Source of the DNA: Hymenobacter sp. BT18
Lineage (GTDB): Bacteria > Bacteroidota > Bacteroidia > Cytophagales > Hymenobacteraceae
Reading direction: 5' to 3'
NCBI RefSeq assembly: GCF_012273015.1
Contig: NZ_CP050954.1
Span: 2,108,001 to 2,172,000 of the forward strand
DNA: 64,000 bases
The position numbers and the translations under genes were made by a program. Shown one piece after another: positions 1 to 64,000 of this stretch; the first letter of the stretch is position 1; every line of letters begins with the position of its first letter. Under the pieces are notes generated by a model that was not told the DNA's origin, made no database searches, and saw only the letters and a program-made list of their open reading frames with translations.

Positions 1-177
1 CCGGTGGGACTGGGCCTGTCGGTGCGAGCTTCCCGTCGGGTAAGCGTCGCCCTGGAGGGTACTTACTTCTTCACCACCACCGACCACCTTGACGATGTAA
101 GCACCCGTGCCAATCCGGCCCGCAATGATGGCTATGGCCTTCTGGAACTTAAAGCAGAATACGCCTTACGCCCGTAA
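1..177 (+). CDS. C-terminal fragment of an outer-membrane beta-barrel-like protein (partial)
   Basis: The window opens inside this gene; 58 codons are present and end at TAA 175-177. The fragment contains the segment TDHLDDVSTRANP and finishes in alternating polar and hydrophobic residues ending ALRP. A TDHLDDVS-type loop before a last strand is common in Bacteroidota outer-membrane barrel proteins of the PorG/DUF6089 and OmpA-beta types, so a barrel is inferred; the exact family cannot be fixed from 58 residues. A strong terminator follows at 209-246. Confidence 0.5.
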   Translation, partial: PVGLGLSVRASRRVSVALEGTYFFTTTDHLDDVSTRANPARNDGYGLLELKAEYALRP

Positions 178-208
178 GGCAGCAGCTGAGGAAGTTACTA
201 CTAAACAG

Positions 209-246
209 AAAAAAGGGCCTTCACCAATGGTAAAGGCCCTTTTTTC
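209..246. terminator. bidirectional intrinsic terminator
   Basis: AAAGGGCCTT and AAAGGCCCTTT arms around a short loop, with an A-run on the left and a T-run on the right. It lies between the convergent barrel-gene fragment and the first M4 peptidase gene, so it can end transcription from both sides. Confidence 0.85.
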
Positions 247-263
247 TTAAGAGAAGCCGTTAG

Positions 264-2264
264 TTATTTCTTCTCGAAACGCTGACGGAAGGTTTGCTCT
301 CCGTCGCTGGCCGATACGATGTACAGGCCCTGCGCCAGGCGGCTGATATCCAGCGTGCCGTTGCCGTTGTAGCGGGCACCGCTTACCGTAGCGCCGCGCA
401 TGTCAACCACGCGCACGTTGCTCAGCGAACCAGCGTGACGCAACGAGAGCGTCAGCTCATTGGTAGCCGGCACCGGGAATACATCCAGCCCTTTAACGGC
501 AGCCACGATACCCGTATTAACGGCAGGTGCCGACGTAGTGCCGGAAGCGGCCAGTGCAGCTGCTGAGCCTACGCCTACGGCGTACCAGGCGTTGGTCACG
601 GAGGTTACCTGCGTAGAGCCGGCCCCGTACAAGTCGGTAGCGGCCTGAATGCTGGCCGTGCGGGCGTTGGCGTAGGTGGCCGACGCCGTGAGGTACACGC
701 TTTCTGTGCGGAAGGCAATTTTAGCGGCGGCATCCATGCCCAGGCCCGTTACCGAGAAGCTCTGACCTTTTTCGTTGGTGCCGGTTTTGCCCTGGGCAAT
801 CAGGTAGAACCAGTAGTTGAGTACCCCCGAGTTCGTGTGCACGCCGCCGTTGTCGGAAGTACCCGTGTACCACTTCAGTCCTTTGTAGTAAGCCGGCTGG
901 CCCAAGGAGTTCGGGTCGCTCATGGAGCGCAGGGCTACCTGCTGCTTGTCGATTTCCTCGCCGATGAGCCAGGTGTTCTTAGCCTTCACTCCACCGGAGG
1001 TAGCGCCCAGGTTCGATACGGCATACGCCTCCACGGCAGCCCCCCAGATGTCGGAGAAGCCTTCGTTCATAGCGCCCGACTCGTTGGAGTAGACCAGGTT
1101 AGCGGTGTTTTCGCACACGGCGTGGCCGATTTCGTGGCCGCAAACGTCCAGCGAGGTCAGGGGGCGGAAGCGCGTGGCCCCGTCGCCGTAGGTCATTACC
1201 GAACCGTTCCAGTAGGCATTTTCGTAGCTGCGGCCGTAGTGCACGTAGCTCTTGATTTTGGCGCCGGCGTTATCGTACGAGTTGCGGCCATGCACGTTTT
1301 TCCAGTAGTCGTACGTGGCCTGGGCCCCAAAGTGCGCGTCGCCGGCCACATTGTCGAAGCTGGCGTTATTGTATTCGGCGGCCGTCCAGTTGTTGTCGGC
1401 GTCGATGAAGTCTACGGCCCGGCTGTACTGCTGGCCCTTCTTCATGTTGTAGGTTTCGATGCCGAGGCCACGCGTCAGCTCCCGCAGGCGGTAGCCACCC
1501 GTTGCCGTTTCGTCGGCCAGGGAGCGGCTACCGCTGTAGGCGGTAGCAAACGTAGCAGTAGCCCCAGCGTGCTTGATGATGTCGTTTTTCAGGACGATTT
1601 CACCCGAGCGGGCATCTACGTAGATAAGAGCGCGGCTCACGGGCGCCTGGGCATATACGTCGAACTTGTAGGCCAGGGTCGGCTTGCCGGCCGAAGCGCC
1701 TCGGCCCAGCTCGTTGCGCACAATCACCAACTCCCCTTTGGGCTTGTAGCTGGCCTTGGGGTTGCTGGTTTCCTTCCGCAGATGGGCCTCTTCTTCGGCA
1801 TCCTGCCACATAAACTTATCGGCGCCTACGAAGGCCGTAGCCCGGGCCAGGGCCTGTGCTTCCGACAGGGCGGGCGCCGTGCTTACTTTTTCCAGCCCCC
1901 GCTCCAAGCGGCCGTTGATTACTTCGACGGCCCCCTGACGGGCGTGCAGCAGGTAAGCTCCGTGCTCTACTTTGTAGCCTTTGTAGTACTGCTGGTAACG
2001 CTCGTTCACAAAGCCCAGCTCATCCTGCTGGCTCTGGCTGCGCACCAGCGACTCGTCTTTCAGCAGGCCCAGTTGCTCGCGGAACATCTGCTGCGCTTCC
2101 GCCGCCTTGTAGGACCGGCCGGGTGCGAAGGAAATCAGCTCGGGCTGCCCGTCAGCCGATGTTACCCGCTGCTTCACCCGCTCGTTGCCCTGGGCTTGAG
2201 CGTCAGACACAGAAATCAATCCACCAAGCGCGAGCAAGGCTGCTACTGAGTACTTCTTTTGCAT
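264..2264 (-). CDS. secreted M4 (thermolysin-like) metallopeptidase with T9SS sorting domain
   Basis: Predicted extracellular zinc endopeptidase of 666 residues. Start chosen at ATG 2264 (MQKKYSVAALL), which gives a clean signal peptide ending near AQAQ; the longer frame upstream has no signal sequence. Order: FTP/PepSY-type propeptide (about 30-230), M4 catalytic domain with zinc motif HEIGH (about 377-381) and the third ligand in MNEGFSD (about 401), M4 C-terminal helical domain, then a 75-residue C-terminal type A sorting domain (starts LDVFPVPATNEL, ends FRQRFEKK). The sorting domain implies export by SecYEG and then the type IX system. A paralogue lies directly upstream on the same strand. 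No GEVED domain, unlike the paralogue. Confidence 0.93.
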   Translation of the reverse strand: MQKKYSVAALLALGGLISVSDAQAQGNERVKQRVTSADGQPELISFAPGRSYKAAEAQQMFREQLGLLKDESLVRSQSQQDELGFVNERYQQYYKGYKVEHGAYLLHARQGAVEVINGRLERGLEKVSTAPALSEAQALARATAFVGADKFMWQDAEEEAHLRKETSNPKASYKPKGELVIVRNELGRGASAGKPTLAYKFDVYAQAPVSRALIYVDARSGEIVLKNDIIKHAGATATFATAYSGSRSLADETATGGYRLRELTRGLGIETYNMKKGQQYSRAVDFIDADNNWTAAEYNNASFDNVAGDAHFGAQATYDYWKNVHGRNSYDNAGAKIKSYVHYGRSYENAYWNGSVMTYGDGATRFRPLTSLDVCGHEIGHAVCENTANLVYSNESGAMNEGFSDIWGAAVEAYAVSNLGATSGGVKAKNTWLIGEEIDKQQVALRSMSDPNSLGQPAYYKGLKWYTGTSDNGGVHTNSGVLNYWFYLIAQGKTGTNEKGQSFSVTGLGMDAAAKIAFRTESVYLTASATYANARTASIQAATDLYGAGSTQVTSVTNAWYAVGVGSAAALAASGTTSAPAVNTGIVAAVKGLDVFPVPATNELTLSLRHAGSLSNVRVVDMRGATVSGARYNGNGTLDISRLAQGLYIVSASDGEQTFRQRFEKK
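1908..2120 (-). repeat. 213-bp near-identical block shared with the neighbouring M4 gene (copy 1)
   Basis: Within the propeptide region of the first M4 gene. It aligns without gaps to 4632-4844 with, by eye, two mismatches in 213 bases, while coding sequence on either side is clearly more diverged. It encodes the segment from about SYKAAEAQQM to VEVINGRL. See the matching entry and the finding on gene conversion. Confidence 0.85.
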
Positions 2265-2579
2265 GTTGAAAGGAGGTTGGGGTGATGTAGAAAAATGAAC
2301 CCGTCCAATTTTGTCAGTAAGAGAGTTAACGATTGTTCGGGCATACAATATAGCTATAAATTTTAATGTAAATTTAATGTCACGCCCTTTCTGTTAAAAT
2401 TTCTTTCCCTCAAGCCTGCTTTTCCTGCAGATTTCATTAAAAACCTCGCCCTTATTTGAAACTTACCACGAGGCTTGCACTTTGCCCATACAGCAGCCCT
2501 GATAATTGCACCTTTTGTATACAAAAAGGCCCGGCGCTAAGCACCGGGCCTTTCGGGTATTACCAGGGTTGATTACTCC
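2265..2579. other. AT-rich intergenic region between the two M4 genes
   Basis: No gene seen. It holds the leader of the downstream (minus-strand) peptidase gene, an AT-rich stretch at about 2340-2400 with TATATTG on the minus strand that could be a promoter -7 box (weak), a GTATAC-centred palindrome at 2513-2526, and the terminator of the upstream peptidase gene at 2522-2555. Confidence 0.6.
2522..2555 (-). terminator. intrinsic terminator of the second M4 gene
   Basis: On the minus strand, GGCCCGG and CCGGGCC arms around a loop, followed by TTTTTGT. It lies 25 bp after the stop of the gene at 2580-4985. The T-run merges into a palindrome centred on GTATAC. Confidence 0.85.
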
Positions 2580-4985
2580 CTATTGCTTTACAAAGCGCTG
2601 GTGGAAGGTCTTTTGACCGTCGCTAACCGTTACAATGTACATGCCTTTGGCCAGGCTGCTGATGTTCAGCTCACCTTCGCCGTTGTAGCGGGCCCCGGCT
2701 ACGGCCGCGCCGCGCAGGTCTACTACTTTCACGCTGCTGGCTTTAGCACCGCCGGGCAGAGCAATGCGCATCCGGTCCGAAGCAGGGTTCGGGAATACTT
2801 CCAGGCCACGGTCTACCGCGTTGCCCAGTTGTTCCGTCTTGCCGCCCACGATACCAGCATTTACGCCGGCTGCCAGCGTACCACCCGTGATGTTAACCGT
2901 GTAGTCTTCGGTTTCGCCGTAGCTGTAGCTGTTGCAGCTGGTGGTGGCCGAAGCGTCGCTCATGATAACGCGCAAACGAGTAGCGCCCGACTTAGCCGTG
3001 GCCGGTACCGTGAACGTGCTGCTCAGCGTGCCGCTGCTCGAAGACGAGCCCGAAACTACCAGTTCGCCAGCGTCCGTAAACACGCCGTTCTGGTTGTAGT
3101 CGATGTAGATCTTCCAGTATTCGGTGTAAGCCGTGGAAGCGAAGCCCGCGCTGAAGCTGATGGTCTGCGAAGAACCGGCGGCCACGGAAGTGCTGGTAGC
3201 GGTGCCGTTGTAGTAGCCAGCATCTTTGCTGGAAGTGCGGGCAATAGTGCCCAGCTTCACGTAGTCAATCCACTCGTAGGAAACGTTAGTGCCTTTCGAA
3301 GCGCAGTACGTAACCGTGGTCGGAGGAGGCGTGGTGCCACCGCCGCTGTAAGCAGCGCCTACCCCTACGGCATACCAGGCGTTAGTTACCGCCTGCTCTT
3401 CTGCCGAGCCAGCGCCGTACAGGTCTTTGGCGGCCTGAATGGAGCCCGTGCGGGCCGCGGCGTAGTTGGAAGAAGCCGTGAGGTAAACGGTTTCGGTGCG
3501 GTAGGCAATTTTAGCGGCTTTGTCGATGCCGATGCCCGTTACGGAGAAGGAGCTGCCGATATCGTTGGTGCCGCTGCCCCCTACCGACAGCCGGTAGAAC
3601 CAGTGGTTGAGCACGCCGGAGTTGGTATGCACACCGCCGTTGTCGCCGGTGCCGGTGTACCAATAAGTGCCTTTATAAGTGTCGGGCTGGCTTTCGGCGT
3701 TCGGGTTGCTCATGGAGCGCAGCGAAGGCCGCACTTTGTCGATGTCTTCGCCAATCAGCCAGGTAGCCTTAGCGGGGTCTTTGTAGTACTCCACGGCGGC
3801 GCCCCAGATATCGGAGAAGCCTTCGTTCATGGCGCCCGACTCGTTGGAATACGTCAGGTTGGCCGAATAGGAGCACACGGCGTGACCAATCTCGTGGGCC
3901 GCAACGTCCAGCGACGTCAACGGGTCGAAGCGGGAATAGCCGTCGCCGTAGGTCATGCGGGTGCCATCCCAGTAAGCGTTTTCGTAGCCTTTGCCGTCAC
4001 CGGGGGTGTCGTCGAAGTGTACGTAGCTTTTGATAGCAGCCCCGGCGTTGTTGTAGGAGTTGCGACCGTGTACATTTTTGAAATAGTCGAACGTGCTCTG
4101 CGCGCCGTAATGAGCGTCGAGGGCCGCGTTGTCGAAGTTGGTGTTGTTGTACTCCGTCCAGCTGTTATCGGCATCGGTGAAGTCTACTGCCGCGGTGTAG
4201 CTATTGCCTTTTTTGCAGTTGTAGGTTTCAATACCGTTGCCCCGGGTGTACTCCCGCAGGCGGTAGGTGCCGTTGTAGCTATCGGTTGCCGACGACTTAG
4301 TACCGCTGTAGCGCGTAGCGAAAGTACCCGTAGCGGCGGCGTGCTTGATGATGTTGTTGCGCGAAACTACCTCGCCCGAGCGAGCATCTACGTAGATGTA
4401 GGCACGGCTTACCGGCGCTTTGGCGTACACATCGAACTTGTAGGCCAGCGTAGCTTTGCCAGCGCCCTTGGCCAGATCGTTCTGCACAATCACCAGCTCG
4501 CCTTTGGGCAGGAAGCTGTTGTCTTCTTCCCACATGTACTGCTTGGCGCCCACAAAGCTCAGAGCGCGGCTCAGGGCTTGCTTCTCGCTCATGGCTGGGG
4601 TGGTGTTCACCTTATCCAAGCCGCGTAGCAGGCGGCCGTTGATTACTTCGACGGCTCCCTGACGGGCGTGCAGCAGGTAAGCTCCGTGCTCTACTTTGTA
4701 GCCTTTGTAGTACTGCTGGTAACGCTCGTTCACAAAGCCCAGCTCATCCTGCTGGCTCTGGCTGCGCACCAGCGACTCGTCTTTCAGCAGGCCCAGCTGC
4801 TCGCGGAACATCTGCTGCGCTTCCGCCGCCTTGTAGGACCGGCCTTCAGCAAAGCTGACCATTTCCAGTTGTCCGTCTTCAGCTACAACGCGCTGTTTTA
4901 CACGTCCAACATTCTGTGCTTGTGTGGGAGCGAACATGGCGCTGCCAAGCACCAGCAGGGCTACTGCCGGGTAATTCTTTTGCAT
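2580..4985 (-). CDS. secreted M4 (thermolysin-like) metallopeptidase with GEVED and T9SS sorting domains
   Basis: Predicted extracellular zinc endopeptidase, 801 residues from ATG 4985 (MQKNYPAVALL), the start that begins the signal peptide. Order: FTP/PepSY propeptide (about 25-215), M4 domain with HEIGH (about 364-368) and MNEGFSD, C-terminal helical domain, a proline/threonine linker, a GEVED-type beta domain (about 570-705, with WKIYIDYNQNG and YGETEDYTV), and a type A sorting domain (starts LEVFPNPASDRM). The GEVED domain, absent from the paralogue downstream, often occurs in secreted Bacteroidota enzymes and may help binding; its role here is inferred. The two genes read in the same direction but each has its own terminator. 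Confidence 0.93.
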   Translation of the reverse strand: MQKNYPAVALLVLGSAMFAPTQAQNVGRVKQRVVAEDGQLEMVSFAEGRSYKAAEAQQMFREQLGLLKDESLVRSQSQQDELGFVNERYQQYYKGYKVEHGAYLLHARQGAVEVINGRLLRGLDKVNTTPAMSEKQALSRALSFVGAKQYMWEEDNSFLPKGELVIVQNDLAKGAGKATLAYKFDVYAKAPVSRAYIYVDARSGEVVSRNNIIKHAAATGTFATRYSGTKSSATDSYNGTYRLREYTRGNGIETYNCKKGNSYTAAVDFTDADNSWTEYNNTNFDNAALDAHYGAQSTFDYFKNVHGRNSYNNAGAAIKSYVHFDDTPGDGKGYENAYWDGTRMTYGDGYSRFDPLTSLDVAAHEIGHAVCSYSANLTYSNESGAMNEGFSDIWGAAVEYYKDPAKATWLIGEDIDKVRPSLRSMSNPNAESQPDTYKGTYWYTGTGDNGGVHTNSGVLNHWFYRLSVGGSGTNDIGSSFSVTGIGIDKAAKIAYRTETVYLTASSNYAAARTGSIQAAKDLYGAGSAEEQAVTNAWYAVGVGAAYSGGGTTPPPTTVTYCASKGTNVSYEWIDYVKLGTIARTSSKDAGYYNGTATSTSVAAGSSQTISFSAGFASTAYTEYWKIYIDYNQNGVFTDAGELVVSGSSSSSGTLSSTFTVPATAKSGATRLRVIMSDASATTSCNSYSYGETEDYTVNITGGTLAAGVNAGIVGGKTEQLGNAVDRGLEVFPNPASDRMRIALPGGAKASSVKVVDLRGAAVAGARYNGEGELNISSLAKGMYIVTVSDGQKTFHQRFVKQ
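4632..4844 (-). repeat. 213-bp near-identical block shared with the neighbouring M4 gene (copy 2)
   Basis: Partner of 1908-2120 at an offset of 2724 bp, same orientation, no gaps and two mismatches by eye. It covers the propeptide of the second M4 gene. Two direct copies this similar can recombine and delete or duplicate one peptidase gene. Confidence 0.85.
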
Positions 4986-5261
4986 AATGCGTTTGGTTGG
5001 GGTGGTGTGAAAGAATTTCAGCCAAGTGCCAGCAGCGAGAGAGGGCGCTTTTAACAGATTGGCGACCCAAACTATCAATAATTGGAATAACTTGTATCAA
5101 TAGGTTAAAATTTTGTTAAAATTTTATTTATCCAAGCACCTACTACGAAGATTGCAATTACACTAAAAATGAGCTGTTTATTTGTTTAATCCTAAAACAA
5201 ACGGACGTAAGCCGTACTTTAGTGCAACTATGCCCTTTTTTTGACTCCGGAAGATTTTTGC

Positions 5262-6038
5262 ATGCGTAACGAAACAAACCGCTGGCATTTGCGCGGCAAG
5301 GTGGCCCTGGTAACTGGGGCTTCCAAAGGAATTGGGGCCGCCGTGGCCGAAGAGCTCCTGCAGCTGGGCGCAGTAGTGGTAGCGGCCGCCCGTAACCCAG
5401 CCCCCCTCCGGGAGCAGGTACAGCGGTGGCAGCAGCTGGGGTTTCCGGCACACGCCGTAGAGGCCGACGTGAGCCGGCCCGATGGCCGCGCCCAGGCCCT
5501 GGCCGCCGTAGCCGCGCTTGGCTCCCCGCTGCATATTCTGGTCAATAACGTGGGCACCAACATTCGCAAGGCTACGGTAGACTACACCCCGGCCGAATAC
5601 CAGCAGCTCATGGCGACCAACCTGGAATCGGTGTTTGGTATGTGCCAGGCGGCGCACCCGCTGCTGAAAGCTGCCGGTAGCGCCAGCATCGTCAACGTGG
5701 GCTCGGTAGCTGGCCTTACCCACCTGCGCACGGGCGCCATCTACGGCATGACCAAGGCCGCCATGACGCAGCTGGGGCGAAACCTGGCCGTGGAATGGGC
5801 CCCCGATGGCATCCGGGTGAACACCGTAGCACCCTGGTACATTCGCACGCCCCTGGCCGAAACCGTTTTGCGCAACCCCGACTACCTGGCGCAGGTGGTG
5901 GCCCGCACCCCCATGCAGCGCATAGGGGAGCCAGAGGAAGTAAGCGCCGCCGTGGCCTTTCTGTGTCTGCCCGCCGCCAGCTACATCACCGGCCAATGCC
6001 TCAGCGTTGATGGTGGGTTCGTGGTAAATGGCTTCTAG
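5262..6038 (+). CDS. SDR family NAD(P)-dependent oxidoreductase (tropinone reductase-like)
   Basis: Cytoplasmic short-chain dehydrogenase/reductase of 258 residues. Start taken at ATG 5262 ([12 protein letters not shown]); a TTG 21 bp upstream in frame is less likely. The Rossmann motif TGASKGIG lies near residue 20, NNVGT near 95, and the catalytic set is seen as Ser in VGSVAG, then YGMTK. The C terminus [10 protein letters not shown] is typical of classical SDRs. It resembles the tropinone-reductase-like subgroup; the substrate is unknown. It diverges from the M4 genes and converges on the ATP-grasp gene with a 50-bp gap in which no strong terminator is seen. Confidence 0.88.
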
Positions 6039-6088
6039 CCCGACCACGCGGCGCTTATGAAGCTTCTTTGCAGCAGGCTTTGCGGACG

Positions 6089-6988
6089 CTAATGCGTGCC
6101 CTTAAGCGGCGCTAGAGTCCGTAGCGCCTGCTCGTAGCGCGCCCAGGAAGCGGGCTCGGTGGCCAGGTACAGGAAGGGCTCAATCAGCTCCAGCTCCATA
6201 AGCAGAAACTGCCCATCTACCACTACCCCATCGACGCGGGCATACAGGCACCCGGCGGCGAAGCGCCGCACTGTGTCATCGGCGGCTTGGTGTACCGAAG
6301 CCGGGGCCGGCAACGCGGCAATGCCGCCCCCCAGGTAGTGCTGCACGCGGAAGTCGCCGGACTTGGGCGTTTTCAGCACGGAATGACTGAAAGTTCCACC
6401 TAAGTACACCAAAGACCACTCACCCTGAGTCTGAATCTGAGGCAGGAAGGGTTGGGCCAGAAAGTCCTCCTCTGCCAGCAGCTCAGCTAGCTCTGGCGAC
6501 TTTGCTGCGGCCTCAGCGGCCGTGAGGGCAAACGTGTTTTTGGCACCGCCGCTGACAGCTGGCTTGATAATAATACGTTCGGGGGCGCCTAGAGCGGCAA
6601 ACAGGTCCGCCGTATTGAGGGAACTGCCGCGGGCCAGCCATTGAGTAGGTACTACCGACACGCCAGCCTCGGCCATTTCCAGCAGGTAGCGCTTGTCGGC
6701 GTTCCAGCGTACCACGGCAGTAGGGTTCAGCAGGGAAACGCCCAGCTTTTCCAGACTGTCGAGCCAGGCGTAGAACTCCGCTATTCGGTCGAAATAATCC
6801 CAGGGTGACTTGAGCACGACGGCCTCGTACTGCTGCCAGTTGACCGCGGCATCCGACCAGATTTCGATGGTAACCTGGTGGCCCTGGCCCAGCAGATAAC
6901 GCTCCAGCAGGGTATCTTCGTCTTCGACAGTAGCAACCGCGTATTGGGAGCTGGTGCGGCCAGCGTAGGAAACAAGGGCAATATTCAA
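6089..6988 (-). CDS. ATP-grasp domain protein (RimK/DcsG-like), TTG start
   Basis: About 299 residues, cytoplasmic, predicted to form an amide or peptide bond using ATP. It has the ATP-grasp layout: an N-terminal alpha/beta domain with WDYFDR, the lysine-bearing strand IIIKPAVSGGAKNT (about 140-153), and near the end VDGVVVDGQFLLMELELIEP, where the metal-binding acidic residues sit. The family matches RimK-type or DcsG-like hypothetical proteins; substrate unknown. The only plausible start is TTG 6988: an in-frame stop lies just upstream and the next Met is about 110 codons in. It is 23 bp after the M20 gene and probably cotranscribed. Confidence 0.8.
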   Translation of the reverse strand: MNIALVSYAGRTSSQYAVATVEDEDTLLERYLLGQGHQVTIEIWSDAAVNWQQYEAVVLKSPWDYFDRIAEFYAWLDSLEKLGVSLLNPTAVVRWNADKRYLLEMAEAGVSVVPTQWLARGSSLNTADLFAALGAPERIIIKPAVSGGAKNTFALTAAEAAAKSPELAELLAEEDFLAQPFLPQIQTQGEWSLVYLGGTFSHSVLKTPKSGDFRVQHYLGGGIAALPAPASVHQAADDTVRRFAAGCLYARVDGVVVDGQFLLMELELIEPFLYLATEPASWARYEQALRTLAPLKGTH

Positions 6989-7011
6989 AACAGAGAGGTT
7001 GGAAGCGGTGG

Positions 7012-8322
7012 TTAGGGTTTAAGGAGCAGGTAGTCGAAGGCCAGGGTGGTCAGGGCTTTTACTCCTAGCCCTAGCCCGCTCTCATCAATGAAAAAGCCGG
7101 CCGTGTGGTGGGGCGCGGTATCGGCCGGGTTTTTCCCTTTGGGCATGCCACCCACGAACACGAACAGGCCAGGTATCTTTTCCTGGTAATAAGCGAAGTC
7201 CTCGGCCCCGGTCACGGCTTTCTGCAGCTGTACGTGCTCGGGGCCGGCAGCGCGGCGCAGGCTGGGCAGCATCTGCTCGGTCAGGCGCGGGTTGTTATAA
7301 GTAACGGGCGTGTAGTTTTCGATGGATACCTCGGCAGTGGCCCCGGCGCTTTCGGCAATGTTGGTAGCCGTGCGGCGGACAGCTTCCCAGATTTTGCTTT
7401 GCGTTTCCTTGCTGAAGGTACGGATGGTACCTGTCAGCTCTACCTGCTCGGGAATGATGTTGTTGCGCACCCCGCCGTGAATCATGCCCACCGTGAGCAC
7501 CGCGGCATCTTCGGTAAGCTGCGTCTGGCGGCTGATGATGGTTTGGAGCCCGGTCACAATCTGCGCCGCCGTTACCACGGGGTCCACGCTCAGCCAGGGA
7601 TACGCCCCGTGCGCCGATTTGCCCTTCACCACAATCTTGAAGACATCGGAGGCTGCCATTTCACCTTCCGGGCGGTACTTGATGGTGCCGACTTCCGTTT
7701 GGGCGTTGATGTGCACTCCGAAGATGGCGTCAACTTTCGGGTTGTCGAGTACGCCTTCCTTCACCATCAGGCGGGCTCCCCCCTCCTGCCCGGGCAACGA
7801 GCCTTCCTCCGCCGGCTGGAAAATAAACTTTACAGTGCCGGGCAGGTCTTTGCGCATAGCCGTAAGCACGCGGGCCGCGCCCAGCAGCATGGCCACGTGG
7901 GTGTCATGGCCGCAGGCGTGCATGACGCCCACCGTTTGCCCGTTATAGGTAGTGGTGGCTTTCGAGGCAAAGGGCAGGTTGGTGCTTTCCGTCACGGGCA
8001 GGGCATCCATATCGGCCCGCAGGGCCACTACCCGGCCGGGCTTGCCCCCACGCAGCACGCCCACTACGCCGGTACGCGCCACACCGGTTTGTACCTCCAG
8101 GCCCAGGCGCCGCAGCTCCGCCGCAATCAGCGCGGCCGTTTGGGTTTCCTGGTTGCCCAGCTCCGGGTGCTCGTGCAGGTCGCGGCGCCACGCTACTACC
8201 TGCGCCTCCTCCTTGTCGGCTAACTGGGTTATACGGGCCTGAAGCGCAGTAGCCTTCTGGGCCGCCGCCGGCGCGCTGCTCAGCAGCAAGCTCAACAGGA
8301 AGATTTTCGTTGCGGATTTCAT
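7012..8322 (-). CDS. exported M20 family amidohydrolase/peptidase
   Basis: A 436-residue M20D-type metal amidohydrolase, from ATG 8322 (MKSATKIFLLSLLL), with a signal peptide ending near PAAAQ. Metal and catalytic motifs are in family order: ALRADMDALPV, GVMHACGHDTHVAML, IFQPAEEG and, near the C terminus, GAEDFAYYQ. These match the IAA-amino acid hydrolase/aminoacylase group that removes amino acids or acyl groups from amides. The signal peptide points to the periplasm. It is first in a likely two-gene unit with the ATP-grasp gene and diverges from the WG-repeat gene. Confidence 0.9.
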   Translation of the reverse strand: MKSATKIFLLSLLLSSAPAAAQKATALQARITQLADKEEAQVVAWRRDLHEHPELGNQETQTAALIAAELRRLGLEVQTGVARTGVVGVLRGGKPGRVVALRADMDALPVTESTNLPFASKATTTYNGQTVGVMHACGHDTHVAMLLGAARVLTAMRKDLPGTVKFIFQPAEEGSLPGQEGGARLMVKEGVLDNPKVDAIFGVHINAQTEVGTIKYRPEGEMAASDVFKIVVKGKSAHGAYPWLSVDPVVTAAQIVTGLQTIISRQTQLTEDAAVLTVGMIHGGVRNNIIPEQVELTGTIRTFSKETQSKIWEAVRRTATNIAESAGATAEVSIENYTPVTYNNPRLTEQMLPSLRRAAGPEHVQLQKAVTGAEDFAYYQEKIPGLFVFVGGMPKGKNPADTAPHHTAGFFIDESGLGLGVKALTTLAFDYLLLKP

Positions 8323-8480
8323 AAGAAAAGGGAAGGAAAACAAAGAAAAGACAACTTGCCCGAAACGTCAGCATCCTCTTACGCCACCTCAACAACAAGC
8401 CGCCTCGTTCGACCTTGGGGACGGAAGCGCCGACCATTTCCGCCCAACGAGTATCTTTAGGCACACCTAAGACCTCCGGG

Positions 8481-9272
8481 ATGTTGATGGCTAGCATGAA
8501 ATGGTCGTGGCAGTTTGTTGGACTGAGCTTGCTGGCGCTGCTACTCACGGCGGCGCAGGAGCTGGTGAGTGGGCGGCTGGTGCCTTTTCGCAAAGGCACC
8601 AAGTGGGGCTATGCCGACCACAGCCGGCGGCTGGTGCTCCCGCTGCAGTATGAGGAAGCCGGGCCCTTTGTGGAAGAAGTAGCCTGGGTGCGGCAAAATG
8701 GCCTTTACGGCTACATCGATGGGGGTGGCAACCCCATTACGCCCGTGCATTTCACCAAAGCTTCTACTTTCTATAAAGGCCGGGCCACCGTAGAGCTACA
8801 GGGCGAAACCTTCGACATCGACGCTACCGGCCGCCGCCTGACGACGCCCCCCGAGCCGGCTCCTGAGGAAGATTACCTTTCCCTGGGCGACCTGGTGCGG
8901 CAGCAGGGCAAGGTGGGGTTTCGCTTCACGGTAGGCTCGGCGGTGGTGCCGGCCGAGTACGATGAAATCCGGGAAGACTACCGCCAGCTGCTCTTTGTGC
9001 GGCAGGGCAATAAGTGGGGCGTCCTCAACCGCAAAGGCAAGCTCACCCTGCCGCTGCAACTGGACACCATCGTAGCCACGCCGCAGAATGATTTCCGGTT
9101 TCCCATTGCCCGGCAGCAGGGCCGTTATGGCTACCTCAACGCCGAGGGCCGCTGGCTCGTGGCGCCCAAATACCGCCTGGCCGAGCCCTTCATCGGCGAC
9201 GTGGCCCGGGTGGAAACCCCCGACGGCCGCACCGGCTACATCGACAGCAGCGGCAAGGAGTTTTTCGAGTAA
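8481..9272 (+). CDS. exported WG-repeat protein
   Basis: 263 residues from ATG 8481; ATGs at 8487 and 8496 are also possible. A hydrophobic N terminus (WQFVGLSLLALLL) suggests export. The rest is a set of WG repeats: WGYADHSRRLVLPLQY, YGYIDGGGNPI, WGVLNRKGKLTLPLQ, YGYLNAEGRWLVAPKY and TGYIDSSGKEF, that is (W/Y)GY-x-(D/N)-x-xG followed by a P-x-x-Y/F turn. WG repeats form beta structures in secreted or surface proteins; no enzyme is predicted. TATCTTTA at about 8452, upstream of the start, resembles the -7 box TAnnTTTG. A terminator follows at 9301. Confidence 0.8.
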   Translation: MLMASMKWSWQFVGLSLLALLLTAAQELVSGRLVPFRKGTKWGYADHSRRLVLPLQYEEAGPFVEEVAWVRQNGLYGYIDGGGNPITPVHFTKASTFYKGRATVELQGETFDIDATGRRLTTPPEPAPEEDYLSLGDLVRQQGKVGFRFTVGSAVVPAEYDEIREDYRQLLFVRQGNKWGVLNRKGKLTLPLQLDTIVATPQNDFRFPIARQQGRYGYLNAEGRWLVAPKYRLAEPFIGDVARVETPDGRTGYIDSSGKEFFE

Positions 9273-9300
9273 GCCCCGGCTTGCCTGCTACTGATATACT

Positions 9301-9349
9301 GCCCGGTTGCCGGAACGCGTTACCCTCCCGCAACCGGGCTTTCTATTTA
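9301..9349 (+). terminator. intrinsic terminator after the WG-repeat gene
   Basis: GCCCGGTTGC (9301-9310) and GCAACCGGGC (9330-9339) form a perfect 10-bp stem with a 19-nt loop, followed by TTTCTATTTATT. It lies only about 8 bp before the next start codon, so promoter elements for that gene must overlap it or lie upstream. Confidence 0.85.
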
Positions 9350-9356
9350 TTCGACT

Positions 9357-10142
9357 ATGCTGGACTTACCTATCCTGAACGTACAGCTACGCGTCTGCCA
9401 CGAAGACTGGCAGCAGATGACGCCCACGGAACAAGGCCGCCACTGCGCTGTGTGCCAGCGCACGGTTATCGACTTCACCAACGCCACCCAAGCCGCACTA
9501 GATGCCGCCCGTGCCGCCTCACCCGATGGGCGTCTATGCGGCCGGTTTCGAGCGGAGCAGCTGGCCGCGCCGCCCAAGCTGCGGCCCCGGCTGCGGAGGT
9601 TTGTGGTGGCGCTGGTATTAGTGTGCGGGTTGGGACTCTCGGCTCGGGAAGTGGTGGCGCAGGTGAAGCCGGTCCTGCGGGATAATGCTGCTATGAGTTC
9701 TACGATGGACAAGGTATGGTTAGCTCCCTTGATCCAGGCGGATGAGCTAAGTCAGGCAGCTAATAAGCCCGCCGAGAAGACGTTCCTTGGGTATATAGAG
9801 CAAATGCCTGTTTTTAGAGGAGGAATGGAACGGCTGCCAGACATTATCCGTCAAAACAACCATTATCCGGTTGGCATAGATTCTATAAAAGGGAAGGTAT
9901 TCGTCTCCTTTACCATCAACGAACAAGGCCGCGTAGTCAAACCTGTAATAACCAAAGGCCTGCACCCGAAACTGGATGCCGAAGCGTTGCGACTGGTGCA
10001 GCTGCTGGATGGCGAGTGGACGGCAGGCAGCCAGAACGGCCGGCCGGTCCCGGTACAGTTCACGCTGCCTATCACCTTCGACTCAACGCCAGAAAACCCT
10101 GCCCTTCCCGGGAAGAAACCGCCAAAACGCAAACAACGGTAG
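9357..10142 (+). CDS. TonB C-terminal domain protein with N-terminal four-cysteine domain
   Basis: 261 residues. A cytoplasmic-side N-terminal domain with C14, C30, C33 and C61 (spaced C-x15-C-x2-C-x27-C; motifs HCAVCQRTVIDFT and RLCGRF), then one hydrophobic segment (about 82-99), a linker, and a TonB C-terminal domain (about 140-245, with MPVFRGGMERLP, GKVFVSFTINEQGRV and VQFTLPITF). The last domain is the part of TonB-type energy transducers that contacts outer-membrane receptors. The cysteine set could bind metal or an Fe-S centre (inference). The stretch encoding the linker, about 9680-9930, is noticeably more AT-rich than the ends of the gene. Confidence 0.8.
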   Translation: MLDLPILNVQLRVCHEDWQQMTPTEQGRHCAVCQRTVIDFTNATQAALDAARAASPDGRLCGRFRAEQLAAPPKLRPRLRRFVVALVLVCGLGLSAREVVAQVKPVLRDNAAMSSTMDKVWLAPLIQADELSQAANKPAEKTFLGYIEQMPVFRGGMERLPDIIRQNNHYPVGIDSIKGKVFVSFTINEQGRVVKPVITKGLHPKLDAEALRLVQLLDGEWTAGSQNGRPVPVQFTLPITFDSTPENPALPGKKPPKRKQR

Positions 10143-10205
10143 CCTGCTATCCAAATCCTTTCTATTTTACCCCACCCGAATCTACTCCCTGACTATTCCC
10201 GCCAT

Positions 10206-11762
10206 ATGATCTTCACGCCCAGCCCCATGCTGCTCAAGCTGCTCTACACCCGCGGCAGCCTCCACAACACGCCCGAAGGCGTGGCCTTCAGCATCAAAAA
10301 CCGCCTCGACACGGTGCGCATCACCCGCATCGACCACGTGCAGATTGACGGCGTGAAGATTGGGGTGGAGCAGATTGCGCTGGACCTGGGCGAGGGCGAC
10401 GTGCGGCCCGCCACCACCTTCAACGCCGACAGCGCCGGCTACACGCTGCCGGTGGGCCAGGCCGCCACCTTTCACCTGGCCACGGAGCACCTCAAGGAGG
10501 GCATCCATACCGTGCAGGTGCAGTTCGCGGCCGACCCATTCGGCGACCTGAGCGTGGAGGTGGAAGATGCCATTGCCCAGCAGCACGAAAACAAAACCCG
10601 CATTCCACGCCAAGACCAGGACGACTATTCCGAGGCCGCCATTCAGGCCCGGCAGCGCTTCGCCGAGGAGTTTTCGGGCCAGGAGTTCAAGCACCTCAAG
10701 CACTACTCCTTCGACGCGCACATCCTGCAGGGCAACTGCGAGCATTTCACGGGCGTGGCCCAAATTCCGGTGGGTCTGGCCGGCCCGCTACGCGTAAACG
10801 GGGAGCATGCCCAGGGCGACTTTCTCATTCCCATGGCCACCACCGAGGGGACGCTGGTTGCCAGCTACAACCGCGGCATTCAGGTGCTCAACCTGTGCGG
10901 GGGTGTGAAGTGTACCGTCATCGGCGACGCCATGCAGCGCGCCCCCGTGTTTGTGTTCGATGATGCCCGCGGAGCCCGCGACTTCGGCCAGTGGGTAGAG
11001 AAGGAAATTGACAAGATCCGGCCCGAGGCCGAAAGCACCTCCCGGGTAGCCAAGCTGCAGTACATCGATACCTACCTGAGCAACAAGTTTGCGTACCTGC
11101 GCTTCAACTTCTCTACCGGCGACGCCGCCGGCCAGAACATGGTGGGCCGGGCCACGTTTGCCGCCTGCTCCTGGATTCTGGAAAACTACAAAGGTGCCCC
11201 CATCCGCCACTTCTACCTCGAAAGCAACTTCGCCACCGACAAAAAGGCCTCACAGATCAACGTGATGCGTACCCGGGGCAAGCGCGTGGTCGCCGAGGCT
11301 GTGGTGAAGCGCGACGTGCTGCAGCAGCGCATGCGCGTAACGCCCGAGCAGCTGGCTTACCACGGGCAGGTGAGCAATGTGGGCGCATTCATCTCCGGGG
11401 CCAACAACAACGGCGCCCACTCCGCCAACGGCATCACGGCCATGTTCATCGCCACCGGCCAGGACGTCGCCAACGTCTCGGAATCCAGCGCGGGCGTGCT
11501 GTACTCCGAAGTGACGCCGGAGGGCGACCTGTACCTGAGCATCACTATTCCCTCCCTCATTGTGGCTACCCACGGGGGCGGCACGGGCCTGGCTACCCAG
11601 AACGAGTGCCTGCGCATGTTGGGCTGCGTGGGCCGGGGCACCGTCAATAAGTTCGCCGAAATTGTGGCCGGGGTGGTGTTGGCCGGGGAGCTCAGCCTGG
11701 GCTCCGCCATCAGCTCCTCCGACTGGGTAAGCTCCCACGAGCAGTACGGCCGCAACCGGTAA
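10206..11762 (+). CDS. hydroxymethylglutaryl-CoA reductase with extra N-terminal domain
   Basis: 518 residues. Residues about 170-518 are HMG-CoA reductase: TTEGTLVAS with catalytic Glu about 214, STGDAAGQNM (nucleotide-binding loop), NFATDKKASQIN with catalytic Lys about 346-347, ATGQD with Asp about 420, GGGTGLATQ, and SSHEQYGRN with the C-terminal His about 511. This pattern is closest to class I (archaeal/eukaryotic-like) enzymes, which reduce HMG-CoA to mevalonate with NADPH. Residues 1 to about 140 are a separate, probably beta-rich domain that is neither a membrane anchor nor part of the fold. No other mevalonate gene is in the window. Start ATG 10206. Confidence 0.9.
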   Translation: MIFTPSPMLLKLLYTRGSLHNTPEGVAFSIKNRLDTVRITRIDHVQIDGVKIGVEQIALDLGEGDVRPATTFNADSAGYTLPVGQAATFHLATEHLKEGIHTVQVQFAADPFGDLSVEVEDAIAQQHENKTRIPRQDQDDYSEAAIQARQRFAEEFSGQEFKHLKHYSFDAHILQGNCEHFTGVAQIPVGLAGPLRVNGEHAQGDFLIPMATTEGTLVASYNRGIQVLNLCGGVKCTVIGDAMQRAPVFVFDDARGARDFGQWVEKEIDKIRPEAESTSRVAKLQYIDTYLSNKFAYLRFNFSTGDAAGQNMVGRATFAACSWILENYKGAPIRHFYLESNFATDKKASQINVMRTRGKRVVAEAVVKRDVLQQRMRVTPEQLAYHGQVSNVGAFISGANNNGAHSANGITAMFIATGQDVANVSESSAGVLYSEVTPEGDLYLSITIPSLIVATHGGGTGLATQNECLRMLGCVGRGTVNKFAEIVAGVVLAGELSLGSAISSSDWVSSHEQYGRNR

Positions 11763-11834
11763 TCCAATTCATATATTTTCTACATATTAAGTACCCATAC
11801 TCATCAAATCTTTCCTCTTTGTCTGTTCTTACCT

Positions 11835-12641
11835 ATGAGAATAACTTTCTACCTAGGCGGTATTGCTGGCATGGCTTTAAGCCTTTTAAGCATAACGTGC
11901 TATGCTCAACAACCAGCCAGGATGGCCTATGGAGCGGTTATTGCGCCTAGAAGAACCATGTCGCCCGAAATGATAGAGGCACTGGCTCGGTATAGCCAAC
12001 GCATGTCCGATACTGAATTTCAGGAATTACTTACTAATGCTAAGCTTTCACCCAATCAGGCTTACCTATTGCCCGACTGGCTGCCAGCATCATTTACCTT
12101 GAAGGATAACGTAAAGAAAACGCATCCTTTTGCTCGTTACAATATTGTACTGCGTCGTTTGGAATTACGTGATTCTCTAAGCACTCAGACTAATGCTTTT
12201 TACTCACACGACGAGTTGAAGGCCTTTATGATAGGCAACGAGAAGCAACGTGCCTACAACTTTGAACTGTTACCTTATGTAGCTTCTAAGAATATAGGTC
12301 CCACTACTTTTTTCGAGACTGTTAATACTGGCGCAATTCGACTATTACTTCTGCATGAGTTGGACATACGACCAGAAGTAAGAAATGAAGTTTTAAACAT
12401 TGAGGTAAAACCCGCCGAGTACTACCGAATTACGCGGCTGTTCTATCTAGTTGAAGGCCAAAAGGCGGCACACGAACTAGCATTGAACCGTCGGTCAGTC
12501 CTACGAATTTTTGGTGAGCGTGCAAAAGAGGCGGATGCTTATGCAGCTGAAAAGCACTTTGACTTCACCAAACTGGACGATGTATTGCAACTGGTAGAGA
12601 AATTTAACGTGCCAATAGCATCTTCTTCTGACTTTAGATAG
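11835..12641 (+). CDS. hypothetical exported protein, AT-rich gene
   Basis: 268 residues from ATG 11835. An N-terminal signal peptide (MRITFYLGGIAGMALSLL, cleavage near CYAQ) is followed by a mostly helical, charged protein with no motif I recognise. Codon use is clearly more AT-rich than both neighbours (by eye in the low-to-mid 40s % GC, against about 60% around it). That suggests recent arrival or weak codon selection. A terminator follows at 12671. Function unknown. Confidence 0.65.
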   Translation: MRITFYLGGIAGMALSLLSITCYAQQPARMAYGAVIAPRRTMSPEMIEALARYSQRMSDTEFQELLTNAKLSPNQAYLLPDWLPASFTLKDNVKKTHPFARYNIVLRRLELRDSLSTQTNAFYSHDELKAFMIGNEKQRAYNFELLPYVASKNIGPTTFFETVNTGAIRLLLLHELDIRPEVRNEVLNIEVKPAEYYRITRLFYLVEGQKAAHELALNRRSVLRIFGERAKEADAYAAEKHFDFTKLDDVLQLVEKFNVPIASSSDFR

Positions 12642-12670
12642 TAGTATAGGAATCTTCTGTATAAAATATA

Positions 12671-12702
12671 AATGCCCGCCTGAATACAATCAGACGGGCA
12701 TT
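12671..12702. terminator. bidirectional intrinsic terminator
   Basis: AATGCCCG and CGGGCATT arms with an inner CTG/CAG pairing and a 7-nt loop; A/T-rich on both sides. It lies between the convergent AT-rich gene and the lipoprotein gene. Confidence 0.8.
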
Positions 12703-12730
12703 GCTCCTTTAAGTAGTATGAGGCAATTCC

Positions 12731-13270
12731 CTACAGCGGGTCGGCGGTTACTTTAAAGCGGCTTTCCTCTTTCACCGTGATTTCGCGGGTGGTAGCCTGG
12801 CGCACGGTGGCCTCGGTGTAGAGCGTGTAGTTCGGGGCCTTGATGTACTTATCCAGCTTGGCATTGGTAGACTGCAGCTCGATGCTGGTAGCACCCCGGG
12901 GCACCTCAGTAAGCTGCGCCATCACCACTTTGTCGTTCTGGTCGGTGCCGATGGAGATTTTGATGCTTTGCAGAAAGTCGAAGTTCTCGGTGGTGGGGTC
13001 GGTGATGGTGAGCGTGAGCTTGCTCAACGAGACGTCCTTTACTAGGTCGGCGCTGGTGTTGTTTTTACTGAACGTTTCCGAGGCCTTATTGGTCACGGGC
13101 ACGGGCAACGTCAGGGTAACGGGCAGCCCACCTACCAGCGGTGTGGCCGGAATCGTGAAGTTCTGCGTGTCGGATATTTCAAACGTGAGCAGGTCGTTGA
13201 TTTTCTCGCAGCTGAACGTGACAACGGCTAGCAGCACCAGCAAAGCGGCCGAGAGAAGGGATTTTTTCAT
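12731..13270 (-). CDS. hypothetical lipoprotein
   Basis: 179 residues from ATG 13270. The N terminus MKKSLLSAALLVLLAVVTFSC is a lipoprotein signal with Cys21 as lipidation site, followed by EK rather than an obvious surface-export signal. The rest is beta-rich, with many alternating Thr/Val/Ile stretches (PVTLTLPVPV, KLTLTIT, ISIGTDQNDKV), suggesting one or two Ig-like sandwich domains. No family recognised. Transcribed alone and ended by the terminator at 12671-12702. Confidence 0.7.
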   Translation of the reverse strand: MKKSLLSAALLVLLAVVTFSCEKINDLLTFEISDTQNFTIPATPLVGGLPVTLTLPVPVTNKASETFSKNNTSADLVKDVSLSKLTLTITDPTTENFDFLQSIKISIGTDQNDKVVMAQLTEVPRGATSIELQSTNAKLDKYIKAPNYTLYTEATVRQATTREITVKEESRFKVTADPL

Positions 13271-13349
13271 AAGAAGTCAATTTTGATCCGCAACATACGT
13301 TGCGCGTTAGATAGTAGTTCCTTGCTGCAGTAAGATAGCCGAACGGCAG

Positions 13350-14633
13350 CTAACCTGCCCACTCGCCCGTCAGAAAACGAAACAGCAGCCAAATCATCAG
13401 GGCGCTATTACCGCTCACGCTCAGCCATAAAGCGGCTTTCTGCACCTTGGCATTGATGTGCAGGTTGGCCAGCAACACGGCCCCATACGCCCCCAGCAGA
13501 ACATACATCAGCAAGGTGTGAATGTGGCCAAACGAGCGGAAAAGCAACAGCCACACCAGCTCGGCACCCAGCACCAGCCACAGTAGCTGCCTGGTGGAGA
13601 GCCGCTGGTTGCGGCCTTCAACCAGCATCACCAGGAAGAAGGGCGTGGCAAACGTATACCGGCTCAGGCTGGCCAGCCAGCCGCCTTTGGTGGCCAAGGT
13701 CAGAACCGTTACGCCTACCAGGTACAGCGCCGAGAAGGCCACGCCGAAGGCAGGTGCTTTCTGCGGCGCCTGCCGCCATGCCTTGTATAGGTACAACAGG
13801 CAAGCCACGGCCGCGGCCATGGCTACGGCCTCGTAGCGGGTAACGGCTGGCCCGCCCCAATTCTCGAGTGGCCACTTGGGCCATTGCAGGTGGTTGTCCC
13901 AAAATTGCTGCTGAGCCTGAGAAAACGCCAGCCACACCCCGGTAGCGCGGTAATGCACGTACACGCTGAACGCCAGCCCACCCAACGCCGCCACGCAGCT
14001 GCCGCCTAACCGCCGCCACGGCGCGGCCAGCTCCCGCCGGGTTAGCCAGCCGGCCAGCAGCAGCGCGGGCACAAACACAAAAGCGGCCGAGCGCGTGACA
14101 CTGCACAGCAAGATGCCCAGCCACGCTAGCCCCTCCTGCTCGCGCCGCCAACCCAGCAAAGCCAGGGTACCCCCCAGAAAGAACAACGCCTCACTGTAGG
14201 GAACCGCCATAAAGAGGAGCGAGGGCACCGACAAAGCCAGCAGCTGCTGAGGCCGTGTCAGCTTCCATTCCTTGGCCAAGGCCATGAACGTGGCGACGAA
14301 GACTACCAGGTTCACGCCGGAAATGCCCGCTGCCGACAGCTGCAGCCAGCGCCAGAAGTAGGGGAAAGCCGGGAAGAAAGCCGTCCGCTGTAAGTCGTAG
14401 CCCTGGTTTTTGATGATGAGGTAATGCTCCACGTCCCACTGGCTGAGACTAGCTGAGTTCAGCGCCAGGCCTGGCACCAGATAAGGGGCGACCAGGACAG
14501 CGCCCAGGGCCATGAAGGAAGCATACAACACCGGAACTACGGCGTAGTACCGCCAACCCAAAGTCGGCTCGGCCACCTCAGCCGCAGCGGGGGCTACCGC
14601 CGCAGCGGAGGTGGAAAACTCAGGTGAACTCAC
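13350..14633 (-). CDS. polytopic membrane protein, PIG-V-like mannosyltransferase
   Basis: 427 residues with about ten hydrophobic segments. The first lumenal-type loop has SQWDVEHYLIIKNQGY followed by RTAFFPAFPYFWRW, matching the W-D-x(n)-Y-x-x-I-x-x-x-G-Y / FFPxxP pattern of PIG-V/GT-C glycosyltransferases that use lipid-linked sugars. The acceptor in this bacterium is unknown. The start is GTG 14633: an in-frame TAG lies two codons upstream and no ATG precedes the first membrane segment. It is 22 bp after the homogentisate dioxygenase gene, so probably cotranscribed, though no shared function is evident. Confidence 0.75.
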   Translation of the reverse strand: MSSPEFSTSAAAVAPAAAEVAEPTLGWRYYAVVPVLYASFMALGAVLVAPYLVPGLALNSASLSQWDVEHYLIIKNQGYDLQRTAFFPAFPYFWRWLQLSAAGISGVNLVVFVATFMALAKEWKLTRPQQLLALSVPSLLFMAVPYSEALFFLGGTLALLGWRREQEGLAWLGILLCSVTRSAAFVFVPALLLAGWLTRRELAAPWRRLGGSCVAALGGLAFSVYVHYRATGVWLAFSQAQQQFWDNHLQWPKWPLENWGGPAVTRYEAVAMAAAVACLLYLYKAWRQAPQKAPAFGVAFSALYLVGVTVLTLATKGGWLASLSRYTFATPFFLVMLVEGRNQRLSTRQLLWLVLGAELVWLLLFRSFGHIHTLLMYVLLGAYGAVLLANLHINAKVQKAALWLSVSGNSALMIWLLFRFLTGEWAG

Positions 14634-14655
14634 TGACTAGCGTAAGTAAGAAACA

Positions 14656-15864
14656 TTAATCCATCATATCGGCCGAGCGCGGGGCTTCGTGCACGAAGCC
14701 GGGGTTCCAGCTCATCGGATACTTCTCGTCGAGGTAAGGCAGGGCCGTTTCCGTGAGGTAGAGCGGGCGGAAGGTATCCACCATCACGGCCAACTCGTGG
14801 GTTTCCTTTTTCCCAATGCTGGCCTCTACCGTGCCGGGGTGCGGACCGTGCGGCAGCCCGCTGGGATGCACCGTGAAGGAAGCCAGATCAATGCCCTTGC
14901 GCGACATAAAGTTGCCGGCCACGTAATAAAGCACCTCGTCAGAGTCGACGTTGGAATGGTTGTAGGGCGCCGGAATGCTTAGTGGGTGGTAGTCGAACAA
15001 ACGGGGCACAAAGGAGCAGATGACGAAGTTGTGCGCCTCGAAATGCTGGTGCACGGGTGGGGGCTGGTGGATGCGGCCCGTAATCGGCTCAAAGTCGTGG
15101 ATGCTAGTGGCGTAGGGGAAGAAGTACCCATCCCAGCCCACCACGTCGAAGGGTGAGTGGGCGTACACCAACTCGTGTAGAAAGCCTTCTTTCTTCACTT
15201 TCACCACGTATTCTCCCGATTCGCGCACGTCGTCCTGTACCAACTCGTGGGGTGGGCGGATGTCCCGCTCGCAGTAGGGGGAGTGCTCCAGCAGCTGCCC
15301 GAAGTGGTTACGGTAGCGCCGGCACGTTTCGATGGGGCTGAACGACTCGATAACGAGCAGCCGCACCGGGCCTTCCTCAAAGTGAAACTGATGAATGATG
15401 GTGCGCGGAATCACCACGTAGTCGCCGGGCTCGAAGGCTACTTTGCCCAGCTGGCTCCACAGCTCGCCCCGACCCTCATGGACGAAGATAACCTCATCGG
15501 CCAAGGCATTTTTGTAGTAGTAGTTCATGCGCCGCTCCGTGGGGCTGCAAATGCTTAGCATCACATCGGCGTTGCCGAGCATGGTCTGGCGGGCCTGCAG
15601 GTAGTCGCCGCCGGTGCTGGTCTGGGCCAGGGTGCGCAGGTGGCTGGGCTGCAGGGCGCGGTCTTTCAGCAGCTTAGGAGCATAGGCTACCGGCTCCCCC
15701 ACCCGCCGGATTTCGGTGGGCGCGTGCCGGTGGTACAGGAGCGACGACACGCCCGAAAAGCCCAAGGTACCAACCAGCTGCTCGTGGTAAAGGGTGCCAT
15801 CGGGCTGGCGGAACTGGGTGTGGCGCTTGCGGGGAATCTGGCCAAGGCGGTGATAATAAGGCAT
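14656..15864 (-). CDS. hmgA: homogentisate 1,2-dioxygenase
   Basis: 402 residues, cytoplasmic, Fe(II) cupin enzyme that opens the homogentisate ring to maleylacetoacetate in tyrosine/phenylalanine breakdown. Recognisable segments are MPYYHRLGQIPRKRHTQFR at the N terminus, a first cupin part (GDYVVIPRTIIHQFHF), and the C-terminal half with HNFVICSFVPRLFDYHP, DSDEVLYYVAGNFMSRKG (Glu ligand) and HPSGLPHGPHPG (His ligands). Length is slightly short of the usual 420-440 but all core motifs are present. No maleylacetoacetate isomerase or fumarylacetoacetase gene is adjacent. Confidence 0.9.
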   Translation of the reverse strand: MPYYHRLGQIPRKRHTQFRQPDGTLYHEQLVGTLGFSGVSSLLYHRHAPTEIRRVGEPVAYAPKLLKDRALQPSHLRTLAQTSTGGDYLQARQTMLGNADVMLSICSPTERRMNYYYKNALADEVIFVHEGRGELWSQLGKVAFEPGDYVVIPRTIIHQFHFEEGPVRLLVIESFSPIETCRRYRNHFGQLLEHSPYCERDIRPPHELVQDDVRESGEYVVKVKKEGFLHELVYAHSPFDVVGWDGYFFPYATSIHDFEPITGRIHQPPPVHQHFEAHNFVICSFVPRLFDYHPLSIPAPYNHSNVDSDEVLYYVAGNFMSRKGIDLASFTVHPSGLPHGPHPGTVEASIGKKETHELAVMVDTFRPLYLTETALPYLDEKYPMSWNPGFVHEAPRSADMMD

Positions 15865-15984
15865 AGCGGGTGGGTAGGTGGGTGCAGAATCAGTGGCTTA
15901 AATATACAACGTGCGGCGGCTTGCTGCTGGCAACCGGTCGGGAACCAGCGCGGGCCGCTGCTGAAATCCGGCTTCATAGAAAAG

Positions 15985-16021
15985 CCAAGGCCCTGCCCAG
16001 AATAACCGGGCAGGGCCTTGG
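15985..16021 (-). terminator. intrinsic terminator (minus strand)
   Basis: CCAAGGCCCTGCCC and GGGCAGGGCCTTGG are perfect 14-bp arms around a 9-nt loop. On the minus strand it is followed by CTTTTCT, so it ends the S41 protease transcript from 16040-17719. Transcripts of the hmgA unit begin on its other side. Confidence 0.8.
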
Positions 16022-16039
16022 TAAGCACCCGGCAGCGGG

Positions 16040-17719
16040 CTAGTGGTCTGACAGGTTCTGGGCAATCATGGCCCGTCCATCGGCTACGGCTTGCAGAGCG
16101 GCCTGCAATTCCGCGTCCCGGGTATTAAGCACCATGTAGTAGGCGGGTTTGCCGTAGGCGCTCCGGGCAATATGAGCTTTCAGCTGGTTGCTGAGCAGCG
16201 GGGCACACTGGCTCAGCGCGGCCGCATCGGGCGCTATGCCCGCCTCTTCGGCCCGGTCGGCCAGCTCTGCCAGTTGGGCCGCGCTTATCTGGAAGGAGGC
16301 CTGGAACTGTTCAAAGCGCAGGGCTTCCAGCTCGGCTTTGTGGTTCTGATAAAACTGCAGGGCATATTCACGTACCAGATTCTGACTTTGCAGGCGCGCA
16401 TAGTATGGCGAAAGCGAGGCCTGGTCGCGGGCTACAAACACATCCGGCGTGATGCCGCCCCCCCCGTATACCGTGCGGCCGTGGTCGGTGCGGTAGCGGA
16501 GGGCGTCGTCTACGTGAATGCTGTCGGCGTGCTGAAACTCTCCCTGCCGCTGCCGGTTGCGCAGCTCCTGGGAATAAGCGGCGGCGCCTTCCGCGTACGA
16601 CTTCTGAATGCAACGCCCCGAAGGCGTATAGTAGCGGGCTATGGTCAGGCGCAGCTCGGAGCCATCATTGAGCACAATGGGCTGCTGCACCAGGCCCTTG
16701 CCAAATGTGCGGCGCCCCACCAGCAACGCCCGGTCGTGGTCCTGCAGGGCCCCGGCCACCACCTCGGCCGCCGAGGCGCTGCCTTCATCGATGAGCAGCA
16801 CCAACGCTCCTTCCTCAAACTCCCCGGTTATCCGCGAATACGTTTGGGTATCAAACTGGTCCCCTTTCCCATCGGTGTACACCAGCTTGCGGGTGCCGGC
16901 AATAAACTCATCCGTGAGCTTGGTGGCCCGGTCGAGGTAGCCGCCGGGGTTACCGCGCAAATCCAGCACCAGCTGCGTCATGCCCTCCCGGGTAAGGTCG
17001 CCTAGTGCTTGCTTAAACTCGTCGTAGGTACCGCTGGCAAAGCGGCTGATCTTGATGTAGCCCGTACGCTCGTCCAGCAGATATGCCGCCTCGACGGAGG
17101 TGTTGGGAATGCGGTTGCGCGGAATGCTCAGCTGCAGGGGCTTGGTACCGGGCCGGCGCAGCAGCTGCAGCTGCACCACACTACCGGCCGGCCCGCGCAG
17201 CTTCGCAAACATCTGGTTCATGGTGATGTGACGCCCCGAAACCGGCTGGTTATTTACAGCCAGAATTCGGTCGCCAGGTTGCAGGCCGGCCTGCTCGGCA
17301 GGGCCGCCCCCCAGGGGCGCTATCACGGTGACGGTGTCCCGAAACAGGTTGAACTCGACCCCGATGCCGTCGTAGTCGCTCTGCAGGAAGGCCGAGGCTT
17401 GCTCCCGCTCCCGGGCCGGAATAAACGTGGAATGGGGGTCCAGCCGCTCCAGCATGCGGGCAATGGCAAAGTCCGACAGCCCCTCCACATCCACCGAATC
17501 CACGTACTCCTCGTCGACGCGGCTGAGCACTTCCCGAAAGCGCAGGTAGCCGCGCAGGGTGCCTTCGGGGTTTTGGCGGGAAGGCTGAAACCGCCCGGCA
17601 CCCAGCAGCACCCCGGCAACCAGCGCCGTGCCAAGCAGGAGCGGCTGGCGCCACCGACGCACAGCCACACCCTGAACGGGAAACACAGTCTGAATTAAGC
17701 GGGTAAGAATTCCTGCCAT
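16040..17719 (-). CDS. S41 family C-terminal processing protease
   Basis: 559 residues from ATG 17719 (MAGILTRLIQ); the longer frame upstream has no membrane signal. Order: one N-terminal membrane segment (about 20-40), helical domain, PDZ domain (about 120-205, GLQPGDRILAVNN), peptidase S41 domain with DLRGNPGG, DEGSASAAEV (catalytic Ser) and GRRTFGKGLVQ (catalytic Lys), then a C-terminal helical region of about 170 residues. It matches CtpA/Prc-type proteases acting on periplasmic proteins. It diverges from ruvX-def. Confidence 0.92.
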   Translation of the reverse strand: MAGILTRLIQTVFPVQGVAVRRWRQPLLLGTALVAGVLLGAGRFQPSRQNPEGTLRGYLRFREVLSRVDEEYVDSVDVEGLSDFAIARMLERLDPHSTFIPAREREQASAFLQSDYDGIGVEFNLFRDTVTVIAPLGGGPAEQAGLQPGDRILAVNNQPVSGRHITMNQMFAKLRGPAGSVVQLQLLRRPGTKPLQLSIPRNRIPNTSVEAAYLLDERTGYIKISRFASGTYDEFKQALGDLTREGMTQLVLDLRGNPGGYLDRATKLTDEFIAGTRKLVYTDGKGDQFDTQTYSRITGEFEEGALVLLIDEGSASAAEVVAGALQDHDRALLVGRRTFGKGLVQQPIVLNDGSELRLTIARYYTPSGRCIQKSYAEGAAAYSQELRNRQRQGEFQHADSIHVDDALRYRTDHGRTVYGGGGITPDVFVARDQASLSPYYARLQSQNLVREYALQFYQNHKAELEALRFEQFQASFQISAAQLAELADRAEEAGIAPDAAALSQCAPLLSNQLKAHIARSAYGKPAYYMVLNTRDAELQAALQAVADGRAMIAQNLSDH

Positions 17720-18077
17720 GTACGCGGGGTAAAGGAAGTCGGGGTTGCTCAAAACTACTGAAACTTTTCCGGGAATATGCAGCTCCTCAACTCTTTCCAC
17801 CATTGCTAAGTGAGCTTGGGCTCTACCTGCGCCCCGGCTGCGCAAATCACTGTACATACACTTATGCAGCTGGGCGTTGCCCGTCAACAACCAGCATGCG
17901 TGCCCGCGTCATCCGGCCCCGGCAGTAGCACTATTCCCAGCAGCCCGGGTGGCCCAGGCAGGCCCGCGGCCACGCTTGCGCAGTAGCGTAGCCGCCCCAA
18001 TAGTTTACGCCTGAGTTGTATCTTTGCACCTCACCTGCGGGGCCGGCCTTGGCTGCCCTGTGCTTTGCCAGTTGCCC
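17720..18077. other. divergent intergenic region between S41 protease and ruvX
   Basis: 358 bp with no convincing gene. It must hold the promoter of the S41 gene (minus) and of ruvX-def (plus). The plus side has a good -7 box at 18019-18026. A GC-rich stretch around 17936-17970 contains small self-complementary pieces (CAGCCCGGG, GGCCCAGG) but no clear terminator. Confidence 0.6.
18019..18026 (+). promoter_or_regulatory. Bacteroidota -7 promoter box of ruvX-def
   Basis: TATCTTTG, an exact match to the Bacteroidota sigma-A -7 consensus TAnnTTTG, 51 bp before the ruvX ATG. A matching -33 TTTG is not exact; TTTAC at 18004 is the nearest. Role inferred from position. Confidence 0.55.
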
Positions 18078-18488
18078 ATGGGCCGCATTCTTGCTATTGA
18101 TTACGGCCACAAGCGGGTAGGTCTGGCCGTGACGGACCCGCTGCAGATCATAGCCACGCCCCTGGAAACCGTGCACAGCCAGGATTTGCTAGCCTACGTG
18201 AAGGCGTATCACCAGCGCGAACCGCTGGCGGCGCTGGTGGTAGGCATGCCCCGCACCCTCAGCAACGAGGCCACCGATGCTACCAGCGCCGCCGTAGGCC
18301 TGGTGCGCACGCTCCGCCGCGAGCTGCCGGAAGTGCCGGTGCACGAAATCGACGAGCGGTTTACGTCCCGTATGGCCCACGCCGCCATGCTGGCCGGGGG
18401 CCTCTCCAAGAAAGACCGGCGCGACAAAGCCACCGTCGACCGGGTGTCGGCCACGCTCATTTTGCAATCTTTTCTGAATTCCCGATGA
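18078..18488 (+). CDS. ruvX: RuvX/YqgF-family Holliday junction resolvase-like nuclease
   Basis: 136 residues from ATG 18078 (MGRILAIDYG). RNase H-like fold with the acidic active-site motifs AIDYGHKRVGLAVTD at the N terminus, VVGMPRTL in the middle, DERFTS, and KATVDRVSATLILQSFL at the end. The family (RuvX/YqgF) acts in pre-16S rRNA 5' maturation and has been proposed as a junction resolvase. The stop overlaps the def start by 4 bp (ATGA), so the two are translationally coupled. Confidence 0.92.
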   Translation: MGRILAIDYGHKRVGLAVTDPLQIIATPLETVHSQDLLAYVKAYHQREPLAALVVGMPRTLSNEATDATSAAVGLVRTLRRELPEVPVHEIDERFTSRMAHAAMLAGGLSKKDRRDKATVDRVSATLILQSFLNSR

Positions 18489-19084
18489 TTTACCCCATTG
18501 TAGCCTTTGGCGACCCGGTGCTCAAAGCCCGCGCCAAGGATATTCCCGCCGACTTTTCACCGGAAGAGCTGAAAAAGCTGATTGGCGACATGTACGACAC
18601 CATGTACTACGCCCACGGCGTAGGCTTGGCTGCCCCCCAGATTGGCCGGAGCGTGCGCCTGTTCGTTATCGACTCGGCCCCCATGGTGGACGATGAGGAC
18701 GAAGAAACCGGGGAGATAAAGCCCGGAGCCGAAACGGGTATTAAGCGGGCCTTCATCAACCCACAGATGGTAAGCGAAACCGGCGAGGAATGGGGCTTCG
18801 AGGAAGGCTGCCTGAGCATTCCGGGCGTGCGCGAGATGGTGTACCGCCACCCCACCATTGTGCTGCGCTACGAAGACGAAAACCGCCAGCAGCACGAGGA
18901 GACCTTCACGGGCATGACGGCCCGCGTAATTCAGCACGAGTACGACCACTTGGAAGGCGTGCTGTTTACGGACTACGTGTCGGGCCTGAAAAAGCAGCTG
19001 CTCAAGGGCAAGCTGGCTCGCATCAGCAAAGGCGACGTGAAGGCCGACTACCGCATGAAGTTTGCCGGCCAGAGCGGGCGGTAA
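18485..19084 (+). CDS. def: peptide deformylase
   Basis: 199 residues, cytoplasmic metalloenzyme that removes the formyl group from new proteins. All three family motifs are present: GVGLAAPQIG (motif 1), EEGCLSIPG (motif 2, metal Cys) and QHEYDHLEG (motif 3, two metal His and the catalytic Glu). A short acidic insert after motif 1 (VDDEDEETGEIKPGAETG) is common in Bacteroidota. Coupled to ruvX by a 4-bp overlap; a terminator follows at 19113. Confidence 0.96.
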   Translation: MIYPIVAFGDPVLKARAKDIPADFSPEELKKLIGDMYDTMYYAHGVGLAAPQIGRSVRLFVIDSAPMVDDEDEETGEIKPGAETGIKRAFINPQMVSETGEEWGFEEGCLSIPGVREMVYRHPTIVLRYEDENRQQHEETFTGMTARVIQHEYDHLEGVLFTDYVSGLKKQLLKGKLARISKGDVKADYRMKFAGQSGR

Positions 19085-19112
19085 CGCGCTTCTTTCTCGC
19101 ACTATGGCTATC

Positions 19113-19153
19113 CAGCCCGGCTACCTGTGATGCAGGCGGCCGGGCTGTTTTTT
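19113..19153 (+). terminator. intrinsic terminator after def
   Basis: CAGCCCGGC (19113-19121) and GCCGGGCTG (19139-19147) pair perfectly, followed by TTTTTT. Confidence 0.9.
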
Positions 19154-19275
19154 GGGCCGCGGTTGACTGAATGAACCGGCGCGGGGCTCATTAGTCCGCG
19201 AGCCGGACAATGGCTATTTGGTGGTCCCGAAAAGCCTGGTTATCTTTCTTCTACCTGTATCTGACTAGTTGCTCT

Positions 19276-20250
19276 ATGACTCGTATAGCGGCCGTTTTCC
19301 TTGCGCTTGTATTAGCCCTATGGCCGCAACGGCCGCAGGCGTGGGGATTTTTCGGGCACCGCACCATCAACCGGCTAGCCGTATACACGCTGCCGCCCGA
19401 GCTGCTGAGCTTCTATAAGAGCAACATCGACTACCTCACCGAAAACGCCACCCGCCCCGACTCGCGCCGCTCCGTGGTGCCCGAGGAAGCCCCGCGCCAC
19501 TACATCGACCTGGATGTGTACGGGGACAGCGCGGCCTATAAGCTCCCGCGCAACTACGCCGATGCCGTGGCCCGCTACAGCCTCGATACGCTCCAGCGCC
19601 ACGGCATTGTGCCCTGGCACGTGGTGGTGATGAAGAACCGCCTCACCGAAGCGTTCCGCAGCCGCAATGCCGACCGGATTCTGAGCGTATCGGCGGACCT
19701 GGGGCACTACGTGGCCGACGCCTGCGTGCCGCTACACACCACCCACAACTACAACGGGCAGCTTACCGGGCAGCGCGGTATACACGGCCTCTGGGAAAGC
19801 CGCCTGCCGGAGCTGCTGGCTGGGGGCTACGACTTTTTCACCGGGCCCGCGCCGTACATCGAACGTCCAACAGCTACCATCTGGGCCACCGTCACGCGCT
19901 CCAGCAACGCCGTCGACTCAGTGCTGCGGTTTGAGAAAGAGCTGACGGCCAAGTTCCCCGACGACAAAAAGTACACCTTCGAGCAGCGCGGCAACGCCAC
20001 GGTGCGCACTTACTCCCGTGAGTTCAGCCGGGAGTACCACCAGCGCCTGAATGGGCAGGTGGAGCGGCAGATGCGCTTGGCCGTGCGGCTGGTGGGCGCC
20101 TTCTGGTACACGGCCTGGGTAGATGCCGGCCAGCCCGACCTGCGCAACCTGCCCCGCGCTGTTTCGGCCGAAGAGCAGCAGCGCCTGGCCCGCGAAACCG
20201 AGCAGCTTCAGCAAGCTCCGGTTACCAATGCCCCCGGCCACACGGATTGA
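19276..20250 (+). CDS. exported zinc-dependent phospholipase C / S1-P1 nuclease-like protein
   Basis: 324 residues from ATG 19276 (MTRIAAVFLALVLAL), the start that begins a signal peptide predicted to be cut just before WGFFGH. In S1/P1 nucleases and related phospholipases C the mature N-terminal Trp and the His six residues in are zinc ligands, exactly as here. Further ligands appear as HYIDLD, LGHYVADACVPLH (His and Asp four apart, then His) and GIHGLWE (His, with Glu where P1 nuclease has Asp). The substrate, phospholipid or nucleic acid, cannot be decided. A TTTG at 19217 and TATCTTTC at 19241 could be its promoter. Confidence 0.8.
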   Translation: MTRIAAVFLALVLALWPQRPQAWGFFGHRTINRLAVYTLPPELLSFYKSNIDYLTENATRPDSRRSVVPEEAPRHYIDLDVYGDSAAYKLPRNYADAVARYSLDTLQRHGIVPWHVVVMKNRLTEAFRSRNADRILSVSADLGHYVADACVPLHTTHNYNGQLTGQRGIHGLWESRLPELLAGGYDFFTGPAPYIERPTATIWATVTRSSNAVDSVLRFEKELTAKFPDDKKYTFEQRGNATVRTYSREFSREYHQRLNGQVERQMRLAVRLVGAFWYTAWVDAGQPDLRNLPRAVSAEEQQRLARETEQLQQAPVTNAPGHTD

Positions 20251-20344
20251 GCGGCCACAATCGTGAGTTGACGTACACTATGCGCAATTTGCGCCAACAG
20301 GCGGGGTTAGCGCCAGTACACCATTCAACTTACGATGTCACCTT

Positions 20345-20716
20345 ATGAAAAGCTTGCTTACGTTAGCGCTGCTCACGGTATCCAACCTGTTTATGACGTT
20401 TGCCTGGTACGGGCACCTGCAGTTCAAGAAGCTCCCGTGGTTTAGCAAGCTGGGCATTGTGGGCATCGTGCTGGTAAGTTGGGGGCTGGCGTTTTTCGAG
20501 TACGTGTTTCAGGTGCCGGCTAACCGCATCGGCTTCGAGGAGAATGGCGGCCCTTTCAGCTTATTTCAGCTCAAAGTCATTCAGGAAGTCATCTCCCTCA
20601 CCGTGTTTACGCTGTGCGCCGTGTACGTCTTCAAAACCGATAAACTGGGCTGGAATCACGTGTTGGGCTTTGGGTTGCTGGTGGCCGCCGTGTATGTTAT
20701 TTTCCGGAAGTGGTAA
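20345..20716 (+). CDS. DMT family small membrane protein (DUF486)
   Basis: 123 residues with four membrane segments. Family signatures are the N-terminal FMTFAWYGHLQFK, then FEYVFQVPANRIGF, FSLFQLKVIQEVI and a final VYVIFRKW. The DUF486 family is a four-helix relative of small multidrug-resistance transporters; substrate unknown. It lies between two exported enzymes with no sign of coupling. Confidence 0.88.
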   Translation: MKSLLTLALLTVSNLFMTFAWYGHLQFKKLPWFSKLGIVGIVLVSWGLAFFEYVFQVPANRIGFEENGGPFSLFQLKVIQEVISLTVFTLCAVYVFKTDKLGWNHVLGFGLLVAAVYVIFRKW

Positions 20717-20796
20717 GCTCCTCCGTAGGCTACAACTTCGCCTTCTGGTATGCGTAGGAAGCGGGCCACCTTATCCCGGCTGCTCCTTCCCTGTCT

Positions 20797-23133
20797 ATGC
20801 AACGAAAACTCTACTCCTGGCTGAGCGGCTTGCTGCTGCTGCTTAGCATTTCTACTTCCCAGGCCCAGAAAGTGGGGCTGGTACTGAGTGGCGGCGGCGC
20901 CAAAGGCCTGGCCCACGTGGGCGTGCTGAAGGTGCTGGAGAAAAACCGCATCCCCATCGACTACATTGTGGGCACCAGCATGGGCGCCATTGTGGGGGCT
21001 ATGTACTCGGCAGGCTACTCGCCCGAGGAAATTGAGAAGATTGTGCTGAGTCAGGCGTTTCAGGACTGGGTGGCCAACCGCCCGCTCACGGGCAAGGTCT
21101 ACAACTACTTTGAAACCGACGCCGACCCGGCCGCCCTGCACCTGGGTCTGGCCATCGACAGCAAATTCAAGACGCGCATCACGCCCCGGCTCATCAACGA
21201 CGCCACGCTGAATTACCAGCTGGCCACCATGCTGGCGCCCGCCGGGGCCATTTCCGACTATAACTTCGACCAGCTGCTGGTGCCGTACCGGGCAGTGGCC
21301 TCCGAGGTATTCACGCGCAAGCGGGTAGTGCAGCGTAGTGGTTCCCTGGCCGATGCCGTGCGCAACTCCATGGCCTTTCCGCTGGCATTCCGCCCCATTC
21401 GGCAAACCGACGGGCGCTACCTCTTCGACGGGGCCGTGGTTGACAACTTTCCCACGGGCGTGATGAACGAAGAGTTCAAGCCCGATATCATGATTGGGGT
21501 AAACGTGGGCGACGTGGCTTACAAGCAGTATCCCAAGGACAAGGACGACCAACTGCTGACCGGCACCCTCATTTTTCTGGGCTCCAACGTAGCCGATACG
21601 CTGTCGGTGGGCCGCAACGGCATTTTCATCCAGCCCGATCTGGAGGGCTATGGCGCAGGCGACTTTAACCGCGCGAAGAAGCTGGTAAACCTGGGCGAAA
21701 CCGCCGCCGAGGCCAAGCTGGCGCTGATGCTGCGCCGGATTCCGCGCCGGGAAGATACCCTGGCCCTGCAGCAGCGGCGTCGCGCCTTTCAGGAGCAGGC
21801 CCCACGTCCCGATTTCAAGCAGATCAACGTGCAGGGCCTGCCGGCCGAGCAGCAGGAGTTTGTGCGGCGCTTTTTCCGGCGCACCGGCAGCAGCTACACG
21901 CCTTCTGATATTGAGGAAGGGTATTTCACACTGGTAGACAACGACTTCTTCTCCAATGTATACCCGCGCGTGATGTACGATAAGGAGAAGAAAGGCTACG
22001 TGCTGAGCGTGGATGCCCGCCAGGCCAACAACCTCACCGCCGACCTGGGCGTGCTCCTTTCCACGCGCTCCATGAGCAACTTTTACCTGGGCGGCTCTTT
22101 CCGCTACCTCAACCGCTACCTCTACACCGTGCAGGCCAACGCCACGGTGGGGCGTTTCTACAACGGGGCCCACGCCGCGTTCCGCATCAGCGTGCCGGGC
22201 CGGTTCCCGCTGTACATCCAACCTCAGATTACTTTCAACAACTTCAACTACCAGGACACGGGCGGCCTGCTGGGTACCAACACCGAAACCACCCAGATTC
22301 AGCAGCGCGACCTGGTTACCAACATCCAGATTGGCATCAGCCCCAACTACCGCAGCCGCTATATTATCACGGGCGGGGCATTTACCAACCGCGACCGGTT
22401 CGCCAATACCGACCAGCTCAGCTCCGATGCCAGCCTCGACCAAAGCAGCCTGAGCGGCTTCACGGCGGCGCTGCGCTTCGAGCGCAACTCCCAGAACCGG
22501 CGACAGTACGCTACCCTGGGCCGCCGCGTGGAGTTTGGCTTTCGGGGAGTGTCGGCGGTAGAAAACTACGACCCCGGTACTACTGCCTTGGATATTCCGG
22601 GCCGGAAGAAAAACCACCAATGGGTGCGGGCCAGCGCCTTTATTGAGCAGTTTTTCTCCCTGAACAAGGTCGACAGCGTGGGGGTACGCACCAAATCGTG
22701 GGGGTTCACCACTGATCTGGTGGCTACTACCCAGGGAAAGTTTGCTACCTACCGCTCCTCTCTCACAGCTTCCCCGGCCTTCCTGCCCCTCCCCGACTCT
22801 CGCACTTTATTCCTCGACCGGTACCGGGGCACGGCCTACGCCGCCGCTGGCCTGCACTATGTACAGGCCCTGCTTGGGCCCATCGAGTGGCGCACCTCGG
22901 TGTACGCGCACGTGCTGGTGCGCCCCTGGGAAAGAGCAGCGAGTAACCCGCTGCTGGCCAACCGCAAACAAGCCATCAGCCGCCCCTACCTTACGGCCAT
23001 GACGGGCTTCACCTACGAAACCCCCGTGGGGCCGGCTTCCCTGCAGTTCATCACGTATGATGAGCGGGAGCACCGCTTTGGGGTATTTGCCCACATCGGC
23101 TACGTGTTGTTCCGCGACCGGTCGTTGGATTAA
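20797..23133 (+). CDS. patatin-like phospholipase with POTRA and outer-membrane barrel (type Vd-like)
   Basis: 778 residues with a signal peptide (ends STSQAQ). The patatin domain (about 25-330) has the oxyanion loop SGGGAKG, the nucleophile elbow GTSMG and the second catalytic residue in DGAVVDN. It is followed by a POTRA-like segment (about 345-410, [20 protein letters not shown]) and a D15/BamA-type beta-barrel ending [14 protein letters not shown]. This is the layout of type Vd autotransporters, in which the barrel anchors or exposes a phospholipase A1-like domain; cleavage or release cannot be judged. The stop codon abuts the heptad repeat at 23132-23200. Confidence 0.9.
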
Positions 23134-23200
23134 GTTGCTGGTTTCTGGTTGCTGGTTTCTGGTTCCTAGTTATAAGCCAGCAACTAGCAACCAGAAACTT
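23132..23200. repeat. heptad-periodic inverted repeat filling the patatin-aquaporin gap
   Basis: Directly after the patatin stop codon the plus strand reads in 7-nt steps: GTTGCTG at 23134, GTTTCTG at 23141, the same two again, then GTTCCTA at 23162; the right part is the same pattern on the other strand. Arms 23132-23158 and 23174-23200 match at 23 of 27 positions. It fills the gap between convergent stop codons and may act as a two-way terminator. Units fit G-Y-T-N-N-Y-R. Confidence 0.85.
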
Positions 23201-23202
23201 CA

Positions 23203-24030
23203 TTACCGCGTGGGGTACAGGGGAGGCTCCTCGCCGGTAGCATGCGGGGAGGCCGGGCTGGGACCGCAGCCTGCCAGCACGGCGCATTCCAGGTCTTCGC
23301 CGTGGTAGAAATACCGGAACAACACCGTAGCCAGCCACATGGCCAGCGGGGGCGCCACCCAGTAAAGCCACAATCCGTGGTAGCGCCCGGCCGCTAAGGC
23401 GGTGCCCAAGGAGCGGGCGGGGTTCAGGCTCATGCCCGAGAGAGGCGTCTCAAAGACGATGTACAAGGCTAATAATGCTCCCAGTATGCAGCCCGTGTAC
23501 TGCTTAAGCTTACGCGAGTGCAGCAACAGCAGCAGAACCAGCATCAGGAGAAACGATATGCCGAACTCCGCGACGAAAGCCACCAGGGTGCCATATGGCC
23601 CAGGCCGGGGCTCCGTCACGGTGAACTTCACGGCAGGGTGCGCATACCAGTCGCCAAACACCAGGCGCAACAGGAATGCTGCCGTGCTAGCTCCAAGCAC
23701 CTGCGCCAGCACGTACCACACGGCATCGGGGGTACGCAGCTTGCCCAGTTGCCAGAACGCCAGCGTAACGGCGGGGTTGATGTGGGCACCGGAGCGTTTC
23801 CCCCAGGGACTGTACACAATAGCCGTGATGACCAGGCCCATTCCCAGCCCCATAAGCACACGGCGGCCCAGTTTCGCGCTCGGTAGCCACGGGGCAAGCG
23901 GCGAGGCCGGATGTTCCAGCAACATGGTGAGCAGGCCGGCACACGTCACAAAAAACGCCAGGCCCGCGGCTTCAGCCAGGTAGTGCGGCCAATGGCGACG
24001 GAAAGCAGCGCGCAGAGCGGCAAAAGACAT
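23203..24030 (-). CDS. aquaporin (MIP family channel)
   Basis: 275 residues with six membrane segments and both half-helix motifs: HINPAVTLAFW (first NPA, about 83-93) and SLNPARSLGTA (second NPA followed by the filter Arg, about 202-212). This predicts passive transport of water or a small neutral solute in the inner membrane; water versus glycerol cannot be decided by eye. A C-terminal tail of about 35 residues (after FRYFYHGEDLE) is longer than usual. It lies 92 bp downstream of the pullulanase gene on the same strand, so cotranscription is possible. Confidence 0.9.
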   Translation of the reverse strand: MSFAALRAAFRRHWPHYLAEAAGLAFFVTCAGLLTMLLEHPASPLAPWLPSAKLGRRVLMGLGMGLVITAIVYSPWGKRSGAHINPAVTLAFWQLGKLRTPDAVWYVLAQVLGASTAAFLLRLVFGDWYAHPAVKFTVTEPRPGPYGTLVAFVAEFGISFLLMLVLLLLLHSRKLKQYTGCILGALLALYIVFETPLSGMSLNPARSLGTALAAGRYHGLWLYWVAPPLAMWLATVLFRYFYHGEDLECAVLAGCGPSPASPHATGEEPPLYPTR

Positions 24031-24122
24031 GGCAACAGGTTCAGGACAACGCTTGCCTGATAAAACGGCCTCCGCCCGGCTCGGTTGCTATGGTTCAGCT
24101 CCCAGGCACGGCACGAGGTGGG

Positions 24123-26132
24123 TTAGGGCTGCACCAGCAGCATGGCCGAGGAGGCCGGTACTTCCACGCTCAGCGTGGCTCCGGTTCCTTCCAGCTTCCT
24201 GATGCCCTGCGGGTTTATCTGGTCGCCGGCCAATACCACGGAGTAGCGGCCGCCAGGCACCGTCAAGGTAGCTGGTTGCCGGTTGCCATTGAAGAGCACT
24301 ACAATGGTTCCCCACTCGTCGCCGCCGGCGTGGTTGAGCAGGCGGTAGCCAATGGTCGTAGCCGGCTGATCAGGTAAGAACTCCAGGTGCTGCTGTACCA
24401 GTTCCCGCGTAGGCAGTCGGAAGGCAGGGTGGGCGCGGCGCAGGGCAATCAGCTGACGGTAGAACTCAAACACGCGCGGGTATTGCGCTTTGCGCGCCCA
24501 ATCGAGCTGATTGACGTTGTCGGGCAGATTGTAGGAATTGTGGGAGCCACCTTTGGTGCGCAAGAACTCGTCGCCGATGGGCAGGAACGGCACCCCCTGC
24601 GAGGTGAACACAATGGTATTGCTGAGCAGGTCCATGCGGATAAGCTCCTCCTCGGTAGCGCCCGGGTTGGCTACCGTGAGCTTGTCCCAGAGCACCCGGT
24701 CGTCGTGGCAGGCTACGTAGTTGATGGCCTGCGCGGGTGTATTAGCCCAGGGTGCTTTCGAGTAGTTTACTTTGGTATAGTCGAGCTGGGGGTGCTGGGT
24801 AGCCGCCACAATACCAAACTTCACGCTTTCCTCCAGGCCAGGCTGGCCGCTGGCAAAGCCGGGCTCGGCCTGCCGGGCAAAATGGCCCTTTACCCCGTCA
24901 CGCAGCTCGTCGCCAAACGCGGCAATACGGTCCAGCTTCAATACGTTGGCTTTCAGGGCCCGCTCCGCCTCGGGCAAGGGACTGGCGCCGGCCGTCCACC
25001 CTTCGCCGTACACGAAAATAGAATGGTCTATCTGGTCGAGGGCCACGCGCACAGCCCGCATGGTACGGATATCCAGAATGCCCATCAAGTCAAAGCGGAA
25101 CCCATCCACGTGGTATTCCCGCGCCCAGTACGCCACCGACTCTGTAATGAGTTTGCGCACCATGGGCCGCTCAGAGGCTACCTCGTTGCCGCAGGCCGCG
25201 GCATCGGAAAGGGAACCATCGGCGTTGTGGCGGTAGTAGTAGCCGGGCACCAGCTGCTCAAAGGAGCTGCGGGCCGCATTGGCGGTGTGGTTGTACACCA
25301 CGTCCAGCACCAGCCGTAGGCCGCGGCGGTGCAGCTTCTGCACCATCTGCTTCATCTCCAGGATGCGGGCTGCCGGGTCGGTGGGGTCGGAGGAATAAGA
25401 GCCTTCGGGCACGGTATAGTGCAGCGGGTCATAGCCCCAGTTGTAGCGGTTTTCCTGAAGCCGACTTTCATCCACGGAGGCGAAGTCGTTGGTGGGCAGC
25501 AGGTGGAGGTGGGTGATGCCCAGCTCGGAAAGGTGGTCGAGGCCGGTTTTCACGCCACCGGGGCCGCGCGTGCCCAACTCAGCCAAGCCCAAGAACTTGC
25601 CTTTCTGCTGGATTCCCGACTGCGGCTGCATGGATAGGTCGCGCACGTGCAATTCGCCAATCACAATGTCGGTAGCCTGCCGCAAGCGGGGGCGCCGGTC
25701 GTCGTCCCACTCCGTAGGGCTCACCATGGCTGGGTCGAGCAGGGCGCCTCTCTCCCCATTCACGCCCACGGCGTGCACGTAGGGGTCGGGCACCTCAGCC
25801 AGCTGCTTGCCTTTAATGGTGGCCTGCACTACGTAGAAACGGCCCGGCGGCTGGGCCGGTAGCGTATACACCCAGGTACCACCCGTCGATTTCTGCATGG
25901 CGTACTCGGCTACTGGCGTGCCACCCGTGCCTTCGGTGTAGAGCTTGAGCTGCAGCTTCTCGGCCGTAGGAGCCCACACCCGCAGCCTCGCCTGCCCGCG
26001 CACGAAGGTCAACCCCAGGTCGGGTCCGTCGTAGGTGGGCAGATCTGAATAGATATCGGTGAGGCGAGCGGTACGGCAGGTCGTGAGCATGCCTAGAGAC
26101 AACAGGAGTAGGCAAATCGAGCGTAACTTCAT
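24123..26132 (-). CDS. pulA: type I pullulanase-like GH13 lipoprotein
   Basis: 669 residues from ATG 26132 (MKLRSICLLLLSLGMLTTC); a TTG three codons upstream is also in frame. Lipoprotein signal with Cys19. An N-terminal CBM48-like domain (about 45-150) precedes a GH13 barrel with ENRYNWGYDPLHYTVPEGSY (the pullulanase YNWGYDP signature), LDVVYNHT, HVDGFRFDLMG (nucleophile Asp), VYGEGW (acid/base Glu) and ACHDDRVLWD. Predicted to cut alpha-1,6 branches of pullulan, starch or glycogen. Lipidation suggests membrane location. No SusC/SusD pair is adjacent. Confidence 0.9.
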   Translation of the reverse strand: MKLRSICLLLLSLGMLTTCRTARLTDIYSDLPTYDGPDLGLTFVRGQARLRVWAPTAEKLQLKLYTEGTGGTPVAEYAMQKSTGGTWVYTLPAQPPGRFYVVQATIKGKQLAEVPDPYVHAVGVNGERGALLDPAMVSPTEWDDDRRPRLRQATDIVIGELHVRDLSMQPQSGIQQKGKFLGLAELGTRGPGGVKTGLDHLSELGITHLHLLPTNDFASVDESRLQENRYNWGYDPLHYTVPEGSYSSDPTDPAARILEMKQMVQKLHRRGLRLVLDVVYNHTANAARSSFEQLVPGYYYRHNADGSLSDAAACGNEVASERPMVRKLITESVAYWAREYHVDGFRFDLMGILDIRTMRAVRVALDQIDHSIFVYGEGWTAGASPLPEAERALKANVLKLDRIAAFGDELRDGVKGHFARQAEPGFASGQPGLEESVKFGIVAATQHPQLDYTKVNYSKAPWANTPAQAINYVACHDDRVLWDKLTVANPGATEEELIRMDLLSNTIVFTSQGVPFLPIGDEFLRTKGGSHNSYNLPDNVNQLDWARKAQYPRVFEFYRQLIALRRAHPAFRLPTRELVQQHLEFLPDQPATTIGYRLLNHAGGDEWGTIVVLFNGNRQPATLTVPGGRYSVVLAGDQINPQGIRKLEGTGATLSVEVPASSAMLLVQP

Positions 26133-26196
26133 AGCAAACAAAAAGTGGCTAACGAAGGTCGGCTTTTCACGCTGCTATTCCATACGTTGGCAGTAG

Positions 26197-26931
26197 CTAT
26201 TCCAGGCCCTGCGCAAACGCGCGCAGCAACCGGGCTACTTCCTCGGGAGCTTCGTAGGGCAGCAAATGCCCCGCCCCGCTGATAATCTCCAGATGAGTAC
26301 CCGCTGGCAGCAAGGGTAGCGTCTCCAACCCGTGCAACGACGGCGACATCACCGCGTCGGCATCACCCGCCACAATCGTACAGGGCACGTTGATAGACCA
26401 CAGCCGGTCGGCAATATTCTCGCGGCTCCCACGCAGCAGCCACGCCTCCCAGGCCTCCTGACTACTGCGGAGGTTGTCGGCTATTATTTGCTGCTGCCAG
26501 GCCTGGGGCAACGGGCGGGCGGTAATCTTGCGTAGCGTGTTTTCGGCGGCTGCCGGCTTGCCCCAGGCGCGCAGGCTGGCTTGCCTGTCCTCATCGGTCA
26601 TGGGCTCGGGCGTGGGTGGCGAAGGGCTGAGCAGCACCACCCCTGCCAACCCGGGAGGGCGCTGTGCGGCCAAAGCCAGAGCAATTTTCCCACCCATGCT
26701 ATGGCCCACCAGCACGTAGCGCCCCACAGGCTGCTGTCGGATAAATAGAGCTACCTCGTCGGCGTAGGCATCCACGGAGTAACCGGCGTGCGGAGCCGGG
26801 GCCGTGCCAAAGCCTCCAAGGTCAGGAGCAAAAAAGGCATACTCGGAGCCAAGGGCATCAGCAACCGGCTGAAAGGCATGACCGGCGCCCGCCCAGTAAT
26901 GCAGGCCGATAAAGGAGAGTGCGTGCGACAT
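26197..26931 (-). CDS. alpha/beta hydrolase
   Basis: 244 residues, cytoplasmic. The catalytic set is visible: VLVGHSMGGKIALAL (nucleophile Ser), VAGDADAVMSP (acid Asp) and SGAGHLLPYEAPEEVA (His). The N-terminal HYWAGAGHAFQPVADALG carries the oxyanion region. Similar to esterases and the MhpC/RutD group; substrate unknown. Its stop codon lies within GTTGGCA GTAGCTA on the plus strand, a possible weak trace of the heptad repeat seen elsewhere. Confidence 0.85.
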   Translation of the reverse strand: MSHALSFIGLHYWAGAGHAFQPVADALGSEYAFFAPDLGGFGTAPAPHAGYSVDAYADEVALFIRQQPVGRYVLVGHSMGGKIALALAAQRPPGLAGVVLLSPSPPTPEPMTDEDRQASLRAWGKPAAAENTLRKITARPLPQAWQQQIIADNLRSSQEAWEAWLLRGSRENIADRLWSINVPCTIVAGDADAVMSPSLHGLETLPLLPAGTHLEIISGAGHLLPYEAPEEVARLLRAFAQGLE

Positions 26932-27012
26932 AGCTGCCTTGTACGGCAGAAGCCCTCTACTTGGCCTCCTACCTTACCGGCAGGTCCGTTGCTAAGCCGC
27001 CTGAAACTTCAC

Positions 27013-27468
27013 TTACAGAGCATTTACCGCTTGCTGAGCCCGAAAAGTGCGCGTAAATCCATCAAATACGTCTTCGCGGAGCACCAGCTCACCGTCCGAT
27101 AGTTTCTCGATGATGTAGCGCATATCCGGCCGCGCGGCGCTGGGGTTGATGGTAATGATGTCGCGCTGATCGTGGTACAGCAGCGTGGTTTCGATGGCGC
27201 GAGCATAAGTAGTGCGCCGGGTTTCCTGGCCGTTTACGTACTCCACCAGGGTGCCATCGGCTTTGAACTGCAAGGTAAGCTGGTAGCCCGGGGCAGGTGT
27301 TTGACCCTGGCCGCTTAGTCCGCCTTCGTCGGCTACCCACACCCACTGCGTACGCAGGGCGGCGGGGTCTTCATCGACCACTACGGCTGGGGCGAGGTCG
27401 GTTTTCTGGCAGTTGGCAGTGAGCGTGAGAAGCAGGCCGAACGCGGCGGTGCGCCAAAAGGTGTACAT
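27013..27468 (-). CDS. hypothetical lipoprotein, lipocalin-like
   Basis: 151 residues from ATG 27468. Signal MYTFWRTAAFGLLLTLTANC with Cys20 for lipidation. The body (WVWVADEGGLSG, LTLQFKADGTLVEYVNG, TLLYHDQRDIITINP, YIIEKLSDGELVLREDVFDG) has the strand and turn rhythm of the small lipocalin-like lipoproteins common in Cytophagales, which detect no known ligand. No operon partner is evident. Confidence 0.65.
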   Translation of the reverse strand: MYTFWRTAAFGLLLTLTANCQKTDLAPAVVVDEDPAALRTQWVWVADEGGLSGQGQTPAPGYQLTLQFKADGTLVEYVNGQETRRTTYARAIETTLLYHDQRDIITINPSAARPDMRYIIEKLSDGELVLREDVFDGFTRTFRAQQAVNAL

Positions 27469-27604
27469 CGGGCAGGTAAGTTTGAGTTGGTAGAAAGGAC
27501 GGAAAGATGCGCTAACAGCAGCATCCGACTATAAGAGCATACGCAACGGCAGAGCGTTGCATGATCTGCCAAGGTTACGCGTTGCTCCGGCAACTTGATG
27601 ACAC

Positions 27605-27638
27605 AAAAAAGCCACCCGGCGTGTACCGGGTGGCTTTT
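27605..27638 (-). terminator. intrinsic terminator of the M16 pair
   Basis: AAAAGCCACCCGG and CCGGGTGGCTTTT arms around a 6-nt loop, with a T-run on the minus strand. It lies about 20 bp after the stop of the second M16 gene and could also work on the plus strand. Confidence 0.88.
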
Positions 27639-27659
27639 CATCAACAAATCAGCTATACG

Positions 27660-29153
27660 CTACAGGGCCTTCTTGCGCGAGGCCTGGAACTTCTTGATCT
27701 GGGGGTCGATGATTTTCTTGTCGCCGACTACCACAATGGTCATGGCCTCGGGGCGCACGTACTTGCGGGCAGTTTCGCTCACTTGCTGGGGCGTCACGGC
27801 GTTGATGTTCTTTACCTGCTCGGTGAGGTAAGAATCGGGCAAGCCATGCAGCTCCAGGGTGTTGAGCTGGCCGATGATGCCGCCGGGCGTGGAGTTGCGC
27901 AGCACAAACATACCCGACTCGTAGTTCTGGATGCCTTTCAGCTCCTCAGCCGTGGGTGGGGTTTTCTGCAGGCGCTCAATCTCATACACGATTTCCTTGA
28001 GCGAGTTGCCAGTTTCCTGGGTGGTCACGTCGGCGTTCTGGCTCCAGTTGCCGGTGCGGTAGTGCGTTTCGAGGTAGCTATAGGGCGAGTAGGTGTAGCC
28101 CTTGTCTTCCCGAATGTTGCGCGTGATGCGCGAGCCGAAGGAGCCGCCCAGCAGAGAGTTCATCACTCGCGTCCGAATAAAGTCGGGGTGCGAGGGGTCC
28201 ACGGTAGGCAGGCCAATGATGATGGTCGACTGTGGGGCGTTGGGCCGGTCGAGGGTGGTGATGTCGGGGCGGGTCTGGGATTTGGCAATTTCAATGTGCG
28301 GGGCCGGGCCCTTGGGCATGCTTACCCAGGCCTTGGTAATGGCCTCACGCACGGCGGCATTGTCGAACTTGCCAGCCACGAACACGGCCGTGCGCTGGGC
28401 ACCAAACTGCGTCTGGTAGAAGTTCTTCACCTGGGCCAGCGTGAGGGCATCAATTTCGGCGTCGGAGGGAATGGGCCGGCCGTAGGGGTGCGTGCCGTAG
28501 AGCGCAGCCGTGAACTTCTGGCGGGCCTGGGTGCCGGGCTGGGCACGGGCCAAGGCCATCTGACGCTTGAAGTCGGCTTTCACGCGGGCAAACTCGCTTT
28601 CCGGCAGCGTGGGGTGCAGCACCACATCGGCCAGCACCGCCGACAGCTCGGGGGCAAACTCGCTCAGGCAGGAAGCATAGATCTGGGTCTGGTCCATGCC
28701 CACCGACACGCTCAGGTCGCCGCCCATGCGGGCTACCTTGTCGGCCAGCTGCTGGGCCGAGAGCGTGGCAGTGCCTTCGCTCAACAGCTTGCCCAGCAAA
28801 TCGGCTACGCCTACCTGGCCGGCTTCCTCGTGCACGTTGCCGGCCTGAATGGCCACCATCATCGTGACTTTGGGCACCTGCCCGTAGGGCACCAGTTTGG
28901 CCTTCAGGCCGTTGGAAAGCGTAAATTCTTCCTTGGCTGGCAGCTTGAAGTCGCGCGGGGTGCCGCCAGCGGGCGGGGTTTCGCGGGGCGTGCTGGGTGC
29001 AGGCGCAGCCGCGGGAGTTGCGGCTACAGCCGGTTTGGCGGGCGCCGCACCGGTGGTTTTGGTTTTTACCTTGACTTTCGTCTGGGCCAGGGCGGCCGGG
29101 GCGGCGGCCGAAGCCAGGGCCACGCAGAGCAGCCCGTTTACTAGGATTTTCAT
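27660..29153 (-). CDS. M16 family peptidase subunit lacking the zinc motif
   Basis: 497 residues with a signal peptide (ends ALAQ), then an Ala/Pro/Thr/Lys-rich linker (about 25-68), then two M16 halves (about 75-290 and 300-490). Where active M16 proteins have HxxEH, this one has GVADLLGKLLSEGT, so the zinc site is lost. It keeps the second-half features GGSFGSRITRNIREDKGYTYS that close over the substrate. Inferred to be the partner of the active subunit encoded 12 bp upstream, as in mitochondrial-processing-peptidase-like pairs; periplasmic. Confidence 0.88.
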   Translation of the reverse strand: MKILVNGLLCVALASAAAPAALAQTKVKVKTKTTGAAPAKPAVAATPAAAPAPSTPRETPPAGGTPRDFKLPAKEEFTLSNGLKAKLVPYGQVPKVTMMVAIQAGNVHEEAGQVGVADLLGKLLSEGTATLSAQQLADKVARMGGDLSVSVGMDQTQIYASCLSEFAPELSAVLADVVLHPTLPESEFARVKADFKRQMALARAQPGTQARQKFTAALYGTHPYGRPIPSDAEIDALTLAQVKNFYQTQFGAQRTAVFVAGKFDNAAVREAITKAWVSMPKGPAPHIEIAKSQTRPDITTLDRPNAPQSTIIIGLPTVDPSHPDFIRTRVMNSLLGGSFGSRITRNIREDKGYTYSPYSYLETHYRTGNWSQNADVTTQETGNSLKEIVYEIERLQKTPPTAEELKGIQNYESGMFVLRNSTPGGIIGQLNTLELHGLPDSYLTEQVKNINAVTPQQVSETARKYVRPEAMTIVVVGDKKIIDPQIKKFQASRKKAL

Positions 29154-29165
29154 GGCGTGGTTAGG

Positions 29166-30605
29166 TTAGCTTTTGGCCAGTGGGTTGACGATGAGCAAGG
29201 TGCGGTTGGTGGGCCGCAAGTACTCCTGCACGGCGCGCTGCATCACGGCGGGCGTAACTTTGCGGAACTCCGCCTCCAGCTCGTTGATGCGGGCGGGGTT
29301 GTTGTCAAACAAGGCAAACGAGGCCAGCATATCGGCCCGGCCAAAGCCGGAAAGCTGGTCGTAGAGGTTGGAGCGCAGCTTCACCACCGCTAGGTCCAAC
29401 GTGTTCTGGTCGATGCCATCCTTAGCCAGGCGGCTGATTTCCTGATCGAGCACACTTACCACCGAGTCGGATTTCACCGTGTTGTCATACACCAAGTCGC
29501 CCATCCACAGCATAGGGCCGGAGTAGTTGAAGGCGTTGCCGAGGTAGTTGATACCCCCGCTCACGTTGTCGGTGAGGCCGCGCTTCTGCACCATGGCCTG
29601 GTAGAGGCGCGAGTCTTTGCCCTGCAGCATAATCTGGTCGAGCAGGATGAGGGCATAGTACTCCGGCGTGTTCCGGTCGGGCATGTGGTAGGCAAAGGCC
29701 AGGGCCGGCTTGGTGGCCAGCTTGTCGTCCTTGGTGAAGCGCTGCTCCTTTTCCTGGCGGGGCTCCGTGATGTCGGGCTTGGGCGGCTGGGTAGCGGCCG
29801 GAATGTTGGCGAAGTACTTCTCTATCCAGGCTTTGGCCTCAGCGGGCTCAAAGTCGCCCGTAATGGCCAGGGCCGCGTTGTTGGGCGCGTAGTAGGTTTT
29901 GAAGAAGGCCTGCGCGTCGGGCAGGGTAGCCGCGTCCAGGTCTTTCAGGTCGCCGTAGAAGTTGTGGGCGTTGTTCCAGTTTTTGTTGGCGTACTGGGGC
30001 ATGTCCAGCCACGGAAAGCCGCCGTAGGGCTGGTTGAGCACGTTCACGCGCACCTCGTTTTTCACCACACCCTGCTGGTTGGTCAGGCTAGCCTGGTTGA
30101 TGGCGAGGCCGCGCATCCGGTCGGCTTCGGCCCAGAGCATGGTTTCAAGCTTGTGGGCGGGCACTATCTCGAAGTAGTTGGTGAAGTCGAAGCGGGTAGA
30201 GCCGTTGAGCGTGCCCCCGTTTTTCTGCACCAGCTGGATGAACTCCATCTTGCCCAGGTTCTGGGAGCCCTGGAACATAAGGTGCTCAAACAAGTGGGCG
30301 TAGCCCGTCCGGTCCCGGGGCTCGTTGCGGAAGCCCACGTTGTAGTAGGCCGCCACGGTAGCTGTGGGCGCGGTGTGGTCGGGCGAGAGTACCACCTTCA
30401 GGCCGTTGGGCAGGGTGTAGTACTCCACCGGAATCTGGAACGATGATGCCGCCGGAGCGGCGGGGGCTGCCGGAGTAGCTGTTGCCACGGGCGTTGAGGC
30501 CGGGGTATTCACAACGGATGTAGCCTTAGGGCTGCACGCGCCCAGCACAGCCAGCAGGGCTGCCGTGCCCCATACCGACCCACGGTCGGATATGCGTGTT
30601 TTCAT
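29166..30605 (-). CDS. M16 family zinc peptidase (active subunit), lipoprotein
   Basis: 479 residues. Lipoprotein signal ending VLGAC (Cys24), a Thr/Pro/Ala linker, then the M16 domain with HLFEHLMFQG (HxxEH zinc motif, about 104-108) and the distal Glu about 76 residues later in QQGVVKNEVRV. The C-terminal half has NPEYYALILLDQIMLQG-type sequence. Predicted to degrade peptides at the periplasmic face together with the inactive-like partner downstream (12-bp gap, same operon). Confidence 0.92.
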   Translation of the reverse strand: MKTRISDRGSVWGTAALLAVLGACSPKATSVVNTPASTPVATATPAAPAAPAASSFQIPVEYYTLPNGLKVVLSPDHTAPTATVAAYYNVGFRNEPRDRTGYAHLFEHLMFQGSQNLGKMEFIQLVQKNGGTLNGSTRFDFTNYFEIVPAHKLETMLWAEADRMRGLAINQASLTNQQGVVKNEVRVNVLNQPYGGFPWLDMPQYANKNWNNAHNFYGDLKDLDAATLPDAQAFFKTYYAPNNAALAITGDFEPAEAKAWIEKYFANIPAATQPPKPDITEPRQEKEQRFTKDDKLATKPALAFAYHMPDRNTPEYYALILLDQIMLQGKDSRLYQAMVQKRGLTDNVSGGINYLGNAFNYSGPMLWMGDLVYDNTVKSDSVVSVLDQEISRLAKDGIDQNTLDLAVVKLRSNLYDQLSGFGRADMLASFALFDNNPARINELEAEFRKVTPAVMQRAVQEYLRPTNRTLLIVNPLAKS

Positions 30606-30697
30606 AGAAGAGAGGTTAGGGTGAACGATGCGTGGAAACTGGTCCTCAACCTACAAAATCTTCTACAAACGACCGGTAGTATCCTACCTGTTAGGGT

Positions 30698-32032
30698 CTA
30701 CTTCTCCACTTTGAGCGTGGCAGGGCGGCCGGTTAGCTCAAACATTTCACCGTGGGGCACCATGGTTATCTGCCCAAACTCCCGAATCATCATCTTATAG
30801 CTCTCTCCCACCGGCCGGATTTTGCGGTCGAGGTCGTAGAGGCCGCAGGCATTCACGGAAAGGCGCTTCTCGGCCAGGCTGATGTCCCAATCGAGCTGGT
30901 CGAGCAAGGAGTACCAGGTGAAGCCCACCACCGGCACGCCGTCCTGGCGGATGCGCTGCACGTTCACCCACTGCTTCCAGAGCCAGCACTCGGCATCTTT
31001 GGCGTTGAAGGTGTTGGTTTCGGTGTGCATCACGGGCTTGCGGTACCGTTCGTAGTACTGCTTGGTCATGGTGTACCAGCCCAGCACGTCCTCGGCCGCG
31101 CACCAGTTGCCGTCGGGCTTGATAATCCGTTCGTTGCGGCCGTAATAGTCGTTGCCCATGATCTGATAACCGGGCGGCTCTCCGGCCATAAACCACTCCA
31201 GCTCGTCGCGGGTAAGGCCGTTGTCGAGGCAGTACAGCAGCACTTCCGAGTCGATAGTGTGGGCGTAGAGCAGGTCGAGGGAAAGAAACCGCAGCTTGTT
31301 TTGCAGCCGGATTTCGGGGCTTTGCACGGCGCGCATCTCGTGGATGTACTCCGCCGATTCACTCTGCACAATCACGCAGTCGGGCCGGTGCTTGGCTATC
31401 TGCTGGTTGCCCATGATGCTGGCCGCCGTAATGTGCTTCATGGCCGTGATGAAGGCGCGGTCATCCTTTAATTGCTCGTTCCAGATACCATCCTTGGCGG
31501 AGGCCCGGGCCGTCACGTAAATTTCGTTGACCGGCGTATAGAACCGCACCCAGGGGTAGCGCCGGGCTACGGCCCCACAGTACTCGGCAAAATGCACCGG
31601 CAGCTCGGGGTTCTGGAAATTACCCACCCAATCGGGCACGCCAAAGTGCATCAGATCCAGAATGGGCGTGATACCCAGGCGCTTGATTTCGGCCATGGCC
31701 TTATCGGCAAACTCCCAGTCGAATTGGCCGGGAGCCTTATGAATGAGGTAGTACGGCAGGTTGTAGCGCAGCACCTTCAGGCCCAGCTCCCGCACCAGCG
31801 CGAGGTCTTCCTGGTAGCGGTTGTAGTGGTCGGTTTCAGCCAGCAAGTCGCGCCGGATGGTACCATTGGCAATAGTAGGGTACGAGCATTCGATGCCCGT
31901 GGCAAACATGAAGTTGCCGGGCAGGTTGGTGGGCAGGCCGGAGCCGTCGTGCCCGGCCGCGCCGCCGTACTCGTCGCCCTCGTAGGAGCCGTGGCCGAAG
32001 TGCTGCTTTATATGGGAGAGGAAGGATTTCAT
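30698..32032 (-). CDS. family 1-like glycoside hydrolase (beta-glucosidase-like)
   Basis: 444 residues, no signal peptide, so probably cytoplasmic. Clan GH-A barrel: FATGIECSYPTI near the start, LDLMHFGVPDWVG (beta-strand 3), FYTPVNEIYVTA with the acid/base Glu, and KPVMHTETNTFNAKD with the candidate nucleophile Glu, then GFTWYSLLDQLDWDISL. These parallel the NEP and ENG motifs of GH1 but are diverged (NEI, ETN), so substrate and even retained activity are uncertain. It lies 14 bp after the GMC gene and is the last gene of that operon. Confidence 0.8.
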   Translation of the reverse strand: MKSFLSHIKQHFGHGSYEGDEYGGAAGHDGSGLPTNLPGNFMFATGIECSYPTIANGTIRRDLLAETDHYNRYQEDLALVRELGLKVLRYNLPYYLIHKAPGQFDWEFADKAMAEIKRLGITPILDLMHFGVPDWVGNFQNPELPVHFAEYCGAVARRYPWVRFYTPVNEIYVTARASAKDGIWNEQLKDDRAFITAMKHITAASIMGNQQIAKHRPDCVIVQSESAEYIHEMRAVQSPEIRLQNKLRFLSLDLLYAHTIDSEVLLYCLDNGLTRDELEWFMAGEPPGYQIMGNDYYGRNERIIKPDGNWCAAEDVLGWYTMTKQYYERYRKPVMHTETNTFNAKDAECWLWKQWVNVQRIRQDGVPVVGFTWYSLLDQLDWDISLAEKRLSVNACGLYDLDRKIRPVGESYKMMIREFGQITMVPHGEMFELTGRPATLKVEK

Positions 32033-32037
32033 ATTGG

Positions 32038-32052
32038 AGCTGTTAGCTACCG
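32038..32052. repeat. short heptad repeat at the GMC/GH1 junction
   Basis: GCTGTTA (32039-32045) and GCTACCG (32046-32052) on the plus strand, two units of the G-Y-T-N-N-Y-R heptad family, covering the stop codon of the GMC gene (32047-32049). The 11-mer AGCTGTTAGCT also begins the metH-metF repeat. Confidence 0.5.
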
Positions 32053-33723
32053 CAGGCTGGCCAGAAACTTATCGGCGGTGCGCAGGCTGAGGGCCATGAT
32101 GGTAAGGGCCGGGTTGACGCTGAGGGCGCTGGGAAACACGGAGTTGTCGCAGATATAGAGGTTGGGCACGTCGAAGGCCCGGCCATCGGGGTTTACTACC
32201 GCGTCGTCGCCGCTGAGGCCCATACGCGCCGTGCCAATCACGTGGGCATACCGCTCGAAAGCCCAGATGTCGGTAGCCCCGGCGGCTTCCCAGATCTGGC
32301 GCATCAGCTGCTCGGCGTGGCGGTTCATGCGCTGCTCGTTTTCCTGGGCCGTGAAGTGCAGGCGGGGTTTGGGCAGGCCGCGCGCATCCTTCTCCTCGCT
32401 AAGCTCCAGGAAGTTGGCTTTGTGCGGGAGACAGTCCCCCAGGATGTTAATGCCGGCAATGTGGTTGTAGCTGCGCATATAGTTGCGCAGGGCCTGGCCC
32501 CAGAGCTTGCGCTGGCGCACCATCTGGGTGGCAAAGGTCACGGGCATCACCCCGATGCTCTGCAGCAGGTAGCCGCCCGCGAAGTCAGCGTTTTTGGGCC
32601 GGTGCGTGTCCTCGGAAATCAAGCCACCCGGAATGCCTTTGTAGGGGCGGATGTCTTCCGGGAATGTGCCCCACACCTGCATGCCGGGGTGGGCCATAAA
32701 GTTCTTGCCCACGTGGCCACTGTTCAGGGCCAGCTCGTTGAGCATAAGCAGGCGGGGCGTTTCTACGGCTCCGGCGCACAAGAAGAGGTGGCGGCAACGC
32801 TGGCGCACTGTCTGTCCATACTGCTCGTACACCACACCCGTCACCCGCCCAGTAGCGTCGCGCTCAATCTCCGTCACAAAGGCATCGGCCCTGATTTCGG
32901 CCCCGTAGCTTTCGGCCAGGGGCAGGAAGGTGACGTCCATGCTGGCCTTGGCTCCGCGGTTGCAGCCCGCCTGGCAGAAGCCCCGGTTGGTGCAGGCCTC
33001 GCGCCAGCCTATGCCCTCCTGGTAGTAGCGCGCCGACAGCGCCGCATTGGCCGCCGGCGAAGTCTGAATTCCCAGTTGAGCACAGGCCCTTTGCATGAGT
33101 TGGGCGGCGCCGTTCAGGGGCAGCGGCGCCAGTGGGTAGCCTTTGCGGCGGCCCGGGTTCCAGGGGTACGGGGTAGGCCCGCTGATGCCCAGGAAGTGTT
33201 CCAGCTCCTCATAGTAAGGCTCTAGTTCCTCGATGCCAAACGGCCAGTCGACACCCTGGCCGAAGTCGCGGTGCAGGGTGAGGTCGTCGGCGTGGGCGCG
33301 GGGCGTGTAGGCGGTGTAGTGCAGGGTAGAGCCGCCCACGCCGGTGCCCGAGTTGTTTTTGCCGAAAGCCACCGGGTTTTGGCCCGCCGACAGCCGCTCG
33401 TCGTTCCAGAACAGGAAGTTTTGGGCTTTTTCGTCAGTGGCATAGTCGCGGGCCGGGTCGCGGCGGGGACCGGCTTCCAGGGCCACCACTTTCAGGCCGG
33501 CCATGGCGAGGCGCGCTAGCAGCGGGGCCCCACCTGCACCCGTGCCAATCACCACGCAGTCGACTATCTCATTTGGCTCAGGCAGCGGCGCGGGCTGTTC
33601 CAGCTCAGTTGGATCTGTAGCTGGTGCGGCGTTTTCGACCAGAATGCTTTTCAGCAGCGGGTCCTGTATTTCCGGCTTAGTGGGATTCAGTACGCCTTCT
33701 TCCAGTACTTCTTCGTCGGGCAT
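32047..33723 (-). CDS. GMC family oxidoreductase (large subunit of a sugar/alcohol dehydrogenase)
   Basis: 558 residues from ATG 33723 (MPDEEVLEEG); no signal peptide. FAD-binding motif VVIGTGAGGAPLLARLA (about 56-72) with VALEAGP; SGTGVGGSTLHYTAYT (flavin loop); a cysteine-bearing stretch CTNRGFCQAGCNRGAKAS typical of gluconate/2-keto-gluconate-type enzymes; and the C-terminal HVIGTARMG with NPALTIMALSLRTAD. It oxidises a hydroxyl, probably of a sugar or glycoside. Preceded by a subunit-3-like gene, as in membrane-bound gluconate 2-dehydrogenases. No cytochrome c subunit is adjacent. Confidence 0.9.
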   Translation of the reverse strand: MPDEEVLEEGVLNPTKPEIQDPLLKSILVENAAPATDPTELEQPAPLPEPNEIVDCVVIGTGAGGAPLLARLAMAGLKVVALEAGPRRDPARDYATDEKAQNFLFWNDERLSAGQNPVAFGKNNSGTGVGGSTLHYTAYTPRAHADDLTLHRDFGQGVDWPFGIEELEPYYEELEHFLGISGPTPYPWNPGRRKGYPLAPLPLNGAAQLMQRACAQLGIQTSPAANAALSARYYQEGIGWREACTNRGFCQAGCNRGAKASMDVTFLPLAESYGAEIRADAFVTEIERDATGRVTGVVYEQYGQTVRQRCRHLFLCAGAVETPRLLMLNELALNSGHVGKNFMAHPGMQVWGTFPEDIRPYKGIPGGLISEDTHRPKNADFAGGYLLQSIGVMPVTFATQMVRQRKLWGQALRNYMRSYNHIAGINILGDCLPHKANFLELSEEKDARGLPKPRLHFTAQENEQRMNRHAEQLMRQIWEAAGATDIWAFERYAHVIGTARMGLSGDDAVVNPDGRAFDVPNLYICDNSVFPSALSVNPALTIMALSLRTADKFLASLR

Positions 33724-33728
33724 GAGGG

Positions 33729-33749
33729 GGCAATTACTAGTTACTAATT
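33729..33749. repeat. heptad repeat at the subunit 3/GMC junction
   Basis: Plus strand ATTACTA (33734-33740) then GTTACTA (33741-33747): two 7-nt units of the G-Y-T-N-N-Y-R type. It is also an imperfect 20-bp palindrome. It contains the stop codon of the subunit 3 gene (33737-33739) and ends just before the GMC start. Confidence 0.55.
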
Positions 33750-34336
33750 GGATCAGGTTCCCGGTCTTCGAGTTCGTCAAGACCGATACGCTGCCAGCCG
33801 GGCCCATCGGCCATGCCCACGTACCCAATTTCTTCCTGGGCCAGCGGATGGGCATAGTAGTTTTCGGTTAGCTCCGCCAGCAAATCCTCAAAAAAGCGGC
33901 TTTGCGGAACTGCTTTCCAGTTTTCGCCCGGCGCGGTGCCGGCGGCCACTTGCTCCAGTACTGCATCCTGCTCAGCATCATTCAGGGCTACAAACAGCTG
34001 CTGAAACTGCGCCTGGGCAGCCTGGTTGATGCCACCCAGCCCCAGCCGGAAAGCTTCCCGGTCGGGCGGCATAGCGTCGTAGCGCCAACCGTCAGCCAAG
34101 CCTGCGGCCAGTCGTTTGTCGATGCCCAGCGCCAGCGCTATGGGCTCGTCGCGCTCCGGCTGCGGAAAAATGCGGGCCGCCACGGCTTCCAATAAGGCAT
34201 AAGTAGCCGTGTCGAAGAACTGGGGCGCATGGTCGGCGGCCGAAACCAGCCGGGCTTCCAGCGCCGCGCGGGTAGCCGGCGTTACAAGGTCGGTGGAAAG
34301 CATGGCGCGAACGGTGCCTGCGGGATACTGGGGCAT
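33737..34336 (-). CDS. gluconate 2-dehydrogenase subunit 3-like protein
   Basis: 199 residues from ATG 34336. The body (FFDTATYALLEAVAARIFPQPE, then FQQLFVALNDAEQDAVLEQVA and FFEDLLAELTENYYAHPLAQEEIGYVGM) matches the gluconate 2-dehydrogenase subunit 3 family (PF13618). No twin-arginine or other export signal is visible at this start. The GMC gene starts 13 bp after its stop, so the two products probably form one enzyme. Confidence 0.88.
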   Translation of the reverse strand: MPQYPAGTVRAMLSTDLVTPATRAALEARLVSAADHAPQFFDTATYALLEAVAARIFPQPERDEPIALALGIDKRLAAGLADGWRYDAMPPDREAFRLGLGGINQAAQAQFQQLFVALNDAEQDAVLEQVAAGTAPGENWKAVPQSRFFEDLLAELTENYYAHPLAQEEIGYVGMADGPGWQRIGLDELEDREPDPISN

Positions 34337-34410
34337 GGGAAAGGATGCGGCGGTAAGGACGAGCTTATAGCAGTACCGCCGGCTTGGTTTAAAGGTTGTT
34401 GGATAAGCAA

Positions 34411-34450
34411 AAAAGAAGTACCTCCCCTACCCGGGAAAGCACTTCTTTTC
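34411..34450 (-). terminator. intrinsic terminator of the H1-tailed SDR gene
   Basis: AAAGAAGT (34412-34419) and ACTTCTTT (34441-34448) pair around a C-rich loop, with a T-run on the minus strand, about 20 bp after the SDR stop codon. Confidence 0.7.
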
Positions 34451-34471
34451 TGCGACAGGGCGCTGCTTGGG

Positions 34472-35455
34472 CTACTGGTCGCTGCTCAGCTTACCGCCCG
34501 TGACGTGTACCAGGGAGCCGGTCATAAACGAGCCATCCTGGGAAGCCAGCAGCACATAGGCCGGAGCCAGTTCCTCGGGCTGCCCCGGCCGGGCCAGGGC
34601 TACCTCGTAGCCGAACTTTTCAACTTCCTCCTGCGGCATGGTACCGGGGATGTTAGGCGTCCAGACCGGGCCGGGCACTACGCAGTTCACCCGGATGCCC
34701 CGCTCGCCCAGGTGCGTGGCCAGGCTTTTGGTGAAGGCATGAATGGCCGACTTGGTGGCCGTGTAATCAATGAGCAGCGGGTTGCCGGTGAGGCCCACAA
34801 TGCTGCCGGTGTTGATGATGCAGTCGTCCTTGGTGAAGTGCGGGACGGCGGCCTGCGCCATCCAGATATAGCCTAGGATGTTGGTGTCGAAGGTGCGACG
34901 GATCTGCTCCTCGGGAATGTCTTCAAACTTCTCCTGCGCCATCTGAAACGCGGCGTTGTTGACGAGGATGTTCAACCCGCCCAGTTCGGCGCGGGTGCGG
35001 CGCACGGCCTGTCGGCACTGCTCCGGGTCACGCACATCCAGCTGCAGCAGCAGGCAGCGGCGCTGCTGGGCTTCTACCAGGCGCTTGGTTTCTTCGGCGT
35101 CCACCTGGTTTTCGTTGAAAAGCACGGCTACATGAGCACCTTCCATGGCAAAGGCCACGGCCACGGCCCGCCCAATTCCGGAGTCAGCCCCGGTGATTAG
35201 GGCAATTTTATCCTGGAGCTTGCCGGCCGCCCGGTAGGTGCTGAAGTTCATGCCCGGTTGCAGCTTCATATCGGCTTGCTTGGCCGGGTAAGGCAGCTTT
35301 TGGGCGTGCTGCTTCATGTCCTTGGCGGTGGGGCGCTTTACGGGCTTGGGTGCTTCGGCCGCAGCCTGAGCGGCTTTTTTGGCGGCGGGTGTAGCGGCCG
35401 TTTTAACTGGGGCGGCAGCGGCCGGCGTTTTAGTAGTGGTTTTTTTGGCAGCCAT
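34472..35455 (-). CDS. SDR family oxidoreductase with Lys/Ala-rich N-terminal tail
   Basis: 327 residues. Residues about 1-45 are a Lys/Ala/Pro/Thr tail like histone H1 tails (MAAKKTTTKTP, TPAAKKAAQAA). The rest is a classical SDR close to the YghA/YdaD general-stress group: ITGADSGIGRAVA, NNAAFQ, TGSIVGLTGNPLLIDYTATKSAIHAFTKSLA (catalytic Ser, Tyr, Lys) and GSLVHVTGGK. Those relatives carry a 40-50 residue N-terminal extension with PxPAKQxDMxxxP, seen here as YPAKQADMKLQPG. The basic tail may allow DNA or polyanion binding (inference). Own terminator at 34411. Confidence 0.88.
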   Translation of the reverse strand: MAAKKTTTKTPAAAAPVKTAATPAAKKAAQAAAEAPKPVKRPTAKDMKQHAQKLPYPAKQADMKLQPGMNFSTYRAAGKLQDKIALITGADSGIGRAVAVAFAMEGAHVAVLFNENQVDAEETKRLVEAQQRRCLLLQLDVRDPEQCRQAVRRTRAELGGLNILVNNAAFQMAQEKFEDIPEEQIRRTFDTNILGYIWMAQAAVPHFTKDDCIINTGSIVGLTGNPLLIDYTATKSAIHAFTKSLATHLGERGIRVNCVVPGPVWTPNIPGTMPQEEVEKFGYEVALARPGQPEELAPAYVLLASQDGSFMTGSLVHVTGGKLSSDQ

Positions 35456-35534
35456 ACATACGCGGAAAGATGGTAGAGCTCCTCCATACGCAGATTTCTG
35501 CGGGGAAGCCGCTCAACAGCAGAAACACGAACAG

Positions 35535-35569
35535 AAAAGCCCTTTCCTGCCAGGCAGAAAAGGGCTTTT
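35535..35569 (-). terminator. intrinsic terminator of the OYE gene
   Basis: AAAAGCCCTTT (35535-35545) and AAAGGGCTTTT (35559-35569) pair perfectly; T-rich on the minus strand, 23 bp after the OYE stop codon. The symmetric A/T ends would also let it work on the plus strand. Confidence 0.85.
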
Positions 35570-35591
35570 GCTTACGTAGGTTGCCAGGTGC

Positions 35592-36719
35592 CTAGTCGTG
35601 GTACACGTCGTTGGCGGGCTCGGCTACGGCTTCCTCTAACGAGGGGTAGTCGATGTAGCCTTTGTCGCCGGGTACGTAGAAAGTACTGAAGTCGGGCGCA
35701 TTCAGGGCGGCGCCTTGCTGGAAACGCTCTACCAAGTCGGGGTTGGCAATGAAGGGCACGCCGAAGGCAATGAGGTCGGCTTCGTTGTTGCCTAGTGCTT
35801 CTTCCGCCGTCTGCTGAGTGTAGCCCCCGTTCAAAATAAAGGCCCCGTTGAAGATTTTACGCAAGTGCGCGGCCACAGCAGGTGCGCCCGGCGTAGCCAT
35901 GGGGTGCCCTGGCAGCGCCTCAATAACGTGTACATAAGCCAGTCCGAAGCGGTTGAGCTGCTCGGTTACGTAGCTGAACGTAGCCACGGGGTCACTGTCT
36001 TGGATGCTGCTGCTTCCCTGGGGTGAAAAACGGATACCAACCCGGTCGGCGCCCAGCTCATCCACCACAGCCTGCACTACTTCGAGCACGAAACGGGCGC
36101 GGTTTTCCACGCTGCCGCCGTATTCGTCGGTGCGCTGGTTGGAGCCGTCCTGCAGGAACTGGTCGAGCAGGTAGCCATTGGCGCCGTGAATTTCGGCCCC
36201 ATCAAACCCGGCGCGCTTGGCGTTGCGGGCAGCCTGGCGGAACTGGTCAACCACGCCGGCAATTTCGTTTAGCTCCAAAGCCCGGGGCGTCGGAATTTCT
36301 TCGAAGCCCTGCCCGGTAAAGGCTTTCACGCCTTCGGGCTTAATGGCGGAAGGCGCCACGGGCAGCTCGCCGCCGTGGAAAGCTGGGTGCGAAACGCGGC
36401 CCACGTGCCAGAGCTGAACAAAGATGCGGCCCCCGGCGGCGTGCACGGCATCCGTCACGCGCTTCCAGCCGGCTACCTGCTCTTCGGTATAGATGCCGGG
36501 CGTGTTGATGTAGCCCACGCCCTGGGCCGAAACCTGGGAGCCTTCCGTGATGATGAGGCCGGCCGAAGCCCGCTGCTCATAGTACGTTACTACCGAATCA
36601 GTTGGCACGTTACCGGCATTGGTCGCCCGGCTGCGCGTCATGGGGGCCATCACCATGCGGTTGGGCAATTGAGTGGCACCTAGCTGAAAAGAGGAGAAGA
36701 TTTTGGTTGTCTGAGTCAT
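35592..36719 (-). CDS. old yellow enzyme family alkene reductase
   Basis: 375 residues from ATG 36719 (MTQTTKIFSSFQLG). FMN-dependent TIM barrel, cytoplasmic. Motifs: NRMVMAPMTRSRA (FMN strand), QLWHVGRVSHP, HGANGYLLDQFLQDGSNQRTDEYGGS (substrate His and Asn) and NRARFVLEVV. Reduces activated C=C bonds such as enones or nitro compounds using NAD(P)H. Closest in layout to NemA-type N-ethylmaleimide reductases. Transcribed alone. Confidence 0.92.
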   Translation of the reverse strand: MTQTTKIFSSFQLGATQLPNRMVMAPMTRSRATNAGNVPTDSVVTYYEQRASAGLIITEGSQVSAQGVGYINTPGIYTEEQVAGWKRVTDAVHAAGGRIFVQLWHVGRVSHPAFHGGELPVAPSAIKPEGVKAFTGQGFEEIPTPRALELNEIAGVVDQFRQAARNAKRAGFDGAEIHGANGYLLDQFLQDGSNQRTDEYGGSVENRARFVLEVVQAVVDELGADRVGIRFSPQGSSSIQDSDPVATFSYVTEQLNRFGLAYVHVIEALPGHPMATPGAPAVAAHLRKIFNGAFILNGGYTQQTAEEALGNNEADLIAFGVPFIANPDLVERFQQGAALNAPDFSTFYVPGDKGYIDYPSLEEAVAEPANDVYHD

Positions 36720-36881
36720 GAGAAGAAAGGTGTGCAAAAACAGACGCGCTGCTTTGCTGGTGAAACCTAATGCCCTTAACCCATGTAGCTACATGAATGT
36801 TTCACCACCTATAGTTCTTCGCTTTATTTTTTCTTTAACCCGCCCGTCTTTCTCAGGTTTTGCTGGCGGCCTCATTACGCC

Positions 36882-37997
36882 CTAGCGGGCAATCAGCTCT
36901 ACGCGGCGGTTGCGGGGGCGCAGGCGCGGGTCGCGGTTGTCGGCCACGGGTTTTGCCCCACCGTAACCCACGGCCGTCAGCCGCAGGGAGTCTACGCCGT
37001 GCTGCACGAGGTAGCGGCGCACCACCTGGGCGCGCTGCTCGGAAAGCTGCTGATTAAGCCGGGCATCCCCTACGTTGTCGGTGTGACCGGCAATTTCAAA
37101 TCGGGCAGCGGCCTCGGCCCGAAGTACCCGCACCAAGCGGTTCAGCTCGGGCTGAGAGGTGGGCAGAAGCCGGGCTTTCCCCTGCTCGAAGTATAGATTT
37201 TTCAATTCCACCACTTCGCCTTTCACCAGATTAGCCAGGTTGGGCAGTGAGTCGGGAGTTGCGGCCGGAGGCGTAGCCACGGAAGCAGGTCGGGCTGGCA
37301 CGGCTATGGTGGCCGTAGCCTGGGCGGGGGCCGTAGGGCGGGGGCGCCGCTCCACCCGTACGGCAGTCTGCGCCTTCGGGACGGGTGCTGCGGTTACTAC
37401 CGGCTTGAGGGTGGGCTTTGGGGTGGGAGCGGCCACAGCCGGCGGAGCAGGCTTGGGCTTGGCTACGGGAATGGGGCGGGCCGTGCGGGGCAGACTCGTG
37501 AACAGTACTTCACTGCTTACCGGCTCAAATCCGTCCGGGGAATCTACGCGCCGCCAATCCAGCAGCGCCCGGGTATCCAAGTGGTTTTGGAAATACTCGA
37601 TGCGGATAGGATAGTATTGACCGGCCTTGAGCTTGATGCGCACGGTGCGAGTAAGGTGGTCTTGGTCGCGCCAGGCATTTACCAGCCGCTTGCCGCCCAG
37701 CCAGAACCGGAAACCGTCGTCCATCACTGTCGAAAACTCATATTCCGCCGTTTCCGGCACTAGCAGCCAGCCTGTCCAGCGCACCGAAAACTCGTCGCTG
37801 GGCATGTCCGGACCCGGGGGGCGCTTTTCCCAGCTGAAGTCGATACGCTTATCGATACGGGTAAATACCAGCTCCTCAAAATTCATCCCGTTGTAGTAAG
37901 CCCCCTTGAGGCCGTCACCCACGGGCAGAGCCGATGTTTGCGCCAGCGTGTGGACCGCGCTCAACAGTACAATCAGCCAGGTAAAGGTGTATTTCAT
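36882..37997 (-). CDS. PA14-OmpA cell-envelope protein
   Basis: 371 residues with a signal peptide (ends TLAQ). A PA14-like beta domain (about 28-165: LKGAYYNGMNFEELV, FSVRWTGWLLVPETAEYEF, MDDGFRFWLGGKRLV), a Pro/Ala/Lys/Thr-rich linker (about 175-255), then an OmpA C-terminal domain (about 262-371) with FEIAGHTDNVGD, LSEQRAQVVRRYLVQHGV and the end PRNRRVELI. The OmpA part binds peptidoglycan; PA14 usually binds carbohydrate. This suggests a peptidoglycan-anchored protein that may touch another glycan (inference). Confidence 0.87.
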   Translation of the reverse strand: MKYTFTWLIVLLSAVHTLAQTSALPVGDGLKGAYYNGMNFEELVFTRIDKRIDFSWEKRPPGPDMPSDEFSVRWTGWLLVPETAEYEFSTVMDDGFRFWLGGKRLVNAWRDQDHLTRTVRIKLKAGQYYPIRIEYFQNHLDTRALLDWRRVDSPDGFEPVSSEVLFTSLPRTARPIPVAKPKPAPPAVAAPTPKPTLKPVVTAAPVPKAQTAVRVERRPRPTAPAQATATIAVPARPASVATPPAATPDSLPNLANLVKGEVVELKNLYFEQGKARLLPTSQPELNRLVRVLRAEAAARFEIAGHTDNVGDARLNQQLSEQRAQVVRRYLVQHGVDSLRLTAVGYGGAKPVADNRDPRLRPRNRRVELIAR

Positions 37998-38176
37998 CTA
38001 AAAGCAGGGGAATAAAAGATAAGCTGAATCAGGCATTACTGGTGGTTGGCCAGCCCAGCCATTCGTTAACGTCTCAACGGCCTCGGGCCGTATAGACCGG
38101 AATATAAACCTACTCCGTTGCCTGGTCGTAAACGAAAATTGTGCGTGCGAATCCTATAGCCACGCGCCCTGCTATT

Positions 38177-38302
38177 ATGCCCACGAAGAAAACCTCCGCT
38201 GCTACGGCCAAAAAAGAAGATCCGTGCTGGAAAGGCTACGAGCAAGCCGGCACCAAGCAGAAGGATGGAAAAACCGTCCCGAACTGCATCAAGAAAACGT
38301 AA
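38177..38302 (+). CDS. small conserved-looking CWKGYEQ protein
   Basis: 41 residues from ATG 38177 to TAA 38300-38302: a Lys/Thr/Ala-rich head (MPTKKTSAATAKKE) followed by DPCWKGYEQAGTKQKDG and KTVPNCIKKT. The pattern D-P-C-W-K-G-Y-x-x-x-G-x-K-x-K-x-G-K-x-V-P-N-C recalls short proteins and protein tails I associate with Bacteroidota and their phages, of unknown function; the two Cys may pair or bind metal. It is followed after 30 bp by a clean terminator, which supports a real transcript. Confidence 0.7.
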   Translation: MPTKKTSAATAKKEDPCWKGYEQAGTKQKDGKTVPNCIKKT

Positions 38303-38332
38303 GACTCCCGCAAACCTTTTACTAGCAGCACC

Positions 38333-38370
38333 AACCCCGGCCCAATCGAAAAGCCGGGGTTGTTGTTTTT
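38333..38370 (+). terminator. intrinsic terminator after the small CWKGYEQ gene
   Basis: AACCCCGGC (38333-38341) and GCCGGGGTT (38353-38361) pair perfectly, followed by GTTGTTTTT. Its T-run overlaps the probable -33 element of the metH promoter. Confidence 0.9.
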
Positions 38371-38392
38371 AGCGGGTTCCGCCGTATCTTCG
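38363..38392 (+). promoter_or_regulatory. putative metH promoter
   Basis: TTG (38363-38365) and TATCTTCG (38385-38392), 19 nt apart, fit the Bacteroidota -33 TTTG / -7 TAnnTTTG pattern with one mismatch in the -7 box. Transcription would start close to 38400, exactly where the riboswitch P1 stem begins. Confidence 0.5.
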
Positions 38393-38399
38393 CCTCTGT

Positions 38400-38512
38400 T
38401 ACTTATCCAGAAAGACCGAGGGATTGGGCCCGATGACGTCTTAGCAACCTGACTTGACACAAGGTGCTAACTCCCGTTTCAGGCCGCCTAGCGGGCTGGA
38501 AGAAGATAAGTA
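38400..38512 (+). promoter_or_regulatory. SAM-I riboswitch aptamer
   Basis: The P1 stem is formed by TACTTATC (38400-38407) and GATAAGTA (38505-38512), a perfect 8-bp helix. Between them are the conserved SAM-I (S-box) core elements in order: CCGAGGGA after the first stem, GGCCCGATGA, TTAGCAACC and AAGGTGCTAA. It senses S-adenosylmethionine and sits 72 bp upstream of metH, the expected target. Confidence 0.93.
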
Positions 38513-38513
38513 C

Positions 38514-38582
38514 AGAACCGGCATCCGCGCCCGGCTCTTTCTGGATAGGCACTTTTTTGCTGCTGATTTTCTTGAAGAGCCG
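38514..38582 (+). promoter_or_regulatory. candidate expression platform of the SAM riboswitch
   Basis: Two helices share the same central strand. AGAACCGG (38514-38521) can pair with CCGGCTCT (38531-38538), 7 of 8 pairs. Alternatively CGGCTCTT (38532-38539) pairs perfectly with AAGAGCCG (38575-38582), which ends 2 nt before the metH ATG. The second would hide the translation start. This suggests translational control; the link to P1 is inferred. Confidence 0.5.
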
Positions 38583-38584
38583 AT

Positions 38585-42291
<3,707 letters not shown>

Positions 42292-42307
<16 letters not shown>

Positions 42308-42390
42308 CTACTGGCTGTTGGCTTTCCTCCAATTATTGCCCACTTATCCTTGCAAATAGCTAACAGCCAGCAGCTGAGAGCTAATAGCTG
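42292..42390. repeat. heptad-periodic inverted repeat between metH and metF
   Basis: Left arm 42292-42323 runs in 7-nt steps AGCTGTT, AGCTTGT, AGCTACT, GGCTGTT; right arm 42358-42389 runs AGCTAAC, AGCCAGC, AGCTGAG, AGCTAAT. The arms pair at 26 of 32 positions with a 34-nt loop. The left arm contains the last codons and stop (42305-42307) of metH, and the right arm ends 5 bp before the metF ATG. Read from the G, every unit fits G-Y-T-N-N-Y-R. Confidence 0.88.
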
Positions 42391-42394
42391 AAAA

Positions 42395-43351
42395 ATGAAA
42401 GTAACCGAACACCTGACCCGCGCCGACGGCAAAACGCTGTTTTCCTTCGAGGTGCTGCCCCCCAAAAAGGGAGAGAACATCCAGAACCTGTTCTCCAACA
42501 TCGAGCCTCTGATGGAGTTTAAGCCGCCGTTTATCGACGTCACCTACCACCGCGAGGAGTATGTGTACCGCCAGCACCCGAATGGCCTGCTGGAAAAGAA
42601 AACGGTGCGCAAACGACCCGGCACAGTAGGCATCTGCGCGGCTATCAAAAACCGGTTTGACGTGGACACCGTGCCCCACCTCATCTGCGGGGGCTTTTCG
42701 AAGGAGGAAACGGAAAACGCGCTTATCGACCTGCACTTCCTGGGTATCGACAACGTGCTGGCTTTGCGGGGGGACCCCATTAAATCAGAGGGTCACTTCA
42801 AGCCAGAGCCCGACGGCCACGCCTACGCTTGCGACCTGATCGGCCAGGTAGCTGACCTGAACAAGGGTGCGTACCTGGATGAGGAACAGGACGATGTGTG
42901 GGCCACCAACTTCTGCATCGGCACGGCGGGCTACCCCGAGAAGCACTTCGAGGCGCCGAACTACGGAGCGGATTTGCGCTACCTTAAGCACAAAGTAGAC
43001 CGCGGCGCCGAGTACATTGTGACGCAGATGTTTTTCGACAACGAGCAATTCTTTAACTTCGAGAAGCGCTGCCGCGACGCCGGTATTACCGTACCCATCA
43101 TTCCCGGGCTCAAGCCCCTCACCACCAAAAGCCAACTTACGATGCTCCCCCGGGCCTTTTATCTCAATATCCCGGAAGACCTGACCGATGCCGTGCACCT
43201 GGCCCCCGACAACGCCGCGGCCCGCGAAATCGGGATTGAGTGGTGCATCAACCAAAGCCGGGAGCTGATGGCCCACGGCGTGCCGGTGCTGCACTACTAC
43301 AGCATGGGCAAGTCGGAAAGCATCCGGCGGGTAGCAGCGGCACTATTTTAG
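42395..43351 (+). CDS. metF: methylenetetrahydrofolate reductase
   Basis: 318 residues, FAD-dependent TIM barrel reducing methylenetetrahydrofolate to methyltetrahydrofolate, the methyl donor of the MetH reaction. Motifs: FSFEVLPPKKGEN (catalytic Glu), IDVTYHREEYVYR, NVLALRGDP, CIGTAGYPEKH, VTQMFFDNEQF and VPIIPGLKPL. Length is normal for the bacterial enzyme. It lies 87 bp after metH, separated by the inverted heptad repeat, which could reduce or shape readthrough from the riboswitch-controlled transcript. Confidence 0.96.
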   Translation: MKVTEHLTRADGKTLFSFEVLPPKKGENIQNLFSNIEPLMEFKPPFIDVTYHREEYVYRQHPNGLLEKKTVRKRPGTVGICAAIKNRFDVDTVPHLICGGFSKEETENALIDLHFLGIDNVLALRGDPIKSEGHFKPEPDGHAYACDLIGQVADLNKGAYLDEEQDDVWATNFCIGTAGYPEKHFEAPNYGADLRYLKHKVDRGAEYIVTQMFFDNEQFFNFEKRCRDAGITVPIIPGLKPLTTKSQLTMLPRAFYLNIPEDLTDAVHLAPDNAAAREIGIEWCINQSRELMAHGVPVLHYYSMGKSESIRRVAAALF

Positions 43352-43389
43352 CAGGAAGCTGGTGACTGCGGGCGTTTGCTCATGCACTC

Positions 43390-43938
43390 GTGCCCGGGGC
43401 GCAACCAGAACGCTACCCCGCCCAGTCGCCAGCATCCTCACATTATCCTCGCACTACTTTGGACGCCCTCGACGAATTATTTGACCACCTGCGCCTGGCT
43501 ACCACGCCCACGGAAATAGAGGCTTCGCAGGAGGGCATCTGGCAACTGTGGCTGCACACCGGCCACCCCGTGCTGGACAAGCACTTGGAGGCTGGAATGC
43601 GGGCCCTGGCGGCCGATGACTACAGTGAGGCCATCCGGGAATTTACGGCGCTAACCACGCTGGCCCCGGAGTACGCCGAGGGCTGGAACAAACGGGCTAC
43701 TGCCTATTATTTGCGGGGCGAATACCGGGCTTCCCTGGATGATATCACCACTACCCTGGACCTGGAACCCCGGCACTTCGGAGCCCTCATGGGAAGGGCA
43801 CAGATATTGCTTATGCTGGAACACTGGGCCGGAGCCATTACGACGCTGGAGCGCGTAGGAAAGCTCTGCCCATACTGGCCAGGACTGCAGGCGCAGATCT
43901 ACGACTTGCGCGACAAAGCAGACGAGCTCGAAAATTAG
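43390..43938 (+). CDS. tetratricopeptide repeat protein
   Basis: 182 residues from GTG 43390, or about 159 from TTG 43459 (giving MDALDELFDHLRLA); no in-frame ATG precedes the conserved part, so the start is uncertain. Two to three TPR units: MRALAADDYSEAIREFTALTTLAPEYAEGWNKRA, then YYLRGEYRASLDDITTTLDLEPRHFGALMGRA and a third beginning LLMLEHWAGAITTLERV, each with the A-x-x-x-x-x-L-x-P pattern. No signal peptide, so probably cytoplasmic and protein-binding. It follows metF by 38 bp but has no clear link to methionine. Confidence 0.78.
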   Translation: MPGAQPERYPAQSPASSHYPRTTLDALDELFDHLRLATTPTEIEASQEGIWQLWLHTGHPVLDKHLEAGMRALAADDYSEAIREFTALTTLAPEYAEGWNKRATAYYLRGEYRASLDDITTTLDLEPRHFGALMGRAQILLMLEHWAGAITTLERVGKLCPYWPGLQAQIYDLRDKADELEN

Positions 43939-44140
43939 CACCCCCGGAGTTTTCGTAGTAAAGCAGAAGTTTTGTAAATTTCCCGGAAGGTATGAGTCCC
44001 ACCCTCTACCGCATGGTGTTTCAATAGCCGGCGCACGGCTACGGGGACAATACTTGTTGCCTGTAAATGGGTGGGAATACAGCCGCTAATTAATTGCACT
44101 GATCCCCAAAAAACTTTCCCACCTAGTTTGCGCAATTACC

Positions 44141-44716
44141 ATGAAACAAACTCTACTATGCACATTTTTACTGCTTTTAGTTAGTGCATCAGCGGCATTG
44201 GCCCAGCGTACCCGAAAAACCGAATACGAAAGCGGCACCCTGGAGAAAGGTAATAAAGTAGGTGTGTGGGAATACTATGCCTACACCCGGGACGGAACGC
44301 AGGTGCTGGCCCAGAAATACGACCATTCCAAAAACCAGCTCCTCTTTTACCGCCCCATTGAAGAACGGATTTACCGCATCAAGGAAGGAGACACCTGGAC
44401 CAGTGGGCGCGTAGATCAGCCCCCCCTGTTTTTGGGTGGGGACGCCATGCTCGGCTCGTTTGTAAACAAGCTGAACTACCCGGCCGAAGCCCAAAGCAAG
44501 AAAATCCAGGGCAAGGTGATTATCACGTTCGTGATTGATACCCTAGGCCGCACCTCCGACCACCAGGTGCTGCTGGGCATTGGCGGGGGCTGCAACGAGG
44601 AAGCCTTGCGCGTAGCCAAAAACATTCCCCAGCAGTGGATTCCGGCCCGCCGGGGCTCCAAGGCAGTACCCGTTGTGTACGAAATGCCCTTTACCTTCCG
44701 CCTCCAAACCCAGTAG
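44141..44716 (+). CDS. exported TonB C-terminal domain protein
   Basis: 191 residues from ATG 44141. Signal peptide (MKQTLLCTFLLLLVSASA, cut near ALAQ), then a MORN/toxin_YwqK-like stretch (YESGTLEKGNKVGVWEYY), then a TonB C-terminal domain (about 95-190: LNYPAEAQSKKIQGKVIITFVIDTLGR, then PVVYEMPFTFRLQ). Without a membrane anchor it cannot transduce energy in the usual way, so it may be a soluble periplasmic TonB-like adaptor. Such soluble forms are frequent in Bacteroidota. No neighbouring receptor. Confidence 0.78.
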   Translation: MKQTLLCTFLLLLVSASAALAQRTRKTEYESGTLEKGNKVGVWEYYAYTRDGTQVLAQKYDHSKNQLLFYRPIEERIYRIKEGDTWTSGRVDQPPLFLGGDAMLGSFVNKLNYPAEAQSKKIQGKVIITFVIDTLGRTSDHQVLLGIGGGCNEEALRVAKNIPQQWIPARRGSKAVPVVYEMPFTFRLQTQ

Positions 44717-44758
44717 CCTTCCCCGGCCAAATAGCGAGGAGCTGCGTATGTTAGGGGC

Positions 44759-45289
44759 ATGAAAAGGCTCTTATCCTACGCAGCTCCGCTTTTTTGCGCG
44801 GCCCTGCTCCTCTCCTCCTGCGACTCTACCCCCCGTGAGCGACAGGAAGCCGTGAAGAACGAAGCCCGCAAGCTTGACACCCTGGCCAGCACCGCGGCCA
44901 CTAAGCTGCGCGTGGCCGGCCGGCGGGCCGCTCGTTTCGACTCGATTTCGCGGGCGCGCAGCAGGCAACCCCTCGACAATGCCGCAACCCAGGCATTTAC
45001 TCAGCAACTGCTGGGCACCTACGCCGACATCGACCAGCTTACCGTCACCTCTGTTGAACCGGCTTATACGCAGCTGCTCCGCCAGACGCGTACCCTGCGC
45101 CGCAGCTGGTCCCAGCGCGACTGGGACTACGCCAGTGCCATCTACAAGCGCATGAATGAGCGGCTAAAAGCTATCCGGCTCGATTTGCCCGCCAGAAGTG
45201 AGCTGCGCATCCGGGCCTTGCAGGCGGAGTTTATCACCATGGAGTCCAGCCGCGACGTGAAGGATCTGGGCGACGCAGTTTCTAAATAG
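44759..45289 (+). CDS. hypothetical helical lipoprotein
   Basis: 176 residues from ATG 44759. Lipoprotein signal MKRLLSYAAPLFCAALLLSSC with Cys21. The rest is Arg/Ala/Leu-rich and predicted helical (ERQEAVKNEARKLDTLA, LRIRALQAEFITMES), perhaps a three- or four-helix bundle. No family recognised. It lies 42 bp after the TonB-like gene and ends at the terminator at 45310. Confidence 0.68.
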   Translation: MKRLLSYAAPLFCAALLLSSCDSTPRERQEAVKNEARKLDTLASTAATKLRVAGRRAARFDSISRARSRQPLDNAATQAFTQQLLGTYADIDQLTVTSVEPAYTQLLRQTRTLRRSWSQRDWDYASAIYKRMNERLKAIRLDLPARSELRIRALQAEFITMESSRDVKDLGDAVSK

Positions 45290-45309
45290 TATAACCTACC
45301 TGATAAGCA

Positions 45310-45354
45310 GCGGCAGCTTACTCTGAGACCATCGGGTCTGGAGCAAGCTGCCGC
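45310..45354. terminator. terminator between convergent lipoprotein and moeA genes
   Basis: GCGGCAGCTT (45310-45319) and AAGCTGCCGC (45345-45354) pair perfectly; inner AGACC/GGTCT can extend the hairpin. It is followed by TTCTGGTTT on the plus strand. It lies between two stop codons and is the left edge of the Moco island. Confidence 0.75.
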
Positions 45355-45361
45355 TTCTGGT

Positions 45362-46588
45362 TTAGCCACGAAACCGCCAGACGGGCAGCAGGCTGCCGGC
45401 CGGAAAAAACGCGGTTTCCGCCGGCAGTTCCAAGAAAGCATTGGCCGCCAGCAAGCTGCTCAGGTCGCCGGAGCCCCCGGCCCGTACGGGGAAGGCCTGA
45501 AGGCTGCCCTGGGCGTTGAGGCGCTGCTCCACCAGCAGGAAGTGGGTAATAGCGGGCTTGAACTCCACATCTTCGGCCAGTACGGCTACGGGTGGCACCT
45601 CTACCGGGCGCATACCAGCTGGCTGCTGGATGGCCCGCAGCCAAGGCTTCACATAGCGAAAGAAATTTACAAATGTGGAAACGGGGTTGCCCGGCAGCGC
45701 GAAGACCACAGCTCCGCCCGCCAACTGCCCAAACCAGAACGGCTTCCCGGGCCGCTGACGCACCTCATGAAAAAGCTGCTCCACACCCAATTCCCGCAAT
45801 ACCTGCGGTAGAAAATCGGCTTTCCCCATGGATACGCCCCCACTCAGCACTACGGCGTCGTACCCGGCCAGCAGGGCGGGCAGGCCCAGGCGCAGGGCGG
45901 CGGGGTCGTCATCGAAGTGAAAGGCTTCTACCAGTGCCCCGGCCGCTGCTGCTGCCGCTTGCAGCATGAGGGCATTGGAACGACGAATCTGGTGCGGGGC
46001 GGGCTGGGCAGCAATGGGCACCAGCTCGTTGCCGGTGCTTACCACGGCTACCCGGGGCGGGCGCGATACCAGCACGGTAGCGGCTCCCACAGTGGCCGCT
46101 ACGGCCAGCTCGGCAGGTTCTAGCAGCGTACCACTGGGCAGCAGCAAGTCGCCTTGTCGCCGGTCGGCGGCCTGCGCGTGGATGTTGTGCCCGGGTTTGG
46201 GCGCAGCCACCTGCACCGTGGCCCAGCGCTGCCCGGCTTCATCGGTGCGGAAGGCCACATCCTCGTAGCGAATCACGGTGTCGAGGCTTGCGGGCAGCAT
46301 GGCACCGGTCATGATTTCCAGGGCTGCGCCAGGGTCGCCCACTTCAGCCGGTGGCTGACCCGCAAACTGAACGTCAGCAATGCGAAATTCCCGCTGCCCG
46401 GCCGCCAGCGCCGCAAACCGCAGGGCTATGCCGTCCATGGCTACCCGGTTGAAGGGCGGAAAGTCGCGGTCGGCGTACAGGTCTTCGCGCAGGATACGCC
46501 CCGCAGCCTGCGCTAGCTCGACCCGCTCCGGCGGTAGTAGCTGAACGGTGGACTGAACCAAACGCGTGGCTTCTTCAACTGAAATCAT
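45362..46588 (-). CDS. moeA: molybdopterin molybdenumtransferase MoeA
   Basis: 408 residues, cytoplasmic. It inserts molybdate into (adenylylated) molybdopterin. Motifs: DFPPFNRVAMDGIAL at about 42-56, EIMTGAMLP, YEDV, the MoaB/Mog-like domain with STGNEL, SGGVSMGKADF and FALPGNPVSTF, and a C-terminal beta domain with PVRAGGSGDLSSLLAANAF. Normal length. It reads away from the moaC-mobA pair; the 141-bp gap holds both promoters. Confidence 0.95.
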   Translation of the reverse strand: MISVEEATRLVQSTVQLLPPERVELAQAAGRILREDLYADRDFPPFNRVAMDGIALRFAALAAGQREFRIADVQFAGQPPAEVGDPGAALEIMTGAMLPASLDTVIRYEDVAFRTDEAGQRWATVQVAAPKPGHNIHAQAADRRQGDLLLPSGTLLEPAELAVAATVGAATVLVSRPPRVAVVSTGNELVPIAAQPAPHQIRRSNALMLQAAAAAAGALVEAFHFDDDPAALRLGLPALLAGYDAVVLSGGVSMGKADFLPQVLRELGVEQLFHEVRQRPGKPFWFGQLAGGAVVFALPGNPVSTFVNFFRYVKPWLRAIQQPAGMRPVEVPPVAVLAEDVEFKPAITHFLLVEQRLNAQGSLQAFPVRAGGSGDLSSLLAANAFLELPAETAFFPAGSLLPVWRFRG

Positions 46589-46729
46589 AGGGAAAAGATG
46601 TAACGCCTACCTTAGCCGGCCTCGTTAACCATTCGTATGCGGGCTGGTTGAAGAAATGCTCCTACCCCGCGCCCGCCACCATTTTACTTACCAAGCCCGC
46701 AAGCTAAGGCTTACGACTGTTTCCTACTT

Positions 46730-47218
46730 ATGCCCGAAGCTCCTAAACTTACCCACCTCAACGCGGCCGGCCAGCCGGCTATGGTGGATGTAGGTGACAA
46801 ACAACCCTCCCGCCGCGTGGCGCGGGCCCGCAGCCGCGTAGTGCTGGGCGCCGCTATTGTGGCCCTGGTACGCGAAGGCGACCTGCCCACCCGCAAAGGC
46901 CCGGTATTTCAGACGGCCATTCTGGCCGGCGTAATGGGTGCCAAGCGCACCGCCGAGCTGATTCCGCTCTGCCACCCGCTGGGCCTCGACAACTGCCAGG
47001 TGACCATAGAAGTAGATGGCCCCGATGCCGTACGGATTGAGTGCACCGCCACCGTGACGGGCAAAACCGGGGTGGAAATGGAAGCCCTGACCGGTGCTTC
47101 GGTGGCGGCCCTTACCATTTATGACATGTGCAAGGCGTTGTCGCACGACATTGTTATTCAGGAGACCCGGCTAATCAGCAAAACCGGCGGCAAACAGGAC
47201 TTCTATCATGCTGAATAA
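46730..47218 (+). CDS. moaC: cyclic pyranopterin monophosphate synthase MoaC
   Basis: 162 residues, cytoplasmic. With MoaA it turns GTP into cyclic pyranopterin monophosphate. Motifs: AMVDVGDKQPSRRVARA, KRTAELIPLCHPLGLDNC (active-site region), TGKTGVEMEALTGASVAALTIYDMCKA and the C-terminal IQETRLISKTGGK with catalytic Lys. Full length, not fused to MoaB as in some relatives. Its end overlaps the start of the mobA fusion by 11 bp, so the two are coupled. Confidence 0.96.
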   Translation: MPEAPKLTHLNAAGQPAMVDVGDKQPSRRVARARSRVVLGAAIVALVREGDLPTRKGPVFQTAILAGVMGAKRTAELIPLCHPLGLDNCQVTIEVDGPDAVRIECTATVTGKTGVEMEALTGASVAALTIYDMCKALSHDIVIQETRLISKTGGKQDFYHAE

Positions 47219-48386
47219 CTCCGACGCGCTTCCGCCGCGCAGCAAGCACGCCCAGCTTGCCCGGCCGCACTCAGGCGAGTTTAGCCGCCACGAGCTGGCT
47301 ATTCTGGGCGCCCCCTGCGGCAAAATCAAGGAGTTGGCCGCCCGGCTGATTCCCTGGCTGGAACCCACGTTGCAGGTAGGCTACGTAGATGCCGACCACG
47401 CCGCCGGCGACGATGCGGCCCAGGGCGGCAGCGGCGGCCAGGCTGCTGTTCTGCAAGCTGGGGCCGCGGCCGAGCTAACCGACAAAATCACCTTCACCCG
47501 CCTGGACGTGAAGCGCGGCCTTGATAAGTTCAGTCAGCAGGAGTGGCTGCAGCACCAGGGTATGGTGCTCGTGAACGGCAACCACTTTCGGGCCCGCCAG
47601 CAGCTGGTTATCATCGACCCAGCCAAGCCCCTGGAAAAAAAGCTGGACCGCCTAACCGACGTGCGGGCACTCCTGCTGCCGGAAGGCGTAACGGAGGTGC
47701 CCGCCTACCTCCGGGCCCACCTCGGGGCAGCCGACGTACCCATATTTTTCTTGCAGGATACGGCTGCTATTGCTGAGCTGATTTTGCAGGAGTGGCGTGC
47801 GGCAGCTCCGCCCCTGCGCGGCCTGGTGCTGGCCGGGGGCCGCAGTCAGCGTATGGGCCAGGACAAAAGCAGGCTCGCCTACCACGGTCAGGAGCAACGC
47901 GCCTACGCCGCCGAGCTGCTGGCCCCTTTCTGCCAGGATGTGCACGTGTCCTGCCGCCCCGACCAGGTAGTGGAGTTGGAGTACGCCGGGCTGCGCCCTC
48001 TGCCCGACACCTTTGCCGACCTTGGCCCACTGAGCGGCCTGCTTTCGGCCTTTCGCCAGGACCCCAATGCCGCCTGGCTAGTAGTAGCCTGCGACCTGCC
48101 GCTGCTCTCGGCGACGACGCTGGAGCACCTGGTGGCGCACCGGCACGCCGGGAAGCTGGCTACGGCCTTCCAGAGCCCCGAAAATGAGTGGCCCGAGCCG
48201 CTTATCACCATCTGGGAGCCGCGCAGCTATACCACCTTGCTACGCTTTCTGGGCCTGGGCTACAGCTGCCCGCGCAAAACCCTTATCAACTCTGATATTA
48301 CGCTGTTGGCCCCGCCCGCTCCACTGGAGCTGCGCAACGTGAACACGCCCGAGGAGGCGGCGCAGGTACGCCGGGAGCTGGAATAA
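47208..48386 (+). CDS. mobA: MobA-type molybdenum cofactor guanylyltransferase with MobB-like N-terminal domain
   Basis: 392 residues. Residues about 1-200 hold an alpha/beta domain with HELAILGAPCGKIKELA, a degenerate P-loop (GAPCGKI lacks the Ser/Thr of GKS/T), and VGYVDADHA, resembling MobB. Residues about 205-392 are MobA: GLVLAGGRSQRMGQDKSRLAYHG (NTP loop), LGPLSGLLSAF, WLVVACDLPLL and NTPEE. MobA transfers GMP to molybdopterin to give the guanine dinucleotide cofactor. The N-terminal half may be a docking domain rather than a GTPase (inference). Overlaps moaC by 11 bp. Confidence 0.88.
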   Translation: MLNNSDALPPRSKHAQLARPHSGEFSRHELAILGAPCGKIKELAARLIPWLEPTLQVGYVDADHAAGDDAAQGGSGGQAAVLQAGAAAELTDKITFTRLDVKRGLDKFSQQEWLQHQGMVLVNGNHFRARQQLVIIDPAKPLEKKLDRLTDVRALLLPEGVTEVPAYLRAHLGAADVPIFFLQDTAAIAELILQEWRAAAPPLRGLVLAGGRSQRMGQDKSRLAYHGQEQRAYAAELLAPFCQDVHVSCRPDQVVELEYAGLRPLPDTFADLGPLSGLLSAFRQDPNAAWLVVACDLPLLSATTLEHLVAHRHAGKLATAFQSPENEWPEPLITIWEPRSYTTLLRFLGLGYSCPRKTLINSDITLLAPPAPLELRNVNTPEEAAQVRRELE

Positions 48387-48464
48387 AGACCTTTGGGGAA
48401 ATAAATCTGCCGAGGTTTCCTTGTGGCTGCTACTTCCGGGCAGAATTCCGACTCTGGTAGCTAT

Positions 48465-50750
48465 ATGAAACTATGCTATTTCTGGCTTGTACCCTTACTG
48501 GTTACGAGCCTTACTGCTACGAGCCTTACTGCCCAAGCCCAGCAAGCAGCGCCCGCCCCAGGGCTCGATTTCGAGCAGCTAGATAATAAAACGCACCAGC
48601 CCAGTGGCTGGCGGGCCCCGGCCGACAATGGCTACCAGGTCACGGTCGATTCTGTGGTGAAATACCAGGGTCGGTATTCGCTCCGGATTCAGTCGGTAGC
48701 TACGCCTCGGCAGGAAGGCACGTACGGGGTGGCCACCGTGCAGCTGCCGGTTTACTTTCAGGGCAAAACGGTGCAGCTGCACGGTTATCTAAAAACCAGG
48801 AATGTGCTAAACGGCACGGCGGGTATCTGGCTGCGCCTGAACGACGGCCAGGGAAAAGCTGTGGCCTTCGACAACATGCACCTGCAGAACGTGCAGGGCA
48901 CCACCGACTGGAAGCGGTATACTATTTCCCTGCCTTTGGCTCCCGAAGTGCAGGAAATTCTGCTAGGCGGTACGCTGCCGGCCACGGGCACGATGTGGGT
49001 AGACCAGTTGGAGGTGACGGTGGATGACAAGCCCCTCGCGCAGGCCGCTTTACGACCAGTCAAGCATTATAAGGCCGAGCAGGATACCAGCTTCAGTCGC
49101 GCTTCGGGCATCTCTCTGGGCAAGCTCAGTAAACAACAAGTAGAGAATCTGTCAGTACTGGGCCGGGTGTGGGGCTTTGCCAAATACTACCACCCGGCCG
49201 TGGCCGCTGGCGAGCATAATATGGATGCTTCCTTGCTGCGCCTGTTGCCTCGGGTATTGGCCAGCGCCTCTCTTAAGGCGCGCAGCCAGGTCCTGAGTGC
49301 CTGGCTTACCAGCCTGGGCCCTATACCGGCTTGTGCTGCTTGCCAAGAGCCGGCCGCCGATAGCACCCGGCTGCAACCAGACCTGGCCTGGCTAACCGAC
49401 AAGCGGCAGGTGACCCCGGCTCTAAGCCAGCAGCTGACTTACCTGCGCACCCACCGCAACCAGGAGCCGCACTACTACGTGGCGGCCGCACCCTACGCCG
49501 GAAACCCCTTGTTTCAGCACGAAAATGCATACGCGCAAGTGCCCGGCAACCTGCCGGATGATGGGCTGCGCCTCCTGGCCTTGTACCGCTACTGGAACAT
49601 GATTGCCTACTTCTTTCCTTACCGCTACGCTATTGAGGAAGACTGGCAGCGGGTCCTACCCGAATTCCTGCCCCGGTTTGTAGCCGCCCGCACGGCCGAG
49701 CAGTACCGCCTGGCTGTACTGAGCCTTGTTACCCGCATCAACGATACTCACGCCTACATTCTCCCCAACGACCCGGTGCTGTCGGCGTACTGGGGAAGTT
49801 ACTTTGCGCCGGTACAGATCCGGTTTGTGGAAGGACGAGCCGTGGTGACTGAGTACTACGACCCAAGCCTGGGGCCAGCTACCGGGTTGCTGAAAGGCGA
49901 CGTGGTGGTATCGGTAGACGGGCGCCCGGTAGCCGAGCTGATAGCCCAGCGGCGGCCGCTCACGCCCGCGTCCAACGAAGTAACCCGCCTGCGCAACATT
50001 GCCCGCGACCTGCTGCGGGGCCGTACGCCGCAGTTGCAGCTGGTGGTGCAGCGCGCTGGGCGGGAGCTGCCCTTCACCATTACCCGCTACCCCGCCGGCC
50101 AATTGAACCTCGCGCTCAACAACGGCACCCCCGACCCCAAAGCTCCGGCCTGGCACAAACTCCCGGGCAACATCGGGCACCTTATTCTGGGTACGATTCG
50201 GAACAAAGAGTTGCCCGCCATTATGCAGGATGCACAAACGACTAAAGGCCTCATCATCGACATCCGCAACTACCCTTCGGATTTTGTGGTGTTTGCGCTG
50301 ACTAAGTATCTGCTGGCGCAGCCCGCCGACTTTGTTTGCTTCAGCGAGCCGCAATTCACGTACCCTGGTGTCTTCAAGCTGGCGGCTCCGCTCCAGGTGG
50401 TTCCCGGCCGCGGGCCAGCCTACGCCGGCAAAGTGGTGGTGCTGGTCAATGAGCTTTCCCAAAGTCAGTCGGAATACACGGCTATGGCCCTGCAGGCCGT
50501 GCCGGGCGTTACGGTGGTGGGCAGTACCACGGCCGGGGCCGATGGGAATGTATCGGCTATTGTGCTGCCGGGAAACGTCAATACCCGTATTTCTGGCCTG
50601 GGCGTGTATTACCCCGATGGGCGCGAAACCCAGCGGGTAGGCATCGTTCCTGATCTGGAAGTGAAGCCTACGCTGAAGGGTATCCGGGAAGGGCGGGACG
50701 AGGTGCTGGAGCGCGCCGTGGAGCTCATTACGAAAGCTTCCATCCCATAA
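48465..50750 (+). CDS. exported S41 family peptidase with N-terminal CBM-like domain
   Basis: 761 residues from ATG 48465 (MKLCYFWLVPLLV), the start that begins a signal peptide ending TAQAQ. A beta-sandwich domain (about 25-190; LDFEQLDNKTHQPSGW, GYLKTRNVLNGTAGIWLRL), a helical middle, a PDZ-like part (GLLKGDVVVSVDGRPVAEL) and a tail-specific protease domain with LIIDIRNYPSD and NELSQSQSEYTAMAL (catalytic Ser). The signal peptide coding region has a 15-bp tandem duplication (48504-48533). Nothing ties it to molybdenum; it lies within the Moco island by position only. Confidence 0.88.
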   Translation: MKLCYFWLVPLLVTSLTATSLTAQAQQAAPAPGLDFEQLDNKTHQPSGWRAPADNGYQVTVDSVVKYQGRYSLRIQSVATPRQEGTYGVATVQLPVYFQGKTVQLHGYLKTRNVLNGTAGIWLRLNDGQGKAVAFDNMHLQNVQGTTDWKRYTISLPLAPEVQEILLGGTLPATGTMWVDQLEVTVDDKPLAQAALRPVKHYKAEQDTSFSRASGISLGKLSKQQVENLSVLGRVWGFAKYYHPAVAAGEHNMDASLLRLLPRVLASASLKARSQVLSAWLTSLGPIPACAACQEPAADSTRLQPDLAWLTDKRQVTPALSQQLTYLRTHRNQEPHYYVAAAPYAGNPLFQHENAYAQVPGNLPDDGLRLLALYRYWNMIAYFFPYRYAIEEDWQRVLPEFLPRFVAARTAEQYRLAVLSLVTRINDTHAYILPNDPVLSAYWGSYFAPVQIRFVEGRAVVTEYYDPSLGPATGLLKGDVVVSVDGRPVAELIAQRRPLTPASNEVTRLRNIARDLLRGRTPQLQLVVQRAGRELPFTITRYPAGQLNLALNNGTPDPKAPAWHKLPGNIGHLILGTIRNKELPAIMQDAQTTKGLIIDIRNYPSDFVVFALTKYLLAQPADFVCFSEPQFTYPGVFKLAAPLQVVPGRGPAYAGKVVVLVNELSQSQSEYTAMALQAVPGVTVVGSTTAGADGNVSAIVLPGNVNTRISGLGVYYPDGRETQRVGIVPDLEVKPTLKGIREGRDEVLERAVELITKASIP

Positions 50751-50764
50751 GCCCGTAACAGTAG

Positions 50765-51184
50765 CTACGGGTGGGCGGCTACCCACACGTCCCCATCTTC
50801 GTAGAATTCTTTTTTCCAGATGGTTACCACCTGCTTTAGGGTATCGATGATGTACTGGCAGGCGGCGAAGCTCTCGGCCCGGTGCGGCGTGGATACAGCC
50901 ACTACCACGGCCACGTCGCCGATATACAGCGTGCCTTTGCGATGCACAACGGTTACTTTTTGCAGCATCGGCCACCGCTCGGCGGCTTGCTCGGCTACTT
51001 TACGGAGCTGATGCAGGGCCATGCTGTCGTAAGCCTCATACTCGAGGCGCACCACGGGCCGCCCGGTGCTTTGGTTGCGCACCGTGCCGATAAACGTGTT
51101 GATGGCTCCGGCTCCATCGGCCTCCACGCTGCGCAGGGCAGTCGGTACGTCGATGGGTTGGTCGGTTAGGTCAATGTGAATCAA
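50765..51184 (-). CDS. moaE: molybdopterin synthase catalytic subunit MoaE
   Basis: 139 residues. Start taken at TTG 51184 (reads MIHIDLTDQPIDVP), because a longer frame runs into the palindrome at 51216 and gains residues foreign to the family. Motifs: AGAINTFIGTVRNQSTGR, LEYEAYDSMA, VTVVHRKGTLYIGD and TLKQVVTIWKKEFYEDG with the two catalytic lysines. With MoaD it puts two sulfurs on precursor Z to make molybdopterin. It lies downstream of moaD with 155 bp between, filled by two repeats. Confidence 0.9.
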   Translation of the reverse strand: MIHIDLTDQPIDVPTALRSVEADGAGAINTFIGTVRNQSTGRPVVRLEYEAYDSMALHQLRKVAEQAAERWPMLQKVTVVHRKGTLYIGDVAVVVAVSTPHRAESFAACQYIIDTLKQVVTIWKKEFYEDGDVWVAAHP

Positions 51185-51215
51185 GGAGCTGAGAAGGTGA
51201 GTGAGGAGAAAAGAA

Positions 51216-51301
51216 CGTCCTGCTGAGCGCAGCCGAAGCATCTCTACCGCAAATCGTGAGGACGAAGCGGTAGAGATGCTTCGGCTGCGCTCAGCAGGAC
51301 G
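51216..51301. repeat. perfect 35-bp inverted repeat in the moaD-moaE gap
   Basis: Arm 51216-51250 (begins CGTCCTGCTGAGCGC, ends CATCTCTACCGC) is perfectly complementary to arm 51267-51301, with a 16-nt loop. No direct target-site duplication is seen at its edges. It looks like a REP/REPIN-type or MITE-like extragenic palindrome. In RNA it would form a very strong hairpin between two cotranscribed genes. Confidence 0.92.
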
Positions 51302-51307
51302 GGCTGT

Positions 51308-51342
51308 AGTACTTGGAAACCGGCAACTGGAAACCGAAATTA
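51308..51342. repeat. heptad repeat at the end of moaD
   Basis: On the plus strand five 7-nt units: AGTACTT, GGAAACC (51315), GGCAACT (51322), GGAAACC (51329), GAAATTA (51336). On the coding strand these read GTTTCCA and GTTGCCG, close to the patatin-end units GTTTCTG and GTTGCTG. The last unit contains the moaD stop codon. Confidence 0.75.
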
Positions 51343-51588
51343 CCCGCCACTTACCGGCGGAATCAGAGCAATTTCGTCGTGCTCCCGCAGCGGGGTATCA
51401 TCGGCGGCGTACTCGTTGTTGACGGCCACGGCCAGGGAGCTGAGGCGGGCCAGGGCCGGGTAGCGGGCGTGCAGGTCTTGGAGCAGGCCCTGGGCCGACT
51501 GCCCTTCGGGCGCCACCATTTCCAGCGTCGGCTGCCCTACGATTTCGCGGGCAATGCCAAACAAAGCAACTTTCAGGTTCATGGACAT
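51340..51588 (-). CDS. moaD: molybdopterin synthase sulfur carrier subunit MoaD
   Basis: 82 residues from ATG 51588 (MSMNLKVALFG); ATG 51582 is equally possible. Ubiquitin-like sulfur carrier: NLKVALFGIAREIVG, LAVAVNNEYAADDTPLREHDEIALIPPVSGG, ending in the Gly-Gly that is adenylylated by MoeB and thiocarboxylated. First gene of a moaD-moaE unit; diverges from moaA with about 110 bp between starts. Confidence 0.93.
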   Translation of the reverse strand: MSMNLKVALFGIAREIVGQPTLEMVAPEGQSAQGLLQDLHARYPALARLSSLAVAVNNEYAADDTPLREHDEIALIPPVSGG

Positions 51589-51700
51589 ATCAGCAGAATT
51601 GCGCAACATTACGTAGAGCAAACCCAAACAACCACGTCCGCGTTACGTTTTCTTTGCGGCGGCCGACAAACCATTCGGGCAGCACCTCTTCACTTTCTGC

Positions 51701-52711
51701 ATGGCAAGCTTCCCCGCTCCTTCCGTTTTATTCGATAACCACGGCCGCCCGCTGGAGTACCTGCGCCTGGCCGTGACGGACCGGTGCAACCTGCGCTGCT
51801 TTTACTGCATGCCCGAGGAAGGTATTCAGTACCTGCCTAAGCAGGAGCTGCTCACCTACGAGGAAATGGAGCGGCTGGTAGGCATCATGGCCCACCTCGG
51901 CGTGCGCAAAGTGCGCCTGACGGGCGGGGAGCCATTCGTGCGCCGCGACCTGGTGCCGTTTATGGAGCGTCTGAGCCAGCTGCCCGGCATAGAGGAGCTG
52001 ACGCTGACGACCAACGGCGTGCTGACCGCGCCCTACGTGCCGGCCCTGGCCAGCATGGGCGTGCGGGCCGTGAACCTGAGCCTGGATACCCTGGACCGCG
52101 CCCGGTTTGCCAGCATCACGCGCCGCGACGAGCTTCCCCGGGTACTCGATACCTTCTATGCCCTGCTGGCGGCCGGCATCCGGGTCAAAATTAACGCCGT
52201 GGTGATGGACGGGCAGAACACCCAGGACTTACTGCCTCTGGCCGAGCTGACCCGCGACCTGCCCGTAGATGTGCGCTTCATCGAGGAAATGCCCTTCAAC
52301 GGCCATAGTCACGCCGCTACCCTGCCCTGGAACCACGTGCGCATCCGGGAGCACCTGGCCCTGAACCTGGGCGAGCTGACGCCCGTGCTTACCCGCCCCG
52401 GCGATACGGCCTCCCACTACACCGTAGCCGGCCACCAGGGCCGCTTGGGCATTATTGCGGCGTACTCGCGCACGTTCTGCGGCACCTGCAACCGGATTCG
52501 TCTCACGGCGGAGGGTGGGCTTAAAACCTGCCTCTACGACCAGGGCGTGCTGGACATCAGGGCGCTGCTGCGGGGTGGAGCCTCTGATGAGCAAGTAGCC
52601 GAGGCCCTACAACAGGCTTTCCGCAACCGCGCCGCCAATGGCTTCGAGGCCGAGCAGCAGCGGCCTACGCACCAGCTCAGCTTCGAGTCGATGAGCACGA
52701 TTGGGGGGTAG
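51701..52711 (+). CDS. moaA: GTP 3',8-cyclase MoaA (radical SAM)
   Basis: 336 residues, cytoplasmic. The N-terminal radical-SAM cluster motif TDRCNLRCFYC (Cys29, 33, 36), LTGGEPFVRRDL (SAM binding), TTNGVL, and the C-terminal second 4Fe-4S cluster TFCGTCNRIRLTAEGGLKTC. The C terminus ends MSTIGG, keeping the conserved GG tail needed for catalysis. First committed step of Moco synthesis. Start ATG 51701; it diverges from moaD. Confidence 0.97.
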   Translation: MASFPAPSVLFDNHGRPLEYLRLAVTDRCNLRCFYCMPEEGIQYLPKQELLTYEEMERLVGIMAHLGVRKVRLTGGEPFVRRDLVPFMERLSQLPGIEELTLTTNGVLTAPYVPALASMGVRAVNLSLDTLDRARFASITRRDELPRVLDTFYALLAAGIRVKINAVVMDGQNTQDLLPLAELTRDLPVDVRFIEEMPFNGHSHAATLPWNHVRIREHLALNLGELTPVLTRPGDTASHYTVAGHQGRLGIIAAYSRTFCGTCNRIRLTAEGGLKTCLYDQGVLDIRALLRGGASDEQVAEALQQAFRNRAANGFEAEQQRPTHQLSFESMSTIGG

Positions 52712-52883
52712 GCGGAGCCCCTGCCTTCAGGTGTTGGCTCCAGCCTCCTGTCCGAGCGGCCTATCGAGACAAGGGCTATTTACCTTAGTCCTTTCAGCTG
52801 CTTGCTTGGACCCAGCGTTATAACTTGCGGCCCCGCTGCTGCATTTTTCGTCTGCCACATTGCCGGCAGAACGCCCCCGCACC

Positions 52884-53162
52884 ATGACCGTACTTCTGAG
52901 CTGCCTGCTATTTCTCAACCTGTCGTGCTTTGTGCTTTTCGCCCTCGATAAACGGAAGGCTCAGCGCGGCCAGCGGCGCATTCCTGAAAAAACACTGCAC
53001 CTCGCCACGCTGCCGGGCGCGGCTCCCGGTGCGTGGGCGGCCATTTTCCTGCTGCATCACAAAAACCGCAAAGCCGCTTTCTGGAGTGTCACGCTGGTGC
53101 TGACGCTGCTCCAAGGAGCGGTGCTTTACTTCGCGTGGCCTTACTTGCAGGCGTCGGTTTAG
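52884..53162 (+). CDS. DUF1294 family membrane protein
   Basis: 92 residues from ATG 52884 (MTVLLSCLLFLNLSCF). Two or three membrane segments with the family signature FALDKRKAQRGQRRIPEKTLH between the first and second, then LPGAAPGAWAAIFLLHHKNRKAAF. This matches DUF1294 (Y-x-x-DK-x-x-A / R-I-P-E-x-x-L), small inner-membrane proteins of unknown role. The 172-bp gap upstream holds nothing I recognise. Confidence 0.88.
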   Translation: MTVLLSCLLFLNLSCFVLFALDKRKAQRGQRRIPEKTLHLATLPGAAPGAWAAIFLLHHKNRKAAFWSVTLVLTLLQGAVLYFAWPYLQASV

Positions 53163-53217
53163 CAGCTCACGCGGCGGTTTCCGGCCATCCGGCGGGTACT
53201 GGCGGAAGAAGCAGGCC

Positions 53218-53601
53218 TCAGAACATGCCATTGCCGCTTTTATCCTCAGTAGGTATCACCTGCAGCACGTCCCAGTGCTCTACAATCCGGCCTTCGTCGT
53301 CGAAGCGGAAGATGTCGATGCCGGCATAGTCGTGGTCGTGGGGCCAGTGCTGGTGGCAGTGTAGCACCACGTGGTCGGCCGCGGCTATAGCCCGCTTAAT
53401 GGTCACGTGTTTGCCGGGGTACTCCCGCTGCATCCGCTCGAAGTAGTCGATAAAGCCCTGCTTGCCATTGGCCACGTGGGGGTTGTGCTGGATATACTCG
53501 TTGCCTACGTAGCGCCGGATAGCCTCGGCAGGCTGGCAGTCGTTGAACATCAGCTCGTAGAAGGCAATGGCCGTTTGCTTGTTTTGCTCGGGGGTAGACA
53601 T
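53218..53601 (-). CDS. SnoaL-like (NTF2 fold) protein
   Basis: 127 residues. The motifs AIAFYELMFNDCQPAEAIRRYVGNEYIQHNP at the N terminus, GFIDYFERM, and the C-terminal GIDIFRFDDEGRIVEHWDVLQ are those of SnoaL-like/ester cyclase NTF2-fold proteins. HCHQHWP lines the cavity. The reaction is unknown; relatives act on small cyclic or polyketide-like compounds. It lies between the DUF1294 gene and the molybdate transporter, 35 bp after the latter, and could be its operon partner. Confidence 0.82.
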   Translation of the reverse strand: MSTPEQNKQTAIAFYELMFNDCQPAEAIRRYVGNEYIQHNPHVANGKQGFIDYFERMQREYPGKHVTIKRAIAAADHVVLHCHQHWPHDHDYAGIDIFRFDDEGRIVEHWDVLQVIPTEDKSGNGMF

Positions 53602-53636
53602 AAGATACGGTGCAACAGGATGAAGCTACTTACTAC

Positions 53637-54800
53637 TTATTTTCCCAAACCCACCCAGCCGCGCCGCATGGCGTAGTGCAGCCCCGTACCTACCACCAGT
53701 CCAACTAAATAGCCATAGGGAAGGCCGCTGCACAGCAAGCCCACCAGCAACGCCAGCAGTAAATCGGCGCGGTGGGAACTGATGTCGCGCAGCAGGGTAG
53801 CCAGCGTGAGGGCCTCAAAGAGCAACAGTACCCCGAGAATGGGCAGCGGGAAGATGTGCACAAGCTGCTGGAAACCCTGGCTGAAAAACAAGCCCAGCCC
53901 CACGAACAGCAGGCCATAGATGATGACCGACCCACCCGTGCGCCCCCCAAACGTGTAGTGCCCCACCATACCGCCTGAGCCGTGGCACACCGGAAAGCCG
54001 CCCAGCAGCGGGTTTACCAGGTTCATGAGGGCATAGGTAAAGCTAATCTGGCGGACGGTGAGGGGCCGCTCGGGGAAATAGTCCTGCACCACCTGCCGGG
54101 TAGCCAGCACCGAGTTGCCGAGCGACAACGGAATCTGGGGCAAAGCCAGCAGCACGGCCCCGGTCAGGATGTCGGGCCACTGGGGCACGTGCCAGGCGGG
54201 CAGGCGCAGGCCCAGGGCTTGGTGGGCCGTAGCAAAATCGAGCTTGAACAGCAGACCATACGCCACGCCCAGGACCAGGACCATTAGGGCCGCGGGCCAG
54301 CGGCGGTTGCCGAGCAGCACCACCGTAATGAGGAAGCCCGCCGCCGCCAGGGCATAGCCGCCCAGCCCATCAGCAGGCACGTATTCTTTGAGGGCCAGGG
54401 TAGCCAGCTGCAAAGCCAGCCCAAACTGAATGCCCCGGATAACGGGCTTGGGTACCAGCCGGGCCAGCGCATCTATCAGGCCCGTAACCGAGAGCAACAG
54501 CATGCTTACCCCAATGGCCAGCCCCCCGCCAAAGATGATGCGGCCGGGAATCTTCTGCGCAATAACCAAAGCAGCAAAGGCTTTCAGGGGCTGCACCGGC
54601 ATGGGCATTCCGTACCAGAGCCCCGAAAACAGCTGCATCACCCCAAACATGACCAGCACGCCCGCACTATCCATACCCGAGGCGGCAATAACGCCGATGA
54701 GCAGGGGCAAGTCAGTCCCCAGGTCGCCGAAAGCCCCCGCCAGCTCGTTGCGGTCGAAGCGAATACGGGGACGGGAAGCCGGCGAAGCAGTAAGGGGCAT
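53637..54800 (-). CDS. MOT1-type molybdate/sulfate transporter
   Basis: 387 residues with about ten membrane segments. Signature segments: NELAGAFGDLGTDLPLLIG near the N terminus, YGMPMPVQPLKAFAA, PKPVIRGIQFGLALQ, and GGFPVCHGSGGMVGHYTFG. The AGAFGDLGTxxP and PMPVQPMKA-type motifs define the MOT1 molybdate transporter branch of the SulP-related family. Its place among Moco genes supports molybdate uptake, taking the place of a ModABC system, of which none is seen here. Confidence 0.87.
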   Translation of the reverse strand: MPLTASPASRPRIRFDRNELAGAFGDLGTDLPLLIGVIAASGMDSAGVLVMFGVMQLFSGLWYGMPMPVQPLKAFAALVIAQKIPGRIIFGGGLAIGVSMLLLSVTGLIDALARLVPKPVIRGIQFGLALQLATLALKEYVPADGLGGYALAAAGFLITVVLLGNRRWPAALMVLVLGVAYGLLFKLDFATAHQALGLRLPAWHVPQWPDILTGAVLLALPQIPLSLGNSVLATRQVVQDYFPERPLTVRQISFTYALMNLVNPLLGGFPVCHGSGGMVGHYTFGGRTGGSVIIYGLLFVGLGLFFSQGFQQLVHIFPLPILGVLLLFEALTLATLLRDISSHRADLLLALLVGLLCSGLPYGYLVGLVVGTGLHYAMRRGWVGLGK

Positions 54801-54813
54801 GGGACTTTGGGGG

Positions 54814-55037
54814 CTAATGTGGAAATGGGCGGCGCTATGCTAATGTGAGAAATGCACTGACCAAGCATTGAAGCAAACGTAGTACGACTCCGCCACTGCC
54901 ATTTCTACAAAGTGTTTTCTGAACGCGGTAGAAAAAGTGCTGTTCTTTTAAGGTTGATATTTTCGTCCTGTACATATATAGTGTGGAATAGTAGCTCAAT
55001 AGCACATTCTCCACATTAGCACATTAGAAAAGCACAT
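54814..55037. repeat. scattered CTAATGTG motifs flanking the MOT1-moeB gap
   Basis: CTAATGTGG near 54814 and CTAATGTGAG near 54839 on the plus strand, and the complement CACATT in AGCACATT/CCACATT at 55001-55039 (four copies, spacing 9, 8 and 14). The last copies adjoin the moeB stop codon. Spacing is not a clean 7, so this is kept apart from the heptad family. The 237-bp gap otherwise looks AT-rich with the transporter promoter. Confidence 0.45.
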
Positions 55038-56132
55038 TTAATACACTTCCTCTTCCTGCCAGGCCAGGATACCCCCGTTCAGGTTGAGCAGGTTGGCAAA
55101 GCCAAACTCCGTTTGCAGCCGCGTAATGGCCTGCTCGCTGCGCCGGCCGGAGCGGCAGTACACCACCACCGGGTGCTGACGTGGTACGGAGCCAGCGCCT
55201 TTGTGCAAGCTACCCAGCGGCAGCAGCGTGGCCCCGGGCAGATGACCGGCCAGGTACTCTTCCGGCTCGCGCACATCGAGCAGGAATGGCGGGTGGGCCG
55301 ATTCCAGCTGCCGCCGCAGCTCGGCCACCGAAATCTGGTTGACGCCCGCCGTGCAGAGGTCGGCGTAGTCGTCGGGGTTGGCGGTGTCGAGGTTGATGGC
55401 GGCTTGCTCGGGCCGCCGCGCAAACTTGAGAATGCGCGTCTGAAACGTTAGCGCATCAAACAGCCACAGCCGCCCGCTGAGCACCTCCCCCATGCCGAGC
55501 AATACCTTCAGGGTTTCCGTGGCCTGGGCCGTGCCTATCAGGCCGGGCAGCACGCCTAGCACGCCGGTGGCCTCGCAATTGGGGGCCTCGGCGGCGGCAG
55601 GGCTCTGCGGGAACAGGCAGCGGTACGTGGGCCCACCCTGGTAGTTGAACACCGAGACCTGCCCTTCGAACTTATAGATAGCGCCCGAAATCAGGGGTTT
55701 GCCCAGGCTCACGCAAGCATCGTTGAGCAGGTAGCGCGTAGGGAAGTTGTCGGATCCATCCACTACTACGTCGTAGCGGCCCACCAGCTCGCGCACATTG
55801 CCCAGCGTAGCCCGGCAGCCGTGCACCTCCGTTTTCACCAGGGGGTTGAGGCGGTGTACGGCTTGCGCCGCCGTTTCGGCCTTGGGCCGGCCCAGGTCGG
55901 CGGGGCCGTAGAGAATCTGCCGCTGCAGGTTGCTTATGTCGACGGTATCGGCGTCTACGATGCCCAGTGTGCCCACACCGGCCGCGGCCAGGTACTGCAG
56001 CACCGGGCAGCCCAGGCCGCCGGCTCCTACTACCAGCACGCGGGATTTTTTAAGCGTGAGCTGACCGGCTTCTCCAATCTCGGGCAGCTGGAGGTGACGG
56101 CGGTAGCGCTGGCGTTCTTCGGTCGAAAGCAT
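55038..56132 (-). CDS. moeB: MoeB/ThiF-type adenylyltransferase with C-terminal rhodanese domain
   Basis: 364 residues. The N-terminal E1-like domain (about 1-245) has VLVVGAGGLGCPVLQYLAAAGVG (ATP), DADTVDISNLQRQ, DGSDNFPTRYLLNDAC and GVLGVLPGLIG. The rhodanese domain (about 265-364) has the persulfide loop VVYCRSGRRS. It adenylylates MoaD and, through the rhodanese Cys, probably supplies sulfur. The zinc cysteines of E. coli MoeB are mostly missing: TYRC replaces CYRC and the second CxxC is absent. ThiS activation is an alternative or extra role. Confidence 0.9.
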   Translation of the reverse strand: MLSTEERQRYRRHLQLPEIGEAGQLTLKKSRVLVVGAGGLGCPVLQYLAAAGVGTLGIVDADTVDISNLQRQILYGPADLGRPKAETAAQAVHRLNPLVKTEVHGCRATLGNVRELVGRYDVVVDGSDNFPTRYLLNDACVSLGKPLISGAIYKFEGQVSVFNYQGGPTYRCLFPQSPAAAEAPNCEATGVLGVLPGLIGTAQATETLKVLLGMGEVLSGRLWLFDALTFQTRILKFARRPEQAAINLDTANPDDYADLCTAGVNQISVAELRRQLESAHPPFLLDVREPEEYLAGHLPGATLLPLGSLHKGAGSVPRQHPVVVYCRSGRRSEQAITRLQTEFGFANLLNLNGGILAWQEEEVY

Positions 56133-56341
56133 AGGGAACAGGAAAACAACAAAGCCAGAAAGCAGGCCCAGCCTTGCTAACTAGTGCAACCTACTCAAAG
56201 TTACTTCGGGCCTCCAGCCCCGGTCTACTGGGGCGCAAAGTCAGCTCAGCAAAATTCTTTTATCCTTTTGGGAGCGACGATAGTTAAAGTCAGTAGTACG
56301 GCCCGAAAGCCGGTAGTTTCTTTTTCTTCGTTGCTTTGCTT

Positions 56342-57208
56342 ATGCCCGCTCCGGTTCTTCTCCCTCCCACCAGCTACGACCACGTTACGGTGCAAAAGGT
56401 GCAGGGTACGGGCATGACTACGGCCTCTGATATTCTGGCGGCGGAAGAGCCCCTGGAAATCCGGATTGGCTACGGCCCTGCCGCCCAGCGGGAGCACCGT
56501 ACGCTGGCTATTACCATGCGCACGCCGGGCCACGATTTCGAGCTGACCGCCGGCTTCCTGTTTACGGAGGGGCTGGTGCAGGCCCGGCTTGATCTGCTGG
56601 GCCTCGTCTACTGCCCCGATGTGGAGAAGGAAGAAGAGCGGGAAAACGTCGTGCGGGCCGAGCTGGCTTCTACACTTGGTCTCGATTTGCCCCGGCTGGA
56701 GCGCCACTTCTACACCAGCAGCAGCTGCGGCGTATGCGGCAAAACCAGCATTGAGGCGGTACATGCTGCCTGCGGCCCCACGCTGCCTGCTACTGGCCCC
56801 TATGTAGCGCCGGCCGTGCTCCACGAGCTGCCCGGCCGCCTTCGGGCTGCTCAGGAGCTGTTCGACCAAACCGGGGGCCTGCACGCGGCGGCGCTTTTTT
56901 CCTTGCAGGGCGAGCTGCTCTTGCTGCGCGAAGATGTGGGCCGCCACAACGCCCTGGACAAGGTAATTGGGGCTGCTTTCTTGCGGGGGGAGGTGCCGCT
57001 GCACCAGCACATCCTGCTGGTAAGTGGGCGCGTGAGCTTCGAGCTGGTGCAGAAAGCCGCCGTGGCGGGCATTACCATCCTGGCGGCTGTGGGCGCCCCC
57101 AGCTCCCTGGCCGTTACCGCTGCCCAGAACTTTGGCCTGACGGTGTGCGGCTTTGTGCGGCAGGGGCGCTACAACGTGTACTCCCACGCCTGGCGCCTGC
57201 AAAGCTAA
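56342..57208 (+). CDS. fdhD: formate dehydrogenase accessory sulfurtransferase FdhD
   Basis: 288 residues from ATG 56342. Motifs: TMRTPGHDFELTAGFLFTEGL, the sulfur-transfer loop SSCGVCGKTSIEA (CxxC), GGLHAAALF, LREDVGRHNALDKVIG and VSGRVSFELVQKAAVAGI. FdhD passes sulfur from IscS/NifS to the Moco of formate dehydrogenase-type enzymes. Its presence implies such an enzyme (FdhF/YdeP-like) elsewhere in the genome, since none is in the window. It converges on the next gene with 5 bp between stops. Confidence 0.95.
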   Translation: MPAPVLLPPTSYDHVTVQKVQGTGMTTASDILAAEEPLEIRIGYGPAAQREHRTLAITMRTPGHDFELTAGFLFTEGLVQARLDLLGLVYCPDVEKEEERENVVRAELASTLGLDLPRLERHFYTSSSCGVCGKTSIEAVHAACGPTLPATGPYVAPAVLHELPGRLRAAQELFDQTGGLHAAALFSLQGELLLLREDVGRHNALDKVIGAAFLRGEVPLHQHILLVSGRVSFELVQKAAVAGITILAAVGAPSSLAVTAAQNFGLTVCGFVRQGRYNVYSHAWRLQS

Positions 57209-57213
57209 CGGCC

Positions 57214-59631
57214 CTACAGCGCCGGTTTTACCTCGAAGGTGAACGTGGCGCTGCCGGCTTGGCCATTTTCCGCCAAGCCCTGTACAACCACCAGATACCG
57301 GCCCACTTGGTCGGAGGTGTAAAAGGTAAGGGGGGCCGCCGAGGCATCCGGATTCCAGTACAGCAGGTTGCGGAAGTCGGGCAGGCGGCTTTTGCGGGCC
57401 TGGGGCGTATCGTAGCGGGGGGCATAGAACTCGCGCTGCCCTTGCAGGCCTTCGTACTCCTGCAACAGGGCGTGGGCATCAAGCGGGAAGCCCGCCAGGT
57501 CGCCTTTGTAGGTGGTGTAGCTCACAACGCCATCGTATACAAGTCCTCCAATAAAATAACGGGTAGTAACCACGTCCAGCTTTTGCACCTTCAGCGGGTC
57601 GAAAGCCATGATGCGGTTGATATTGAACACGGGCATGCCGTCGAGCAGCACCAGCGGGTTTTCCGTCACCGACTGCGAGTTGTCGTCCAGCACCCGGAAG
57701 TGAAAGCCGTCTTTGCGAATGCGCACCATCACGCCGGGCACGTATTCCCGCATTACTTCCTCCATCACCTTAAACCGGGTGTAGTCGTCGAGGCGGTATT
57801 GCTCGCTGGGGCGGCCATAAAACGCGGTGCTGTCTACCGCAGGCAAGGTATAGGAACTGGGGCGGGCGGCGTAGCGCTGCTGCACCTGCGCCTGCACGTA
57901 GCGGCGCTGCAGGCTCGCGGCCAGGCTCTCCGAAAGCGTGAGCTGGCCCGCCCCACCCGCCGCGAAGCGCGCGGAGAAGGGCGGCTGCAGCTCTACCCGG
58001 TACATGCTGTCGCGCAGGGAGTTGGCTTGCGCTACCACTTGCCTACGCCCATACAGTTCGCCCATTTCAAACTGCACGCTTCCATCGGCTTTGCTTACGG
58101 CCGTAGCCAGCCGGATATGGCGGCTGGGCGCCGAAAGGTAGCTGGCCACCCCCGCGCCCGGCGCCCCCGTGCTACGGTTTACCACGCGGCCCCGCACCAC
58201 ATGTCCATTAAGCTCGGGCAGGAAGGCAACCGGCGGCGCTTTTTCGGCCAGCACATCGTCCCACCGAAACCGGCTCCAGCCTTGCGTGAGCATCAGATTA
58301 TCGGCGGCCGCTGCTACTTCCTGGTTTGCGGTCTTGAGGTAATACCCAGGCTGCTCTACCGGGCCCTTCAGCTCAGAAGTAAGCCACAAATAGCCCGCAA
58401 TATCCGGATTCGCCGTGGTCGTTAAGGAGTCGAGCTGGTACACGGCCACGGATAGGCTGGCGGCAGGCCCTGAGGCGGCCTGGAGCTGCAACGTCACTTT
58501 CTCCCGGCGGGCGTACTGGGCCTTATCTGTCTGGACCGTGAGAGTTAGCCCCGTGGGAGGGCGGCTGAAATACAGCCGCTCACAAACGGGCTGCCGTCGG
58601 CTGTTGAAGAGCGTGAGGTGGGCAACGCCCGCAGCCAGCTGGGATTTATTTACCACGAAAACTGCCTGTCCGTCTACCAGCTGGCCGGCAGTGGCTAAGG
58701 CTACCTTCTGCCCGGCATGAGCCAGCAGAAATACCTGCTCATTTTCCAGGGCCGCACCCCGACTACGCACCGTTACCCGCAGCTGCTCCGCGCTGCCCTC
58801 GGTAAGGTGCAGCACGTAGCCCTGCTCCTGCACGGCGGGCAGCGCGTAGGTGGCGGTTTGCCGGTTTGGCAGCTGCACCACCGCCTTGTAGGCCGTGCCG
58901 GCCTGGGCAGGCGTAAACTCAACGCGACCAAGGCCAAACCGCAGGGTGCTGAAACGGCCTACACTGACGCCGTTTTTATCCAGCAACGTGCCTTCGGCCG
59001 CTATACCCTGGCCGGCGCTGTTCGTGATTTTAACTCCCAAGGTGCTCTTGATGCCCGCCACCAGGTAGCCGCCTTCGGGAAAAAACTGCACGTCGTAGGC
59101 AGCGGCGGGCGTTGGGGTGATACCACCGGCCGGGGTGCTGGTATTCACCACCGTGATGGTCGTATGGAAGTAAAGCTCCGGGCTGAAGTTCTGCATCCAG
59201 CTGGTGTACGCCCGCACCGTGTAGCGGCCGGAGGGCAGCGTAGCCGGCAGCACAAACGAGCCGCGGCCGGTGGCTTGTTTCAAGGCCACTTGGGCTTGCA
59301 GCACCGCTTTATTTCCTGAGCTCAGCACTTCTACGTACGCTATTTTGCTGGCGGGCAGGGGCTGATGCGAGCTGCCAGCCACGGCGTATACCTTAAACCA
59401 CAGGGTTTCGCCGCTCACGTAGCTGGGGCGGTCGAGGTGCAGAAACAGCTTTTCGGCGGGCAGCCGTTGCTGGTAGCTGGTCAGGCGGTGGGCAATGGTT
59501 TGCAGGGAATCGGCCTGGGCCAGCGCCGACGCCGGGTTGCCTACAAGCAGCCAGCCCGCCAGCCCGGTTACGACATAAGCCAGACGAGCCAACGAAAAAC
59601 GGCGAAGCAGCGGCAGGGGTAGATAGAGCAT
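57214..59631 (-). CDS. large exported MG2/TonB-plug-like protein of the receptor locus
   Basis: 805 residues with a signal peptide (ends ALAQ). It begins YQQRLPAEKLFLHLDRPSYVSGETLWFKVYAV, the start of an MG2-type macroglobulin domain, followed by further beta-sandwich domains. Near the C terminus is a plug-like part (PGVMVRIRKDGFHFRVLD, then PLVLLDGMPVFNINRIM) as in TonB-dependent receptors, but no barrel. Such proteins are common near TonB receptor/DUF4249 pairs; role unknown, perhaps a periplasmic or surface partner. Last gene of the operon, 26 bp after the DUF4249 gene. Confidence 0.78.
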   Translation of the reverse strand: MLYLPLPLLRRFSLARLAYVVTGLAGWLLVGNPASALAQADSLQTIAHRLTSYQQRLPAEKLFLHLDRPSYVSGETLWFKVYAVAGSSHQPLPASKIAYVEVLSSGNKAVLQAQVALKQATGRGSFVLPATLPSGRYTVRAYTSWMQNFSPELYFHTTITVVNTSTPAGGITPTPAAAYDVQFFPEGGYLVAGIKSTLGVKITNSAGQGIAAEGTLLDKNGVSVGRFSTLRFGLGRVEFTPAQAGTAYKAVVQLPNRQTATYALPAVQEQGYVLHLTEGSAEQLRVTVRSRGAALENEQVFLLAHAGQKVALATAGQLVDGQAVFVVNKSQLAAGVAHLTLFNSRRQPVCERLYFSRPPTGLTLTVQTDKAQYARREKVTLQLQAASGPAASLSVAVYQLDSLTTTANPDIAGYLWLTSELKGPVEQPGYYLKTANQEVAAAADNLMLTQGWSRFRWDDVLAEKAPPVAFLPELNGHVVRGRVVNRSTGAPGAGVASYLSAPSRHIRLATAVSKADGSVQFEMGELYGRRQVVAQANSLRDSMYRVELQPPFSARFAAGGAGQLTLSESLAASLQRRYVQAQVQQRYAARPSSYTLPAVDSTAFYGRPSEQYRLDDYTRFKVMEEVMREYVPGVMVRIRKDGFHFRVLDDNSQSVTENPLVLLDGMPVFNINRIMAFDPLKVQKLDVVTTRYFIGGLVYDGVVSYTTYKGDLAGFPLDAHALLQEYEGLQGQREFYAPRYDTPQARKSRLPDFRNLLYWNPDASAAPLTFYTSDQVGRYLVVVQGLAENGQAGSATFTFEVKPAL

Positions 59632-59657
59632 ACACGCGTTGGGTTAAGGCTTCGCTG

Positions 59658-60800
59658 CTAAGGCCAGAAGTCTGGTTTCACGTTGGTACCGCGCAGGCGG
59701 CAGTCTACGCACACGCCGGGGCTGCTGGTATAGCCGATGAGGGTGCGGCCGGCATATAAGCCCTCAAGCGGCAGCAGATTGGGGTTGCTGAAGTAAAAGG
59801 CTACATCAGCCAGCTTTACGGTGTCGGGTTTGCCGCACGACTCGTAGCCCGTCTGGAAACGCACAATAGACTCCAGCTCCGTGCGGTCGATAAACAGCCG
59901 CTTTTCCGTGTAGGTAGCCGCGCCCACGTAGCCAATAACCGGCTCGGCCGCGTCGGCCTGGTTGTGCACGTTGCCGGTGAGCTGGGTGGGCTGGGGGTCG
60001 AAGAGGCCACCGAGACTTTCGGTGTTCTTTTTGAGCTTTTCCCAGTAGGCAAATTCCTCGGCTGTGAGGGCGTATTGCTTTACCAGAATGCTGTATTTGA
60101 TGCCCAGCTTAACAGAGGTGGACTCCAGCAGGCGCAATGGGAAGTCTTTCACCACATCCTGGCTGAGCCGGCTGGTGCTTCCCAGCTGAATAGCAGTGGA
60201 GCTTTCGTTGCCCCAGCAGTAGTAAATGTTCTCCTGCCGGTTCTGCATCACGCCATCTACATACTCCACGCCCGAGGAGTAAGCCGAGTGAAACAGCCAG
60301 GTTTCGTCGTAGCGCCAGCGGTAGTAGCGCGTGGCGTTGGCGTCGTCGTGGGTACTCACGTAGACCTGCAAGCCCCGGTTCGTCAGCGCCCAGGTTACTT
60401 TATCGATGGGCGGGGTCTGGCGGGCGGCCACCAGGTCCGACGCATACTCCTTGCCCGCGGCAGTACGGATGCGCAGGCGGTAGCGCAAAGCAGGGTTCAG
60501 GCTCATGGCGGCCGACTGATACGTGCCGGCTTCCTGCTCGGGGAGCGGATAGGCGGCCCCGGCCTCATCCTGAATCGTGACGGTGGCGTCGGCTTCCACG
60601 GGCACGGGCGCGTCGGCCTTGTTCTTGGTGCGCGACAGGCGGATCGTGGTTGGCCCGTTCAGGTTGATGAAGCCGTCTACCACCAGGTAGCTTTGGGGCG
60701 AGTTCAGCACGTCCGGCTCGAACTTATCAACGCAGCCGCCCAGCACCAGAAGCAGGACACCGGCCAGGAGTTTCCACACGCGGGAGTTGAAGTCCATCAT
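59658..60800 (-). CDS. DUF4249 family lipoprotein
   Basis: 380 residues from ATG 60800, or 379 from the next ATG. Lipoprotein signal VWKLLAGVLLLVLGGC. The family pattern is clear: VVDGFINLNGPTTIRLSRTKN, YRLRIRTAAGKEYASDLV, WRYDETWLFHSAYSSG, and the C-terminal GVCVDCRLRGTNVKPDFW (Cys-x-x-Cys end), which marks DUF4249. These are usually next to a TonB receptor and thought to act as its outer-membrane partner. The start overlaps the receptor stop (TGATG), so the two are translationally coupled. Confidence 0.9.
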   Translation of the reverse strand: MMDFNSRVWKLLAGVLLLVLGGCVDKFEPDVLNSPQSYLVVDGFINLNGPTTIRLSRTKNKADAPVPVEADATVTIQDEAGAAYPLPEQEAGTYQSAAMSLNPALRYRLRIRTAAGKEYASDLVAARQTPPIDKVTWALTNRGLQVYVSTHDDANATRYYRWRYDETWLFHSAYSSGVEYVDGVMQNRQENIYYCWGNESSTAIQLGSTSRLSQDVVKDFPLRLLESTSVKLGIKYSILVKQYALTAEEFAYWEKLKKNTESLGGLFDPQPTQLTGNVHNQADAAEPVIGYVGAATYTEKRLFIDRTELESIVRFQTGYESCGKPDTVKLADVAFYFSNPNLLPLEGLYAGRTLIGYTSSPGVCVDCRLRGTNVKPDFWP

Positions 60801-63586
60801 CAGAACTTGAAATTGTACGTGACGCTCGGAATCGGCTGCCCAAAAATGGAAAGCTGGTAGCCGTTGATTTTGCCGTTCTGCGCCTTGAAATACACGGAGT
60901 AGGGGTTGCGCCGGCCCGTGAGGTTGTACACCGACACCGTCCAGGAGCTGTGGGCCAGCTTTTTGGCTTTGTGGCCGCCCTCGATGTTGAGGGCAAAGTC
61001 TACGCGGTAGTAGTCGGGTACACGGTAGGCGTTGCGGTCGGAGTAGAACACGCGGGTGGCGCCCTCCAGGTAATAGGTGGTGAGCGGCAGGGTGATGGGG
61101 CGGCCGGTGCTGTAGTTGAAGTTCAGGGACGTGCTGAAGCGGCGGCTGAAGCGGTAGTTGCCGGCCAGGGTCACGTCGTGGGGCTTGTCGAAGTTGCTGG
61201 GGTAGTACTCGCCCCCGTTGATCTGCTCGGCGGGTGTGCCGGCGTTGGCCCGCACCAGGGAGCGGGAATAGGTGTAGCTCAGCCAGCCGTTGATCTTGCC
61301 CGTCGATTTCTTCACCGAAAACTCTGCCCCGTAGGCCTTGCCCTCGGCGTTGATGATATCGGTTTCCAGGTGGTGGTTCAGCAGCAGCGAGGCCCCGCTG
61401 ATGTAGTCCACGAAGTCGTGCATGAACTTGTAATAGGTTTCCACCGAGGTTTCAATGGTATTGTTGCGGAAGTTGCGGTAGTAGCCCACCGAGAACTGGT
61501 CGCCCACCTGGGGCCGCACGTAGGCGTCGCTCAGCTTCCAGGTATCAGTGGGCGAGATGGAAGCCGTGTTCGACAACTGGTGAATATACTGGCGCGTGCG
61601 GTTGTAGCTGGCTTTCACCGAGGCGCGGTCCGACAGCGCATACTTCAAAGAAACGCGGTACTCAGGCCCGTGGTAGGTAGCAATGGTTTTTCCCGCACCG
61701 TAGCGCACCGTATCGGTGATGGTGTACACCGAGCGGGCCACGCCGGGCGCGTACTGGTACACGTCGCGGGCGCCCAAGGCCTGATACAGGGAGTAGCGCA
61801 GCCCCACCGAAACCGCCAGCCGGGGCGTCACGTCCCAGCGGTCTGATATATACAAGGCACTTTCCTGACCTTGCTCGCGGTCCAGCTCATCGAGCTCTAT
61901 CAGCGACTCTGCACCCCGGGGCGTGAGGCGGCCCGGCATCAGGCGGTAGCGCAGTGTACTGGCCCCGAAGTCGATGGTGTGCTTGGCGTTGCGGAAGTAG
62001 CTGAAATCGGCCTGCAGGCCTACCTGGGCCAGGTCAAACGCCAGCGCCGAGGCACTCACCAGGTTTTTCTCGCTCGTCACCTCGTACCCATACTGGCTGC
62101 CGGTAGCGGTAAGCACCCCGTAGAGCGTGTTGCTGAAGGTGTGGCGCCACTTCAGGCTGGCGTTGCGGTTCTGGTAGGCGTAGGCCGTATCGGAGGCCAG
62201 CTTGAACCGGTCCCGGCTCAGGTAGCCGGTGGCGTAGAGCGTGTTTTTCCCGTCCAGCTCGTGGCTGAGGTGGGCACTCACGTCATAAAAGGAGGCGGCG
62301 CTTTCCCGCAGGCTGCGGTCGGGCAGGCGGCGCAAAATCCAGTCGGAGTACGAGGAGCGGCCCCCAATGATGAACGAGCTTTTGTCTTTGATGATGGGGC
62401 CTTCCAGCGTGAGGCGGCTGGTGAGCAGCCCAATGCCGCCCGAGCCGGCCAGCTTTTTCTTGTTGCCGTCGCGGGTAGCAATGTCCAGCACCGACGACAG
62501 CCTACCACCGTAGCGGGCCGGAATGGCGCTTTTGTAGAGCTCCACCGTCTTCAGAATGTCGGGGTTGAAGGCCGAAAAGAAGCCAAAAAGGTGCGAGGGA
62601 CTGTACACCGTGGCGTCGTTGAAGAGAATCAGGTTCTGGTCGGTAGCCCCGCCCCGCACGCTGATGCCGGTGCTGCCCTCGCCAATGGACTTTACCCCGG
62701 GCAGGGTAAGCACCACCCGCAGAATGTCGGTTTCGCCGAAGGCCGTGGGCACCTGCCGGATGGTTTTGATGTCGAGCTTTTCCACGCCCATCTGCAGGCT
62801 AGCCACGTTTTTGTCTTTCTCAGCTTCCACCCGCACCTCCTTCAGGGCGGTAATATCCTCTTCCACTTCTACCTCCAGCTTGCCATCGGCGTGCAGCATA
62901 ATGCGGCGCTGAGTGTTTTTGATGCCAATACCCCGGATGTTGAGCACGTGCTGGCCCACTGGCAGCGTAAGGGCGTAATAGCCAAACTGGTCGGTGCTGG
63001 TACCAATCGAAGGACCTTCAATGTACACGGACGCCCCCAGCACCGGCTCCCCCGACTTGGCTTCGCGGATGTGACCGGCTACGGTGGCCGTAGCCCCTCT
63101 GGCGGCGCCCACCCGGCCTATTTCGTAGAGACGCGCACTACTGGTAGCCCGGGTAGCCGGGACGGCCGGATCAGTGGGCTCCTCTGCCGTAACGGCCACG
63201 GCACTGCCCTGAAAGTAATTGTCCGGCAGCGTGACGGGCAGCGGGGTGCCCATTGTCAGGAATACGTTGTGCTCCTCGTCCACGGCAACCCGAACGGGCG
63301 TGGGAGCAAAGGCCTGCTGCAGGACGCTGGTCAGGGGTTGTTCCAGCACGCGCACGTTCACCAGCACGCCCTTTACGCTGGCCGAGTCGAAGTAAAACCG
63401 ATAGGTACTCTGTGCTTCCAGCTGGCGCGCAAACTCCTCCACGCTCAGGTTCTGGAAGTTTCCGCTAATAAGCGGCTCTGCTCGCTGGGCAGAGGCAGCC
63501 CAGCTGCTCAGGCAGCAGGCAATCAGCAGAATAATTCGATAAAATGGCTGCTTGAAGCAAGCAGAAGCCTGAAGCCGTTGGCCCAT
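60800..63586 (-). CDS. TonB-dependent receptor with STN and carboxypeptidase-like domains
   Basis: 928 residues with a signal peptide (ends AASAQ). Order: STN/secretin-like domain (about 38-112; NFQNLSVEEFARQLEAQS), linker, carboxypeptidase-regulatory-like beta domain (about 165-250; VAGHIREAKSGEPVLGASVYI), plug domain (about 260-370; TGISVRGGATDQNLILFNDATVYSPSHL) and a 22-strand-type barrel ending in F (SVTYNFKF). Predicted energy-dependent import of an unknown ligand. An STN domain often signals to a FecI/FecR pair, but none is visible here. First complete gene of the unit with DUF4249 and MG2 genes. Confidence 0.93.
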   Translation of the reverse strand: MGQRLQASACFKQPFYRIILLIACCLSSWAASAQRAEPLISGNFQNLSVEEFARQLEAQSTYRFYFDSASVKGVLVNVRVLEQPLTSVLQQAFAPTPVRVAVDEEHNVFLTMGTPLPVTLPDNYFQGSAVAVTAEEPTDPAVPATRATSSARLYEIGRVGAARGATATVAGHIREAKSGEPVLGASVYIEGPSIGTSTDQFGYYALTLPVGQHVLNIRGIGIKNTQRRIMLHADGKLEVEVEEDITALKEVRVEAEKDKNVASLQMGVEKLDIKTIRQVPTAFGETDILRVVLTLPGVKSIGEGSTGISVRGGATDQNLILFNDATVYSPSHLFGFFSAFNPDILKTVELYKSAIPARYGGRLSSVLDIATRDGNKKKLAGSGGIGLLTSRLTLEGPIIKDKSSFIIGGRSSYSDWILRRLPDRSLRESAASFYDVSAHLSHELDGKNTLYATGYLSRDRFKLASDTAYAYQNRNASLKWRHTFSNTLYGVLTATGSQYGYEVTSEKNLVSASALAFDLAQVGLQADFSYFRNAKHTIDFGASTLRYRLMPGRLTPRGAESLIELDELDREQGQESALYISDRWDVTPRLAVSVGLRYSLYQALGARDVYQYAPGVARSVYTITDTVRYGAGKTIATYHGPEYRVSLKYALSDRASVKASYNRTRQYIHQLSNTASISPTDTWKLSDAYVRPQVGDQFSVGYYRNFRNNTIETSVETYYKFMHDFVDYISGASLLLNHHLETDIINAEGKAYGAEFSVKKSTGKINGWLSYTYSRSLVRANAGTPAEQINGGEYYPSNFDKPHDVTLAGNYRFSRRFSTSLNFNYSTGRPITLPLTTYYLEGATRVFYSDRNAYRVPDYYRVDFALNIEGGHKAKKLAHSSWTVSVYNLTGRRNPYSVYFKAQNGKINGYQLSIFGQPIPSVTYNFKF

Positions 63587-63594
63587 GGTTCTTT

Positions 63595-64000
63595 CTAGTG
63601 TCTGGCGGGGGAAGAAGGCACAGGCAGGGTAGCGTAGTACTGGAGCAAGGCAGTCAGGGCTTCCTGGCGGCGGGTACTGCTGAACTGGAGCTTCCGGGTT
63701 TTGATGTATTCCCGCAGGCGCGCTTTGCTTTCGGGGAAGAGCGCCAGCACCGACTTGGCCTTCCCCACGCTGTGGAGTTCTGTGCCCTGGCGGACGAAGA
63801 ACTCGTCTTTCTGGGTTATTTCGCCTTCCATCCCCCCAGCAACGGAGCGCTGCTGCAGGTTTTTGCGGTGGGCGGCCAGCAGCTGCACGCTCCCATCTAT
63901 TAGCACCTCGTAGAAGCCCGTGCGGATGGGCGCGGCGCGGCTGGAGTCGGCTACCAGACGGATAAACGAGTGGCTACCCAGGCTAAAGCGGGTGACCCGC
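63595..64000 (-). CDS. hypothetical protein of the receptor locus (partial)
   Basis: C-terminal 134 residues; the 5' part lies past the window end. It reads RVTRFSLGSHSFIRLV at the edge, then TGFYEVLIDGSVQLLAAHRKN, FFVRQGTELHSVGKAKSVLALFP and a helical end (REYIKTRKLQFSSTRRQEALTALLQYY). Such proteins, with an F-Y-E-x-L-x-D-G segment and a Lys-rich helical tail, are frequent hypothetical genes in Cytophagales. The stop is 8 bp before the receptor start, so it heads or belongs to the same operon. Function unknown. Confidence 0.7.
   Translation of the reverse strand, partial: RVTRFSLGSHSFIRLVADSSRAAPIRTGFYEVLIDGSVQLLAAHRKNLQQRSVAGGMEGEITQKDEFFVRQGTELHSVGKAKSVLALFPESKARLREYIKTRKLQFSSTRRQEALTALLQYYATLPVPSSPARH

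Follow-up and report, generated by a model that had tools for sequence, protein, structure and literature searches.

A perfect inverted repeat between moaD and moaE of Hymenobacter sp. BT18 is one copy of a dispersed family of CGTC-tagged REP-like dimers

A long, perfect palindrome between two genes of one operon raises the questions of where it came from, what keeps its arms identical and whether it serves the genes around it. In the window, that is, the whole 64,000-nucleotide stretch of Hymenobacter sp. BT18 DNA that was analysed, such an inverted repeat separates moaD from moaE. Its two arms (51216-51250 and 51267-51301) are 35 nt long, 100% complementary and joined by an asymmetric 16-nt spacer (51251-51266). 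Three heptads, GGAAACC GGCAACT GGAAACC, follow at 51315-51335 on the forward strand. The gap measures 155 nt from the moaD stop (51340) to the moaE start (51184), and the palindrome and heptads account for 107 nt of it. A sequence-only reading had described a perfect 35-bp inverted repeat and heptads filling most of this gap, and the description is confirmed at these positions.

The genes on either side are readily named. moaD, the upstream member of the pair (51340-51588, reverse strand), encodes a protein that scores above the NCBIfam cut-off for MoaD, as does the product of the MoaA gene (51701-52711, forward strand) for its own model. moaE (50765-51184, reverse strand) matches the MoaE model with an E-value of 1.2e-30 and 106 bits, which is under the strict NCBIfam cut-off of 175 but names MoaE clearly nonetheless. 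In an alignment of 30 loci (L110-L139), the column of TTG 51184 reads TTG in 20 and ATG in eight, and the remaining two have ATG as the next codon. This makes TTG 51184 the likely moaE start, in line with the earlier preference for that codon; the ATG at 51241, within the hairpin, is probably fortuitous. The heptad signal in the moa gap is weak but real: the only exact match to three GGNAAC heptads in the whole BT18 genome lies there, and allowing one mismatch gives nine matches in five places including the moa gap, with none for the reversed control. The heptads are more numerous in the moa gap of several relatives, and the H. metallilatus locus (L122) differs there by a 7-nt gap. Elsewhere in the window, the heptads GTTGCTG GTTTCTG, which resemble those of the moa gap, form an inverted repeat at 23134-23198.

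Two CGTC-tagged REP-like units, joined tail to tail, make up the palindrome, which is one copy of a dispersed family. Each arm contains the motif (C)GTC-AT-nnn-GA-GC-GNA-G(Y)C-GA-n'n'n'-AT, where n' is complementary to n. The head is (C/T)GTC, the pyrimidine (Y) is optional and the tail is CTC or CTT, so that a unit consists of a 5-bp stem, the inner GAGCGNAG(Y)CGA and the CTC/CTT tail. In the left arm (forward strand) the head CGTC is followed by the stem CTGCT/AGCAT, the inner GAGCGCAGCCGA, the tail CTC and then TACCGC; the right arm (reverse strand) carries the same unit inverted. Both arms open with CGTC; the short palindrome of a unit has an unpaired CGTC/TGTC tag on one end. The window copy begins its stem with CT/AT, having C for A at the first stem position, and its first pair is broken. 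With at most one mismatch, 106 places in the BT18 genome match the motif (control 0), and 76 of 100 among the matches listed fit it exactly, AT/AT included.

A head-anchored motif recovers 153 arms at 88 sites in 864 kb (40 BT18 stretches picked for holding copies, plus the window) and none in the reversed control. It replaced a looser motif (two substitutions, few fixed bases) that had returned 208 sites, 100 of them in genes. Compensating stems predominate among the 153 arms, with GCT/AGC in 92 (both loop types), CCT/AGG in 23, TCC/GGA in 11 and GTC/GAC in two; the uncompensated GCA/AGC occurs in five, and there are single odd variants. For the 59 distinct strings among the matches listed for 395 Bacteroidota genomes, the stem triplets form 145 Watson-Crick pairs out of 177, compared with 83.5 by shuffling, and none of 2000 shuffles reached as high. 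By position, 53, 52 and 40 of the 59 strings pair, and all four bases occur at the N of GNA. With standard nearest-neighbour folding, a single arm gains no extra stability over shuffled DNA (z 0.44, 0.54, -0.43 and 0.72). The inner GCGNAGC of the unit recalls d(GCGNAGC), a stable mini-hairpin.

The moaD-moaE palindrome is the sole copy in the window, yet a search with a 23-nt core, three mismatches allowed, gives 86 matches in the 4.69-Mb single-contig BT18 genome, against none for the reversed control; all 86 were recovered when the fetched stretches were re-read. Together with weaker matches (up to six mismatches), they make up 68 sites, of which 32 are simple +/- pairs. A REP-type dispersed repeat had been suspected from the window, and the inverted REP-like units and the genome-wide count, which shows that the palindrome is not single-copy, bear this out. 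The nearest named relatives of the BT18 genome are Hymenobacter species. Of 24 relatives from the genus, 22 have the core, with counts across the genus from 0 to 632 matches per genome; 14 genomes from elsewhere in the order, all of other genera, lack it. The exact unit motif occurs in 130 of 395 sampled Bacteroidota genomes (control 0). It was expected in other phyla as well; in a small sample of 18 genomes reached through loci, three Hymenobacter were positive and 0 of 15 others. A de novo census of the 864 kb found 109 palindromes scoring modestly or better and none in a first-order Markov copy, which excludes chance, and also revealed further subfamilies and unrelated palindromes. Another dispersed family, with ends like GTAGAGACGC...GCGTCTCTAC and unrelated to the CGTC-type units, lies at positions 398290, 984700 and 4604523 of the BT18 contig (G000:C1; in L194, L213 and L229) and also in L118, L122 and L127.

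The 88 sites comprise 56 tail-to-tail pairs with their heads outside, 28 single arms and four larger groups. By the calls of a home-made gene finder, tandem genes flank 73 of them, convergent genes nine and divergent genes four; one falls within a called gene, close to its edge, and one at a stretch end. Divergent sites (4 of 86) are rarer than the divergent share of intergenic bases (23%, p 5e-6) or of gaps (17%, p 0.001). Tandem sites lie a median 31 nt from the upstream stop and 90 nt from the next start. The slots vary between species, though no clean filled/empty pair was obtained among those compared. At about 1153767-1154934, a palindrome seemed to have taken up 1.1 kb of inserted DNA, but the stretch consists of two dimers with a gene lying between them. 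The gene is UbiA-like (named by eye), and the dimers on either side of it (L200 8768-9935, G000:C1 1153767-1154934) are 1.07 kb apart.

Relatives show the moaD-moaE gap to be one ordinary place among many for palindromes. The gap could be delimited in 53 of 55 loci (the window and 54 others), only 23 of the 53 contain a palindrome, and the sequences are very different; hence this conclusion. Several gaps of 14-63 nt have no palindrome, and two measure only 14 and 16 nt. In 36 of the 55 loci a palindrome lies downstream of moaE, whether or not the gap has one too, some of these being plain short-loop hairpins. The comparison that the sequence-only reading proposed finds a palindrome that is neither conserved at the site in all relatives nor confined to it, and a special role in moa expression, which that reading had entertained, gains no support from the palindrome-free gaps and the variety of sequences. 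Its suggestion of recent arrival is not supported either, given the same insertion and loop in H. metallilatus, whose aligned moa region is about 84% identical in nucleotide sequence. A further inverted repeat 3' of moaE, with AT-rich ends that are variants of GGCCGTTGAACG...CGTTCAACGGCC, recurs in several Hymenobacter (L110, L113, L124-L128 and L139).

The H. metallilatus locus bears on how the arms are kept alike. It has the same insertion with an identical loop and alignable flanks, and over 86 nt it differs from the window by four substitutions, which are two mirrored pairs; no change is one-sided. Sets of four random substitutions left the arms matched in only 18 of 200000 simulations. 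Active upkeep of the arms, as opposed to mere youth, had been offered as a reason for their identity, and mirrored changes around an unaltered loop agree with it. The upkeep is partial: 14 same-slot pairs of elements from moa loci (80% or more alike) show 31 one-sided and 15 concerted changes. Partial matching is also seen within BT18, where 33 of 54 palindromes have mismatched arms and the arms of the 56 dimers agree at a mean of 21.8 of 26 positions (18.8 for shuffled partners; 23 dimers agree fully).

A second slot behaves similarly. At site A (BT18 3637237-3637340), 16 of 19 loci, BT18 included, have a scored palindrome, with 13 distinct arms; in two of the 16 only the inner part was scored. 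The alignment consists of these 16 loci, leaving out the three without a scored palindrome, and 97.7% of its cells pair, compared with 35-45% when partners are slid. Six of its 28 pairs have changed on both sides, two on one side only, one only by breakage and 19 never. At siteB, a scored palindrome is present in 14 of 23 loci and belongs to several families, some unrelated to CGTC-type units. The pattern of change suggests that the arms are kept matched by copying one another and not by a job in the moa operon.

Could an enzyme have spread these elements? The search for a REP-associated tyrosine transposase (RAYT) proposed in the sequence-only reading succeeds in part: the genome has one divergent RAYT-like gene, but it lies 160 kb from the moaD-moaE palindrome and no REP-like unit occurs within 1.5 kb of it. 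A search of the BT18 genome with Y1_Tnp (PF01797) gave no match and was first read as absence of a RAYT. This was overturned by NF047646, which matches a gene on the reverse strand (L326 1483-2076, G000:C1 2319606-2320190) at 34 bits, below the cut-off of 80; with Pfam Y1_Tnp the same gene scores 16.5 bits, below the cut-off of 23. The protein keeps NHVH (the HUH motif) and RQYLLAHP (the catalytic Tyr). NHxH and the Tyr are kept in the RAYT-like subfamily, and five of the six members aligned have HP where the Y motif has NP. A structural model (pLDDT 77.7) finds IS608 TnpA (2a6m, E 8.5e-4) and RAYT (4er8, E 1.6e-3) with Foldseek, at TM scores of 0.36-0.52. Judging from this model, the gene product is a RAYT-like HUH protein with a predicted Y1 fold and a putative enzyme.

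The distribution of such genes bears on their connection to the repeat. NF047646 has matches in 22 of 24 same-genus relatives, and a strong match to the RAYT-like subfamily was found in 17 of 28 same-genus genomes searched; PF01797 has matches in 27 of 39 genomes of a set that includes BT18. When 52 PF01797 loci were scanned with up to two mismatches, the motif appeared in four, with one clean dimer (L083). Among 17 subfamily loci, seven have a unit within 1.5 kb, and in three a unit or dimer lies within about 130 nt of the gene (L327 in G006, L335 in G016 and L341 in G001); none has units closely on both sides. Per 10 kb there are 1.52 sites in RAYT-like loci, against 1.18 in moa loci (53 of them) and 0.24 at other Y1/RAYT genes of the genus (38 loci), with no significant enrichment near RAYT-like genes over moa loci. 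In BT18, a unit lies no more than 150 nt away from 138 of the 655 genes in REP-rich stretches, which contain 73 of 84 exact matches, and compared with BT18 alone the RAYT-like neighbourhood looks richer in units, a comparison across genomes that differ in copy number. Core matches are more numerous in the 16 genomes whose match is strong (over 250 bits) than in the nine lacking one (Mann-Whitney p 0.007, a comparison chosen after looking at the data and ignoring kinship), and one genome, G003, has 123 core matches without a strong RAYT-like match. Outside the genus, a RAYT-like match was found in two of 18 repeat-bearing genomes (G073 and G308) and in one of 20 (G102) that had no exact motif match in the Bacteroidota scan. 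A link between the RAYT-like protein and the CGTC-type repeat is offered as a hypothesis. At another locus (L323, G018:C10 447583-448146), a TGA codon stands in frame close to the 3' end of the RAYT-like gene.

The account that we find reasonably probable is of dispersed REP-like dimers, once spread by an HUH enzyme in trans, whose arms are rematched by template switching. The HUH (RAYT-like) enzyme would have recognised a single-stranded DNA intermediate, by way of which copies spread, and the copies would persist in gaps downstream of genes, where they may do little harm. During replication, template switching within the palindrome would repeatedly copy one arm onto the other, so that the arms would tend to remain alike even as their sequence drifts. 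Transcribed into the moaD-moaE mRNA, the palindrome would fold into a long hairpin, and the effect of this, if any, is probably a by-product. A bolder version, in which REP dimers hold orthologous slots for the lifetime of the genus with their arms rewritten in concert and the RAYT-like subfamily is the trans-acting enzyme, strikes us as unlikely as a whole; if it is true, palindromy is inherited and sequence is not. The nearest competitor has the arms matched by ectopic gene conversion from other genomic copies instead of by switching within the element. The two dimers at L200 speak for it, sharing an identical 60-bp core with outer arms of the GNAG and TTG subfamilies in opposite order, a swap that suggests exchange between copies, as does the change of subfamily itself between species at siteB and the moa slots. 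The window and L122, however, differ at the same two pairs in both arms around an unchanged loop. Conversion would need tracts that spare this loop, whose 17-nt string was found only at the moaD-moaE site and in L122 among the sequence stretches examined, and we hold it to be unlikely. That the palindrome is a MITE of a DDE-type insertion sequence would fit its terminal inverted repeats and its dispersed, intergenic copies. Yet flanking direct duplications of 2, 3, 4, 5, 6, 8 or 9 nt at offsets 0-6 are not above shuffling in the 56 dimers (criterion, an excess of three or more), which is what HUH-type movement, unlike DDE-type movement, would leave, and 28 of the 88 sites are single arms; this origin is very hard to credit.

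The hairpin might instead be under selection as an RNA element, one that adjusts the moaD:moaE ratio by way of processing, stability or partial termination. Folded as RNA, the window element reaches -97.4 kcal/mol (z -12.4), and a T-rich stretch, TTCTTTTCTC, directly follows the hairpin on the transcript strand (51206-51215, reverse strand). T is enriched after the 47 tandem elements too (0.34-0.51 at positions 4-8, transcript strand). A terminator scan called none, but it allows loops of 3-8 nt, a range that excludes a hairpin with a 16-nt loop. In RNA the window hairpin would plausibly be a substrate for a double-strand-specific ribonuclease, and an effect on RNA processing is possible; furthermore, the palindrome is kept in H. 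metallilatus. If pairing served the RNA, the transcript strand should show more G-U than A-C. The non-pairs of the 47 tandem elements in BT18 divide into 21 GU, 23 AC and 23 other (p 0.88), and this missing excess favours upkeep by a strand-symmetric DNA process over RNA selection. Site A leans the other way, with eight G.T and three A.C making up its 11 non-pairs among 496, a small lean towards RNA. Rfam matches (AaHKsRNA41 and several mir families) are all below gathering scores and mostly on both strands. Since a palindrome is also missing from more than half of the moaD-moaE gaps (present in 23 of 53) and lies downstream of moaE in 36 of 55 loci, a selected RNA element appears improbable.

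What makes the family interesting is that both arms change in concert at orthologous slots. Compensatory stem changes are commonly read as proof of functional RNA, and palindromes with compensatory changes minus a G-U bias, as in the BT18 genome, offer a test bed for mutation-driven covariation versus selection. The CGTC-type family also bears on what mobilises CGTC-type REPs. In the literature searched, which leaves most subscription papers outside its coverage, there was no report of Hymenobacter REPs, intergenic palindromic repeats or the arm strings, nor of REPs combined with template switching; a term search of the accessible text of RepRanger (PMC12306157) finds no mention of Hymenobacter.

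Among known systems, quasipalindrome correction by template switching, as far as the accessible text of PMC8794818 goes, shares the double complementary changes in two arms; it was observed there in RNA genes and here in REP-like palindromes. The available portion of Di Nocera et al. 2013 (PMC3733652) describes CGTC-tagged REPs with a CGTC/TGTC head, an AT stem start and dimers, with Bacteroidetes among the hosts, located between tandem or convergent genes near 3' ends, and with no dedicated transposase known. The Hymenobacter family shares the tag, AT stem start, dimers and gene-context placement. CGTC families 1-4 are given in that portion an 8-9 bp stem, a 4-5-nt loop and a CCA tail, none of which the Hymenobacter unit has; it combines five stem pairs with a GA/GA and GC/GNA/GC inner part and a CTC/CTT tail. 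The dimers of families 1-4 are there mostly head-to-head, whereas those of Hymenobacter are mostly tail-to-tail (56 of 88 sites). GTAG REPs and REPINs with RAYT, from the same partly available source, have in common with our elements short palindromic units, inverted pairs, intergenic location and a RAYT-like gene in the genome, but carry a GTAG tag instead of CGTC/TGTC heads. TnpA-REP subclass 2.6 of Bacteroidetes, in the part of PMC6006769 at hand, comprises HUH-Y proteins with NHxH and WQ motifs and atypical repeats elsewhere in the genome. Here, too, a Bacteroidetes HUH-Y protein occurs in a genome that has atypical repeats at other places; that subclass has YIH[QN]NP, and the RAYT-like subfamily mostly Y-x-x-x-HP. 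The BT18 RAYT-like gene, with no unit within 1.5 kb, differs in this from both GTAG REP/RAYT and subclass 2.6. The moaD-moaE palindrome belongs to an unusual and well-populated REP variant and sits in an ordinary location.
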